Below, in pieces: positions 1 to 64,000 of a stretch of DNA of 64,000 nucleotides; position 1 is the stretch's first letter, and each line of letters begins with the position of its first letter. The DNA comes from Xanthostigma xanthostigma. Lineage: Eukaryota; Arthropoda; Insecta; Raphidioptera; Raphidiidae. The DNA lies in contig OY754467.1 of NCBI GenBank assembly GCA_963575645.1, forward strand, positions 38,561,108 to 38,625,107. The letters run 5' to 3'. The position numbers and the translations under genes are program-made. The notes under the pieces are model-generated. The model had not been told where the DNA came from, did no database searches, and saw only the letters and a list, made by a program, of their open reading frames with translations.

Positions 1-35
1 AAGGACCCCTAATAGGTTGAAGACGGTCCTGAAAA

Positions 36-93
36 GGATGAATTTATGAATTGGAAATATATACTGAGGTGGCCAATTCATAAATCCATCCTC
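36..93. repeat. short inverted repeat
   Basis: Arms at 36-54 and 75-93 are inverted copies (18 of 19 bases match) around a 20-base spacer. The left neighbour (GTTGAAGACGGTCCTG) could be the 3' end of a retroposon running in from outside the window. I cannot confirm that. Confidence 0.5.
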
Positions 94-95
94 TT

Positions 96-1279
96 AGTGG
101 TGGCTAGAGGAGGGTGCGATTGGTCAAAAATTTCTGCCGCTGGTATTTCCCGGTCATTTGGCTCTAACAGAACCTAAAAAGGAAGCGGCAGATTTTTTTT
201 AAATTTTAACCATTTTTTTACCATCTTTGACATTTTTACCCAAAATTTCTGCCACTATTTTTCTGTCGATGTACACATCGAAAAGAAAATTTTCCATCTT
301 GTTAGATCCGGTTACGGTTCACTTTTTTTTCACGTACGGAAAAATGGCCCATGAATTTTTTCTGTCACTATTTTTTCGAAAATGTGGAGCAGTGAAAGTA
401 AATAATACCGTCAAAACCAAGCGGTTTTTACGATTTCCTTCCCCACCCCTCCTGATCTTAAAATGGATCCAGATTCTGTCTATATATCATATAAGAAAAA
501 ATGCTCTAAATTACTTAAATAGCTTATATACCAGTCGCAAGAAAGTTGGGACGACAAGGTTTTTTTGTGCGTCAGCTACCCAACTAATAGATAACATATT
601 ATATTTTTCGTATGTATATACCTACCTATATTTTTTCGTAGTATTTCTACAGTCCGAAAAAAATTACAGCATTTAAATGATGAATGTTATTCCTTTGAAA
701 CTTAAATTTAATACGATTATTCGTGACACAACATTTCTTGTAAACCATTATTTTCTTTGAGGAGAAATGTTGATTGGATGTGAAATGTTATAAATAATAA
801 AAGTATAAGATATAAGTTTAAAGTATAACGACATTGATTTTTAACGATTTATATATACATGTATAATATATAAATGCAGAAAAGACCAACCGACTTACTT
901 TGTATGAATATTATAAAGTTGTTCAAGCGAAACTAATAATTCCAAGACTGACTTGTATGTAAAATAGATTATACTTTATATTATATCTAAGTACGATCAC
1001 GACGTACATCGCTGTACAAAAGAAACTAATCTCAGAAGGACAATTAGACAAAAACTAATTGTCTTGCAATCCAACACAGCTTTTTAGTTTGTGACTTCGC
1101 TGTGAAGACTGAAGCTAGCATCTATTTTTACGTAGAACATCAGAATTTTGAAGTGGTAGACAAAAGGTAAAAATTACAAAATATGAGATTTTATCGTATG
1201 TTGACTATTTTTGAGGTAGGGTATTCCATCGCCTGTGCCCTGCCACTGCCATTTTGTTACATAATATAATTTTAATAAA
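96..1279. other. AT-rich stretch with no recognised gene
   Basis: I see no coding region, element termini or RNA gene here. The open frame at 227-676 is low-complexity, has no recognisable motif and reads like chance. A small inverted repeat (CAATTAG/CTAATTG) lies at about 1040-1060. Confidence 0.5.
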
Positions 1280-1410
1280 TAGTATATTACACCACAAGGG
1301 CCGAACGTGTGATATCCTTGCCCTGCGCGCCATGATGCCTGAGGCGAAGCGGAGGACATCATGAAGCGCAGGGCAAGGTATTACACGTTCGGCCAGTGTG
1401 GTGTATACTA
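1280..1410. repeat. TAGTATA foldback module, copy 1
   Basis: This is a 131-bp imperfect palindrome starting TAGTATATTACACCAC and ending GTGTGGTGTATACTA. Its arms contain CCGAACGTGT and CCCTGCGC and its centre is a GAGGCGAAGC turn. Related modules lie at 12,037-12,160 and 48,503-48,633, with partial ones at 22,501 and 54,083. A TACCTCGGTCGTAAGTACG terminus follows at 1421, as it does in the 12-kb copy, so the two modules travel together. It is probably part of a non-autonomous DNA transposon. No coding content. Confidence 0.75.
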
Positions 1411-2160
1411 TTATTCTACATACCTCGGTCGTAAGTACGGTTATTAATTAATTAATTAATGTATTAATTACATATAAAATCTAATTCGGAGCGGATAAGA
1501 AGACAGTTTTGGTCCGATTTTTAAAAATGAATAAAAAATAGAAAAATAGAAAAATTCAAATAATTGATAATTTTTTGTATTTTTAAATGTTGGATGTTTT
1601 TAGACATTTTCTCAAGCAAGGTCTACTTTAACAATTTTTTATTTATTTTTGACAATAGGTGGAGAATTATTTTTGAAGACTTTTTCGCGAATCATTATCA
1701 ATAAAAAATATGGCTAGTTCCAACTGTTCTGGAGATACAAGCAAAAAACTGATGAAACACTGTTTTTTAACAAATTTCAGTCATCGAACAAAGGTGCAAT
1801 AGGATTATTGACAGTGATTAAAATTAAATATAAAACTGTGTTATAATGAAAGTTTATGGTCTAAAATATCGTTTACAATTATTATTTTTATTAAATAAGT
1901 GCGTTAAATATATTAAAATAAATAAATAAAATCACGATTTTTAACCTATGTGTCACGTGATTTCAAACACCAATCACAGCGCGTGACGTCATTAATCAGT
2001 CAACATGGCCGGTAGCTGTGTGCCACTGACTGCCATGTGTATTCGTTATCTCTGTTCAGTGTATGTTCTCTGGTGTATTCATTGTACTCTGTCAATCATA
2101 TTAAATGCAACACTTTGTTGGTTATAATGCTATATGTCACGTTGTACCCGCTTGCCTAGT
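1411..2160. other. remnant of a TACCTCGG-ended MITE, then unremarkable sequence
   Basis: Bases 1418-1440 match the terminus of the MITE at 12,166-12,483, but the far end is missing here. The rest is AT-rich, with an (ATTA)n run near 1444-1462, and shows no gene. Confidence 0.45.
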
Positions 2161-2200
2161 GTTTACTGATTGCCTACTGTGACGTAGGCAATCAGTAAAC
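2161..2200. repeat. perfect 17-bp hairpin
   Basis: GTTTACTGATTGCCTAC at 2161-2177 and its exact reverse complement at 2184-2200 flank a six-base loop. A perfect stem in this decayed setting suggests a recent origin or a short foldback end. The 300 bases after it hold nothing I recognise. Confidence 0.7.
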
Positions 2201-2522
2201 ATGGCTGTCAAGGTCAATTGACGTTTTGGCGCAGAATTTAAAGTCAAAATAAAAAACAACTAATAATGAGTCAAATCTGTTATATTTATGAGAAAAAATA
2301 TTTTTTACGGGTACATAGGTATACCTTTATTCTTTAATTTTAAATACTTTTTGAAATTTTGTCAATAACCATATTTTGACAGATTGTGTATTATACTTAT
2401 ATAAATGTTCCCTCAAATTTGCACCCTTTTGCGATTTTATGGAAATGTTTAGGGACAAATCACCTTCATTTTACTGGCCTATATCGAGTTTTTTGTTTAT
2501 TTAATTTTTTTAAATTTATACT

Positions 2523-3090
2523 GCTCACAATGACTCCGGAATCAAAGGCAACAAAGAAGCTGCAGATGAGCTGGCGAGGAAAGGATCGCCAACTCCATAC
2601 ATTGACCCAGAACCTGCCCTGGAAGTGTCCAAAAGCACAGTACGGGGTCAAATAAAGGAATGGATAAAAAATCAGCACATGACACACTGGAAACAAATTT
2701 CCAGGCAGCAACATGGCAAGGCTTTTATTAAAGGGCCATCCCGAAAGATGAATGAAGAACTATGATAACTCAGTAGAAACAATCTTCGTCTCGTGGTAGG
2801 TCTTTGTGCCCTGAAAGAACACCTGCAAAGAATTGGACTGTTTAACGGGGACTTAAAGTGCAGACAGTGCAATAAGGAGACAGAAAAAGCGTATCATATT
2901 CTGTGTGAATGCGAGGCTTTGGATAGATAATTTATGGACAATGTAGAATTAGTCTAGATGATCATATCAATCACTTAGACCACGGACTGCACAAGCTAGT
3001 GCAAGGAACGAGGATACTCGATCGAGTGATATAAGAGATTGCAGTGTTCCCGGTGACAAGTCGACTCCCGACAATTAAAAAAAAAATGGA
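2523..3090 (+). pseudogene. 5'-truncated LINE, RNase H and C-terminal fragment
   Basis: The frame starting at 2523 reads the end of an RNase H domain (GNKEAADELARKGS, with the last catalytic Asp in ADELA). It continues through a tryptophan-bearing linker to a C-terminal Cys/His motif (CRQCNKETEKAYHILCEC) near 2860-2910. Tandem stops TGA TAA at about 2764 and a further stop after the Cys motif show that it is dead. A 3' tail of A10 near 3078-3088 probably marks the end of the copy. RNase H followed by CxxC is typical of the I/R1 groups of non-LTR retrotransposons. It is not a copy of the intact LINE at the right end of the window, whose residues differ clearly. Confidence 0.75.
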
Positions 3091-3462
3091 TTCTCATTAA
3101 TCAATCAATTATTAAACGTGATAGTTTTCCTTACACAATACTATACCCGCTTATGCGTGTATTGATATCACTGAACATAACAGGCAGGTCTGAGAAAATG
3201 TCTCCTGGGAAACCAAGAGTAATCATAAATAGCAATAATACACTATTGTTAACTATTATGGTTCATTGATTCGCATGTCTCTATGCATTTTTTATGATCT
3301 CAAACACCTGTCGCCTCAAATTGTCACTTCGGAATTGATTTTATGTATCATTATGTCATACCGGGTGCACTGCAAAATATTTTTGGCTATGTGAGTGTGA
3401 TTTTTTTTATATAAATTGATTAAAAATCTAATTACAAGATCATATTACCTATTGAAATATAT
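3091..3462. other. no recognised feature
   Basis: AT-rich sequence between the LINE tail and the next MITE. I see no open frame or repeat terminus. Confidence 0.4.
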
Positions 3463-3627
3463 AGGGTGACCGGCAATTGCTCGTATTCCTCTCGGGAGAA
3501 GAAACTATGACGAATTTGGAATGATTGAACTTCTATCACTTGGAGGTCAGAAATGCGTATTTTTTATGATAATGACACTTCTGTGAAGAATTTTTATTTA
3601 TTTTTACACGCTTTATATTAACTTCAC

Positions 3628-3694
3628 TTGTATGTATGTATGTATGTATGTATGTATGTATGTATGTATGTATGTATGTATGTATGTATGTATA
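3628..3694. repeat. (TATG)n microsatellite
   Basis: About 16 tandem TATG units lie inside the tRNA-Leu-like palindromic element. The copies at 24.37 kb and 53.69 kb have only two to four units, so the array expanded in this copy. Confidence 0.9.
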
Positions 3695-3771
3695 TATGTT
3701 TGTAACTTTCATTTGGACTACAGCAAGTGGTTTATATAGCGATATAATATGCCAGCACAATAAGTACACTG

Positions 3772-3858
3772 GTACCCGTGCGGTCTAAGGCACGGATCTT
3801 CGCTGACGTCAACTCTCGGCATCACGGGTCGTGAGTTCTAATCCCGTCCACACCGAAA
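3772..3858 (+). other. tRNA-Leu-like sequence inside a mobile element
   Basis: CCGTGCGGTCTAAGGC resembles the D-arm/A-box of leucine tRNAs (usual form GCCGAGCGGTCTAAGGC). GAGTTCTAATCCC sits where the T-arm/B-box should be. The spacing suits a class II tRNA with a long variable arm, but the acceptor stem does not pair properly. It is therefore a relic or a promoter-only derivative, not a working tRNA. The sequence CCGAAAA to TTTTCGG follows at once and supplies an oligo-T stop for RNA polymerase III. Confidence 0.55.
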
Positions 3859-4349
3859 AAAAAATTGTTTTTTTTTCGGCAAATTTTTCACAATAAATCG
3901 AACTAAAAAGTGGAAAATAAATATAGTTTAAAAAAAACTAAAAAACACGCTTTATATCAAACAAAAAAGTGAAAAATAAATATAGTTTAAAAAAAAACTA
4001 AAAAACAAGCTTTATATCGAACTAAAAATTAAAAAATGTTTTTTTTAAATAAGCTTAAAAAGCGCGGGGCGCTCGATGTACGAAAATGTGGAACAAAGCG
4101 CCCCACGCTTTTTAAGCTTATTTTAAAAAAAATATTTTTTAATTTTTAGTTCGATATAAAGCGTGTTTTTTAGTTTTTTTTTAAACTATATTTATTTTTT
4201 TATTTATTGTACCTACCTAAGTTTTAACACAACATAAAATCTAACAGTAAATTTCGTGGTTTTTAGCTTTAGGAAGGTTGGTCGATTTGTACCTAAGCTA
4301 TCAGATCATGAAAAAATTAAGGCCAAAAAGTTAAAATATTTTCTTATTT

Positions 4350-5549
4350 CTATATTTTTGTAACAAATCGGTAAAAAAAATCAGATTTTTTTTTGAAAAA
4401 ATTTATAATTTTTGAATTTACAATGCATTAGTTTTTAAGAAATATACTGAGAACCGTTTTCGAGATATTCTGGTATGTACTCGTTTTCTTTATACGTGTT
4501 ATACCTCCAGCATGTTAATTATGCACATTTTGATTGTTAATATCTCGTTTTAAAGACGGTGAACAAATTAATTTTTTTTTTATTAAATATACGGCACTTT
4601 TATTAACTTCAGTTTTATTAAATTCCTAAGAAAAGCCGTTTCACGAGTGATTTACCTTAAAAAATAAATTCATACAAACTTACTATGTCACGAAGGTTAG
4701 GGGCTAAACATGAGACTGCAACACTCGAGTACTCTAGTGTGCATTGACCTTTATAATAGATTAAAGGTCCGGAGTTTGCGCATCCTTGCTGGAAGGCATG
4801 TTAATATACATAATGCGTGTATAATAACCGTGTTCATACTTTGTAGGTTATTATTTCCATAGTTTATGTCTCTTATATCATATATGCTAACTAGACTATT
4901 TCAACGACCAATCATAATTCTGTGTGTTCGTACGTATAACACAATAAAATAAGAACCTACCATAAGTAAGTACCCGCAGACTAACATAACATAGCCATTG
5001 ACAAGCACAAAAATATGTGTAGGATCTAGACACGCGGCAGCGTGTCAAGCCAAGTTCAAAGAAAAACGAAGCAGCAGCAGCCGTGTGTTATATTATTACA
5101 CGAACCATTTGGAGCCACTTTTGACCCCTTAATAACTCAAAATCTATTTAAGATAAAAACATAAAATTTGGTTTATTTTTTAAAACCCGTTAGATTAACT
5201 AGAACCCCAAATTTCAAAATTAGACCTCACACGGTTATTGAGATATATTAACGCCTAAAAATCAGCATTTTTACCACTGACTGAACTGACTGACTCACTG
5301 ACATATATTTAGATCAAAAACCTAACCCACTTCCAGATGACATAGAAAGTTGAAAGACGTCCAGCTAGCTAATTGTGTGTACAAAGTAAAATGTCAGAAA
5401 ACAGTGAATTTTTAATATTTGATATATTTTCAAAGCAATCGATTTTTATTAACACCTAGCACCTTTCGAAAAACTATAGGTTCAGGAAAAAAGATCAATT
5501 TTACAAATCACTTTTGAATGATAATTAAAAATAATTTCTTTACAAAAAG
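4350..5549. other. mixed old repeats, no gene
   Basis: AT-rich sequence with no open frame of note. A block near 5100-5340 (TTTTGACCCCTTAATAACTC) has the look of a dispersed insect repeat, but there is no second copy in this window. Confidence 0.35.
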
Positions 5550-5979
5550 CAGGGCCCTCGCGCCCCAGAGTTCGATGTGTGCGATGCACGCGGGCGGCAC
5601 ATTCAAGGGCGGCAAATGGCCTAGTTGTGTTACGTTTTTTGTACTGTATAGAAAAAATATATAACTGATATTATATCAATTTTATTTGCATACTCAAGCC
5701 TGCGTGAAAACTCTTACGAGTAGCTATTTATTTTTTAATGAAATTCGAATTCGAAATATTTCGCGCGCATAGTTTCGATTTGTAAATGTTTGAATTATTT
5801 TACATAACAATGTTTAAATCATTTTTTTACAGTTTATTTAAAATAAGAAATAAAGTTTCTATTAATTGCACTTACAGTATTAGTTATTTAGGATTTTTAA
5901 AGTTTTTCAATTTGACATATCGTCTAGTGAGTTTATCCCCAATAAGGGGCGTCAATTATGAATCCGCACGAGGGCCCTG
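5550..5979. mobile_element. hAT-type MITE (CAGGGCCCTCG ends)
   Basis: The termini CAGGGCCCTCG and CGAGGGCCCTG are exact inverted copies. An identical 8-base target duplication ACAAAAAG lies at 5542-5549 and 5980-5987, the hallmark length for hAT transposition. It is 430 bp long and encodes no transposase, so it is non-autonomous. The 64-codon open frame inside (5786-5980) runs through the terminal repeat and is not a gene. Confidence 0.85.
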
Positions 5980-5995
5980 ACAAAAAGTAATGTTA

Positions 5996-6264
5996 TCCCA
6001 TCAAAAACATAAATGTGAAAAAGGGAGCCAAGTTCAATATTACATTTTTGATATAACATCAACATAAACATTTTTGAGATCTAAAAAGGTGCCAAGTTTT
6101 CACTTGGCAAGTTTTCACACATATAAACATGAAGTTTAGGTATAAATCATAATAAAAAACACGAAAACCTGCCAAGTGAAAACTTGGCACCTTTTTAGAT
6201 CTTAATGCTTTTTGTATGCAATATTAACTTGGCTTCCTTTTTCACATTTATGTTTTTGATGGGA
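5996..6264. mobile_element. TA-flanked MITE with 40-bp terminal repeats
   Basis: TCCCATCAAAAACATAAATG at the left is mirrored by CATTTATGTTTTTGATGGGA at the right, and TA flanks both sides. An inner inverted repeat (AGATCTAAAAAGGTGCCAAG and its complement) makes the whole element nearly palindromic. The TA duplication suggests a Tc1/mariner-type parent. It lies 7 bases beyond the target duplication of the hAT MITE. Confidence 0.8.
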
Positions 6265-6499
6265 TATTAAATATATACGCATTTTGTACTTCAGCGCCAG
6301 AGTACAATAGTCAGGCCTGGACAAACTTTTCATTGCAATCATCTACAATAGGCATGATGACAGTATAAAAGAATCAAAGAATAAATGGTTTTAGAGCAAA
6401 TATATGTTGAAAGGATTCTAAAAAATGATCCAGTGTTTATATAAACCTTGAGAACAATAAGAATGTTAATAAAATAAAGTATTAAATACTGCAAACGCC

Positions 6500-7926
6500 C
6501 ATGTTAACCGAAACACCGAATGACGTCACGCCTTCTTAAATCAAAGAGAATATAAACACTTGAAGTAAATAATCACCGTGTCGCTTAAATTTTTGTTGCG
6601 ATCATTCACTTTTGCATCATTTAATTAGTTGATTTGTTGTTTATTCGTTTTTTGTGATATTTTATATAACGCTTTTTTTAATATAATATATGGTTTATTG
6701 GCCTCAACACCTTCTGACATAATCAGCCATGTCAATTTTTCATAACACTTATGTAATAGGTTATTTTTTAGATTAGTTAACTTGCAATTAAAGAAAACCG
6801 TACTATTTTTACTACTAAGTACCTACTTTTAATAAAATATAAATCATATCATTAAGTAAATAATTTACATACCTTTCTAAGAAATACCTTTGAACCACAG
6901 TTCTACACCCATAAATACAACATCTAATATCAGCTGTCACTATAATGCGTGACGTAACAAGCGTTTTCTCGATTACTTCCAAATAGAAAGATAAAAATGC
7001 AATAATTCGCGTTAACATTTAATTTTTTGCTGAAATAAAGTATTTTTTTTAGTAGACGTGTACCTACATTATAGAACCGGATTTCAAAATCTGTCATCAT
7101 GCCTATATTATGTGCATATACAGCAGAATCTCACTAATCCGGGCCGTGCTAGTCCGGATATTTATACCAACTAAGTGTATAATTGTAATTAGTTCAGATG
7201 GACTACCCGAACTGTACTCTATACCGTGGCTATATCTGAGAGCCTACCTACCGTACTGCTCTCGACAGTTCTAATAATTATATTGTTTTTTAATAAATAT
7301 TCAAGTATACTGCTGTATAACCGCACCGTTAGCGGATACTAGAACTGTTACTGAGTATGTGCGTATAGCACGTTGTTGCGGCTTGTGTATGTATAGTATA
7401 GAATGTATTGTGTATAAAAATTGTTTTTTTTATTATCGTATATATTAATACGCTAAGGTTTAAGATGTTTGCCTCCCTTTTTAGAAAAAACCACACAATT
7501 TCTCCACATACCTAAATTATATATCATTTTACAGATAATTGCTTGCTCTACTGACATCGACAACTAAAAAATGTATTATTGCTATTGTTTTTATAAATTA
7601 ATTAAAATAATTAAACTCTGAACAACGTCTGCCATCTGACAGCGTAACGTTAACACTTCGATCTGTCATCTGACCATCATATTGTAAATACTGCATACTG
7701 CCATCTGACGAGCAACGCTGAACAACGCTTTTGCTACTTGCGCCTCTATATGACATTTTTAGTAAAATATTTCTTTTACAACAAAAAGAAGAACGTTATA
7801 AGCAGTGTGCAAAATTAGCAAAATTAGAAACGAATTGAATACCTGCAATGATATTTAAAAAATAATTTTGTAAAGTGATAATTATTATACTTATTTAGTG
7901 CGACTAATTCGCACAGGTCACGCTAG
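6500..7926 (+). mobile_element. non-autonomous Helitron with CATCTGACGG repeats, copy 1
   Basis: The 3' end has the Helitron signature: a hairpin (GTGCGACTAATTCGCAC, 7898-7914), a short spacer, then CTAG at 7923-7926 followed by T. The 5' part (6500-6840) matches, in reverse, 29,640-29,880. The 3' part (7440-7926) matches 29,026-29,615 and 57,888-58,479. About 600 bases between them (6842-7437) are absent from the 29-kb copy and are probably a later insertion. No Rep/helicase is encoded. Confidence 0.7.
7130..7395 (+). repeat. dispersed repeat (GTTCAGATGGACTAC), copy 1
   Basis: This stretch aligns by eye with 35,115-35,345. Shared blocks include AGTTCAGATGGACTAC, TATATCTG, CTGTATAA.CGCACCG.TAGCGGA and TGTTGCGGCTT-like sequence. 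It lies in the segment inserted into the Helitron copy. It has no coding content and I do not recognise its class. Confidence 0.6.
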
Positions 7927-8488
7927 TAGTTTGTTGTTATAGCGGAAATAGAAATAAAAACACTGTAAAAATTTCAACTCTACACCTATTACTGGTCCAT
8001 GGGATACAACCCGCTAACAAACAGATGGACGGACGGACAGCGGAGGTTTAGTAATAGGGTCCCGTTGGGCATCGTTCGGGTACGGAACCCCAATATGTCG
8101 AAATATTTATGATTATATAGAAGCGTTTTAAGGTACAGTCAAGCCTTGAAATGCGACTACTATACCGTGCATATTTCAGTTCCTATAGTATTTTTCTCTT
8201 TCAGTTTTTACATAATAGATGTCAGACCTTTCTGTGTGGTTTATGAGATAGTTTTATATTTATCTGTTCACTTTGTGTAATGTAAGAGTACATAAAATAT
8301 TTAACTAAAGTCGTCGGATTAGCATAATATGAGTTGTGCGTTTGTATTTGCATACCGAATGTCGTGCAAAAGCTGCACACAAGTATAAAATAAAGACTTG
8401 CATATTTTATTACACGCAACTTCTTTCAGTCTCAGGATCCTGACTTATTTCAAGATTGCTTCGGAATCGGGATTACATTTATACAGTA
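7927..8488. other. insect repeat debris, no gene
   Basis: Bases 8020-8095 contain GACGGACGGACAGCGGAG and GGTACGGAACCC, a phrase typical of dispersed repeats in moth and butterfly genomes. The rest is featureless. Confidence 0.45.
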
Positions 8489-8901
8489 CTAGCGGTCCCG
8501 CCCGGTTTCACCCAGGTGTAAAAGAACGAATGGGGAAGGGAGGAACATGAGTACACACATTCATCTTAGTTTACCGAGATGAATGTTGTGTCCAAATTTC
8601 ATGATGATCGGAGTTACCGTTCAAAAGTTTTTGTCGATAAAAAGCAGTATTTATACTTTTTTTAACTAATAATTTTTTTTTAATTAATTAAATTATTTTT
8701 GAGATACATTTTTCAACATTTTTCATTAATGCTCCGCTCCTAATAATGGTCGTAGCCTGATTTTATATAGCCTATAGCCTTCCTCGAAAATGGGCTATCC
8801 AACAAAAAATTTTTTTTTTTCAATTTGAACCAGTAGTTCCTGAGATTAGCGCGTTCAAACAAACAAACAAACTCTTCAGCTTTATATTATATTAGTATAG
8901 A
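8489..8901 (-). mobile_element. short non-autonomous Helitron, copy 1
   Basis: Read on the minus strand, it begins TCTATACTAATAT at 8901. It ends with a hairpin (CCTGGGTGAAACCGGG) and GACCGCTAG at 8489. It sits between A and T, the standard Helitron target, and makes no target duplication. At 413 bp it encodes nothing. Copies lie at 11,676-12,036 and 56,478-57,211, with a 5' end fragment at 20,935-21,123. Confidence 0.85.
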
Positions 8902-8984
8902 TTACCCAGATTCACATTGGAATCGGGAAATTCGAAAGTTCGTGCAGTAATCAGTCAATCGCATTTGAATTTACCGCTCTATAA

Positions 8985-9382
8985 AGTCCGCTGCCCACGA
9001 GGCTGGATTTTCAGCTAAGTTCCTTGCTAGATTTCACTACTAGTTTTCTAGCGCTGGTTTTCATAATTGCTATTATGTGCTCGCTTCACACGAGACGCCT
9101 TTACAAGCTTGCTCTGCAGGCAGATTCGGTGCGCGCGCAGTGATAGAACAGTAACAATAAAGTGCATGTTTATTGTCTCTGAACAGAACACACACTATGG
9201 CATAATGTTTGTTTTTGGGCGTTTGTTCAAGTCGCCCACGTGACAAGATACTGTTTGGGGATTGGTTCTTGCTTATACCTAGCTGCGGACCTAGCAAGAA
9301 AAATAGCCATTGTTCTAATTTTAAAACCTATCTTGTGAGCTAGAAGTCCCAGCAGTGTTTCCAGCGTCGTGTGCAGCGGCCT
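8985..9382. mobile_element. Harbinger-type MITE, copy 1
   Basis: The ends AGTCCGCTGCCCACGAGGCT and GTGTGCAGCGGCCT are inverted copies, flanked on both sides by the 3-base duplication TAA (8982-8984, 9383-9385). A related copy at 33,436-33,866 is flanked by TTA. TWA duplications are the PIF/Harbinger signature. No transposase is present. The open frame on the minus strand here lies within non-coding element sequence. Confidence 0.8.
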
Positions 9383-9743
9383 TAAGACTATTTGGTAACA
9401 AAAGAAAGGTCGACCGGCTATTACTTAACGAGCGACGTCTGCACAGTTACTTGTGTACCGGTGTACAGACTTATTACATATGTATCAACATAACCTATGT
9501 GTGCGTATACATATGTTATAATGATGAAAATGAGGTAATAACTCTGTGCTTCGTATGTATTTATGTCACACTTGTATTCTATATAAGATATCACGATTAA
9601 AATAAGCCCCGAGCTGATAAGCTTGCACACACGAACGCACACACCAACACTCGTCAACAGTATTAAACTTAATGTTTTGAATTACACTACTAGCTTTTAC
9701 CCGCGGCTTCGTCCGCGTAGAATCAGTGTGTACAATTGATATA
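9383..9743. other. spacer with a Helitron/LINE 3'-end remnant
   Basis: Bases 9688-9720 read CTAGCTTTTACCCGCGGCTT, a remnant typical of repeats in Lepidoptera. Otherwise there is AT-rich sequence with TATGTA-type runs and no gene. Confidence 0.45.
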
Positions 9744-9769
9744 CAGTGTAAACTCTATATAGCGATTAG

Positions 9770-10231
9770 CAGTGCCGGATTAAGATTCCTTGATGCCCTA
9801 AGCATTTCTTGCCTATGGGCCCTCATCTCTAACAGCTGTCTAATTCTAATATTATCTATCTGTCATGTTAAGTGTATCTATAAATTTTTTTTTCAAGTTA
9901 TCAATGTCATAAGCTTAAAATTGATAGAAAAAAGTTAAAGAGCATAGTAATTGAATTTAACAAACAATGCTATCATTGAAAATTTGACTGTCTACAAAAA
10001 GTTACAAAACTTTAAAGTTAAAAAAAACATTTTCATTTTCCAAAATGAATTAATATTTTTAACTTCTATACTTCATTAGATCAATAACTAGATGAAATTT
10101 TTGAAAACGTGACAAAAAGACAAAAAATTGTTGACATGGTCTAATGAGGTACCTACTTTTCATTTCCGAGTTTTGATTTCTGGTGCCCCCTGAGACGTGA
10201 TGCCCTAAGCTTATAGGTTAATCCAGCACTG
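9770..10231. mobile_element. CAGTGCCGGATTAA-ended MITE
   Basis: The ends CAGTGCCGGATTAAG and (reverse) CAGTGCTGGATTAACC are imperfect inverted repeats, each followed by a GCCCTAAGC block. The 462-bp element lies inside the pogo-like element. I found no matching target duplication, so the superfamily is open, although the CAGTG start suits hAT. Confidence 0.65.
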
Positions 10232-10242
10232 ACTGTGGCGTT

Positions 10243-10517
10243 CATTGGCGTAGCTAGAGGGGAGACCAGGTAGGCTTGGCCCACCCTAGAATCCTCCTGG
10301 TCTACCCTAGAATATTAATTGTTCACGTACAATTAACAAGATAATAATCTATAATAATTTACATATTTTCTTTGTCGTGAAATTTCTCCAGAAAGTCGTG
10401 TTGATCGATTAGGCTTCTATGAACAGTTTTCAAAATATGTGTAAATGGCAGCTGGTAATGGCAGGTAGAATTGAAAATGTGGCCCCCTCTAGGATAAAAA
10501 TCGTTGCTACGTTTATG
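10243..10517. mobile_element. hAT-like MITE (GGCGTAGC ends), short copy
   Basis: The ends CATTGGCGTAGC and GCTACGTTTATG are inverted repeats, with an exact 8-base duplication GTGGCGTT at 10,235-10,242 and 10,518-10,525. At 275 bp it is an internally deleted relative of the 563-bp copy at 23,033-23,595, in opposite orientation (shared blocks GGCCCACCCTAGA and TTTGTCGTGAAATTTCTCCA). Confidence 0.85.
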
Positions 10518-11059
10518 GTGGCGTTATTGAGAGTTGTCGTTAAACGGAGAGAAGAAATAATCCATTAATATTTTTTTACTATAATATTTTTTTCTTTGTT
10601 CTTCCATATTAATGTCGATACAATCGAGCGACTGAATCCAAAGCGTCATCTAACATCACTTATCTTTTCTCCCGCCTCTATTGCGCGTATTAATAAAACT
10701 TTTTCGTCAATACACAAAGATTTTCATTTATTTGCAAGTTTGTTGGCAACCAAGAATATGATAACTTTCGATAAACATTTGAGCTAAAAATATGAAAGAT
10801 AATCCCAACAATCAAAAGAACGAATTTCTTAGATTATTCGGTACGAATGATGCCGACAACAAAGCAACAAAATAACAAACAAGTACTGTTTATTGCTTAA
10901 TGATGACGTATTGTTGTCATTATTTAGAGTAGGTGTGTCGTTATTTAGAGTGTATCATTGTATGAGCAACAAGGTAAACCAACTAAAGTTAAGTAATGTC
11001 GATGTTTTATAAGGAGTTTGTCGCTATATCGAGTGACGTTAAATGGAGTTTACACTGTA

Positions 11060-11675
11060 TTTGAAATTTTTCAACGTCATAAACAAAAATTCTTCTCGTA
11101 AATAAATTTGGTGACTAGCCGGAAGGAACTGTTTAATGACCAAATAATAATTGGAAAGCCCTGAATATTTACAATGTGAAACATGTGTGTTTCCAATTTG
11201 CATTCTACCACTCATTCAAACCCGCTAATGGTTGTCGAGATAAAGCTTGACATTGATGTGACAACCAACAAAGTCAGACAGACATGGTAGATGATCCGTC
11301 CACCGCGTAGCGCGACAAAAAGATGCAAAATAACGTAACTAACGCCAAAGCAAAGATTCCATGAACGACACTTAATTACCATAATCACCTACGTTTGATT
11401 TATCAACGTCCAAACAAAAATAATACTGATCAATCAATTCCTTACATAATCTGCACTATTTTTTTTTGTTCAGTACAATTTATTTCCTAAAAAACTAGTG
11501 TTTGATTTTCATCATTTATGTCTGTCTATTGGATTCTTAACAAGTCCAGAGCAATAGCCCACAGCTGAAGCTGCCACGTCGAGACAAAGTATGCAAATTC
11601 GGTAATAGTTCAAGAGGGCTCAGTAAAAAATTGTAAGAATTTTTAAAAGCCAATATTATAGCTATTTATAGTATA
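11060..11675. other. no recognised feature
   Basis: AT-rich sequence without element ends or coding signal. Confidence 0.4.
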
Positions 11676-12036
11676 CTAGCAGTCCCGCCCGGTTTCACCC
11701 GGGTGCAAAAGAACGAATAGGGGGGAGGACATGAGTACACACATTTATCTTAGTTTACCGAGATGAATGTTGTGTCCAAATTTCATGATGATCGGAGTTA
11801 CTGTTCAACAGTTTTTGTCGAACGGACAAATTTTCAGTTATATTTTGCAACATTTTTCATTGAGTCTCAGTTCCTATAGATCGGTTGTAGCGTGATATTA
11901 GCCTATAGCCTTCCTCGATAAATGGGCTATGCAACAAAAAAAATTCAATTCGAACCAGTAGTTCCTGAGATTAGCGCGTTCAACCAATGAAACAAACAAA
12001 CAAACAAAACTCTTCAGCTTTATATATAAGTATAGA
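11676..12036 (-). mobile_element. short non-autonomous Helitron, copy 2
   Basis: The element runs on the minus strand from TCTATACT at 12,036 to the hairpin (CCCGGGTGAAACCGGG) and CTAG at 11,676-11,679, between A and T. It is close to copy 1 over its whole length. It abuts the TAGTATA foldback module and replaces that module's first few bases, so it probably inserted at the module's edge. Confidence 0.85.
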
Positions 12037-12160
12037 TTACACCACAAGGACCGAAAGTTTGATAATTTGCCCTGCGCGCCATGATGCCTGAGGCGAAGCC
12101 GAGGGCATCATGATTCGCAATGCAAGAATATCAAACTTTCAACCAGTGTAGTGTATACTA
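12037..12160. repeat. TAGTATA foldback module, copy 2
   Basis: Imperfect palindrome from TTACACCACAAGGACCG to GTGTAGTGTATACTA. Its centre GAGGCGAAGCCGAGGGC matches copy 1 at 1280-1410. A TACCTCGG-ended MITE follows directly, in the same order as at 1.4 kb. Confidence 0.75.
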
Positions 12161-12165
12161 TTTTT

Positions 12166-12483
12166 CTTCATACCTCGGTCGTAAGTACGCTTATTAAATA
12201 CATTAATTAATTAATTACTTATTAATTACATAAAAACACAGATAAATTCCAAGCAAGCAGCTTTGAGGTTAAAAGTAAAAACACGAATGGCCGCTGTTCG
12301 CGACAATTAGCTAAAATGTAATAGGGTTGCTATGGAAACGACATCTGAACAACAGTTGATAGGTTATTTTTCCTTTACTGCCGCCCGCACGTACGCACTT
12401 CCCGCATCAGTGCGTGTAATCCCATCATGCGTAAATGTTAGAATTGATGCCGAAAGTATGTACTTTCGATCGAGGTATGAAGA
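12166..12483. mobile_element. TACCTCGG-ended MITE, complete copy
   Basis: The left end CTTCATACCTCGGTCGTAAG and right end CTTTCGATCGAGGTATGAAG are inverted repeats, giving a 318-bp element. The inside includes AAACACAGATAAATTCCAAG and GCAAGCAGCTTTGAGG, shared in reverse with 48,167-48,496. It encodes nothing. Confidence 0.75.
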
Positions 12484-12854
12484 AGAAGAGTTTAATTATT
12501 TGATGATTTGATCTGTGAATGAGAATTCAAGCCAACCGTGCGACTACGCCCTGATTATGATAATATATAAAGAGATTTTAACATAAACCGATCTCTCATT
12601 TCCATAATATTTTGCGGTGACCGTTCACTTTATCAATTCAGTTGATTTAAGACGGAAGTGCTGCAGTTATGTGCTTTCCGTATTCTCAACTGATAAATCT
12701 ACAGTCGACCTACGAAGTTCAGATCATGTAGGTAGCTGCACAGCCTGCAGATTCCGAGCGGACGATAGCTACTTTTATGCATGAATAAACATCCAACTAG
12801 ATACGAACACAATAATTGTGATAATATTACTATATCATTGTGCTTTTTATAATA

Positions 12855-13140
12855 CAGGATGACCCGTAATTGCTCGTATTCCTATCGGGAAAAGAAACTA
12901 TGACTAATTTGGAATGATTTGACCTGTATCACTCGGGGGTCGGTAATGCGTCATTTTCGAGAAAATCTACTTTGGTTTTCTTTTTACAAAAATTCGAATT
13001 TTGGGAGTTAGAAAAAAAAAATATTCTCACTTTTTGAATTTTTCCATGATCTGATAGCTTACTAATTGAAAGCTAAAAACCATCATATTTACTGTTAGAA
13101 TTTACGTTGTGTGCTAAAATTTACAATGAATTAAAAAAAA
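12855..13140 (+). mobile_element. GGGTGACCGG MITE, copy 2, 3'-truncated
   Basis: It starts CAGGATGACCCGTAATTGCT and follows the complete copy at 18,763-19,208 through ACTATGACTAATTTGGAATG and GAGAAAATCTACTT to the AATTTACTGTTAGA region. The opposite terminus is missing. Confidence 0.7.
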
Positions 13141-13452
13141 TACAATAAATTGATTCGTAATTAAGAACTGAAATTAGAAACATAAATCGCTGAAAAGCAA
13201 AGCTTTGCATCTGAGCTGTAAAGGCGGTCTGCTTGTGTGTTACGTAATGGACATTACATAACATTTACTAGCATTCCAAACTACTAAGCCGCGTGCATTT
13301 CAATGATATAATATGACCTTAATGGGACACGGCAATTAATCGAAATGGCGCTCTCGACTCTACAAAAAATATTACCGCGTATATCGCCAACATATAATAC
13401 GGACTGGTACAAAATACAAATGCTAACTTGCAGAACGCCTTGTCAGGAAAAT

Positions 13453-14005
13453 ACCCCGCAAAAACCTTATGGGATTTGGTGCTCGGTTAAATTGATCGAA
13501 AATGGTTTTACTTTATACTTTAAAGGTCACTAAGAAAAAGTGTCTATGGGCGCATAGCCTAAAAATCAATAGATTTTTTAGCTATAGATATGTTTAGCGA
13601 GACTTTAGATATAGGGATATCCATTGAATTCACTATCTTGAAAAATCCTAAGCTCTAGAAATCTTTTCGAGTGCGCTGAATCCAAATATGACATTATTAT
13701 TTTATACAGGGTGACAGCTCCCAACATTACCTAATTTTCGACTATTTTTATATTTCTAAAAAAAAGCACAAAAGTTGAACATGGAACATATTTGTGAATT
13801 TAATGGATATACCTAGGTCTAAAATGTCACTAAACATATATGTAGCTAAAAATCTATTGGTTTTTAAGCGATGCACCCATGGACACTTTTCTTAGTGACC
13901 TTTAAACTATAAAATAAAACAATTTTCTAATCAGACGTTAATCAAAGATTTGAATTTTCGATCAATTTAACCGAGAATCAAACCACGTACGGTTTGTGCG
14001 GGGTC
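13453..14005. repeat. large foldback with arms of about 180 bp
   Basis: The left arm (13,453-13,640) and right arm (13,790-14,005) are inverted copies, with shared blocks CTCGGTTAAATTGATCGAAA, TTTAAAGGTCACTAAGAAAA and ATATATGTTTAG-like sequence. The centre reads TACAGGGTGACAGCTCCC. The right arm alone carries CTAATCAGACGTTAATCAAA, a block also seen at 22,024 and 40,450. It is a non-coding mobile element, class uncertain. The 62-codon frame at 13,345 overlaps the left arm and is not a gene. Confidence 0.7.
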
Positions 14006-14481
14006 CTTTGCATCCGGGGAAAAAAAGACATAAACTTATCAAAAATGAAATGTGGTCAAAAAATGTTACCAAAAACTATATACCTAAATAAAAGTATAAA
14101 TATCCCCGCAGAACTCTCATAAACTTCAAGCTGTCAGCGGTGGTGTTAATGCTGTACCGCAATTAGCGGATTACAGTGAACACGGGTTTACTGTTCTACA
14201 TGTCTCTCGTGAATCATATGACTCATTGTTGCGATAACGACTGTACAGTGTGTACCAAAAACACCACACAAATCACTACCGGTTGAGATTAGGCTTGCAC
14301 AAATGACAAAACAAAAATGGAATGAACGTTTGTTGTTCTTCATTGGATATATCCGGGCTAACATTCAATCATTGTTGAATACATACAGTTTCCGGGTTCG
14401 GACATTTTTAACATGCTTTTATTAGCTTCGCCTATTGTAATGGAATCTTTCAAATTAATTTTCACTCACTATCAGACGTAG
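14006..14481. other. no recognised feature
   Basis: AT-rich spacer between the foldback and the next hAT element. Confidence 0.4.
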
Positions 14482-14489
14482 AATAATTT

Positions 14490-15245
14490 AGGGTTACCAG
14501 ATGGTCTGAATGAAAAAACGGGACCCCCCCCCCCCCTATTGATAATTGAAGAATGAAAAAATATTTTTGAAATTTCTGAAATCTAAAAAAAATTGTGAAA
14601 AAATTATTTTTTTTTATTCCTATCTATCAGTTCCCAATTTCTACACTTCTATCTCAGTACCGAGCAACTGTCCGGAACGAAAAATCCTCCGACCCTAATA
14701 ATAACTTTAAAAAAACCCTTCTTCAGACAAAAATTGATGAAACATCTGAAGTGTGCTGTGTGTATCAATCCACAATCGATATCTATCGAAATCGTGTAAT
14801 TTAATATGAGACGAACACGATTTTGAATAATTTGAGGATAGAAATATAGTGAAAAAAGAGACTTAATTATAGTGGTCAGTATGTTTATTTGTTCATAACA
14901 CATCAATCATGAATATATACATGTGTAAAATATACTTCGAGACACAAATTTCAGTCGGGTCGATTAACAATATTTTTTCGAGTCACTGATTTTTTGCAAT
15001 AGTTTCGAATGTTCAGGCTCGAGTAGATATTTGTAAAACTGTTTACAATTCATGTCATTGAAATTGAAGGTGATCATCATAAGGTCGCGAATCGTTTTGA
15101 CTGAGAGTCGGTTGCGTTCATCGCTCCATTGGGATTTTATTAAAAACCGGGACTTTTGCATAGATTTTGAAAAAATTCCGGGACACCGGGACAGGAGGGC
15201 GAAAACGGGACATGTCCCGGAAAACCGGGACGTCTGGTAACCCTA
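14490..15245. mobile_element. hAT-type element (AGGGTTACCAGA ends)
   Basis: The ends AGGGTTACCAGA and TCTGGTAACCCTA are inverted repeats. An exact 8-base duplication AATAATTT lies at 14,482-14,489 and 15,246-15,253. Subterminal CGGGACATGTCCCGG and ACCGGGACGTCTGG are typical of this widespread insect MITE type. At 756 bp it has no transposase. The 85- and 69-codon frames inside are on opposite strands of the same bases and have no motif. Confidence 0.88.
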
Positions 15246-15253
15246 AATAATTT

Positions 15254-16350
15254 GACATTTTGCACACGTATGAATCCATGACAATACAATAACTTATACA
15301 AAAATTACTGTAAGGAGGCTAACGATCCGTGCAGCACTGTAAGTTGCGGTGCCTACCCGTAGGCGTGGTTTTTAATTAAAATTATAGTTTAAAAAAAACT
15401 GCAAAAATTAAGTTTTTATAGCTGGTAACAATATGCACTAAAAAGTAAAAAATATTCTTTAAATATGATTTCGTTCAACAGCGATAGGATGACCTCCAAC
15501 TAGATATATATTAATTTTTTGAATTGACGCCGACCTCAAAACTTAATTATTTTACGCCTTGTAGGTAGTGGCCGTTTTTGAAGGAGGTTCAATTTCTCTC
15601 TTTAAATATTTATGTAGATTGCAGGTATTTTATGGAATAACAAATGAATTATTTTTCGTATTATTTTATTTTTTGCTTCGAAATAAAAGCACAAGATTCC
15701 CGTTTAGCACGATTAACTCGATTCATCCAAACTGATATTATTTAAATACATGCACATAGATTATAATACGTATAAAATATTTAATACACATTATTTCATT
15801 CTAATAATATATTATTCCGCAACTATAGTAAGTACCTACTGTAGGAAATTTCAAAATCAGGTAAAATGACTAACAAAATTCTCAAATCAAAAAATTATTA
15901 TATTTATTATACTAACCGATCGCCTACACATTTTTATAAGTTCTGACAGCCTTTTACAAAAATATCTACAAATTAATATCGTATTGCCTAAAAGTACTTC
16001 ATTAGATTTGATATCATAACCAAGTCAGTTTCAAAATGTAGATACATCGGTTTGAAATAGGTGGATTTCTCACACCTACATCTTGTGTATTTTATTTTTC
16101 AAAAAGTAAAAAAATCTTGCAAGTCAAAATTGTCACCAAAAAATCTAAAAAATGCACTTATATTAACGAACTAAAAAATAGAAAATAAATATCTTTCTTT
16201 TCTATAAGGTTTAGAAGCGTGGGGCACTGGATAAACAAAATTAAATATTAGACAAAATCATTGCCCACGCTTCTAAAAGTTATAAAAATATAGTCATATT
16301 TTTATAAACAATTTTTTTTATTTCAGGTCAAAATTACGATCAAAAGCTCC
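15254..16350. repeat. diverged relatives of the CACGCTTTATAT palindrome
   Basis: Two weak matches to the palindrome of the tRNA-Leu-like family appear here. The first is TATAGTTTAAAAAAAACTGC with AAAAAGTAAAAAATATTC at about 15,385-15,465. The second is GAACTAAAAAATAGAAAATA with a GAAGCGTGGGGCA/TGCCCACGCTTC stem pair at 16,160-16,280. They look like old copies without the tRNA-like part. The remaining bases are featureless. Confidence 0.4.
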
Positions 16351-17756
16351 AATAAAGTTTTAGACGGATGTTAATTAAATTTAAGAAGCGATACATATCG
16401 GTAAGTGATTTTAAAAAAATAAAAAAATGTTATAATTCTAAAATAGTTAAAATAAAATGTAGTAATTAGGTACAGCCCGCTCTGATTTGCGCATACAAGT
16501 GTGTGCAAAGCTCGGCAGAACAATACACATGTGCAAAGCGCACGCTTCGTCTTTGACAACGGCACACGATCCTCTTATATAATCAGTAATCAGTATCAGA
16601 TATAATGCGCCGTATAGTAACCATTCAATAGCGATGCACAGATTCGTTATCTGTTCAATGTAGCCAACACGCGCACAATACAATACCAGCAGACGGAATG
16701 TTAAGTGGCGCAAGATAACGAAGTGTTCTGCACTCCGATATCCGCGAGGTGTGCAATAACATTTCGCTTTGGAGTTAAATTCAAATCGGGACTTTTACAG
16801 TTTTCTTTCGGCCGGCTATGAAAAAATGATGAGATTGAAATGAACACGATGGCAATGCGCGCGCACACTGTAACATCAAAATTAACAGGATGAAGTTGGT
16901 CGCAGAAAAGGCTAGAGATTAAAATAAAGATGGGTCATTCCATATCAAATCGACCGATAGTTGGAATCGACCTCTTACGATTTGGACTTTAGTCAGAAGT
17001 TTTTTTTCATCATATAACCATTGATTAAAATATTATATAGGAAGATAAAGATCCCAGTGAACCAAAATGATACCACTTTTGATGTCCGTCAATAGATGGC
17101 CATCTATAGAAGCCATCTATTGACAAGCATCTTAAGCTATATTGTTTTAATCTGTGAATATAGAATATGTAGAGTTTTCGGAGTGAATTGTGCTAGCAAC
17201 GGAAAAACATTAAAAGCATTTTTTCAAAAGTTATGCAAAAATCCAAAATGTATCATTTTTCGAATCTTTATTTTTTGAATATCTCGAAAACTATTATAGT
17301 TACAAAAGTCGACCTTGGTTCATTTTAAAGAAAATGTTTGAGGCTACAAAAAATATATTTGAAAAATCAGATAATTGCAAAATTTTGAAGTTTTCAAAAT
17401 TGAATAAATCAAAAACTTTTTTGTAGACTACCTCTATCTGTTCTGAAATGTTCAGAGAGGTGTTTATTTTTCTTTCGCAGATTTTTTAATTTTACCCCCT
17501 TGGTGAAATTTGCTTAGATGTGGTAGGACCCCCTCCCCCTCGCGTAAGATTTGCCCTATAATTCTTAAATAATTAAATTTATTTGATATGTTCATGTATT
17601 TTGCTTCATAACACTAAAAACTTAACCGTCTAAATACAAAAATTTTCTATGAAATAAGAGGAGAAAAAAGATACAAAATGTTATCTGTCATAATAATGTA
17701 TTTTCTGAATTAAAATATTGCCGTGAGTCAATGAACGTCCCCAAATAATTAATAAT
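16351..17756. other. spacer with one perfect 13-bp hairpin
   Basis: GTCAATAGATGGC (17,088-17,100) and its exact complement (17,112-17,124) form a 13-bp stem with an 11-base loop. GGGTCATTCCATATCAAATC at 16,931 looks like the edge of a dispersed repeat. No gene is visible. The short open frames at 16,371-16,713 overlap one another in different phases and have no motif. Confidence 0.45.
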
Positions 17757-18294
17757 TAGTGATGTGCCGGATATCCGTATCCGTATCCGCGGATATCCGA
17801 ATGAGACGAAAGATCCGTATCCGTATCCATATCCGTTTGTTTTTGGTGGATCTTTTACGGATCTTTTACCTTATTAATTTTCAATTCATAGATGAAATTT
17901 TATATATATAGGTGATTACGTAATATTGAAAAACTGTTAAATTCCATTCAGATTATTTTTTAAAATCATATTTGGCACCTTTATATTGCAAACATTTATC
18001 GTAGTGAGTACCATACCAATAGTACATAACTCAAAGGTACTAAAAAACTATCTTTATAATGAGATATTGCACATCGATCTTTGGAAAGAGACAATCTGTT
18101 AAGAGAGTTAACTCTTAAAGAGGTCAATAACTTTTTCCCATAATAGATAGTCTCTTTCCAAAGGTCGATGTGCAATATTTACCGCCGCGTACTCCAAGAA
18201 AGTTAAGATCCGTATCCGCGGAACTTGAAACCAAATATCCGTATTCAGATCCGTATCCGCGGATATACATTTTTAACGATCCGGCACATCACTA
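17757..18294. mobile_element. hAT-type MITE rich in ATCCGTATCCG repeats
   Basis: The ends TAGTGATGTGCCGGAT and ATCCGGCACATCACTA are exact inverted repeats. The flanking octamers TTAATAAT and ATAATAAT agree at 7 of 8 bases. Subterminal ATCCGTATCCG and CCGCGGATATCC motifs repeat several times at each end, as transposase-binding repeats do in hAT elements. No coding region. Confidence 0.8.
18064..18178. repeat. nested inverted repeat inside the hAT MITE
   Basis: ATATTGCACATCGATCTTTG at 18,064 is mirrored by AAGGTCGATGTGCAATAT ending at 18,178, giving arms of about 30 bp that match at nearly every base. The middle includes GAGAGTTAACTCTT. It may be a small foldback that inserted into the larger MITE. 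Confidence 0.65.
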
Positions 18295-18762
18295 ATAATA
18301 ATATACGTAAAGGACATAGTCAATGCAATTCTAGTCTATGAAATGAATACAATTTTCTTTGACATCACCTCGTAGACTGCACACGTGAGGTAAGAACAAT
18401 GTCTTTTGAAACTTGCGATCACAGCCAGGTGGCTTATGGAGTTGTTATAATGATTATAATGAGATCCTAGCGTCAACTCTACGTTAAAATATGGCCCTCA
18501 CGTAGCATATTGTAAGTATCAAAGGAGGCTCCATAAAATAGATTCTGAAAGACGATTTATGTGTTTCGTTTCGTAAACTAGATCTCTTATTTTCACGTCC
18601 TGCATCGATTGTGCAGGTATGCGGAAATCTGCCTTTATATTATGGTTTGAAAACGATTATTACTTAATGACTACCTATTTTTAATGATTCTTAATCTTAT
18701 ACATCGTAGATATCAAATTTCAATAATTTATTGGGGTGTTAGCGTCGTAGTCACGGAGTATA
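18295..18762. other. no recognised feature
   Basis: AT-rich spacer between two MITEs, with no element ends. Confidence 0.35.
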
Positions 18763-19208
18763 CAGGTGTCCGGTAATTGCTCGTATTCATCTCGGGAGAA
18801 GAAACTATGACTAATTTGGAATGATTTTACCTCTATTACTTGGGGGTCGCAAATGCGTCATTTTCGAGAAAATCTACTTCGGTTTTCTTTTCACAACAAT
18901 CCGAATTTTGGGAGCTAAAAATTAAAAAAAAATATTCTTACTTTTTGGCCTGAATTTTTCAATGATCTGATAGCTTACTAATTGGCCAACCTTTGTAAAG
19001 CTAAAAACCACGAAATTTACTGTTAGATTTTATGTTGTGTGTTAAAACTAACAATAAATACAAAAAATAAAATAAAAATTCTTCACAGAAGTGTCATTAT
19101 TATAAAAAAAATGTCGCATTTCCGACCCTCAAGCGAAAGAGGTTAAATCATCCAAATTAGTCATAGTTTCTTCTCTCGAGAGGAATACAAGCAATTACCG
19201 GTCACCCT
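18763..19208. mobile_element. GGGTGACCGG MITE, complete copy
   Basis: The left end (CAGGTGTCCGGTAATTGCTC) and right end (CAATTACCGGTCACCCTATA) are inverted repeats extending about 75 bp, through GAAGAAACTATGACTAATTT. TATA flanks both sides. The 446-bp element encodes nothing and is the reference for the copies at 3463 and 12,855. Confidence 0.85.
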
Positions 19209-19444
19209 ATAGATAGAAAGGACGCTTTTTCATGATTTTTTTGACTACAAAAACGGGTCCACTAATAGCGCTGGTGTTTAGGACGTACCGTTTACTCAAT
19301 GATCATTGGTTGACGTACTTTTTACTCAATGATGTAATTATACATGTAAAATAAAACTTCTATTAATTTTTACCAATCTCACTTTATGGGAAATATTCAC
19401 TCACAAATTAAATCACTCGTAAATTAAACTACGTTGGCTATGCT

Positions 19445-19632
19445 TATTGGTTTGTGTCCGTAGCTACGTTTCATACAGGTGAATTTTGATGCCGCCATCT
19501 GTCAGTCGATGCCTTTAAATAGCCGAAACCGATCACTAAATTAGTTTGCGTCCGTAACCTATGTCACCTTTCGTTCAAGATAGTTTCTACGATGCCGCCA
19601 TCTATCAGTCGATGCCTTTAATTAAATAACGA
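19445..19632 (+). repeat. two tandem units ending GTCAGTCGATGCCTTTA
   Basis: GTGTCCGTAGCTACGTTTCA to CAGTCGATGCCTTTAAATA (19,456-19,527) is repeated in diverged form at 19,545-19,624 (GCGTCCGTAACCTATGTCAC to CAGTCGATGCCTTTAATTA). Both units share GATGCCGCCATCT. It is a short tandem duplication with no coding sense. Confidence 0.65.
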
Positions 19633-19639
19633 AAACTGC

Positions 19640-20934
19640 ATAAACACGTAACTTTCGTCCGAAAAAAGAATTGAGTTACTCTCAAGTAGCGCCAAAAGAA
19701 GTATTATTTGAAAAATGTTAGTTGAACACTGCGTGAAAGCTCGGCTTGTACTTGGTCGTTTTTTTGTCATAATGGAAAGTCAGAGCTCAAACTCAACTCG
19801 ACTGCTTTCTTTCGACTAACTGTCGAAGCTTTTTTATGCGAACTGATCACGAAGGCGGTAATCAACAATGACATTGAAAGGTCGTGCATTATCGGGTACA
19901 TATGCCGGTATTGTGTGTTGTACGAACACAGAGCAATTAGAATGGGCAGAGCGGATAAAATAGGTAGATACTGCAGATAGTATAGTAGCTAATGTAAATG
20001 AACTTCGATGGTATATTGTGATTCGTGATTATATAGCTGCAAGGTCGTGACCATTGTCATCCGTGAACGGATCGAAGAATGCGCCAATGTTCGGTTGTCA
20101 ATTTAAGAAACAGGGCTGCACAACGCACACACACACAGTCATTTTTTAGTGTCGGCAAGAAGGAGTTAAATACTTACCGAGGGTAATGGTGAGGATTTTT
20201 TTTACCATTCCAACCCACAAATAGGAATGGTACTATAGTTCAGGTCGAAATTCATTTTTCTAGATTTTACAATATTTTTTAGTATTTAGATCCCGCGAAT
20301 CCAAAACACATATTTTTGGAAAAATTCCGTGCGTGTGTTTGGCTGTGAACACGATACAGGTCAAACGGATGAACGAATTGAAACCAAATTTTGGGAGAAT
20401 GTTTGATACGCAAATATGAAGAGCGGAAAAGAGATATATGCTATAACGTTGTTTTTTATATAAAATAGTATATTTTTCATAGCGGTTTATTATTCTAATT
20501 ATTTTGTCAAGTGTTAATAATTTTTTTTTCGAAATTTTATGGTGTCGGAAATATTTTGAAAATAAAAAAAAACAGCTTTTCTTTTGTTTTATAGGTCTGT
20601 CAGGAAGAAATTAGCTAAGCATGCTTTGATTAATTTTTACACGACATGGAACATATTCTATAGGTAACCATGCCAACGAATAGCACATATCGTATTTAAT
20701 ACTAGCCATTACCCGCGTCATCTCACGTGATATCAATAATTTTGTTTTATTTTTTATGTCAACTTCTTCAAGTTGGAATGGTCCCGTCGCCCAATTGGCT
20801 AGAATATTTATTATTATTTTTTTTATTTTGTTGTAATTCGAGCCTACCTCTGTTGATTTCGGTAAATAAATAAATAATATAACACATTTATCAATGTATA
20901 ATATCAGTATTATTTGTTATTCATTGTTATACAT
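19640..20934. other. mixed old repeats, no gene
   Basis: No terminus pair or open frame stands out. GGTCCCGTCGCCCAATTGGC at 20,780 recurs as GTCCCGTCACCCAATTGGCT at 41,373, so it belongs to a dispersed repeat. Confidence 0.4.
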
Positions 20935-21123
20935 TTTGCAACATTTTTCATTGATGCTCCGCTCCTATTGGTCGTAGATATTATATGGCCTATAGCATTC
21001 CTCGATAAATGGACTATCCAACAAATTTTTTTTTTAATCCGAACCAATAGTTCCAGAGATTAGCGCGTTCAACCAACCAACCAAACGAACAAACTCTTCA
21101 GCTTTATATATTATTAGTATAGA
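20935..21123 (-). mobile_element. 5' end fragment of the short Helitron
   Basis: On the minus strand it starts TCTATACTAATAATATAT at 21,123 and follows the short Helitron to about 20,935 (GCAACATTTTTCATTGATGC). The hairpin and CTAG end are absent. Confidence 0.75.
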
Positions 21124-21668
21124 TTCCGGAACGATTTTGATTGGTTACCCCCACCACGGCATTTTTGTCATATTTCCTTTTTTGTCCTTCCGCAAAAAAC
21201 GCGCTGCAAGGAGGCTTACCCACACTCTACCATAGTGTCTCGACCTTTCGGTACTGTGTGTATATTAAAACAGCGCAGTTAGTGCGAGTTTATTTTATAC
21301 GATTGACAACCCTGTTTTGTTCCAAGCCGCGAACAACAAGTCAAGAACGCGGAATAGGCTGTCGCGTCGCCACAACACCTTGTTGTGTGTTGTTAGTTGA
21401 ATTCGGTGTCGCTATTGTTGTCGAACAATCGAACGGACGCCTTGAAATGCATTCCGTCGCGTCTGCCAACATTCACAGTCATAGGCTTTTATACGGTCGC
21501 AACCACATGTCTTTACGCGAATAGACGGTGACTCTGTAGATTAATTATTTTGGTTTAGATTGAATAATCTCTGTAAGAATAGTATTTTTTTTATTTTTCA
21601 ATTTACTTAAAAACTTATTTAGTAAATTTATATAATGTTCGGGATATTGTAAAAATAATTATTTATTT
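21124..21668. other. GC-richer island with a 127-codon frame, coding doubtful
   Basis: Bases 21,180-21,530 are richer in CG dinucleotides than the surroundings. They are open for 127 codons on the plus strand (21,141-21,524). The predicted peptide shows no domain, signal or membrane motif that I recognise. It could be a chance frame, a fragment of an unknown element, or an untranslated first exon. I do not call a gene. Confidence 0.25.
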
Positions 21669-21990
21669 TCTATACATATATATAAATATCTCGTGTCACG
21701 ATGTTCGTCCGTGCTAATCTTCGAAACCACTGAACCGATTTTAATGAAAATTTGTAAATGTGTCTTGTTTGGTCCAACTTACACTATAGAATAGTTTTTA
21801 TTAAACATTTTGTGTGAAATTACGGTGTTTTCTTAAAAAAAACTGTGTTAGTAACATGTAGCGACATCTGATATAATTTTGTCAAAGCTATTAGTTCAGA
21901 AGAAAACAAAGAACGCTGTTTTAGTACCACGTAGCGAATAGGATTTGCTCAAAGCTATTAGTTTAAGAAGTAAATTTAGTAGAATAAATA
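21669..21990 (+). mobile_element. GAACCGATTTTAATG Helitron-like repeat, copy 1
   Basis: It begins TCTATACATATATATAAATA and runs through GAAACCACTGAACCGATTTT and GCGACATCTGAT blocks. It matches copies at 23,640, 30,760, 31,665 and 57,225, but lacks the final hairpin and CTAG seen in the others. No coding content. Confidence 0.7.
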
Positions 21991-22090
21991 AAATTGGTCG
22001 ATAATTTTATTTATTGAAGAGTTCTAATCAGACGTTAATCAAAGATTTGAGTAAATTTGGTAGAATTTACTCAAATTCAACTCTCTACAA
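21991..22090 (+). repeat. fragment shared with the 40-kb foldback
   Basis: AATTGGTCGATAATTTTATT followed by GAAGAGTTCTAATCAGACGT and TAATCAAAGATTT matches 40,418-40,475. That is the outer edge of the foldback carrying a hammerhead-like motif. Only this edge is present here. Confidence 0.6.
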
Positions 22091-22500
22091 AAAGTTGCAT
22101 ATAAGGTCTATCGAAATTTTGCTTCGTTTGCTAGATATATTGAAAAAACTGAAAAGGGTTCATTTTCACCCCTATCTTCAATTGCTACCCTCTAATGTAA
22201 TATCACTCCGCGGTTTTTTCTTCTTAAATGACCCATTGACCGATTCCTGCAATAAAAAATATTTTTAACAAAAAAATTGAACCGACTTATTTAATACTTA
22301 AGTGTGAAAAGTAACTCTAATAATTGAGAGTGATGATGATCCTGTTTCAATGTTGGAAGATTAAAAAGGAAGAATCCTGGCGGCGTAGGATCGATGAAAC
22401 AAAGCAAATACTGAAGGTTTTTATTGCATTTTATTGTCTGACGTTTCGGCAATCTTTATTTATTTAATAAGCTTGCTTACGACCAAGATATGAAGAAAAA

Positions 22501-22563
22501 TAGTATATTACACCACAAGGACCGAAAGTGTGGTATCTTGCCGTGTGCGCCATAATGCCTGAA
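22501..22563 (+). repeat. TAGTATA foldback module, half copy
   Basis: TAGTATATTACACCACAAGG through CATAATGCCTGA matches the left arm of the modules at 1.3 and 12.0 kb. It follows a TTACGACCAAGATATGAAG terminus, so here the MITE end lies on the other side of the module. Confidence 0.65.
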
Positions 22564-23024
22564 AATTCTGAAGTGGACAAGTACCGTAATAATATACAGA
22601 AATTGACCGTTTATATATGCTGAGAGAGTGACTCGACCATAAAACATAAACGACTAGAAAAACACACCATTAACTAATAGCGTCCAGTCAAGTATTACAC
22701 CGTCACTATTGTGTCAGCGATCTGACACAGATGAAAGCGCCAGCACAGCCTCCTGTTTCGTGAGATGACAAGAGAAGAGTTGACGGGACACTCCATTGGT
22801 CAGGGCATCAACAACGACCGGCGGACAACTGCATTCAGTGCATGTCTCGTTAAAAACATGCGCCGACTGACAACCGATGCAATGACTGATGGATTCTCGA
22901 TAGAAGACGATAACTCAAATCGAGAGAAACAGCCGAATGTCGCTGCAGTTTTGTTGCAATTAATTTTTAGTCATCGATAAGGGTTTCTCATCATTAGAGC
23001 TTCTGCGCAAACTATAAATTGGTG
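22564..23024. other. GC-richer stretch with a 71-codon frame, coding doubtful
   Basis: The frame at 22,765-22,980 starts MTREELTGHSIGQGINNDRR and has a less AT-biased composition than most of the window. I recognise no family and see no flanking splice signals that would make it convincing. A perfect GTGTCAG/CTGACAC stem (22,711-22,728) lies just upstream. Confidence 0.25.
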
Positions 23025-23032
23025 CCTTTATG

Positions 23033-23595
23033 CATAGGCGTAGCAACGATTTTATCCTAGGGGGGGGGGGGATTTTCAACTCTACCTACCATTGCCAGCT
23101 ATCACTCGCGTTCAGATGAGGCGTTTTACGCGCGAGTCCACTCGCGCGTACTCGAGATACTAGAGCTACATATATCCCGTCCAGATGCCTACGCGCGTTT
23201 CCTAACTCGCGCGTAAAACGCGTGCAATGAGCGGGACTCTCGACTCGCGCGTTTTACGTGCGAGCGCCGCGCGAGTTGAGATACTCGGATGCCAATTGCT
23301 GCGTCCAGTACTACGCGCGAGTCCGTTGCGATGTTTCGATCGAGGGTATGCAAGCCACAACACAACCGCTGTTTCCGAGTCCATGTTTGTAACTGGCGCC
23401 ACACCGAGCTCAGCGTAGAAACGCGCGAAATAAATACATAATTTGAAGCGAAATCGATCAACACGACTTTCTGGAGAAATTTCACGACAAAGAAAATATG
23501 TAGATTATTGTAGATTTATCTTGTTATTTGTACGTAAACAATTAATTTTCTAGGGTGGGCCAGGCCCACCTGCCCCCGCTCCTGCTACGCTAATG
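23033..23595. mobile_element. hAT-like element (GGCGTAGC ends), long copy with CpG-rich core
   Basis: The ends CATAGGCGTAGCAACG and GCTACGCTAATG are inverted repeats. The flanking octamers CCTTTATG and TCTTTATG agree at 7 of 8. The core (23,100-23,330) repeats CTCGCGCGT, TTTTACGCGCGAG and GCGCGAGT in both orientations. The short copy at 10,243-10,517 lacks this core. The overlapping 60-100-codon frames in three phases come from the inverted CpG repeats and are not genes. Confidence 0.78.
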
Positions 23596-23639
23596 TCTTT
23601 ATGTCTTATTTAGTTTTTCTCTACCAAAATCTTTATATT

Positions 23640-24012
23640 TAAAATTATGTCCGCGCTAATCTCCAAAACCACTGAACCGATTTTAATGCAATTTCGTAAA
23701 TGTGTCTATCTTGGCCCAACTTAGACTAATAGTTTTTGTTAAATATTTTGTACAAAATTACGGTGTTTTCTAAAAAAAAACTGTTTTAGTATCACGCAGC
23801 GACATCTAATAGAATTTGCTTAAAGCTTTTATTTCGGAAGCAAACAAATAAAAATGCTTTAGTACCAAGTAGCGACATCTGATAGAATTCGTTCAAAGCT
23901 ATTTGTTCAGAAGCAAATCTGGTAGAATTAGTTCAGACGTTGGGCCGCAAACGAAATACATTTTGCAGAATTATATCTATCGCACCCGGGTAAATCCGGA
24001 ACGAACCGCTAG
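23640..24012 (+). mobile_element. GAACCGATTTTAATG Helitron-like repeat, copy 2
   Basis: It runs from GTCCGCGCTAATCTCCAAAA to ATCGCACCCGGGTAAATCCG and ends GAACCGCTAG at 24,012, followed by T. The CTAG/T end and the CCCGG hairpin arm suit a Helitron 3' end. Confidence 0.72.
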
Positions 24013-24352
24013 TCTATAAATAAATACGGGAAGGGGAAAAGAGTGCGGTACCGATTTGAATGCGTTAATTCGCACACATTGTGATGAAACACACATCGTT
24101 CTCTTCGTTTCAATGAGGGGAAGTGCACAATATATCACGATTCACGAGTATGAATTAATCCCAGGTAAAATCGATTCACAGCCATATAATGAAAAAAGAA
24201 CCTCAATCACATTCAAACTTAAAAATTTAATTAAACACGGTCAAATTTAGACCACTGGGCGACCACTAGTGATAATTTTGTGCAAATGCACAATTCGAGA
24301 TCTCGTCGGAGCACCTGTTCTCTATGCCAGTTAATGGCACTGGAAATCATTA

Positions 24353-24832
24353 CACGCTTTATATTAACTTCACTTGTATGTATGTTTGTTTGAACCTTCG
24401 TTTGGACTACAGCAAGTGGTTTATTACTGTAGTATAATATGCCAGCACTGTAACTACAGTGGTTAGCCGTTCGGTCTAAGGCACGGATCTTCGCTGACGT
24501 CAACTCTCGGAATCACGGGTCGTGGGTTCTAATCCCGTCCACGCCGAAAAAAAATTGTTTTTTTTCGGCAAATTTTTGACAATAAATCGAACTAAAAAGT
24601 GGAAAATAAATATAGTTTAAAAAAAAAATAAAAAACACGCTTTATATCGAACTAAAAAGTAAAAAATATTTTTTTTTAAATATTGTGAAAAAAGCGTGGC
24701 GCGCTTTGTTCCACATTTTCGTACATCGAGCGCCCCACGCTTTTTTCACAATATTTAAAAAAAATATTTTTTACTTTTTAGTTCGATATAAAGCGTGTTT
24801 TTTAGTTTTTTTAAAACTATATTTTTTATACT
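24353..24832 (+). mobile_element. palindromic element with tRNA-Leu-like sequence, copy 2
   Basis: The order is the same as at 3605-4200: ACACGCTTTATATTAACTT, GGACTACAGCAAGTGGTTTA, the tRNA-like segment, then the palindrome. Here the palindrome centre reads GCGTGGCGCGCTTTGTTCCA and TCGAGCGCCCCACGC (24,692-24,741), and the arms are nearly perfect. The (TATG)n run is only about two units long. This is the tidiest copy, about 480 bp. Confidence 0.78.
24462..24547 (+). other. tRNA-Leu-like sequence, copy 2
   Basis: TAGCCGTTCGGTCTAAGGC matches the leucine-tRNA D-arm apart from a few bases. GTGGGTTCTAATCCCGT forms a T-arm with a 5-bp stem (two of the pairs are G-U). GTGG/CCAC is all that remains of an acceptor stem. 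An A8/T8 stem (GCCGAAAAAAAATTG then TTTTTTTTCGGC) follows and would stop polymerase III. No CCA or intact acceptor, so not a functional tRNA. Confidence 0.6.
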
Positions 24833-25145
24833 ACAGATTTACGTAAATTGCACATAATATATAGGCAGTACATTAACAATATTAATGTTACAATAATGCA
24901 AGGTCCATAAATTATGGGACAGAATCCGTGAGCGAACAGCCGTAGCAATGAGATCCGTGTTTTCGGCCCACATCGGTTCTTTTAAATTAACAACAGTAAT
25001 TACTGACTTGACAATTTATGCAAAATAGAAGTCAGGCCTACCGCGCAACTAGTTCATGAATAAAAAATTGATCTGTCATTAACTAAACTGTTTGAAGCGT
25101 CTCATTCATTTGTTTTATTGCAAAGCAAATGCAGTCAACACCACC

Positions 25146-25500
25146 AGGGCCGTCTTTAGGTATGAGCCGATAGGGCCCGGGCCCAGAGGCCCCCAGACAT
25201 TAGGGCCCTCCTAACGTTCAAGAAATATGCAAAAATTTAATAGTAATTGAAATATTTTATTTGATACAATAATTTATGTAAATATTAATTAAAGAAATAT
25301 TATAAGAATTTCTAAATTAGAATTATGTAATAAAAATAATTTAATAATAAGATAGTCACCGTAATACATTTTTAAATTAAATAAAATATATAAAAATTAA
25401 AATGTACCATAAAAAGAGCCTATTAAAATATTCATGAACATTAATCTTCTATTGACCCATTACGAATTCCTTAAGGGGGCCTCCAAGCTCCTCGCATGTC
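25146..25500. repeat. fragment of a CAGGGCCGTCTTTAGG repeat
   Basis: CAGGGCCGTCTTTAGG followed by GGGCCCGGGCCCAGAGGCCC looks like the end of a DNA-transposon family common in insects. A vaguely matching GGGGGCCTCC lies near 25,476, but a clean second end is not visible. Confidence 0.4.
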
Positions 25501-25930
25501 CGAAATATGAAAGAAAAAAAGATGGCGATTTTCAAAATGGCCGCCCTACAAATTAGAAAAAATCTCCGATTAAGCTGCAGATATTAAGCATGAGTGTTCA
25601 TTCCTTTAACAATATACGAATATGAAAGGAAAAAGATGACGAATTTCAAAATGGCCGCCTTACAAATTAGAAAAAATCTCCGATTAAGTTGCAGATATTA
25701 AGCATGAGTGTTGAGTCCTTTAACAATATACGAATATGAAAGAAAAAAGATGAATTTCAAAATGGCCGCCATACAAATTCAAAAAACAATCTCCGATTCA
25801 GCTGATATTGGGCATGCGTGTTAAGTGACTCAGTCCTATTAAAATTACACGAGATTGAAAAATAAAACCAAGACGCAAAATTCAAAAAAAAAATCAGATT
25901 AAGCTGGTATTGGTCATGCGTGTACCTAAA
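25500..25930 (+). repeat. minisatellite with a unit of about 112 bp
   Basis: CAAAATGGCCGCC begins at 25,533, 25,647 and 25,758, spaced 114 and 111 bases apart. Each is followed by ACAAATT, CTCCGATT and ATTAAGCATGAGTGTT. A fourth, decayed unit follows to about 25,930. The array ends near GGTACGGAACCC and GAGTCCGACTCGCACTT, dispersed-repeat phrases seen again near 35.0 kb. Confidence 0.8.
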
Positions 25931-25984
25931 AAGTACCTACATAGTGTTATATCTTGTACGATGGTACGGAACCCTTCATGTGCG

Positions 25985-26464
25985 AGTCCGACTCGCACTT
26001 GACTGTTTTTTTTTTTAATAATTTCAGAGTGATATTTAGGAGACATTCCGCAAGGTAAGATAAATTCGACAGCTAAGCTCTGTTCTAGTTGCGCCGATGT
26101 ACGTCGAGCTTTAATAAATAGTTGAACGTCGACTATATAGCTTCTGGCTTTTCCCACTTGGTGTGTCTTATTATTATTACGCCATTTTGCATATTTCAAG
26201 ACCATGATTTACACTTAATATACCGCCCAAACGCACACACTAACCATACTCCTTGTATGTATGTGCGTATCTTAGTACAAGTAATAACTAATAACTATTA
26301 TAAGTTATAAAAGGTTGATATAACTTCGGTACACTTGTTACATCATAAATACTGTACTCATTCAACAGTCATATAAATCTGTCTTTTGTGAGTATACGGA
26401 ACACACGCCGCTCCGTTATATATAGTTAGTTTAGTTCGAAAAGGTTGGTATCTGTATATCTAAA
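25985..26464. other. no recognised gene
   Basis: GTTATAAAAGG at 26,301 resembles a TATA box, but I see no transcript or coding sequence that it would serve. The 103-codon minus-strand frame at 25,894-26,205 overlaps the minisatellite tail and has no motif. Confidence 0.35.
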
Positions 26465-27269
26465 TAGTTGGCAAAACCAAAAGTGCACATCCCGCAAGTT
26501 TTCCACTGTATGATAGAAAAAAAACAAAATTGAAAAGATATTTTTAAAAAATTTAAAGAAATAAATAATTAAAAATTGAAAAAATATTTTTTTAAATTTG
26601 AAAAAATAAAAAAAAAATTAAGAACTAGGTATAGGTACATAATATAATATATAATTAATATCAAGTGGAATAGAAAAAAAAATAAAAAACAATTATTTCG
26701 GAAGGAACGGAACCCAGGATCTTGCCGTTGCGGGTCTAAATGGCAATTGGCATACCCATTACGTTACGAAGCTTTCTTAGCCTTCCACTGTTATTACGGT
26801 ATAGAAGTGTATAGCACTTGTTTTATGGACATTTACACAATTATATTGTTTTTTCAAACTATTAACTGTCAAAAAATAATAAAATAAAACTGTTTATAAA
26901 AATTAACTACTGAACACATTTTAGTGAATTTAAATAGGGTTCTGGTCTGATAGTAAATAAAGTGAATAAAATATAACCCAAGGCAATCCGACCAAAATTG
27001 CGATCTGTAGAGTCGTGACGTACATACGTACAGACACACCGACAACTGCTGTTCGTGATTTTCAATTATAATTTTAGTAGTATTTATAAACTCGAATGGA
27101 TTTAAAAATGGTTCTGTTTTATAGATCAGAATCTCCTCTTTTCAAAAAGCTTCAACTTTAATATATTTCGTGCGAAATTAACTTAAATATAACTTCTTAT
27201 GTGAACGAAAGTCAGCTCTGACGCGCAAAGCGATAATAAAGCACATACCGATAGGTTAGCGGTATGTGC
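26465..27269 (+). mobile_element. 805-bp element with tRNA-Val-like sequence, copy A
   Basis: It starts TAGTTGGCAAAACCAAAAGT and ends in a hairpin (GCACATACCG, a 9-base loop, CGGTATGTGC at 27,241-27,269). A TGCACATCCCGC block near the start resembles TGCACATACCGC at the far end in reverse. Copy B at 52,553-53,383 matches throughout in the opposite orientation, including the tRNA-like segment, TCTGGTCTGATAGTAAA-type sequence and AGATCGCAATTTTGGTCGG. No protein is encoded. A Helitron-like end hairpin is suggestive, but no CTAG follows, so the class is open. Confidence 0.72.
26700..26775 (-). other. tRNA-Val-like sequence, copy A
   Basis: On the minus strand, CGTAATGGGTATGCC matches the D-arm region of copy B (GTGTAATGGTTATGCC). 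CCTGGGTTCCGTTCC matches its T-arm. The B-box is more decayed than in copy B and the acceptor stem does not pair. A relic or promoter remnant, not a working tRNA. Confidence 0.45.
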
Positions 27270-27289
27270 AATATATAAAAGGAAACCGT

Positions 27290-27753
27290 GACTGACTGAC
27301 TGATCTATCACCTCACAGCTCAAACCACTGGATGGATTGGGCTAAAGCTCGGATTTTTGAAAATTCAATCCCTAAAAGGGTGTAACGGGGTTTCAAAATT
27401 TACAGGGAGAATCAACGCACGCAGATAGTTATTATGACGTATAGGCATCCGCTATAAGAACACATTTTTGGAAATTAAACCCCTATAAGAGTGTAACGGG
27501 GGTTCAAACTGCTTTAGAGCATGTAACGACATCTGATAGAATTTACTCAAATGTATCAGTTCAGAAGCAAACAAAAAAAACCGTTTTAGTACCAAGTAGC
27601 GAAATCTGTTAGAATTCGCTCAAAGCTATTATTTCAGAAGCAAATCTAGTAGAATTTGCTCAAAGATATTAGTTCAGACGCCGGGTCGCAAACTAAGTAC
27701 ATTTTGCAGAATTATATCTATCGAACCCGGGTGAAACCGGGACGGACCGCTAG
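27290..27753 (+). mobile_element. Helitron-like repeat ending in hairpin plus CTAG
   Basis: The 3' half (from 27,520) matches the GAACCGATTTTAATG family. It ends ACCCGGGTGAAACCGGGACG, then GACCGCTAG at 27,753 and T. The 5' half (ACTGACTGACTGATCTATCA) differs from the other copies, so this is a mosaic or a longer family member. The start is approximate. Confidence 0.65.
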
Positions 27754-27828
27754 TTACCTAGTATAATATATATTGTCGGAGTAACCAAGAAATTACTTCG
27801 AAAAAAGAAACCCATAGGAAAAATCCAT

Positions 27829-27979
27829 CTACACTAATATTATTAAGAGGTAAATTTTGCAAGTTGAACGAACTACTCAACCGATTCCCAAAAAAATGTC
27901 ACCAATATTTAGAATGGACTTTCAGGATGGACATAGGTTTATATATTAATAAACTGAAAGCACGAATTAGTTCTAAGCT

Positions 27980-28033
<54 letters not shown>

Positions 28034-28320
28034 TGGGCGAATGAAGGAATTTTTAGCAAATTAGGATAAGGTAGGCATTTTGAATAATATAAGGAATCAT
28101 CTCAATATTTATCTGGAATTGTTGATGGAAACCATGGAAACCTCAACAAGATGGCCGGTACAGGAATTACCGTTTCTCGGCGAGAGGCAGTGGGAAAAAC
28201 TCCCAGTCATATCTGCCCCGCCAGGATTCGAACCCGGTACCTCTTGAATGCGAGTCTAGTGCTCTCACCGCTACGCCACCCCGCTCGGTTCTAAGGTTTA
28301 ATAAGCATGATAGTAAAATA
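27829..28320 (+). mobile_element. TCTACACTAATATTATTAAG repeat interrupted by a SINE
   Basis: It begins TCTACACTAATATTATTAAG and follows the copy at 32,316-32,548 for about 140 bases (TTTCAGGATGGACATAGG). A SINE with target duplications lies inside it at 27,981-28,288, and host sequence resumes as GTTTAATAAGCATG. The CTAG end is not visible. Confidence 0.55.
27981..28288 (-). mobile_element. tRNA-derived SINE with target duplication
   Basis: On the minus strand the head (28,288 to about 28,215) carries a polymerase III A-box (TGGCGTAGCGG) and a perfect B-box (GGTTCGAATCC, 28,224-28,234). An unrelated body follows (GCCTCTCGCCGAGAAACGGT, CATCTTGTTGAGGTTTCCAT), then an (ATT)n tail at 27,981-28,033. 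TTCTAAGCTTTAATAA and TTCTAAGGTTTAATAA flank the insert (15 of 16 match), as expected for LINE-driven retroposition. It encodes no protein. A 5'-truncated relative lies at 42,745-42,965. Confidence 0.85.
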
Positions 28321-29025
28321 TTAACAGGCGATAAAATGTCTCATTCAATTACTAGAATTCGTTTTGTGTGGCGTTTTATTACAAGATTATAATTTAACAC
28401 GTTCACCATAAAAAGATGAACGTATTAATATAAACATTTATTAATATTGAGCGGCGCATGCAATGTAGTACTTTCGATACAGGCTGCCATCGTAATTTCC
28501 ACTTGCGCATACCAGAAATGGCGTGATAAGAATATCTATTGTCGAAATCTCTACTAGTTGTGAATTATGACTTTATGAATATTACTGCAATAATAGTGCA
28601 TGTACTATTACGATAAACAAATTGTATTTTAGCATGTTTTAATATACGGACATCTAATGGCGCCTTTGGTTGGGAGTAAAGTCGTGCAACTGACGCGACG
28701 CATTTATGGGATGACGTTACGTTTATGTGCAAAAACGCTGGTAGGTGTCATGGCGTCCGCTTGTGACGTCACGCCTACGTAAGTATCTCATAGCGTCTAT
28801 TGTTCGATGAGGAAAGTCAACCAAATATTATGCAATATGTGTGCGGACCCTCTGTGCAAAAACATATCAATAGCAACATCTAACAAACTGTTTGTTTACG
28901 TTCCAAACAAGAAAATAGTGAGACAACTGACATTAGATATTGTATTTATGGGTGTAGAGTTGCGGTGCGGAGGTATTTCGCAGATAGATATGTAAATTCA
29001 CTTAATGATATGATTTATTTAAAGA
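28321..29025. other. no recognised feature
   Basis: Less AT-rich around 28,660-28,800, with two TGACGTCA-like sites, but no gene structure. The 62-codon frame at 28,807 shows no motif. Confidence 0.4.
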
Positions 29026-29880
29026 CTAATGTGACCTGTGCGAATTATTCGCACTAAATAAGTATAATAATTATCACTTTACAAAATTATTTTTTAAATA
29101 TGATTGCAGGTATTCAATTCGTTTCTAATTTTGCACACTGCTTATAACGTTCTTCTTTTTGTTGTATTACAATATGAAGCTCAGATGACAGATCGAAGAA
29201 ATGTTTTACTAAAATTGTCATATAGAGGCGCAAGTAGCAAAAGCGTTGAGCTAAGCCGTCAGATGGCATCATGCAGCATTGCTGTGACGTTGTTCAGCGT
29301 TGCTCGGTGTTTCAAAATTAAAACCGTCAGATGGCAGTATGCAGTATTGTGTCTGCTGTATTACAATATGAAGTTCAGATGACAGATCGAAGTGTTGACG
29401 TTGTTTCAAAATTAAAGCCGTCAGATGGCAGACGTTGTTCAGCGTTGCTGTATTTTAATTAATTTACAAAAACAAAAGCAATAATAAATTTTTTAGTTAT
29501 CGATGTAAGTATTATAGAGCAAGCAATTATCTGTAAAATGATATATAATTTATGTGGCGAAATTGTGAGGTTTTTTCTAAAAAGGGAGGCAAACATCTTT
29601 AACGTTAGCATATTAATATAATACATGATTTTCTTAAAAGTAAGTAGAATGACTTTCTTTAGCTACGAGTTAACTAACCTCAAAAATAGCCTATCAGATG
29701 TGTTATAAAAGATCACAAAACCACGAATAAACAACAAATCAACTAATTAAATGGTGCACAGAAGTGAATGATCGAAACAAAGATTCAAGCGACACGATGA
29801 TTATTTACTCCAAGTGTTCTCTTTGATTTACATAGGCGTGACGCCATTCTGTGTTTCAGTTACCATAAACATCAATAAAA
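29026..29880 (-). mobile_element. non-autonomous Helitron with CATCTGACGG repeats, copy 2
   Basis: On the minus strand it runs from about 29,880 (CGTCACGCCTATG) to a perfect hairpin (GTGCGAATAATTCGCAC), GGTCAC and TTAG at 29,026; other copies have CTAG. Three GCCGTCAGATGGCA units (near 29,254, 29,324 and 29,418) are internal tandem repeats separated by TTTCAAAATTAAA. This copy lacks the 600-base insert of copy 1 and so shows the original arrangement. The 92-codon frame inside is repeat sequence, not a gene. Confidence 0.72.
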
Positions 29881-30759
29881 ATCATATTTGGTATATGCAC
29901 TAACTATAAAAACAAAAGAGAAATAGTAATGTTATCAAGTATAGTGCCGTAGGTTAAACATGGGCATTAAGCAACGATCACTATTATAACAAGGATAATG
30001 ATGTACGATAGCTATTTAAGTGCCTATCAAAACACAATGGCTAACCTCGGGCTACTCCCTGTCCATGTCCCCAGCGTTTGCTCTTCTCCCCGCTTCGGCG
30101 TGATCGCGTACCTAAAACTGTAACTGGTAACCGATGTTATTAATTTTAATCGAATTTATTTGTCACATTTTCACTGACAGAAGATAATATATCGACGTAC
30201 CTACAGGAGAGATATTTCGAAACAAACCAATACCATTGAGCTAACAAAAAATAGAAGAGAAAGTAAGACATCGCATATAAAACAACACAGCTTAAGGCAT
30301 ACCTTGATGCAAATGTCAGTACATATAATATTTCAGTGTTTTTTTTTTTCAATAAATTTATTTAGTTGAGCTACGTTTTAGAAGGTGGTAATTATTGAAA
30401 ATGCATCCCGTTTAGAAATGCTTTAACAAAGTAAGACGCACAAACTCATCGAGTCATTTTGGTAACCAATAAGTTTTCCAAGAAAAATAAAAGTCACTTT
30501 TTATCTTTATATTCTTAATATTGAAAACGTAGTCTAATTTTCTAATCGCCACCAAGTCAAATCTTAAAAATCTTATGTATGATCACAGCCTAAAAGAGGA
30601 CTCAAAAATCTTTCACCGAATTAAAAATACGTGTAATAAAATTTGAGGCGTTATAAAATTGACTATTTTTTGACATCATATCAGACGAGCCTGGAAACCA
30701 AGATTTAGAAAAACACCGGTCATAAAATCCTACACACTTGGATACAAACTTGATTAATT
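29881..30759. other. no recognised feature
   Basis: AT-rich spacer. A GC-richer patch at 30,040-30,110 has no convincing splice sites or frame. Confidence 0.4.
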
Positions 30760-31132
30760 TTAGCGGTTTCACCCGGGCGGGATAGATATAATTCTGCAAA
30801 ATGTATTTCGTTTGCGGCCTGACGTCTGAACAAATTCTACCAGATTTGCTTCTGAAACAATAGCTTTTAACGAATTCTATCAGATGTCGCTACTTGACAC
30901 TAAAATATTTTTATTTGATTGCTTCTGAATTGAAATCTTTATCAGATGTTACTAAAACAGTTTTTTTTTACAAAACATCGTAATTTTCTACAAAATATTT
31001 AATAAAAACTATTCTATAGCGTAACTTGGACCAAGCAAGACACATTTACAAATTTTCTTTAAAATCGGTTCAGTGGTTTCGGAGATTAGCGCGGACGAAC
31101 ATAGTGACTTGAGTTTTTAATATATATGAAGA
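30760..31132 (-). mobile_element. GAACCGATTTTAATG Helitron-like repeat, copy 3
   Basis: On the minus strand it begins TCTTCATATATATTAAAAAC at 31,132. It passes through ACCACTGAACCGATTTT and the GCGACATCTGAT blocks, and ends CCCGGGTGAAACCGCTA at about 30,760. The end is CTAA rather than CTAG. Confidence 0.7.
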
Positions 31133-31664
31133 TTGAAATCATTATTTTATGTGTTTAAAAATATTTGTTTAAAATGATCAAAAATAGTCTGAAAAGCCAG
31201 TATAATAATTGCTAAATTCGTCCCTGATCCAACAGAAATTAATAGGTTCTAAAGGCGAGAGCCTTGGTAAACAACTACGCTAATGACCTCAATTATCGAG
31301 CATCTATAATCTAGAATCTATCGGTAAACAAAAACTACCTAATGTAGTGATATCAAATGAGTGTGTAACAAACCCATTGGTAAATGATTAATGATAAATC
31401 GATTCAATGAGAATAAAATACACAAAATTCCAGCCTAATGAACCAAATGAACTGCGAGAATTGAACTAAATACCACTATCAATATAACTTAATACAATTA
31501 TAAATTATTGTCAGAAGGTATATGACTGGTTTTTCTCTCAATCATTCATAAGTTCAGATAGTAAGATAGTCTAGCCTCTCATTTTTTGTGTGCGGTAGAA
31601 TGAATTACGTGAGTAACTTGTAACAAACGTATTTTATTGCATATACCGCTTACCAACTATATAT
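31133..31664. other. no recognised feature
   Basis: AT-rich spacer between two copies of the same repeat family, which face each other in opposite orientation. Confidence 0.4.
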
Positions 31665-32085
31665 TCTATATAATTATATAAAATTCTGCTGTCACAATTT
31701 AGATCGCGCTAATCATCGAAACCATTGAACCGATTGTAATTAAATATTGTAAATGTGTCCCGCTTGATGCAACTTACGCTATAGGATAGTTTTTATTAAA
31801 TATTTTTGTACAAAAGTACGGTGTTTTCTCTAAAAAAACAGTTTTAGTAACATGTAACGACATCTGATAGCATTTACTCAAAGCTATTAGTTCAGAAGCA
31901 AACAAAAAAAAACTGTTTTAGTACCGAATAGCGACATCTGTTAGAATTCGCTCAAAGCTATTAGTTCAGAAGCAAATCTGGTAGAATTTGCTTAAAGCTA
32001 TTAGTTCAGACGCCGGGCCGCAAACGAAATACATTTTGCAGAATGATATCTATCGCACCTGGATGAAAACGGGATGGACCGATAG
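31665..32085 (+). mobile_element. GAACCGATTTTAATG Helitron-like repeat, copy 4
   Basis: It begins TCTATATAATTATATAAAAT, carries GAAACCATTGAACCGATT and two GCGACATCTG-type blocks, and ends ATGAAAACGGGATGGACCGA with TAG at 32,085. This is the longest copy of the family in the window and has an extra GAAGCAAATCTGGTAGAATT unit. No protein. Confidence 0.72.
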
Positions 32086-32315
32086 TATACCTATAAATAA
32101 ACTATTAGTTATTAAAAGAACTACGATTGAAGAAACCCGTTTTTTTTTCGAATGTCCGCATTGAAAACCCACAATTATTCATAAATTACCTGATTAAACT
32201 CAGTACTTCATATTTATTACTTAAAACTGAATGACGAATAACAATAAATAATGTATCGGAATTTCATTTAATTGCGTTTTAAATCGGGAACATCATTTGT
32301 GCCAGCCCTGTATAA

Positions 32316-32548
32316 TCTTTACTGATGTAAAGAGGTAAAGTGTGTAAGTTTGAATGTAGAAGGTAATCTCCGAAACTACTTATCCGATTTCAAAATTTTT
32401 TCAGCAATATTTAAAATGTAGTTTCAGGATGGATATGGGCTATAATATTAAAAAAATGCGCTTCTCGTGTAGACCAATTTTGCAACGTAAGTCGACGAAA
32501 GAACGGTGGCAAGCTACAAATTCGAGAGAAGCTGGACCGGGTCGCTAG
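32316..32548 (+). mobile_element. short Helitron (GGACCGGGTCGCTAG end)
   Basis: It starts TC after A at 32,316 and ends CTAG at 32,545-32,548 before T, as Helitrons do. The body (GATTTCAAAATTTTTTCAGC, TTTCAGGATGGATATGGGC) matches the fragment at 27,829. Non-coding, 233 bp. Confidence 0.72.
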
Positions 32549-32881
32549 TATAAATAAATTAGTAAATCATTAACTCAAATCTCTATATAAAGAAGAAATT
32601 AGCCGTTGCCTCCCGCTGGAACCCCAAAGACTAAATAACTTGAAATATTTGAACTCTGAACTCGAACTAAATATGATTTCCTACACTCTGTCACTCGAAG
32701 ATCCAGTCCCACGAACTCTATATCCCAAAGTATAATCAACGTGTTAATTATTCGTATGCTTATGCAATGTTCGACAAATAACGGAATACGGATTTTCGAG
32801 AGCATTCATTTGGGGGTGCAGGGAACCTTCGGATAAAATAATTTTTGTGGGTCCTAGGGCTTAAGTTCTATTAGTCCCTAT
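32549..32881. other. no recognised feature
   Basis: The 68-codon minus-strand frame at 32,599-32,805 has no motif. I see no element ends. Confidence 0.35.
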
Positions 32882-33210
32882 ATAGATAGATAGATAGATA
32901 TATATGCACACAATAAGTACAATATGTGACATCAAATTTACACATTAAAATTCATAATTAAAAAATTCATCTACAGTGTAAAAACAGTTTTTGGTTAAAA
33001 GACTCCTCAGTGATTTTTTAAAAGTTTCCAGTTTCAGCATTTTGATATCATTAGGCAATTTATTGTAAAGTTTGAGAGACACGTAAGTGAAACTTTTTTG
33101 AATAGTGGCTAGTCTATGTAGCGGCAACGTACTAATTTTTATGCCGTGTATCATAATCATGTAATTCTGAGTTAGTTTCAAACAGATTATGCTCTTTTTT
33201 GACATAAACT
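32882..33210 (-). pseudogene. 5'-truncated LINE, reverse-transcriptase C-terminal tail
   Basis: The minus-strand frame 33,205-32,945 reads FTYVSLKLYNKLPNDIKMLK and then FKKSLRSLLTKNCFYTVDEF. This matches the conserved C-terminal tail found after the reverse transcriptase in Jockey/CR1-like LINEs (the LYNKLP and FKKxL motifs). A 3' untranslated stretch and a tail of ATCT units follow to 32,882. Nothing of the reverse transcriptase core remains, so the copy is heavily 5'-truncated, the usual fate of LINE insertions. It is a different clade from the intact LINE at the right end of the window, which carries RNase H. Confidence 0.72.
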
Positions 33211-33299
33211 AAGCAATGATAAATGTACAAGGCTGAGAGAGTCATTATTCGATACTTATTAAAAAGAGGTCTACAGTGCTCAAGTCTTGCCACTCCTGC

Positions 33300-33382
33300 C
33301 AATAGATCCGCCCCTGATTGTATTGACGTATTCTAAGCTGTTTCCAGTATTACAGAATAAAAATTTCTATCTATCTATCCTA
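33300..33382 (+). repeat. LINE 3'-end-like sequence with CTAT tail
   Basis: GATTGTATTGACGTATTCTA, then an AATAAA signal and a short (CTAT)n run, looks like the 3' end of a LINE on the plus strand. The tail type equals that of the minus-strand fragment next to it. No coding part is left. Confidence 0.4.
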
Positions 33383-33435
33383 CCCTTGAGGAAATGTCAG
33401 ACCGTTGCTGAAATTTTGCCACGCCTGGTATATTA

Positions 33436-33866
33436 AGGCCGCTGCACACGAGGCTAGAAACGCTGTTAGATTCTTTGCCTACTAGTTTTCTAGCGCCGGT
33501 TTTCTTGTTTGCTAAGTGCTCGCTTCACACGAGACTATTTTTCAAGCTTGATTTGTAGATAGATCTGGTGACAGTTCGAATATAAACACAGAGAAAAACC
33601 TGTCTCTTGTCTGACTCTGAACAGAATGCGACACCAGGTTGACTTGTGGGTGTTTGTTCAAGTGCCCACGTGACAAGATACTGCATCCTGATTGGTTCTT
33701 GCTCATACCCAGCAGCAAATCTCTCAGGAAAAATAGCCCCTGTTCTAATTTTAAAACCTAGGCCAGCCCGCAGTGACGTCATTTCTAGCTTCGTACCCAG
33801 CCTACCGCCTAGAAGAACTCCTAGCAGCGTTTCTAACAGCATTTCTAGCCCCGTGTGCAGCGGCCT
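33436..33866. mobile_element. Harbinger-type MITE, copy 2
   Basis: The ends AGGCCGCTGCACACGAGGCT and CCCCGTGTGCAGCGGCCT are inverted repeats flanked by TTA (33,433-33,435 and 33,867-33,869). CTAGAA.CGCT.TTAGA and TTTCTAGC-type blocks repeat inside. The 105-codon minus frame and 78-codon plus frame share the same bases and have no domain. Compare copy 1 at 8985-9382. Confidence 0.82.
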
Positions 33867-33869
33867 TTA

Positions 33870-34657
33870 TATCCCTGTGTAAAACAGTCTGTAGATATAT
33901 AAGACAAGTACGCTGAACAGACATGTTGGTATGTTCCTGCATTATATGTACATAGTTATTTTATTTATTGCATAATGTGGTTATTGTGAACGCAAGTAAA
34001 CATAATGTATGATTAATGTTCTTATAGATGCAGCTCTTTGCCTCTCAACTTGACAGCATTTTCATTCATGGAAATATTCACAGTATGTATAATGATTTAG
34101 AGCAGCTCAAGTAGGAACTGCTATCATTATACATACGTACATATAATATATCCATAACCGAGATATAAAATCGCTTATGTTGCTTTTTTCGTTTCTTAAG
34201 GTTATTGGGAACAGACAAAATGACATCTGGTGACAAAAAAAACGAGTGTGCTTAGACCACACGACTGAAGTGAAACTTCTTACTGCTATAATTATTTTAA
34301 ATGTATTTATTAAGAATAATGCGTAAATACCTCAAATTTGCTCATGTTAAATTCATAAACGAACAATAATAATATGCAGTCGGTTCGTCTCAAAGTTTAT
34401 CGAACACAATATAACCTCATTCTGTAGCACATATCTACAAAGACGAAATGTTTAAAATATAATTTTTCATTAACTAATAGGCAAAGTATGTATATATATT
34501 TATTAGCATAATTTATAATACATTTAAAAGGATTTATTAACTAGCCTACATTATTTCCCGTTACAAAATACAGCAAAATTCGATGAAATGTATTTTTGAT
34601 ACAAAAACAATTATTTTCATTTTAAACGTCAAATAATGGTCAAAAAAAAGAATTTCG
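33870..34657. other. no recognised feature
   Basis: AT-rich spacer without termini or coding signal. Confidence 0.4.
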
Positions 34658-34658
34658 A

Positions 34659-34925
34659 TTAATGCTCCGTCTTTGTCGCACTCACTAACTTATATCTCCC
34701 TCTCAACTTAATGCTCCGTCTTTGTCGCACTCACTAACTTATATCTCCCTCTCAACTTCCAATATATACGAAACGTAACTCTCTCTCTTACTATCTTCCC
34801 TAACTTATATCTCCCTCTCAACTCCGTTCGCCTCGAACGATCACGCACCGTCGCGATGATGCACTTCCGTAAACGTTTTCGTCAGGCATCGCGATGATGC
34901 ACTTCCGTGAACGATTTCGTCAATC
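34659..34925 (+). repeat. two local tandem repeats (49-bp and 38-bp units)
   Basis: A 49-base unit (TTAATGCTCCGTCTTTGTCG onward) occurs exactly twice at 34,659-34,756. Part of it (TAACTTATATCTCCCTCTCA) recurs at 34,800. Next, TCGCGATGATGCACTTCCGT repeats with a 38-base period at 34,851 and 34,889. GAGTCGGACTCGCGCACCGA follows near 34,995, a phrase known from dispersed repeats of Lepidoptera. Confidence 0.85.
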
Positions 34926-35114
34926 ATTTACCAGCTTATTCCCTAAGTCAAGCGTGCCTAAAGAAGTTTTACTTCAGAAACGGCCAAGTTGGAGTCGGAC
35001 TCGCGCACCGAGGGTTCCGTACAAACTTCTAAGTATGTAAATAGTTCGTCCATCAAGGGAATCGAGTCTCGAAGATTTTTCCCGCTTAACCATTGGAAAA
35101 CCGTTTTTCCCATA

Positions 35115-35345
35115 CATCGACAAACGTCGCGATCAGTTTGCCAACTAATCGTGTAATTGCAATGAGTTCAGATGGACTACTGAAAAGTATTGTAACTCGT
35201 AGCTATATCTGGTAGCCTAGTTGTCGCACTGTGTTGTATGCGAGAGTTCTAATATTGTGCTGTATAAACGCACCGGTAGCGGACGCTTGTTTTGTATTAG
35301 AACTGACTGTGTACGTGCGTAGCATGTTTTTGCGGTTTAAAAACA
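35115..35345 (+). repeat. dispersed repeat (GTTCAGATGGACTAC), copy 2
   Basis: Aligns with 7130-7395 over GAGTTCAGATGGACTACTG, TATATCTGGTAGCCTA, CTGTATAAACGCACCGGTAG and GTGCGTAGCATGTTTTTGCG. No class recognised and no gene. Confidence 0.6.
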
Positions 35346-36374
35346 TTTTTTTTTGTTATGTAACTACAAATTTACGGCTTTCGGATTTTTCCCTTTACTT
35401 GTGCTTTTTGCTTCTTGCCAAATATTATGATTCTATGTCAATGGGAAGTACCCTATAGGTTTTAATTTCCAAGAGTCCAGGCAGACAGACAGACAGACGA
35501 ACAACAAAGTGATCCTATAAGGGTTCCTATTTTCTTTTGTGGTACGGAACCCTAAACATTTATCTATTATAAGATTGCAACTGTGTAGTTAATATATTAA
35601 TAATTAGAAAAAAAAGTTAAAATATGAAAATACAATTCATTCTAAAATTATGAAGTACCTAAGATTTTGGTTATTCTACAGCGCATATATGAGGAACCGC
35701 CAATGACACGCCCTGTAGATGGACCGTTCTTATTTGGAAAATGAAAACATAGACCATTCGGTAATTTACGAATCATGTTACTCATAAAAAATAAACATGA
35801 AAGTAAAGTACTGAACTACAGGAAATCGTTAACAGTTAATGAATATCTACAATGAGCCATATAACGAGAGCACTCCATCAGCTCAAGATTCATTGATTGT
35901 TTATAATTATTATTGATAACTAGTTAACTGTTATTATTTGAGTTGCTCAGATGCGTGTTTGTTTAATAGACCTCGATGCTTGTAAAATTAAATACATATT
36001 TTCCTGTTTCGTATCTTTAATTAGAATCTCAGTTCGAGACCATTTCAAACCCAATAATAATGAGAATATTACATATTGTAATTAACTAGTAACTAGCCAA
36101 GAATTGATTTGCTCCAAATGTTACACGTTCAATGGGAAAAAATGTATACTGGAAGAATTGAAGCTAATTATTTTAATGGTCGAAGTTATAAACATCAGTT
36201 AAATTTTAGTAGATAACTAAATAAATTTTGTTAATTAAGATATGTAGGTTAATTGCACAGATTATTACATTTTCAAAATAAATTACATTAAACTAAAACA
36301 TGTTTAAAATTGGCGTATCGATTAAATAATTAATCAGTCAATTTATTAACTCAGCCTTAAAAGAAAAAAATAAG
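35346..36374. other. no gene; one CAGACAGA run
   Basis: A (CAGA)n run at 35,481-35,500 precedes GGTACGGAACCCTAAA at 35,542, again dispersed-repeat debris. The rest is AT-rich and featureless. Confidence 0.4.
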
Positions 36375-36857
36375 TTCGAAAACTAAAACCCGACTACTGA
36401 ATAGTATGAAACAAGAAAATATTCTCATCTGAGGATAGCCGTGGTCATACCTACCTACCCTAACAAAACATTACATTTTAACAGTAGATAATAATAATAA
36501 TAATAAATGCTTTTATTGCACCAATGTTACAATCAATACAATGGGCGAAGTTCAGCGAAAACGCTGTTTTTCAACTTAACCCGCTAAAAATACATAATGT
36601 AGGTTACTACATAATTATTATAAAACTAACACAATAATTATTACAAATACATTACTTAATAAACGCGAAAACGATCACAGCTGTATTGAATACTGAAATA
36701 GTAATTGGGATCATAAGCTCTAGGGCAAAGTGCATCACGCTATACATCTAGACTCATATAGATACTATATGAAATGGCATACGACCACAGTTATCCTCAA
36801 ATGAGAATATTTTCTTGTTTCATACTTGTCAGTAGTCGAGTTTTAGTTTTTGAACTT
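36375..36857. mobile_element. inverted-repeat element holding a retroposon 3' end
   Basis: Arms of about 75 bp (36,375-36,450 and 36,777-36,857) are inverted copies: AAAACTAAAACCCGACTACT, GAAACAAGAAAATATTCTCA. Between them, on the minus strand, lies TGCAATAAAAGCATT followed by (TTA)n at 36,488-36,506. That is a polyadenylation-signal-like sequence and tail of a retroposon. So a small retroposon 3' end probably inserted into a foldback element. Confidence 0.6.
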
Positions 36858-37105
36858 CATTTTTATTAAAATTGTTTTAACTTATTTTTTATTTGTTCTC
36901 AATTTGCTCCCCTCTGGGACCAAAATTCAAAAATAAATGTAGCCTATGTTACCCGAGCCACAATAACGAATCGATTGACACCTTATATTTATCAAAATCG
37001 GATGAATAGTTTACGCGCTACGGTGGAACATCCGTAAATACAAACATACATAAAGTGCTAAACTCATAACCTTTCCTTTTGGCTTCGCCGTCATAACGAT
37101 ATTAG

Positions 37106-37306
37106 ACTAGAGTACGCGAGTGAGCCATAAAGATGTCTGCACTAGAGACAGAGAACAGTTCCTTATCTCTATGGTAACTCTATTGATGCAAAACAATGCT
37201 GATTTGAGTAAACAAATATCTGGTTTTCTGGGTTTTCTGCAGCGTTCTCTCTATCAACTGAGAACATTTTCACTCATGGCAAGCATACGAACTAGCGTAC
37301 TCTAGT
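37106..37306. mobile_element. 201-bp element with ACTAGAGTACGC ends
   Basis: ACTAGAGTACGC (37,106-37,117) and GCGTACTCTAGT (37,295-37,306) are exact inverted repeats. TGAGCCATAA/CATGGC-like sequence continues the similarity inward. The 61-codon frame runs across both ends and is not a gene. Confidence 0.6.
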
Positions 37307-37687
37307 TACTTATATCTCTATGTTCGCCGTAGTCGGGTAGTAAAATACAGATAAAGTATGTGATAAATAAGAGATAAATCTGAATAACTCAAGGGAACAA
37401 TTTAAGGGCAAGATCACACGATTATGCAATTAAGTAGCCATTGTAGATCGTTAGAGTAAAGCTACATCTACATTGGATCCGTATTTCTCCCGATCCGCTG
37501 TCGACCGATATCGGAAGAGAAGCAAACACCAAGATTACAATTTAGGATGCCAACATTTTAAACCGTCATAACTTCTAAACTAAACCAGATACGAACTTCC
37601 GTTTTAGCCTAATCGATTCAGCGTACTTTTTTCTATCAAACACGTTATAGTCCAAGAGCTGTGAAACCTTTTTGAGGTAAGTATTTG

Positions 37688-37942
37688 ACTTCTTTTGTAA
37701 TATCTGAACACAAAATCGAAGACCTGGCTGAAGGGTAGTGGTGTCTAGTCAAGCCGTGAATTTTTTCCTTTTGAGATTTTATTTGCAATTTTTTTTAAAT
37801 ACTAAATTTGTAGATATTAACATTTCAAAATGCCTCAAGAACTTTTTTTGCAAATAAAATTTTACAAAATTCACAGCTTGGTTAGGCCCCACTACCCGTC
37901 AGCCAGGTCTTCGATTTTGTGTTCAGACATTACAAAAGAAGT
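37688..37942. repeat. foldback with arms of about 95 bp
   Basis: ACTTCTTTTGTAATATCTGA through CACAAAATCGAAGACCTGGC at the left is mirrored at 37,845-37,942. Mismatches are few. The middle is AT-rich. Probably a palindromic MITE; no target duplication could be fixed. Confidence 0.7.
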
Positions 37943-38387
37943 GTTACACAAATTTTCACGCTACCTATAATTCCTACCCAAAAATGTTTGATAGCTCTCT
38001 TACTATTACAAGTTTATAACACTTTTTATTTTAATTACTGTAGTTTTTGTTTAATAATTGCTCTTAATTACAGGTCTGTATAAAAATTAAGCACGCGTAT
38101 AAACTGTTAAATCTGATAGATTATTATAAGTAATTAATCTCCCAAATTGAAAGCTATGTACTTTTTTTAATCTCAGTAAATAAGTTGTAGTAAAAAAACG
38201 TGTAATTTCTCATTGAAGTGTCATTACCGTTCTAATAACGCTTTTTTCTTTGAGACGTTACCTGAAGAACAAATCAACGGAATAAATAACTAATTACGTT
38301 TGATGACTACGGGCCTAGATATCACATTGAACGAATTTTTTTTTTTCGGACATTATATACAGAATGATTTTTAAGTTGATTTTTTTT

Positions 38388-38799
38388 GACGTGATAACGT
38401 CTTATAAATTGATGAAACACCGGCTGCATGCACGAAAAAGAGTAACGTTCCGCAAGCGAGAGCGCGATATAAGCGAAAGTCTCTCTCTTCTCGCGTGACG
38501 TCAGAGAGTAGTGTGCGTTCAACATTTTTTTCGGCTGTTCCAGCGAAAGCTACATCTGACAGATGGCCAGATAAATTATACGGTTTGTTAACAAATATAT
38601 AATATATATACATTCTTTTAAATGTCTTTTATAATTGCTTAAAAATATGTATTTTGCTTTGGTTGATCAAATTATTAGTCGGTAAAAATATAGTTTGACA
38701 GCTACTAAAATTTAGGTTATGTATTATTAAATATGATATTCGAGCGGAATACGTTATCACGTAAAACTATCGTCCGTAAACCGACTTTACAGACAACCA
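38388..38799 (+). mobile_element. ACGTTATCACGT repeat, copy 1
   Basis: GACGTGATAACGT (38,388) and ACGTTATCACGTA (38,751) face each other. TATCGTCCGTAAACCGACTT then ACAGACAACC completes the right side. The reverse copy at 48,707-48,950 shares the TAAATTGATGAAACACCGGC-type left end, CGTAACGTTCC-like middle and right end. The 80- and 67-codon minus frames are element sequence. The palindromic core includes a TGACGTCA-like CRE at about 38,496, also non-coding. Confidence 0.7.
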
Positions 38800-40153
38800 A
38801 TTTTTTTTTAACAACGTGTAGAAATCAAATAGACGAATAAATATTTCAAGTAACTTTTTATCAAAACTCAAAAATGAAAGAGGAACGGGCTTTCAAAGTG
38901 TTATTAAATTTTGAGGCTGGTCCTGGCGTTATGTTATGTCACTATGAAAATATGTTATGTCATTATCAAGTATTCACAGAAATTGTTCGAAGTTGTCCTC
39001 GTTTTGTTGGACACAAAGATGCGTGCGTCCTAGCCATGCTTCTGTAGATGCTTGTAGAAGCGATGAGGGCCTTCCGCGAATTATTTGGGATGCATTTCCG
39101 ATTTCTTCGCGTTTGTTAAACGGGCTTTTGAATTAATTAAATAAAATGTAACTAAACTTTGAAAGGCTGTTTCTCTCTTATTTTTGATTTTTGATAAAAA
39201 AGTTACTGAAAATATCTGTTCATCTCTTTGATTTTTACCGCTGCTAAAAAAGAAGAATCAACTTAATTCTTATTCTGTATGTACATTTAATTAATGTGGC
39301 TTGAATTTGTACAAACCATTTTTCTATCGAAAATTCAAACATGTACCGTTTTATATAGGCATTAGTTTTGATACTGTAAGCGTCATCATCATAAACTAAG
39401 TCCATGCATAATATGTAGAAATGAAGACACGTATTGCCATTGTTTAGCGCTAGAGGTGACAATATGAACTGTACATGTATAGATAGACTCGGAACAGTTG
39501 GTATCAACCATTGTTTTTGTATTCATATAATATTGCGCTTTTGTTACGACCCGGACGCTGTCTTGTTCTTGAGGCATCTAGATTATAAATTTTCAACTAC
39601 AATAAATATATGAGTTTGTTAAACGATATTTAATAGTGTCTACACTCTACAAGATGTCTGTTTCAGTGCCGACTCAAATTACCGGCATATCGGGCAACTG
39701 CCCGGGGCTAAGCGAATGATTTGGAAATGTCAAAGTTTGTACGCTTGATACAAATAATTTTCGAAGGTTTTTAAATGGAATACCGTTTTGTTGAGAACAA
39801 TAATGAATATATATTTTGATGTACCTATTTATAGAGGCATAGGCATAAATTTTGTTAAGAACGTCGTTGATTGGATTCGTAGTCGATGTTTCATGGGTAT
39901 AACTGAAGCAAACAGTTGAGCACTGCATAGGTGAATGTGTTTAACACGTGAGCGTCTAGCTATGCACACTCGACATCCTAATCGCGTGCTTTACTTGGTG
40001 GCTGACCGTGCTGACGTCATGCAACGGACGATACAAGTGCATGTTTAGCATTCGTCTGTCAAAGATCTTCATTCTAGTATGTAATATGTATATCTCAGTT
40101 GTCAGATGTAATTTTGTGATTAAATTACATGCATTGGACTTTTTGCTACTTTT
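38800..40153. other. no recognised feature
   Basis: Several short frames (up to 87 codons) occur on the minus strand between 39,244 and 40,177, but they overlap, lack motifs and are AT-driven. No element termini found. Confidence 0.35.
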
Positions 40154-40475
40154 CAAATAAATAAAATTGTCGACCAATTTTTTTCAGACTATATATCGAC
40201 AAAAAATAATATAAAAATAACAAAAGATGACTTATCATTCAAACTATCATTCAACCTTACATTCTATTAGAAAATAAGTAGCTAATACTAATTAATTTTT
40301 ATATATATTTTTTTTAGATATTTCTGAAGACGATCCAAATCCGGATCGAAACGTCATCTTTTTTATATTGATTTATATTTTTATATTATTTTTTGTCAAT
40401 ATATAGTCTGAAAAAAATTGGTCGACAATTTTATTTATTTGAAGAGTTCTATTCAGACGTTAATCAAAGATTTTT
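40154..40475. mobile_element. foldback with hammerhead-like motif (Penelope-like terminal repeat?)
   Basis: The arms at 40,154-40,231 and 40,352-40,441 are inverted copies (AAATAAAATTGTCGACCAAT, AGACTATATATCGACAAAAA). The plus strand at 40,324-40,355 carries CTGAAGA, a GATCC/GGATC stem and GAAACGTC, the layout of a hammerhead ribozyme core. Hammerheads of this minimal kind are known from Penelope-like retroelements. No reverse transcriptase is present here. GAAGAGTTCTATTCAGACGT follows and recurs at 22.0 kb. Confidence 0.55.
40324..40355 (+). ncRNA. hammerhead-ribozyme-like motif 1
   Basis: The order is CTGAAGA (C3-A9, N7 = A), one extra C, stem II GATCC/GGATC, then GAA, AC, GT, C. The last part gives a two-base-pair stem III with no loop and cleavage after C. 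The single extra base between A9 and stem II departs from the textbook core, and stem I pairing is weak. Activity is therefore doubtful. Confidence 0.4.
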
Positions 40476-42744
40476 ATTGCTACTTTACTAGAATTTGAAT
40501 TCATTTCAAAATTTATTCATTAGATGTATAAATAAAATTTTTGAAGAGAAACGATCTGAAAAAAAGGAGAAGGTGCACCTCACCTACTTCACCTGGATGG
40601 CCGCCAGTTCTTAATTCGTTGTTGAAAATTATTTCACTGGATGTATTTACTGTGCACACTTTGTATATACTATCTCTTATAAAAATAGCTCTAGATCACA
40701 CATAAAGATAGCATTGATTTAAAATAATGAAAAAAAAAATGTCCGCATGGCACAAACTTTAATGTGCCCGTTTTTGTTATAGTTAATTGTAGGTTAGGTT
40801 TATGTTTATATCAATTTCAATTAAAAACAATCTATATCTTTTTTCAATAATCAATAGTTCTTTTTATGCTCTCTAATTACGTACTATAATAGCGGCATTT
40901 TATCTGTCGCTCTAATTAAATCTCCTTGAATAGCGCTGCAAATTAGTGTTCAAAGATACGAGCGAACCTGAAAAGGTGTGCTCGCTGTTGTGTACAGTAC
41001 TGGATAAATCACAGAAGGATTTCGAAAATTTCCGAGTCCATCCCATTTTTCACCTACTCAGAATGAGATTCATGTATTCGCAAAGCTTTTTGGAACCCTG
41101 GGCAAGACCTGATCACTGGGCCCCCTACACTAAATTTTATGAATTTATATATATAAAGCCACTTATTTCCCCAAAATCGTTAGTTTAAACCAAAAAGACA
41201 AATTTTTTTAGGGAGCTAAACATTTTTTCAGTTAGGTGTGTTTCCACTGATTTCTACGAACAATTTTTTTAATTTACGTGTATTTTTCTTGTTCTTTTTT
41301 GAGGCGGGGAAGTGCGTGTCCGTACTCCTACCCTCAACTTTAACACTTATTATAATATGTCAAATGTCAATGGTCCCGTCACCCAATTGGCTGAAATTTT
41401 TCATAAAATAACCACTTTAAGGTAACCGAGGAGGGACAAAAATTACATAGCGAAATGCATGAAAATTTTTATATTACTTATTTATTATTTCTTAAGATAA
41501 AAGATTTTTAACTCTGAAATTTCAGTTTTTTCGGAGGTTTTAAAAATGTTCCTTGCGGTTCCATTTTTCTCTAAATTGTCTGTTTTTTTTTATACAAGCT
41601 ATTTAAATATATGTTAACATAATTGGGCATTAATTTCTTATTTGACCCACTTTTTATTTAATTAAAATTAAAAATTTGATGTTACGTGGAAATTTTTTAT
41701 TTTTTCCTTAGATACCAAAACTAAAACTAAAAAGTAAAAATAAAATAACAAAAAATTATAATATTTAAAAAGCCAAGCTCAATTGTGTTCAAGATAGTAA
41801 CAGAAACTATTCCTACAAGTTTAAAAAGAATATATAATAATTTTTGAATCGCAAGGAACAATTTGAATCTATTAAAACTCATGAAAATCACTTTAGAGTA
41901 AGAACGCAAATTTCAGACTATAATTTTCTACTAAAATCTCAAAATAGATATATTTAAATATTTTGCCTCTCCGGTCCCTTTAAAGGCGAACATTTTCTTT
42001 TACTATCACTGTAACGTTTTGCAACAAAATGAATGACAATGCCAATTTTATACAACTTGAAATTGAAGGAGCCATCCTATCTGGCCAACGCTAGCATTGT
42101 GTCAGGTTGCGTCGTTTGGAAAGTAACACCCCGATATAATAGAAAAAAAATATATTAGAAACAGTTTCATCTATTATTTAAAATCTGTCCGTAATTTGGT
42201 ATAACTGCAGTGTCGCAGACTACCGCTCTCTTACGCAACTAATATTGACGGGCAGTGCTTTGTTTTCTGCATCGCCTTCGGAATTTTAACATCTAGCTCA
42301 CCGATAAACAAATTCTCTAGCCGTAAGATAAACGGACTATCGCTGCGTTTACATTGTTGTTTCTGTGCAACGGTTTGCCTTCCACATAAATCTAAGTACG
42401 GCGAACATTTATACTTGTGTAGGCAAGTTTGTAGAGATTTTATCACCTTTTTAATTGGTGTTCATTTATCAAACAATTGAATAATGCGAAACATTTGAAA
42501 TACACAATATATTATCAGCAGCCGATGCTGGGCGCGATAGAGGAACATCTCTTTGAACACCTTATATGGTAGGCCGCATGCTCACCCAGTGCTGCAAATG
42601 TTCACAGTCGTTGCGCTTCCTACAAGCCGGCAATAAAGTACGTCGCCAGTATAGAGGTATTCCGTTCCCGAAATACCGAAATGTTGGGATCCCGATTGAT
42701 TTGAACGTGCTTCCCGAAGCTATACGATCCATCGCAATCGGCTG
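40476..42744. other. no recognised gene; scattered repeat pieces
   Basis: GTCCCGTCACCCAATTGGCT at 41,373 matches 20,780. CCCTGGGCAAGACCTGATCACTGGG-like sequence near 41,096 (GACCTGATCACTGGGCC) may be the edge of a DNA transposon. Bases 42,541-42,744 are GC-richer and join directly to a SINE body. The frames at 40,946, 41,727 and 42,231 have no motif. Confidence 0.35.
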
Positions 42745-42965
42745 GGACTTTTTCCTGCTGCCCCTCGCCGAGAAACGGTAATTCCTGTACCGGCCATCTT
42801 GTTGAGGATTTCCATGGTTTCCCTAAATAATTCCAGATAGATATCGAGATGGTTTCTTATTCAAGGCCATAGCCGATTAACTGTCAAACTTCTACACTCA
42901 AAATTTGCCTGCCTTATCCTAATGTCTGAAAAATGCCTTCATTTGTCCATTGCTATTAATAATTT
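42745..42965 (+). mobile_element. SINE fragment without its tRNA head
   Basis: CCTCGCCGAGAAACGGTAAT, CCGGCCATCTTGTTGAGGAT and CTTATCCTAATG follow the body of the SINE at 27,981-28,288, in plus orientation, ending near GCTATTAATAATT. The tRNA-like head is missing, so the copy is 5'-truncated or fused to the upstream GC-rich sequence. Confidence 0.72.
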
Positions 42966-43191
42966 AAGTGGAAGTTTAAAAATGTAGAAAAATAACGAAA
43001 AGTGTGATAGATGGAAAATAGTATTAGTGCGAATGGCGTCTGTTATGACATAAAGTCGAGAAACGGACGTTAAACACATTATTATTACATCGTAATCAAG
43101 ATTCGTAAATTTACGATTTCGTATACATCGTTACAATTTCGTAAGAATAACTTTTGTTGTTACGAATCTTCTTGATTTCCGGGCTTGTATA

Positions 43192-43488
43192 GGCCGTGGA
43201 CCATTGGTATTTCGACCTGTCGTTCTGTGTACAACTGCGCTAGACATAGGCGGTATGACAGCTGACGAGCTTCCACCTTGAGTTCACGGGTAACTATGTC
43301 ATAACTGTTGTATTCTCTTTTTTTATACTTAGCGTGCTAGTGTTTTCTACTCGGTCGTATTCTGATCATTCCGTTCGGTAGTTTTGTACGTCGCAGTCCC
43401 GGTATCCGTGTTTAACATAGGTATAGATCTTAATGTTTCCTGCAGTTCTAGACGAAACGTCAAGTAGAAATACCAATGAACCAAGGCC
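43192..43488. mobile_element. inverted-repeat element with GAAACGTC near one end
   Basis: The left arm (43,192-43,222, ACCATTGGTATTTCGACCTG) is mirrored by the right arm (43,458-43,488, AGAAATACCAATGAACCAAG), 27 of about 31 bases matching. GACGAAACGTC at 43,451 recalls the hammerhead tail of the 40-kb and 51-kb foldbacks, but no CTGANGA core precedes it. Non-coding. Confidence 0.6.
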
Positions 43489-46400
43489 TCTGGAAGTTCG
43501 GAAACGAAGAATATTTGTACGTCTACTGTAAAAGCTTAGATAACTTTCTATTTGAATTACACAAAAATAAACGCTTTCATGGAATATATCGAACTTGATT
43601 CCCGAGATTCGGACTATTAACTTTAATATCGGAAGTAAAATATTGATATCGGAATTAAAGCAACCTTACGGAACATATATTTTGGGTTTGAGCTTGTAAT
43701 AATTTAGAAGATACGGGATTATTAGTTTAGGATAAAGGAACTTGGCAATGATAATTGAGGAGATTAAAGTCCTTCAGAGATTATAACGTTAAAACTTAAA
43801 ATAATAAATGACGAGTGAGTCGAGCAGAAAACTATATATTGATATAATTTTTAGAATTATTAAGTTCACAGTGCAAATTGTTTAAACAAATAAAATTTAT
43901 GCGGTTTTATTTTGTTAAACTCAACTGCTGCAACATGCAATTTTTCTATTAATCACTGTTGAAAATTCTAAAGACATGAAATATGTTAAAGTCATTGTAT
44001 TCTGTAGAAGATTAATAAATATGTATGTTGATTTTAATTTATTTTCTATAAAACGCAAGGTGTTAATATGAGATGCATAAACGGCCTCTGGTTAGGATTA
44101 TCGTAAAAATACAAAAGAGAACATATTGCAAATATTACAATAACAATCGAATGCATGCACGGTTGCCAGATATTTGCAATAAATAGGATTTTATTACTAA
44201 TCTGGCAACAAGGGCACGAAAAAAGATGATGCGTTTAAGTACAAAAAATAAACAATATTTATTTATCCACAGAAAATAATCCCATGATCGATCACAAACA
44301 TACATCGTACATTAAAAGCTTGGAATAAATAAATTATTTATAAAGTAGTTCAGTGCAAAAAACAATCGTATTGAAAAAATTCAAAAAAACACTATGTATT
44401 TTTCTCGAGTCAGAACATCACAGCTAGTTAACGCGTAAACTGATAAAATGTTTAGTTTTTACTTTCGGGCGACCATAGGAGTGAATTAATAGGCTAGGAG
44501 CCAATGAACTTATTTAGAAAGGAATTTAATAAAATAACCGAATAACCAATTGTTGGGCACGTCATACATGATAGGGTTCCGTAATATTTGTATGATGTAT
44601 TTATGGGCTATTTATGTATCGCAATGTTGCTTGACAAATGTCATACCCTAACCTGGAAACGAGTTAATATAGCCATGATTTCTATCTATTAATAGAAATA
44701 TGACAGCCATATAAAAAATACTGTAATAAAAAATCAGCTGAACTCCTATAACTTATTAATATATCTTGTTTAAAATAATTTTCGTTGAAAGTATATATAA
44801 AGTGCTAGGTACTCGCTAGACTTTTTTCCAAGTCCAAGTAGATTAGAGATAAGGAAACTGAATTTGATCAAAATTGAGTGACGGAGATGGGACAAAATAC
44901 GTCGGACTCCATTGGGTCTTCCCTGTTTCTGCTTACTCCCGTTTGTTGGCAATATTTATCGTTTTTAAGGAAACACTCTAGTTGAACTTGGACTACTTCT
45001 CTCTAGATCTGACTGACACTGTCCAATAGATCAAAACAAAATTTAAAACTTTATTTCGCACCCTATCCGTTAAGTGTCTTGGAGTATTGAGATTTGAAGC
45101 ATCGTAAATGGACAGTTAGGTGTGTATACCTACAATGATACCTTGCGTCCATATATCGAACCCGATAGTCATTTATCAGTCGATTGCGTGCCTTCGGTTG
45201 CACATAAAGAGTCACTATTGAATATGTATGTAAAGGTTACACTGTGTCCAGGAATAGAACTTGCAACGTCTCAGGGTTCGTTACAAAAAAACACGAGACT
45301 CGATATTATTAATTTATTATTTAATCTCGTTAAACAACAAATAAAAGGTTTTCCACTTTTTAAAATAAACATTTCTTCTTTGATGAATTTGGCAATAAGT
45401 TTCATTGGCGCTATTTTTGATTTAGTTTGTTTAACTTCAGATTGATTAATTACAGATATCATTTACTCAGTACTGCACCCAGCCACTGTTGGCGGCTAAC
45501 TACCTACTCTTGTGGCGGCAGCTTTGCTACTGATGCCGGCTAACGACTTCCCAACACACCACGCTATCTAGTGGAGTGGGGGTACTCGGGATGTTCACGC
45601 TGCTTTTTCCGGGAAAAGACAATTAGAAAGTTTCTATTTTTTTATTCTAAAAATTACAAAATGAACGGCGAAAGAATTTTTGTAATATCTTTAAAAATAA
45701 CAAAATCGTGCTACTTTGAAGTTTACGTATGACAATTGTCCGCGCTTATGCCATTCTGAATGCGGATGACGTCATGCGGCACAAGTGTCATATTTAGTAG
45801 TAACTAATAATATTCCAAGTCGTGAAGGCAACAGAGATATTAACAATTGAACAGATTTAAAAATTAATGTAATGTCAATTAGGAAGTTTGGCATGTTTTG
45901 ATATATCTTAGGTTCATGACTGTAACTTGTAACTATACTAATATGACACATTGTGCCGAGGTGCGTCATAATGGCAGACCAGACGTCGATCAGTTTTGTT
46001 AGCGACATACAAAAAATCGACTATTTTCGTTGAATTTGAAGAATTCGTCGAATAATTAAAAAAAAAACGAAATTCCTCACAAACAAGTTTTTTAAATGCC
46101 TTCTCGGTTCTGAGTGACGAACACGCGATATTGTGTACCGTTTGCAATCAGCTGACAGAACTGTAAAATCGACATTGTCTGAACACAGTGTATATATTTA
46201 TGGTCGGTTGGACAGTATTACATTAAATACGGTCTCTTATATACAGCATAAATAGCGGCTAATAGATTACAGCCCCGGACACGTATTGTATCTATAGTTA
46301 TGTTGTGCCTGTGGGATTCAATGGATAGTGGATACGATTGTATATTATGTAATAAATACTATATGACTGGAACTATCGCACCAGATAGAAATGAAACGCT

Positions 46401-46579
46401 TACAAGTAGAACCATCCACGCGTTTGGTAAAGCTACAGGGTTGAGTAGCGAGCAAAGTTGGGTCTCTTTTCATTTTTGATGGATTAGAGTGCTGTTTACT
46501 TTTTTATGGCTTGAGATGTGTGGTTTCTACTGAATCGACATAATATGTTTTGCTCTTTGAAGGAAAACTTCTTTTCGCG
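43489..46579. other. long stretch without a recognisable gene
   Basis: TTGCCAGAT/ATCTGGCAA (44,164-44,210) is a small inverted repeat, perhaps a worn MITE. AGGGTTCCGTAAT near 44,572 is dispersed-repeat debris. A GC-richer patch lies at 45,475-45,600. The 107-codon frame at 45,122-45,445 and the shorter ones nearby show no domain, signal peptide or codon pattern that would support a gene. Confidence 0.4.
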
Positions 46580-46740
46580 CGGTAGGACCAAATTCGATTC
46601 ATGCGATTGAGTGTTTCCAAAACGGGCCAAAGGATGAAACCCTGAGGAACCCCCACGATGCACGATCATTGAATCGATACTATCTGTGTAGTTTTAATTA
46701 TGTAGTCGATGACATAAGAAGGCAATTTGTGGCATCAGTA
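46580..46740 (-). pseudogene. worn LINE reverse-transcriptase fragment
   Basis: On the minus strand, bases around 46,660-46,590 read VGVPQGFILWPVLETLN, close to the conserved RT motif B of non-LTR elements (GVPQGSILGPxLW). KLPSYVIDYIIK just upstream could be the preceding helix. The frame breaks on both sides, so only a short piece is readable. Clade cannot be fixed. Confidence 0.45.
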
Positions 46741-47264
46741 TCCCATGTTCTAGCAGATAAAAAATGATAATAATTGCGGCTCCCTGTTTGTCTGCCCCAA
46801 CGATACCTTACACAGAAATTTGTCTGCGTATTCAATACGTATAGGGAAATCTGATGGTGGGCTCTCCGCTATATGACACTGGTGTTGAAAGTGTATCGTT
46901 TGAGAAACTTCGAACTGCACTCACATGATAGATGGTGCAAGTAATATAATGGCGAGTGATATAGTAGAGTGCACATAGTGTAGGAACACGAGTGCACATG
47001 CGTACGAAGGTGTCGTGGGCAAGCAGAGGTCCGATAATGATCTACACATAGTGAACTAATTTTACGACGTCCTGCTGTTTCGCATTTCTCGCTCGTTTAT
47101 ACGTCTAGGGATGACCAAAGTAATATATAAGGTAAGATGGGGCAAGTACATTTCGGGGCAAGTGCAGTCACTGTCATTATATTTCACATACTTGCAAATA
47201 TTGCACTGCCAACTATGAATCAAACATATTGTTACAAACTCACCGTTGAGACGACAAAGAAGTT

Positions 47265-47990
47265 TGTGACACAATAATTATCGGCTCGTCATTCTAACTA
47301 AGACACACACTGTTCTCTAAGAACAATCGACTCGTCATTCTGACAATGATACACAGATTGTTGTGGGGCAACAACAATCGGCTAGATGTTCCAACAATAA
47401 GCGTAGGTAGAAAGGGCTTTGTTGCCAAATTCCAGACAACAATGAATGCAAGAAAAGGAAAGAACTATCCAGCGCCTATATATAAACCAAGGAATAGCCT
47501 AGTGGAGACACAGTCGTACAGACGACAGTCACACCGAGACAGTCATACAAAGAAAGTCACACAGGGACAGTCATACAGTGTCCCTCATAGAGTGAACAAT
47601 CGACATAAATTAACAGTCAGTGAACAGTGCGGAGGTAACTGCTGAAATAAAGAGTTTAACATAAATAATATCCTACGGCAAATAAATAAATTAACTGTGT
47701 AAACAATAGTGTATGAAGTAAATAGAACTGTATATAGTTAATAAATAAACAGTGTGCTAGATAAATTTTGGTGTGCTCCTGTGTTGTAAATAATCTTGTG
47801 TATATATAGTTGGATAGTGAATTTGTATTCTTTATTACTTATTCTTTTATTTTATTAGTTAAAACTGTTGTTTAGTTTCTGTTACATTAAAGAAGTACTT
47901 TTCGTTTGGGTGTTTAGCTGTTCTGTTAACGTTTAACTATTGTAAATAAACATTTTCCAACACGGGCTAGAACAGTTTTGTTACAATAGG
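47265..47990 (+). mobile_element. possible solo LTR (fossil)
   Basis: The stretch starts TGTGACACAATAATTATCGG and ends TTTTGTTACA. In between it has a TATA box (TATATATAAACC near 47,478), CAGTCACAC/CAGTCATAC repeats and several AATAAA signals, the layout of a long terminal repeat. I found no matching partner repeat or internal region in the window, and no clear target duplication. A host promoter is a possible alternative. It looks old and non-coding. Confidence 0.35.
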
Positions 47991-48166
47991 TATTAATCCG
48001 TATTTTTATTCACTGGCGATTTTCAGTTGCATTATGTGGAAAGACACGTATGAAATATTGCTGATATTTTCAGTTGGTGAACGAGTTAGTTATCATTTCG
48101 ACTATATATCTCAGGGGCTAAAAGTTATTTATTAGTGTCTATGTCTTGCAAATTACTGGGTTTTTC

Positions 48167-48496
48167 TTCATACCTCGGTCGAAAGTACGTATTTCCGGCA
48201 TCAATTTTAGGGCAGAAAGTCTAACATTTATGCATTGGTGGAATTACACGCACTGATGCCGGAAGTACGTACTGTCGAAAATAAATATGTATATCTATCT
48301 ATCTATAAAGAAAAATAGTTATCATGTACACAGCTCCACGAGACTGCCGCTACTGCCGCCAGCCAATAGTCGCAAACAGCTGTCATCCGTGTTTTTACGT
48401 ATAGCCTCAAAGCTGCTTGCTTGGAATTTATCTGTGTTTTTATGTAATTAATAAGTAATTATAATGTAATAAGTGTACTTTCGATCGAGGTATGAA
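48167..48496 (-). mobile_element. TACCTCGG-ended MITE, reversed copy
   Basis: The ends CTTCATACCTCGGTCGAAAG and CTTTCGATCGAGGTATGAA are inverted repeats. The inside matches 12,166-12,483 in the opposite orientation (GCTGCTTGCTTGGAATTTAT). A (CTAT)n run at 48,292-48,306 is an addition. 330 bp, non-coding. Confidence 0.75.
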
Positions 48497-48502
48497 AAAA
48501 AA

Positions 48503-48633
48503 TAGTATACACTACACAGGCAGAAGATTTGAGAGCTTTGAACTGCGCGTCATGAAGCCCGAGGTGAGTCGAGGGCATCATGACGCGCAGTGCAAGAATC
48601 TCAAACTGTCTGTCCTTGTGGCGTAATATACTA
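48503..48633 (-). repeat. TAGTATA foldback module, copy 3
   Basis: TAGTATACACTACACAGGCA to TTGTGGCGTAATATACTA forms an imperfect palindrome. It matches the 12-kb module in reverse, with the central GAGGTGAGTCGAGGGCATCA turn. It abuts the reversed MITE, so module and MITE keep the same relative order as at 12 kb. Confidence 0.75.
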
Positions 48634-48706
48634 TTTGTTTACTCCCGGTTAATTACAGTACCGTGTACAGGAGTTTAGTTTCATGCGAATATTAATATAA
48701 AAAATT

Positions 48707-48950
48707 GGTTGTCTGTAAAGTCGGTTTACGGACGATAGTTTTACGTGATAACGTATTCCGCTCTAATATCATATTTAATAATACATAACCTAAATTTTAG
48801 TAGCTGTCAAATTTGGGCCGATCGTGCTTCTCTATCGCTTATACTGCGCTCTCGCTTGCACGCACAGGGTCAGGCGGAACGTTAGGAACGTTACACTTTT
48901 TCGTGCGTGCAGCTGGTGTTTCATCAATTTATAAGACGTTATCACGTCAA
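48707..48950 (-). mobile_element. ACGTTATCACGT repeat, copy 2
   Basis: GGTTGTCTGTAAAGTCGGTT to ATAAGACGTTATCACGTCAA is the reverse of 38,388-38,799, shortened in the middle. TTACGTGATAACGT and ACGTTATCACGT face each other. No gene. Confidence 0.7.
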
Positions 48951-49362
48951 AAAACATTTTTTTAATGTGAAATATGTGTAAATAAGACAAAAAATATGCG
49001 TTTCTTAGCTTTTAAAAAAATATTTATTTAAATTTTAAAATAATCCCCTCTGCGCCGTGTCGCAAAAACACAAGAAAACACTGTAGATGCATCTCACAAA
49101 ACGAGAAACTGGGTGACTCAGATCATAAGTTACTCGACAGTTGAGTACCCTGCAACTGATTACTAACGCGTTACTGGCTGATTAGTAACCAGTCGTCTGC
49201 TGTGTCCCGTTCAATTACAAAGGCTCTGACTCATCGCGAACTGGTTAGTGATTTGCTACCATCAGATCAGTTTCTTATAGCTCCGTCTATAGTCTATACA
49301 GACGGCCTAAATATAACCATGGTATTAAACTGATCATAATGCCGCTTCGTTTCTGTTTTCAG
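48951..49362. other. putative intron upstream of the candidate exon
   Basis: No repeat ends recognised. The last 13 bases form a pyrimidine tract (TTTCTGTTTTCAG). Confidence 0.35.
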
Positions 49363-49422
49363 GACTACTCCAAGAAGCATAAACCTGCGCAAGACAATAG
49401 TCAGTTATCGAAACCGATTGTG
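49363..49422 (+). CDS. candidate 60-base host exon (partial gene, product unknown)
   Basis: A strong acceptor (TTTCTGTTTTCAG) ends at 49,362 and a good donor (GTAAGC) starts at 49,423. The 60 bases between have no stop in phase 0. They read DYSKKHKPAQ followed by DNSQLSKPIV: lysine-rich and hydrophilic, with no domain I recognise. Sixty is divisible by three, so the exon could be skipped without changing frame, as cassette exons are. A second frame is also open, so phase is not certain. No other exon of the gene was found, so the rest would lie outside the window or be missed. A chance pairing of splice signals remains possible. Confidence 0.4.
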
Positions 49423-49991
49423 GTAAGCATAATTCCCGTTCATTTCAACTCACATAAATCATCAGATTATAATTTATGACGATGTTTACACATAATAACC
49501 CGCGAGTTCTTTTTTGTTTTACTAACAACATGTAACAATACTTATAATAACCCTTATTTGACCATGTTTAGTGCGCCATTTGACTATTTAATGTAGAAAT
49601 GGACCAGCAACTCTAACTTCACACTTGTAGTGAAGACCTCTGCGACACGATGTTCCAGTTGTAGTCAAACTAAGAACTAAACGTTTAAATATAATAACGT
49701 CGCTATGGGAACGCCATGTAAACAGCGGTTGGTAATTATTATAGTCTGTTTGTTTTTTTTATGTATTATGCCAAATTTTTAAACGTCAAATTATCGTCAT
49801 TTTTTTTAAATTACAAAAGTTTAACTTATAACCCGCATAAATTTTACCACGTTTTTATTAACACGGTTTCTTGTATGTCTGTCCGGGTGGAACTTTGTTA
49901 TTGATTTTAAACTAACTTCCTGATGAGATAGAGACTTGAAATTTTGAATCAGAATTAGATGACAATACAAGAAAATACTAAAAAGAAGTAA
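49423..49991. other. sequence after the candidate exon, no further exon seen
   Basis: AT-rich, with no second acceptor/donor pair that I would defend. Would be intron if the exon is real. Confidence 0.35.
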
Positions 49992-50561
49992 ATAATAAAT
50001 GGTATTTTTTTTAATATAGGTATCACGTTTTTAAAACGAACTCAAAAGTATAAAATAATTTCTTTACAGACAGATTTTTAACTTGTAGGATTTGAAACGA
50101 AAAACATGGGGCGCATGCGACAGTTATATAAGAAGTGTAGAGAGTAACTATCAATGAAAAAATCTATTTATGAGATAAAACGAATAATGAGCTCCACGTT
50201 TTTCGCTTTAAATCCTATGGGCTATGTGCACGGAGGCGGAGTTACAAATTTTTCGATGCGAGCGTTTGTGGTGAGCACTAGGGGAATCTTCGAACTCCAA
50301 TTTTCCTTATGTCAGTGAACAATGTTTATTAAAAGTGAAAGTAGTTATAATTTTATAAAGTTTTTCAATTACAAAGAAAACATAGGAAAACTAAGCGATC
50401 TGGAAATGCTTGTCGGTGTAAACAAATTAACATCAGTTTTCCTTATTACATTATTTTTGACATATCATGGCCAACTAAAGTTAAAAATCTGTAAAGAAAT
50501 TGTTTTATATTTTTTAGTTCGTTTTAAAAACGTGGTATATTAAAAAAAATATTTTATTATT
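49992..50561. mobile_element. inverted-repeat element with arms of about 85 bp
   Basis: The left arm (49,992-50,085: TATCACGTTTTTAAAACGAA, ATTTCTTTACAGA) is mirrored by the right arm (50,480-50,561). The 73-codon frame inside (50,322-50,543) runs into the right arm and has no motif. A non-autonomous DNA element is likely; no clear target duplication. Confidence 0.68.
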
Positions 50562-50792
50562 ACAAAAATACTCAATTACAAAAAAACAGTACCCAAAATA
50601 ACGAGATCTGGTATCTCACACAAAAAAAACGAACTATAATTCCCGCCTCTTTGGAACGTTGGGTGACGTCCGATGTGCCAAAAGGGTTGAAAGATGTTGG
50701 CGATGTTTGTTTTACATTGTTACTATGGAAAAAGAAAGAAGCAACTAGGTGTCTAAGTATTTTTATTAAATAGTCAAGGGTTCACCATAATT

Positions 50793-51240
50793 AGGGTTGC
50801 CATCTGTAAATTCAAGAAGCTCAAAAAACCGGATTTTTGAGGTCAAAACTCAGACATAATTGTCAAAAAAAATCTTATTTTAACTATAAAATTAAATACG
50901 TAATACCTTAATTTTTTACGATCTTTGGTGCAACTTAACGTACAAAATTAAAATTTTACAAGTTTTCATTTTATTATATATAGATACCTTTATTCTCTTT
51001 GGTAATTAAATTAAAATATCGTATAAAAAATAGAAAAACCATAACAACAACTCTACTTTCTTTATTCTAACAAGCAAAAATAAATCTTTTCGAATTAAAG
51101 AAAAAAAATTCTACTATCGTCTCTTAATAAATAAAGATTTATCTAGTCAAATTAAATTCCGGACTGTAAACAAAACCCCACTCGGACGCTCCCCGGACGC
51201 CTTTAAAAAGAGAACATATCCGAACGAATGGCAATCCTAA
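50793..51240. mobile_element. hAT-type MITE (AGGGTTGCCAT ends)
   Basis: AGGGTTGCCATCTG and GAATGGCAATCCTAA are inverted ends. An exact 8-base duplication CCATAATT lies at 50,785-50,792 and 51,241-51,248. At 448 bp it encodes nothing. It is related in its ends, but not its inside, to the element at 14,490-15,245. Confidence 0.85.
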
Positions 51241-51356
51241 CCATAATTCTGTAATAGGTATTTGGAAAAGATTCCGTGGCATAAGGATCGAAAATTAACT
51301 TCAATGGATTACAGTTACTTCAGCATAAAGTAGTGTTGATCCAATAGAATGTTACG

Positions 51357-51652
51357 ATGAAGGATGGTTTTGGTTGAGGATCATAAATAAATAAGCTTTA
51401 CCAATGTTTCGCTAGTGGCCAACGTTTCGAAAAATTTATTTTCATCTTGAGGTATGTAATAGATTTATATAGTAGCTCTAGTGAAAAAACTTATTGTAAC
51501 TGTTAGATATAATATTATGATCTAAATATAAGCATATATACATGTTCATAGGCCCTGAAGATGAAAATAAATTTTTCGAAACGTTGGCCACTAGCGAAAC
51601 ATTGGTAAAGCTTATTGATTTATTATCCTCAACCAAAACCATCCTTCATCAT
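51357..51652. mobile_element. second foldback with hammerhead-like motif
   Basis: Arms of about 95 bp (51,357-51,452 and 51,557-51,652) are inverted copies: GATGAAGGATGGTTTTGGTT, TTACCAATGTTTCGCTAGTG. The plus strand at 51,551-51,589 carries GGCC, CTGAAGA, GAAAAT/ATTTTTC, GAAACGTT and GGCC. Layout and GAAACGT tail match the 40-kb foldback, though the sequences differ, suggesting a related terminal-repeat type. Penelope-like origin is an inference. Confidence 0.55.
51551..51589 (+). ncRNA. hammerhead-ribozyme-like motif 2
   Basis: A four-pair stem I (GGCC with GGCC) encloses CTGAAGA, an extra T, an AT-rich stem II, and GAA-AC-GT-T. As in motif 1, stem III is two pairs without a loop and one extra base follows A9. 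Stem I is better than in motif 1. Self-cleavage is unproven. Confidence 0.45.
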
Positions 51653-52269
51653 TAGTCATTACAGTTACTCTATTTATTAAATAGAGTCAAATTCACATAA
51701 TTCTATACTTTATATTAGTGACAATATTGCTGGTAAGACTCAAATACGCTCTTACTAACAACTTCATACACATGTTTCCAGTGCACTAACATTAAATATA
51801 AAACAATAAAAAAATGTAACCGATGCGACGTCTCGTTACATAAAAACAAATGAAAATATCGCGTATCGGCTATATCTATAGTAGCGAGCGACAATATGCA
51901 GTCAATTGAAGTCAAAAAGCTCACCATAAGCGACGTAGACAAGTGGCTCCGATCGTCTGTGACGAGGTACGCGTCAACTAGGCGCACACGCATACAATGG
52001 AGACACATGAATGCATCAAACTGGGACTCACTTTATGATAACGTATGGTTATGGTTGCTTGTGAACAACTGATTGACAACATTAACATACGCATCGATAT
52101 GTTTTCACAAAACTTGTTCCGTCTACAGGTTCGCCATTAAGTTCGATTATTATCAGTTTATACCTAGTAGCTAAGTGCTAACTGTCCGTCGATGACGGAA
52201 CAAAATTTCAGACAAACGTTGAAAAATGTCAAAACAAAGTAACGATGGCAACTCAACAAAGTTATAGTA
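51653..52269. other. no recognised feature
   Basis: The 97-codon minus frame at 51,715-52,008 contains no motif I know. No repeat ends. Confidence 0.35.
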
Positions 52270-52785
52270 CGAGTAATCTAAAAATAAATATAGTTTAAAA
52301 AAAACTAAAAAACACGCTTTATATCGAACTAAAAAGTAATAAATATTTTTTTTAAATAAGCTTAAAACAATAATGAATAAAAAATACAAGTATTATTGTG
52401 AAAAAAGCGTGGGGCGCTTTGTTCCACATTTTCGTACATCGAGCGCCCCACGCTTTTTTCACAATAAAACTTGTATTTTTTATTCATTATTGTTTTCAGC
52501 TTATTTTAAAAAAAATATTTTTTACTTTTTAGTTCGATATAAAGCGTGTTTTGCACATACCGCTAAACTAGCGGTATGTGCTTTATTATCGCTTTGTGAG
52601 TCAGAGCTGACTTTCGTTCATATAAGAAGTTATATCTAAGTTAATTTCACACGAAATCCATTCAAATTGAAGCTTTTTGAAAAGAGGAGATTCTAATCTA
52701 TAAAATAGAACCATTTTTAAATCAATTTGAGTTCATAAATACTATTAAAATTGTAATTGAAAATCACAAACAGCAGTTCTCGGTT

Positions 52786-52826
52786 GGTCTGTACGTATGT
52801 ACGTACGTACGTATGTACGTACGTCA
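52786..52826. repeat. ACGT/ATGT microsatellite
   Basis: Ten or so tandem tetranucleotides (ACGT with some ATGT) inside the tRNA-Val-like element. Copy A has only about two at the same place. Confidence 0.85.
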
Positions 52827-53050
52827 CGACTCTACAGATCGCAATTTTGGTCGGATTGCCTTGGGTTATATTTTATTCACTTTGTTTACTATCAGACCAG
52901 AACCCTATTTAAATTCACTAAAATGTGTTCAGTAGTTTAATTTTTATAAAGAGTTTTATTTTTTATTATTTTTGACAGCTATTAGTTTAAAAACAATATC
53001 CATAAAACAAGTGCTACACTTGTATACCGTGATAACACCACTGCACGTAT

Positions 53051-53125
53051 TAGGCCGCCGTGGTGTAATGGTTATGCCGTTGGATCCCCAAGGGCAAGGT
53101 CCTGGGTTCGATTCCTTACGAAATC
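53051..53125 (+). other. tRNA-Val-like sequence, copy B
   Basis: CCGTGGTGTAATGGTTAT differs from the usual valine-tRNA start (CCGTGGTGTAGTGGTTAT) at one base. GGGTTCGATTCC at 53,104 is a perfect B-box. T- and acceptor stems pair poorly. A T-rich run (about 53,130-53,160) follows and would end a polymerase III transcript. The promoter may still work although the tRNA cannot. Confidence 0.6.
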
Positions 53126-53530
53126 ATTGATTTTTTTCTTTTTTTTTTCTTTTTATTTTGTTTTATTTTATTCCACTTGATATTAATTATATATTATATT
53201 ATGTATAGTTCTTAATTTTTTTTATTTTTGCAAACTTAAAAAAAAATATTTTTTCAATTTTTAATTATTTATTTCTTTAAATTTTTAAATCTTTTTAAAT
53301 TTATTAAAAATATTTTTTAATTGTTATTTTTTTATCATACAGTGGAAAACTTGCGGGATGTGCACTTTTGGTTTTGCCAACTATTTTAGTTTTTTTTTTA
53401 AATATATTTATTTTTCACTTTTTAGTTTGATATAAAGCGTGTTTTTTAGTTTTTTTTAAACTATATTTATTTTCCACTTTTTAGTTCGATTTATTGTCAA
53501 AAATTTGCCGAAAAAAAACATTTTTTTTTT

Positions 53531-53618
53531 CGGCGTAGACGGGATTAGAACCCACGACATGTAATTCCGAGAGTTGACGTCAGCGAAGACCCGTGCCTTA
53601 GACCGCTCGGTCAACGAT
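53531..53618 (-). other. tRNA-Leu-like sequence, copy 3
   Basis: On the minus strand, GACCGAGCGGTCTAAGGC is the closest of the three copies to a real leucine tRNA D-arm. GTGGGTTCTAATCCCGT is the T-arm, as in copy 2. The acceptor stem is again not intact. The CCGAAAA/TTTTCGG stem follows at 53,504-53,532. Confidence 0.6.
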
Positions 53619-53893
53619 TCCTCTTACAGTAGTGGCATAACATACTAACAGTAATAAACCACTTGCTTAGCCCAAACGAATGTTACAAACAAACATACAT
53701 ACATACAAACTTATAAGTAAAGTTAATATAAAGCGTGTAAAATATGCATCAAAATCGGTCAAGTGGAAGCCTATGAAAAACACCTTGTTTTTCTAGTTTG
53801 TTTTTTTTTTTAGGTTATCTGAGCCTACTACCAATGAGTTTATAAACAACTTTTTTATTTTAATCATTAGAGATTATAAAAAGTAAAGACTAA

Positions 53894-54373
53894 TGGTGCA
53901 TTCGTTTTGGGCGCTTACACGCTTTCATCGCTGTCAAGCTGTGTTTTTAGTGTTTAAGTTGATGCTGTAAGCGCTGACAAAGCGTGCTTATGCTTAAGCT
54001 CAAACGATCGACACAACGCTCTCGAGCTAATGCAGCAAATTGCTAAAGCGTCAGCGCCAAATCGTGCGAACTACTAAAAATCTTGGCCCTGCGCGTCATG
54101 AGCCCGAGGCGAACCTTGTGATGTAATATACTATTTTCTTTGAAAAATGGCAAATTTATTGCCCACATTATACTCCATTAATATAGAAGAACCATGATTG
54201 CTTGAAAAATTCCTAAATTATTTACAGTCGCCATAATGATGGCAGCTGACTTTCCCAAAACGAACGGTATTTTAATGGGTAATGTTAGCGTTCAAGAGCC
54301 AAGACGAACATCAATAAATCGCGCTTATAAGCGTAGCGCTGAAAGCGTGTAAGCGTCCAAAACGAATGCAGCC
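53894..54373. mobile_element. MITE with GCATTCGTTTTGG ends
   Basis: GGTGCATTCGTTTTGGGCGC and GCGTCCAAAACGAATGCAGCC are inverted ends (one-base offset), extended by CTTACACGCTTTC/GAAAGCGTGTAAG. A piece of the TAGTATA foldback module lies inside at 54,083-54,132 (GCGCGTCATGAGCCCGAGGC to TAATATACTA), so an insertion has been trimmed within it. hAT is likely from the look of the ends, but no 8-base duplication is visible. Confidence 0.65.
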
Positions 54374-54517
54374 TAAATTCTATTATACCTACGGCTATCA
54401 TAGCACACGGAGTGCGTCGTCCAAGTTCTCGCAAAACACTTATATTTACCATTTCGATCCCTTTTCGACCCCCCCTCTATCAGCGAGGCTCGTTACGTTA
54501 TAGAACTGATTTTTTTA

Positions 54518-54692
54518 ACTTCCCGCTTTAAAAAAAAAAAAAAAAAAATTTTTTTTTTTTTCAAAAATCGGGAAGTTATTGGTTTCACCCCGATTTTCGA
54601 AAATCGAGTTTTCGCCAGATCTCGACGTTTTGGGGTCCTAGGAAGCTATTGAAACTATTTTGGCGATGATGTCCGTAGGGCTGTATGTATGG

Positions 54693-54729
<37 letters not shown>

Positions 54730-55602
54730 AACCTTTTATATCTTTTGAACGGAGTGTCCGACTGAAACGTGGTTTGCGGCATCTGACGTGATCTTGGTGA
54801 ACTTAGACTTCCTGAAAATTTGAAACGATTCGGCCCAAAAAAATTTGAGAAATCTTAAAAAAACAAGTTTCAAAAATTTTTAAAAATTTGTTTTTGTAAA
54901 AAATTTTCTAAACTACTAAACCGATTAATTCCAAAAACTAATCAGCTCTTCTCCTTAACAAACTGCGTCGATTTCCGCAAACCGCATCAAAATCGGTTCA
55001 TTTGTTCACGAGAAACCGTGAACGAAAAAATCGTAAAAAAGTGTTTTTTTAAAATGACTCTTAAAATTGTTATCAGATTGATTTTTTTGTAATAAATTAC
55101 TTTCTTAAGCTAAAAAAACTGCGTCGATCGCCGCAAACCATATCAAAATTGGTTCATTTGTTCATGAGATAACGTGAACGAAAAATTAGGAAAAAAGTAA
55201 TTTTTTAAAATTACTCGTAAAATTCTTATCAAATCGATTTTTTTGTAATAATTTACTTTCTTAGGTTAAAAAAACTGCGTCGATTGCAGCAAACCGCATC
55301 AAAATCGGCTCATTTGTTCACGAGATATCGTGAACGAAAAATTTTTAAAAAGTGTTTTTTTTTAAATTTCTCGTAAAATTCCTATGAGATCGATTTTTCT
55401 GTATAAAATTACTTTTTAAGGTTAAAAAATTGCGTCGACTGCCGCAAATCGCATCAAAATCGCTTCATTTGTTCAAGAGATATCGTGAACGAAAATTTCG
55501 TAACAAAGTGTTTTTTTTTTGAGCTCGAAGAGCTAAAAAATAAACTTCTTGCTATATTTGACATATTTTTGAGCGTTTTGAACTCGAAAATAGCGGGAAG
55601 TT
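54518..55602. mobile_element. element with AACTTCCCGCT ends and internal satellite
   Basis: AACTTCCCGCT at the left and AGCGGGAAGTT at the right are inverted. GGGAAGTTATTGGTTTCACC and GATCTCGACGTTTTGGGGTC follow the left end after a long A/T run. A (TG)n microsatellite (54,690-54,716) precedes the four-unit tandem array (54,907-55,510). No transposase; the 70-codon frame at 55,485 crosses the array edge and is not a gene. Confidence 0.65.
54907..55510 (+). repeat. tandem array, four units of about 156 bp
   Basis: TGCGTCGA recurs at 54,964, 55,120, 55,276 and 55,431, so spacing is 156, 156 and 155 bases. Each unit has GCAAACC.CATCAAAATCGG, CATTTGTTCA.GAGA and CGTGAACGAAAAAT. Units differ at scattered bases, so the array is not recent. 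Confidence 0.85.
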
Positions 55603-55799
55603 ACAGGGATGGCCTGCAGGGTCAAACTACTTTTCAAATTTTTTTCAGGTGGATTGGTTACCATAAAGAAACAGTATTCCAAATTTTATACGCCTAGTTG
55701 AAATAGTTTCCAAGATTTTGGGCTGACTGACATAGATCATCAAAAAGTAATTCACTATGGACGGTTATGCAAACTCCACTTCCAAGCCTGGAATCCTAT

Positions 55800-55930
55800 G
55801 GTTCAAGGCTCAAGTTGAGCTAGGGTTGAAGACTGGGGATTGAAGCTAGAGATTGGAACTGGGGCTGAATGTTAGGAACTGGGAGCTAGGGATTGAGGAT
55901 TGGGAAGCTGAAGGTTAGGGGCTGGACGGA
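55800..55930 (+). repeat. purine-rich degenerate minisatellite
   Basis: Variants of GCTAGGGATTGAGGATTGGGAACTG repeat about six times without fixed spacing. The strand is strongly purine-biased, unlike its surroundings. Confidence 0.6.
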
Positions 55931-56477
55931 GCTAGGCAATTCGCGGTCGTTTCCTAGCAATTTGACTTCAGTGGTGGGGGTAATTTTTTTTGTTATTGTC
56001 AACACAAATGTCTCTCTGTATCAAGTGATTAAAAAGACTCACGGAAAACTGGTTTTAAGAGATTTGACACTTCCAATAAAAAAACCGCCTGTATTCGAGG
56101 TTTTTGAAAAGCAGAAGTACTGTACATGTTATGAATTGTTGAACGTCGTGTATTTCTCTATCTTTTTCTTTGCAGTGCAGCACTGCTGAAGCAATAGTAT
56201 CGATTATCGATAGAGAGATGCCGCATGTCAGATTAAGCTCAGATGCCTTTGTTCTTTTCATCTTTATCCGATGTCCTCTCTGTCACTCTCTTATATTGTT
56301 GTTGATGAATTGATTAACGCGATCGGTTTGATATATAACCACAATTCTTTTGAAAACATCAATTTTTAATCGATCTTATTTGTTCAGGATTATGATAATT
56401 TTTTCGTAAGGTCGACCAGATTATTCTGATCGAGCTGATCATCAAGCGGATATCAAGCGGAATCATCAATATAAGTA
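55931..56477. other. open stretch with a splice-acceptor-like site
   Basis: TCTATCTTTTTCTTTGCAG ends at 56,175 and the 45 codons after it are open to a TGA at 56,311. A longer frame lies across the junction on the plus strand (55,893-56,189) and another on the minus strand. I recognise none of the peptides. Possible exon remnant or chance. Confidence 0.25.
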
Positions 56478-57211
56478 CTAGCGGTCCCGCCTGGTTTCAC
56501 CCGGGTGCAAAAGAAAGAATGGGGAAGGAAGGGACATGAGTACGCACATTCATGTTAGTTTACCGAGATGAATGTTGTGTCCAAACTTCATAATGATCGA
56601 CGTTACCGTTCAAAAGTCTTTGTCGTTAAAAAGCAGTATTTATACTTTTTTTAAGTAATAATTTAATAAATTTCTTTTAATATAATAAATATTTAATTGA
56701 AAACACTGTAGGAAAATTATTTTTATATAGGTGCCTATAGATGTAAGAGTTTTCAAATGAGCTATTAATTAAATTTATTTAATTTTAATTAGTCGTAATA
56801 AAATTTAAAAAAATTGAAATGTAAGCCTCAGAAGAAAGCAATGTAGAAAATTAAAAAAAAATAAAAATATATTCGCCGACGTGGGGCTTGAACCCTAGAC
56901 CCTGGCATTAAGTCTTACGTTCTACCGACTAAGCTATCCGGGCTTGTAGACATCACGCGCTAATATTGCAATATTTAGTTAAGGCATTTCACCTGATAAT
57001 ATTTGTCGGACGAACTAATTTTGAGATACATCTTGCAACATTTTTCATTAATGTTCCGCTCCAATTTGTCGTAGCGTAATATTATATAGCCTATAGCCTT
57101 CCTCGATAAATGGGCTATCCAACAAAAACAATTTTTCAATTCGAACCAGTAGTTGAGATTAGCGCGTTCAAACAAACAAACAAACTCTTCAGCTTTATAT
57201 ATTAGTATAGA
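56478..57211 (-). mobile_element. short Helitron, copy 4, with tRNA-Lys-like insert
   Basis: On the minus strand it starts TCTATACTAATATATAAAGC at 57,211 and ends CCCGGGTGAAACCAGGCGGG, ACCGCTAG at 56,478. Compared with copy 1 it carries about 340 extra bases (about 56,665-57,003), which include a tRNA-Lys-like segment. The extra part is either an insertion or captured cargo. Confidence 0.78.
56874..56943 (-). tRNA. tRNA-Lys pseudogene or tRNA-derived relic
   Basis: On the minus strand, GCCCGGATAGCTTAGTCGGT and then GGTCTAGGGTTCAAGCCCCA follow an ordinary lysine tRNA (GCCCGGCTAGCTCAGTCGGT and GGGTTCGAGCCCCACG) with few differences. The anticodon loop has lost about two bases (GACTTAAT instead of GACTCTTAAT) and the length is 70 instead of about 73. 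It therefore cannot be a normal tRNA. A- and B-boxes are intact and an oligo-T stretch follows, so transcription remains possible. It could also be the head of a SINE, but no body is obvious. Confidence 0.65.
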
Positions 57212-57224
57212 TATAAAATGCTCG

Positions 57225-57480
57225 TGTCACAATTTTGGCCGCACTAATCTCCGAAACCACTGAACCGATTTTGATGAAATTTCGTAAACGTGTCTTGCTT
57301 GGTGCAATTTATGCTGTAGGATAGTTTTTATTAACTATTTTGTACAAAAGTACAGTGTTTTCTCTAATAAAACTGTTTTAGTAACATGTAACGACATCTG
57401 ATTGAATTTACTCAAAGCTATTAGTTCAGATGCCGGGCCGCAAACGAAATACGTTTGGCAGAATTATATTTATCGCACTG
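57225..57480 (+). mobile_element. GAACCGATTTTAATG Helitron-like repeat, copy 5, truncated
   Basis: CTCGTGTCACAATTTTGGCC, ACCACTGAACCGATTTTGAT and TAACATGTAACGACATCTGA follow the family, reaching GCAGAATTATATTTATCGCA but not the hairpin and CTAG end. Confidence 0.7.
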
Positions 57481-57887
57481 GTTTATGTCAACGTACAAAG
57501 ACTATAGTAGGTAATAAATTTTATGTTAACGCGTTAGATGCCGCGGGTAACGGGTAGTAATATATAAAGCAATACCGCCGACATAGTTTTTATACCGGCG
57601 CACATATCACAGTGTGTCCACGACTGACATATTAAAGCGTCTGAAGTATTAAATAATAATATTTATATATAAATATAGACATTTTACAGTATCTTATTAT
57701 ATGGAACTGAAAAAGCATGACGCATTATCTCATTAAAAAACTCGTTAAGTTTCACACGAGAACGAAACAACTTGGCTTATTAGTTGCTGATTTGAAAAAA
57801 AATGTTGAACCTACTAACGTGCTACTATTCAGTTTTGTAACGTTGTAAATTGTCCAATAGTTTTATAATGTATCAAATAACAATCAT
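57481..57887. other. no recognised feature
   Basis: AT-rich spacer without termini or frame. Confidence 0.4.
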
Positions 57888-58479
57888 ATACGCTAAGGTT
57901 AAAGATGTTTGCCTCCCTTTTTAGAAAAAAACCTCACAATTTCTTCACATAAATTATATATCATTTTACAGATAATTGCTTGCTCTACTGACATCGACAA
58001 CTAAAAATTTTATTATTGCTTTTGTTTTTGTAAATTAAATATTAATTAAAATACAGCAACGCTAAACGTCTGCCATCTGACGGCTTTAATTTTGAAACAA
58101 CGTCAACACTTCGATCTGTCATCTGACCTTCATATTGTAATACAACAGACACAATACAGCATACTGCCATCTGACGGCTTTAATTTTGAAACAGCGAGCA
58201 ACGCTGAACAACGTCACAGCAATGCTGCATGATGCCATCTGACGGCTTAGCTCAACGCTTCTTGCGCCTCTACCTATATGACAATTTTAGTAAAATATTT
58301 CTTTGATCTGTCAACTAAGTTTCATATTGTAATACAACAAAAAGAAGAACGTTATAAGCAGTGTGCAAAATTAGAAACGAATTGAATACCTGCAATCATA
58401 TTATTTAAAAAATAATTTTGTAAAATGATAATAATTATTATACTTATTTAGTGCGAATAATTCGCACAGGTCACACTAG
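57888..58479 (+). mobile_element. non-autonomous Helitron with CATCTGACGG repeats, copy 3
   Basis: It begins TACGCTAAGGTTAAAGATGT and ends in a perfect hairpin (GTGCGAATAATTCGCAC, 58,451-58,467), AGGTCACA and CTAG at 58,476-58,479, then T. It has three GCCATCTGACGGCTT units joined by TAATTTTGAAAC. The 5' part seen at 6500 and 29,880 is missing. Confidence 0.75.
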
Positions 58480-58759
58480 TCTATAACTAATATTATAAAG
58501 GGGGTTAAACGACCGACCTTGAGAGTACAGCACGTATTTTTTTTCTGAATCGTTTTTCTCTGAAAATAATAATTATTGTTGTTTTCGTACAAAAATCAGG
58601 TATTTATTAGACTTGTAAATATACATTGGACAACTGTAAGTATTATTTTCCAGTTTTATATCATAATTTAATATTTTTTTTCTATATATTTATACTTTAA
58701 AAATTTTGAGGTTAACCAAAATCACTGACAGCGCACGTAATTAGTATCATTCGAACTGA

Positions 58760-58786
58760 ACCGTCCTGGTTTGTTTCCAGGACGGT
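58760..58786 (+). promoter_or_regulatory. 10-bp hairpin in the LINE 5' leader
   Basis: ACCGTCCTGG (58,760-58,769) and CCAGGACGGT (58,777-58,786) form a perfect GC-rich stem with a TTTGTTT loop, 36 bases before the ORF1 start codon. It may be part of the leader RNA structure. Function is unknown. Confidence 0.5.
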
Positions 58787-58822
58787 ATAGCTATAACCTT
58801 GCAGATATGCAACTAAATATAC

Positions 58823-60247
58823 ATGAGTGATAATCCAACAGATGTAGAATTTCCACAACCACAAGCCTTACACCCTACCAATATGCAATCAATTACCGAA
58901 ACCAATAACACAGCACCCACACCAATGCGCTCACAAAATACCAATAATCCAAACACACAGACCTTTGCAAATGTAGTTAGGAGACAACCGACATTTCAAA
59001 CCCCAAAAAAAGATCAAGGTATAATAATAAATTCTCTAAATGGCGTTAAAATAATTGACTACATTAGAGCCGTAGCTAATTTAATACATGGAAAAAATAT
59101 TATAGCAGCTTCCAGAATCGCTAACGAAAGAATTTGCATGTACTTATCTAGCAAAGAAATGGTTGATAAGTTAATTAGCGAACATGAAACTATTCTAGTC
59201 AATGAACAATCTGTCAATATAAGAAGAATGATAACCCCTGCAAAAAGATTAATCATATCAAATATAAACCCTCTCATTCCCAATGATATATTGGAAGAAA
59301 AATTACACAACATGAGTATAAATCTAGTATCGCAAATTTACTATATGAGGGCAGGTGCAACAGACCCAGATCTATCACATATAGTCTGTTTCAGACGCTA
59401 TGTTTATATAGTACCTGATGAAAAACATGAAATCCCAGACTCTGTCATAATAAATTTTGATAATGATGATTACAGGATATATTTAAATATTGATATTCAA
59501 AAATGTTACAGATGTAATCAAACTGGACATATTTCATCTAAATGCCCTAAACCTGATACTTCTGACACTTCATCTTCAAGATCTGCTTATCCGCTACCTT
59601 CTACAACTCTTGAAACCCCTGAAACTTGTCTATCTGGCAATGAATCGGACTCTTCTGACAACCAACCTGACGACGAAATGCGACCTAGAGCTCAAAAGCG
59701 TCCTCCTCCCCCATCCACTTCCACTACCGAAACAGACCCAGACCTAGTGGCTGAAATCGAAATTGAGCGTCCAACAGGAATTGTAGATGAAGATCCACCT
59801 GAAACAGAAAATAAATCAATTAATACATGTTTATCTTTTCGTAAACCGGAACCTAAAAAACTAAAAGTAAATCAAAAGGAACAGGTAACCCTAGCTACAG
59901 GAAAAGTAAGTAAATCACCCACCGATATTGCTCTTTTACCACTGGAAACTAAAATAAGAACTGTACGTTATGTACTTACTTATGATAAATTTGTGAGTTT
60001 CATAAAACAGATACAAAAATCAAAAGATCCTCTAAGCTTAGCTCGCACATATACACACAATATTGAAGGTCTCCTAGCAATGATGAAAGACCTATACCCG
60101 TTTTTAAGGGACAAAAATATGAAAACAAAATTCACAAAAATTTCAAACAAATTAAACAAACGGTTAATAACAGAAAAGGACATAGAAAATGAGATACCCC
60201 CCTCCCCAATGACTCTCTCACCAGACAACTCGGAAGACGAACATTAA
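58823..60247 (+). CDS. LINE ORF1, RNA-binding protein with CCHC zinc knuckle
   Basis: 474 residues. Such proteins bind the element's RNA and form the ribonucleoprotein that carries it back to the nucleus. The N-terminus (1-50) is polar and Asn/Thr-rich and leads into FANVVRRQP. Residues 70-220 have two stretches that could be RRM-like folds (NGVKIIDYIRAV; PAKRLIISNINPLIPNDILE). A single zinc knuckle CYRCNQTGHISSKC occupies 228-241 (Cys 228, 231, Cys 241, His 236). The remainder (245-350) is acidic and Ser/Pro-rich, and the end is Lys-rich. The start codon is the first ATG of the frame after the leader hairpin. The last 35 bases overlap the ORF2 frame. No stops or frameshifts. A host gene is unlikely given the ORF2 that follows. 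Confidence 0.85.
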   Translation: MSDNPTDVEFPQPQALHPTNMQSITETNNTAPTPMRSQNTNNPNTQTFANVVRRQPTFQTPKKDQGIIINSLNGVKIIDYIRAVANLIHGKNIIAASRIANERICMYLSSKEMVDKLISEHETILVNEQSVNIRRMITPAKRLIISNINPLIPNDILEEKLHNMSINLVSQIYYMRAGATDPDLSHIVCFRRYVYIVPDEKHEIPDSVIINFDNDDYRIYLNIDIQKCYRCNQTGHISSKCPKPDTSDTSSSRSAYPLPSTTLETPETCLSGNESDSSDNQPDDEMRPRAQKRPPPPSTSTTETDPDLVAEIEIERPTGIVDEDPPETENKSINTCLSFRKPEPKKLKVNQKEQVTLATGKVSKSPTDIALLPLETKIRTVRYVLTYDKFVSFIKQIQKSKDPLSLARTYTHNIEGLLAMMKDLYPFLRDKNMKTKFTKISNKLNKRLITEKDIENEIPPSPMTLSPDNSEDEH

Positions 60248-63200
60248 GTTCAACCTAATACAATGGAATTTAAATGGCTACTTCCCGCACATCACAGACC
60301 TTAAAAGACTAATATCAGAACACGAACCATCAACAATCTGTTTACAAGAAACTAACTTTAAAACAACCCATACTCCATACCTAAATAACTATTCTTTTTA
60401 TCGCAGAGATAGAACAAACACAGATCACGCTAGCGGTGGGGTTGCCATACTGGTTAAAGATACATACTACGCAGAAACTCTCACACTCGACACTGACTTC
60501 GAAGCAATTGCAATAAAACTTCACATAATATCTCAACCTATAACAATATGTAATATATATATACCTAACAATAAATATATTTCTGTTCAAGATATAGAAA
60601 AAATAATAGCTCAGCTGCCCACGCCTTTCATAATAACAGGAGACTTCAACGCTCACAGTTACCTCTGGAGTTCAAAACAGGACAGCAGAGGAAAAATCAT
60701 GGAAAAAATACTAGATCTAGAGAACATATCACTGCTAAATGATGGACAACCAACCCATCTAAGTCTATCCACAGGAACACTCACCGGCATTGACCTAACC
60801 TTCTGTCACGCGTCCATCACTCCCATCCTCGAATGGACTGTTCTTCCAGAACTTTACAACAGCGACCACTTTCCAATACTCACTAACATTTCCACTCAAA
60901 ATATTGAAGTTTCTTACCCACCTAAATGGAGACTAGAAAAAGCTGACTGGAACGCATATCAAAATGAAGTATCCAACAAAATTAACAATTTCAATATAAA
61001 TAATAATATAGATACGATAATAAAACAGTTTACAAAAATAATAATAGAAACAGCAGAACATTATATCCCACAAACGAAATCAAAAAGCAGACGCACACAG
61101 AATCCATGGTGGAATAAACAATGCGAAGAAGCCACCAGTAATAGCAAAACAGCGCTAAATAAATACAAAAAACACCAAACTATAGAAAATCTAATAAATT
61201 TTAAAAAACTAAGAGCTATCGCAAAAAAAACAGTAAACGAGAGCAAAAAACAAACCTGGGCAAATTATATAAATAGTATTAACTCATCCACTACAACCAA
61301 AGAAGTTTGGGATAAAATAAATAGAATAAAAGGAAAACCTAAAAATTTCCACATTGCAGCCCTAAATACCGACAACAAAACAATAACAAGCTCCAAGGAA
61401 ATATCAAACTCACTAGGCGAAATCTACCAAAAAAACTTCAGCTCTGAAAATTACGACAAGAACTTTTTAAAATTCAAAACCAAAAGCGAAAAACAACAAA
61501 TAGATCACATGAGTCATAACAAAGAAGATTTTAATCTTCCACTCTCAGAGAGTGAATTAGAAGCGGCCCTCCAACAATGCCGAAACACTAGCCCAGGAGC
61601 TGATAAAATACACAACGAGTTTTTAAAAAAGCTTCCCCAGTCTGCCAAAAATACATTATTACAAATCTATAATCACATATGGAATGAAAACACATTTCCC
61701 ACAGAATGGCGAAAAAGTATAATACTGCCTATTCTGAAGCCAAACAAAGAAAAAACTAACCCGGAAAATTACAGGCCTATAGCCCTTACATCATATCTAT
61801 GTAAATTAATGGAAAGGATGGTAAACAACAGACTCATGTGGACCTTAGAACATCAAAAATTACTAACGCCTGCACAGAGTGGTTTCAGAAAAGGTATGTC
61901 AACAATAGATCAAATAATAAATCTTCAAACTGAAATATACAACTCTTTTGCAACCAAACAACATTTACTAGCAATTTTCCTGGACATCGAAAAGGCTTAT
62001 GATACAACCTGGCACAGAAACATCCTCGAAACCCTTAAAGAATGGAAGATAGTGGGCAATATGGCTTCTTTTATAAATAACTTTCTAACGAAACGTAAAT
62101 TCCAAGTCAGAACAGGAAATATATTATCTAATGAATATAAACAAGAAAATGGTATCCCTCAGGGTTCTGTTCTTGGAGTAACCCTTTTCTTAATTGCTGT
62201 CAACAAAATAACAAATAAAATAACATTTCCTACAAAGATTTCCCTATATGCAGATGATGTGGTAATATACTGTGCTAATAAAAACCTTAAAACAATTCAA
62301 AAGGAATTAACCTCAGCTCTACTTCACCTAGAAAAATGGTCAGCAACTACCGGGTTCAAATTTTCAACTAGAAAAACCAAATGTATCTTATTCACAAAAC
62401 ATAGACGTGCTACAAAACCCGCTTTAAAATTAAATAATATACAGCTAGAATATGCAAAACAAATTAAATATTTAGGCGTCATCCTTGATGATAAGTTAAA
62501 TTGGAAATCGTATATCACTGACCTAAGGAAAACCTGCAGAAAAAGCATTGATCTCATCAAAACACTGTCTCACCACACTTGGGGAAGTGATACTAAACAA
62601 CTTATACAAATATTTCAAGCATTGGTAAGATCGAAAATTGAGTATGCATGCATAGCATATGCAGCCGCACAAAAGAACATTGTAAATATCATCAATACAG
62701 TATATAATACAGCACTACGACTAGCTTCAGGTGCACTAAGAACTACTCCGTTGGAAAGCCTTTATGCAATCACAGGTGAAATGTCACCTGAAATGCGTAG
62801 AGAGATGTTAACATTACAATATAATACAAAAATAAAACTAAACCCTACTCATCCAAATTATCAAATGATTACAAATCCACATTACCAATGCACATACGAA
62901 TCAAATGAAAAATATACAAAACCGTTGCCTATAAAAAACGAACAAATAATTCAAAAATACCATATTGAAAACATACCATTAAAAGTAAACGCGCATAACA
63001 AAATACCACCTTGGTTTTTCAGTAATCCGAATATCAATTACGATCTATCAATATATAATAAATCCGAAACCACCCCGGCTATATTTCAAAGCCATATAAA
63101 TCAAATTTTAGATCTACATAAAGAATACGTCAAAATTTATACAGATGGTGCAAAATCTGAACTTGGAACCGCTTGCGCATTTATACTTAATAACAGACCG

Positions 63201-63947
63201 ACAGAAATTAAACTCTCAAAATTCGCAAGTATATTTACAGCGGAACTATTTGCTCTAAAAAATAGTCTAACTGAATTTAAAAAAATTTACCAAGAAAATA
63301 ATAAATGCATAATACTGTGCGACTCACTCAGCGCACTACAATCAATATCGCGGCTATACCCTACAAATCCTATAATTCAAGAAATTCAAAATCTGTTATA
63401 CGAACTTCAAAATAGATCATGCACAATAAATTTTATTTGGATACCCTCCCATGTTGGAATCTATGGTAACGAACTAGCTGATACGCACGCTAAACAAGCG
63501 ATAACATCTGAAAACCCATCTGTGGATGAAAATACAATATATAAAGACATAAAAAACTATATTAAACATCAAATAAAAACATTTTGGGCAGAAAAATGGT
63601 TTAACATTGAGGGCAATAAGCTGAGGGAAATAAAACCCGATATAAACTACTGGGCTAATCCCACAAAAATGAAAAGAAAAGAAGAAATAGCTCTAGTACG
63701 TCTCAGAACGGGCCATAGCAAACTAACCCATAACTACATCTTCAAAAAAGAAAACATACCAACCTGCGATATGTGCCACGTCCACTTAACTATCAAGCAT
63801 GTTCTCACAGACTGCATAAAATACTTTCAGGCCAGTTATGATTGCATACTCCCGGAAAGCCTAGAAGAAATATTAAATAATACATCAGTCAACATAAATA
63901 AATTAATGAAATTCCTACAACAAACAGGACTTACCAATCAGCTCTAA
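60213..63947 (+). CDS. LINE ORF2: endonuclease, reverse transcriptase, RNase H
   Basis: The open frame runs 1,244 codons from 60,213. Residue numbers here count from there. The apurinic-type endonuclease, which nicks the target, shows QWNLNG (17-22), LQET (Glu 46), TGDFNAH (Asp 144, Asn 146) and SDHFP (Asp 218, His 219). The reverse transcriptase shows FLDIEKAYD (Asp 591), GIPQGSVLG and YADDV (Asp 681-682). RNase H has YTDGAKS (Asp 978), Glu 1011, CDSLSAL (Asp 1037) and GNELADTHAK (Asp 1090). A C-terminal CDMCHVH...CIK motif starts at Cys 1185. There is no ATG before codon 163 (60,699), which lies inside the endonuclease, so translation must use coupling with ORF1, a shift of +1, or a non-ATG start. 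The RNase H points to the I clade rather than Jockey. Confidence 0.9.
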   Translation, partial: LSHQTTRKTNIKFNLIQWNLNGYFPHITDLKRLISEHEPSTICLQETNFKTTHTPYLNNYSFYRRDRTNTDHASGGVAILVKDTYYAETLTLDTDFEAIAIKLHIISQPITICNIYIPNNKYISVQDIEKIIAQLPTPFIITGDFNAHSYLWSSKQDSRGKIMEKILDLENISLLNDGQPTHLSLSTGTLTGIDLTFCHASITPILEWTVLPELYNSDHFPILTNISTQNIEVSYPPKWRLEKADWNAYQNEVSNKINNFNINNNIDTIIKQFTKIIIETAEHYIPQTKSKSRRTQNPWWNKQCEEATSNSKTALNKYKKHQTIENLINFKKLRAIAKKTVNESKKQTWANYINSINSSTTTKEVWDKINRIKGKPKNFHIAALNTDNKTITSSKEISNSLGEIYQKNFSSENYDKNFLKFKTKSEKQQIDHMSHNKEDFNLPLSESELEAALQQCRNTSPGADKIHNEFLKKLPQSAKNTLLQIYNHIWNENTFPTEWRKSIILPILKPNKEKTNPENYRPIALTSYLCKLMERMVNNRLMWTLEHQKLLTPAQSGFRKGMSTIDQIINLQTEIYNSFATKQHLLAIFLDIEKAYDTTWHRNILETLKEWKIVGNMASFINNFLTKRKFQVRTGNILSNEYKQENGIPQGSVLGVTLFLIAVNKITNKITFPTKISLYADDVVIYCANKNLKTIQKELTSALLHLEKWSATTGFKFSTRKTKCILFTKHRRATKPALKLNNIQLEYAKQIKYLGVILDDKLNWKSYITDLRKTCRKSIDLIKTLSHHTWGSDTKQLIQIFQALVRSKIEYACIAYAAAQKNIVNIINTVYNTALRLASGALRTTPLESLYAITGEMSPEMRREMLTLQYNTKIKLNPTHPNYQMITNPHYQCTYESNEKYTKPLPIKNEQIIQKYHIENIPLKVNAHNKIPPWFFSNPNINYDLSIYNKSETTPAIFQSHINQILDLHKEYVKIYTDGAKSELGTACAFILNNRPTEIKLSKFASIFTAELFALKNSLTEFKKIYQENNKCIILCDSLSALQSISRLYPTNPIIQEIQNLLYELQNRSCTINFIWIPSHVGIYGNELADTHAKQAITSENPSVDENTIYKDIKNYIKHQIKTFWAEKWFNIEGNKLREIKPDINYWANPTKMKRKEEIALVRLRTGHSKLTHNYIFKKENIPTCDMCHVHLTIKHVLTDCIKYFQASYDCILPESLEEILNNTSVNINKLMKFLQQTGLTNQL

Positions 63948-64000
63948 CAAAACGCTCTCTCAAATCCACCGTCTACATTCTCCTAAATACCATGGTGCAG
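63948..64000 (+). other. start of the LINE 3' untranslated region
   Basis: Fifty-three bases after the ORF2 stop, cut by the window edge. The element's tail and target duplication are not visible. Confidence 0.7.

Follow-up and report, generated by a model that had tools for sequence, protein, structure and literature searches.

A repeat family of Xanthostigma xanthostigma, found in three copies in the window (the whole 64,000-nucleotide stretch of DNA analyzed here), is very probably a high-copy-number non-autonomous Helentron (HINE, DINE-1-like). HINEs are a described group, as set out in PMC4067079, although the initial annotation had known of no described family for this element. What appears to be new is the occurrence of a tRNA-Leu segment and a long palindrome within one HINE.

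Layout, ends and target sites of the elements

The initial annotation had reported one shared order of parts in three copies, and this order was found in place in all three. Reading from the 5′ end, each copy has a T-run, the repeat ACACGCTTTATAT, a TATG microsatellite and a GGACTACAGCAAGTGG block (a variant of it in copy 3), followed by the segment resembling tRNA-Leu and an A/T stem that includes a long T-run. Next come stretches of the element's own 3′ end in inverted orientation, the long palindrome, the inverted repeat ATATAAAGCGTGT and a small hairpin, and the copy closes on T-rich letters. The CACGCTTTATAT motif recurs in inverted form ∼33 nt inside the 3′ end, with the small hairpin after it, a feature that had not been listed before, and also between the tRNA-like part and the palindrome. 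Complete copies measured about 480 to 600 bp, and no coding capacity was detected in the elements, all three frames of at least 150 aa in the window lying outside them.

Copy 1 occupies positions 3601 to 4199 of the plus strand, with a 3′ end that is uncertain by a few T-rich bases. It opens with five Ts and the 5′ subterminal inverted repeat (3601 to 3618, the repeat itself at 3606 to 3618), followed by the TATG microsatellite (3630 to 3700) and the GGACTACAGCAAGTGG block (3715 to 3730), which was present letter for letter in 23 of 39 copies fetched from elsewhere in the genome. The tRNA-Leu-like segment (3766 to 3856) contains a D-arm-like stretch at ∼3775 to 3794 and a B-box-like stretch at ∼3834 to 3844, and the A/T stem with its T-run, a possible Pol III stop, lies at 3853 to 3879. 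Two minus-strand copies of the 3′ repeat lie at 3945 to 3957 and 4005 to 4017 (the latter with one mismatch), the long palindrome spans 3961 to 4205 (93% complementary; loop at 4073 to 4097), and the 3′ repeat (4154 to 4166) and 3′ hairpin (4171 to 4188) together span 4154 to 4188. Copy 2 (plus strand, 24350 to ∼24830) has its tRNA-like segment at 24456 to 24546 and its loop, in flipped orientation, at 24705 to 24729. Copy 3, on the minus strand, is a single element split in two by 831 bp of other repeat sequence (52553 to 53383). Its head part (53384 to 53742) carries the 5′ repeat at 53726 to 53738 and the tRNA-like segment at 53526 to 53620, while the palindrome and 3′ part (∼52280 to 52552) include the 3′ repeat at 52312 to 52324 and the hairpin at 52291 to 52307. 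Within the interruption, a plus-strand tRNA-like stretch noticed by eye (GTGGTGTAATGG ... GGGTTCGATTCC; 53056 to 53110) is perhaps a nested SINE head.

Helentrons and HINEs are described in PMC4067079 as having 12- to 15-bp subterminal repeats, 2 to 5 boundary Ts, T-rich targets with no target-site change, a 3′ palindrome and microsatellites. The elements analyzed here have 13-bp inverted repeats, placed asymmetrically, with the 5′ repeat directly after the T-run and the 3′ repeat ∼33 nt inside the end, slightly under the 38 to 60 nt given for mite families in the same paper. A 3′ hairpin of the TAGTTT..AAACTA type, corresponding to the HINE 3′ palindrome, was recognized in 34 of the 39 fetched copies; its stem was predicted in two window copies but was weak (z = −0.9 and −1.3). 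Of 35 copies, 28 had two to five Ts ahead of the 5′ repeat, and 21 had exactly five. For these 35 copies, the mean for words common to a copy's own flanks was 3.14, compared with 2.91 (standard deviation, 0.32) for swapped flanks, indicating that no target-site duplication is present.

The flanks of the 35 copies were also joined and aligned to the window and the fetched loci as a search for empty sites. There were 41 junction-spanning alignments, of which 31 came from L034 and were uninformative because they matched the element's own A/T stem. Paralogous sites lacking the insertion were detected for L042 (three, in L024, L009 and L032), L018 (one, in L031) and copy 1 (two clear ones, at window positions 19185 to 18962 and in L033, and a weaker one in L028). 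A further site for L024, in L049, was less complete, with a short left part, and the alignments for L012 and L039 were weak or partial. At the useful sites, the DNA around the insertion was T-rich and contained no flank duplication distinguishable from T-rich letters; a short T-rich duplication may exist at the insertion site of copy 1.

These features distinguish the family from other element classes. A canonical Helitron, which requires a 5′ TC, a 3′ CTRR and insertion between A and T, was rejected, the ends here being a T-run plus ACACGC and AAACTATATTTA and the target being T-rich. Hel1, a canonical insect Helitron, likewise forms short non-autonomous rolling-circle elements without target-site duplication but is described with 5′ TC and 3′ CTRR/CTRY ends and an A/T insertion point (PMC6544945). 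The foldback class named in the initial annotation was not supported, as the asymmetric repeats, T-run boundaries, lack of duplication and 3′ hairpin are those of a HINE. Cut-and-paste transposition of a foldback element or TIR MITE would account for the long palindrome and for inverted copies of ACACGCTTTATAT near both ends, but the asymmetry of these repeats (after the T-run at the 5′ end, ∼33 nt inside at the 3′ end) and the absence of a constant target-site duplication led to its rejection and make such an origin very unlikely. A separate MITE is possibly represented in the window by inverted 97-nt arms at 51356 to 51452 and 51554 to 51650, which are 97% complementary and 101 nt apart.

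The HINE assignment is consistent with the descriptions available for two known systems. As outlined in PMC4067079, HINE/DINE-1 elements (INE-1 in Drosophila) have subterminal inverted repeats, one close to the 5′ end and the other tens of base pairs inside the 3′ end, a 3′ palindrome, a microsatellite, boundary T-runs and a T-rich target, and they combine the lack of target-site duplication with high copy number and no coding sequence, as does the present family (with its TATG run and 2,362 genome matches to the tRNA-like core). The present family differs in carrying a tRNA-Leu-derived segment and a palindrome of ∼245 bp (copy 1) that holds the element's own 3′ end in inverted copies. In the Pacific oyster, Cg_HINE is also modular, with subterminal inverted repeats of 11 to 12 bp, a microsatellite, a 3′ palindrome and T-rich insertion without duplication, and, as here, it was not matched to a partner; its central module is, however, a satellite-like array, and the word tRNA occurs 0 times in the accessible text of PMC7492417.

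Copy number and linkage across the genome

Patterns were counted over the 623-Mb, 28-contig genome, with each pattern in reversed form as the control. The 36-base tRNA-like core had 2,362 matches (up to 3 mismatches), the left end 3,160 and the right-end motif 10,971, the last count being inflated because inverted copies of the motif sit inside the element; all reversed controls gave 0. An exact left end was followed 104 to 134 bases on by an exact 14-base piece of the core at 920 sites and by an exact 9-base piece at 1,377 sites, and the 14-base piece was followed 262 to 292 bases on by a piece of the palindrome loop at 180 sites, again with 0 matches for each control.

Forty copies were scored among 700 candidates, and the 39 lying outside the window were fetched with their surroundings. 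The left end was present in 38 of the 39 (absent from L021), the right end was recognized in 34 (not in L015, L016, L026, L027 or L030) and the palindrome loop, allowing 6 mismatches, in all 39; these co-occurrence figures are biased because the copies were picked by likeness to the core. From the opposite direction, the core (up to 10 mismatches) was found in six of seven copies selected by their palindrome (L049 to L055), and of 100 exact left ends in the contig C1 listing, at least 61 were accompanied by a core (55 plus 6, by coordinate matching). Divergence of copies from the majority sequence was ∼4% on both sides of the core. The genome-wide search yielded many copies sharing the tRNA-like part and fixed ends, and a pattern in which palindrome and tRNA-like part occur mostly apart was not found among the core- and palindrome-selected copies. 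The earlier suggestion that the parts moved as one unit is upheld: the parts form a single mobile unit whose ends are fixed, with a fixed spacing from left end to core at 1,377 places.

On contig C1, inverted pairs of the right-end motif were also seen 154 bases apart (for example, 3932014/3932168 and 4266565/4266719). No exact left end lay near these pairs among the matches listed, and they are possibly palindrome-only or 5′-truncated copies. Exact element patterns had 0 matches in viral_contigs and 0 in genome_contigs, and copy 2 had no blastn match among phage records. Among the window's other repeats is a LINE, possibly a recent one, on the plus strand at 58817 to 63947, with two long frames, one for a zinc-knuckle protein of 476 aa and the other for an endonuclease-reverse transcriptase of 1,244 aa.

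The tRNA-Leu-like segment and the long palindrome

Five versions of the segment were compared with six tRNA-Leu genes of the same genome (L057 to L062, called Leu by ARAGORN). The z scores over dinucleotide shuffles were 5.0 to 11.1, and in each of the 30 comparisons none of 200 shuffles reached the observed score, so that the part described as tRNA-Leu-like in the initial annotation is homologous to host tRNA-Leu genes. Copy 3, which retains GACCGAGCGGTCTAAGGC, came closest to tRNA-Leu; of the three copies in the window it was also the one that had diverged furthest (14% in the core). The majority core contains GCCGTGCGG, in which T replaces the conserved A of the tRNA A box. When six copies were scored against consensus words, the best A-box word matched at 10 of 11 positions in two copies and at 9 of 11, off the expected place, in the other four; B-box words matched at 10 of 11 in five copies and at 9 of 11 in copy 1.

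Searches for an intact tRNA were negative. ARAGORN made 0 tRNA calls in the window, and Rfam gave no tRNA match on the window copies at the gathering threshold, on 12 element loci at E values up to 1 or on copy 3 at E values up to 5. RNA folding, which had been proposed as a check, revealed no excess of structure, the z scores of the four tRNA-like segments against shuffles being −0.7 to 1.0. At the gathering threshold, Rfam found a single tRNA match in the window, at 28220 to 28279 on the minus strand (30 bits; E = 0.031), which probably marks the tRNA-derived head of a different type of SINE. Judged by these comparisons, the tRNA-Leu homology of the segment is real but decayed, with likeness to an intact tRNA lost. 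The segment may derive from a tRNA-Leu gene fragment or from the tRNA head of a SINE.

Pol III stops at T-runs, and a Pol III transcript of the element should end at the T-run after ∼100 to 130 nt. As this lies before the palindrome, a Pol III RNA is unlikely to be the mobile form. Use of the putative promoter by Pol III is itself doubtful because both boxes are mismatched, the majority of copies have T at the A-box A and the T-run comes early. These observations bear on the alternative that the family is a SINE headed by tRNA-Leu, with an atypical palindromic body, and was mobilized by a LINE via a Pol III RNA. Homology to host tRNA-Leu, A- and B-box-like words and copies in the thousands would agree with a SINE, but the head lies roughly 90 to 150 bp inside a fixed left end, target-site duplications are absent, both sides have T-rich ends and the T-run right after the head should end the RNA short of the palindrome. 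A SINE was therefore rejected on the position of the head and the lack of duplication, and we regard this origin as extremely improbable.

The ∼245-bp palindrome of copy 1 folded as single-stranded DNA far better than shuffles (z = −6.6). The orientation of the 25-base loop was examined among 42 copies (39 fetched and three in the window). The majority orientation was present in 38 and the flipped orientation in two (L038 and copy 2); part of the loop was deleted in L013, and the loop of copy 3, which was beyond the range of this search, had the majority orientation on separate inspection. The palindrome-selected set of seven added three flipped loops (L049, L050 and L053). Several versions of the stem exist. 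Automatic labeling of 51 palindromes assigned both arms to one version in 43, left one arm unlabeled in seven and gave differing labels in one (L053), whose arms match by eye despite the labels.

Five truncated or interrupted palindromes of the 51 were left out of the tests of arm symmetry. A broad permutation test found no excess of mirrored changes among left-arm minority substitutions (30/232, or 12.9%, versus 13.5%). Among rare variants shared by exactly two arms, in contrast, 5 of 31 pairs had both arms in one copy versus 0.34 expected, and looser cutoffs gave 8 of 85 versus 0.93 and 10 of 157 versus 1.73. The mirrored signal, seen by one of the two tests, is considered modest because three of the ten mirrored sites adjoin one another in a single copy (L011). 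Template switching between inverted repeats homogenizes arms and inverts spacers, according to PMC8604942, and would account for both loop inversion and arm symmetry here, perhaps acting in a single-stranded intermediate.

Helentron-type genes, proposed mobilization and significance

Sequence matches indicate that Helentron-type proteins are encoded in this genome. The Helitron Rep domain had 89 matches, and an intact 2,404-aa frame on contig C1 (L056:1800-9014) contains Helitron_like_N, PIF1 helicase and ubiquitin hydrolase (UCH) domains, together with an endonuclease match below its cutoff. At 10 loci, L056 included, the endonuclease part recurs ∼3.4 to 3.7 kb downstream of a Rep match, and these loci form at least four groups as judged by Rep and endonuclease scores; L056 has three relatives with 97 to 98% identity over the endonuclease part. 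No partner with the same ends was found: L056, the one Helentron-type locus that was read, does not carry the ends or repeat of this family, and its protein had no tblastn match in the window or the other fetched loci. An autonomous partner of the tRNA-Leu-bearing HINE is nevertheless presumed. A dense cluster of decayed Helentron endonuclease matches, many with stop codons, was also observed at ∼11.9 to 13.7 Mb on contig C10.

We infer that a Rep-helicase-endonuclease of the Helentron type would move the HINE in trans and that the intermediate would be single-stranded DNA, inserting at T-rich sites. An ancestor would have gained the tRNA-Leu gene fragment (or SINE tRNA head) as well as a long palindrome, made up of copies of its own 3′ end in inverted orientation; amplification of the composite as one unit would have followed. 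Hairpin or template-switch copying between the arms would keep the palindrome symmetric and also invert the loop. The most likely role of the tRNA-like part is that of a hitchhiker. A narrower form of this scheme, in which a single insertion brought a SINE or tRNA pseudogene into a Helentron-type element, where it remained a passenger without any role, is somewhat favored; it is consistent with the decayed boxes and folding and with the most divergent window copy being the most tRNA-like, but no core outside an element was seen among the 39 core-selected loci, a biased sample.

Rather improbable is a version in which a Helentron exploits the Pol III promoter of a captured tRNA-Leu and the palindrome is a self-templating hairpin. 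Transcription or TFIIIC binding near the 5′ end would expose single-stranded DNA for the Rep nick, and the hairpin in the single-stranded intermediate would keep the arms alike and flip the loop. If true, such a Pol III-assisted Helentron would be the DNA-transposon counterpart of SINEs and TRIMp3. The TRIMp3 elements (Helenus, Ajax and Cassandra) are similarly non-autonomous with a small-RNA-gene-derived segment but belong to another class, being LTR retrotransposons with the segment in the LTR, and the word Helitron occurs 0 times in the accessible text of PMC10886601.

Capture of a tRNA by a Helitron would be the first case for a non-coding RNA, according to a 2023 paper (PMC10701932). The Arabidopsis tRNA-Cys genes described there also lie within annotated rolling-circle elements but form a local tandem cluster, for which three Helitron-finding programs gave no reliable prediction. 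Among the full-text matches listed, a set outside subscription papers and Repbase, there was no tRNA-bearing Helentron or Helitron and no tRNA-like MITE or foldback element, and six sequence strings of the element were absent from the searched full paper texts.

tRNA heads are a hallmark of SINEs. The present family indicates that not every tRNA-like repeat is a SINE, such a segment here being fixed in a rolling-circle-type DNA transposon with thousands of copies, and hence advises caution for repeat and tRNA annotation pipelines. The palindrome, with its loop inversion and some mirrored changes, is a natural system in which to ask whether one arm is copied from the other in single-stranded intermediates of transposition.
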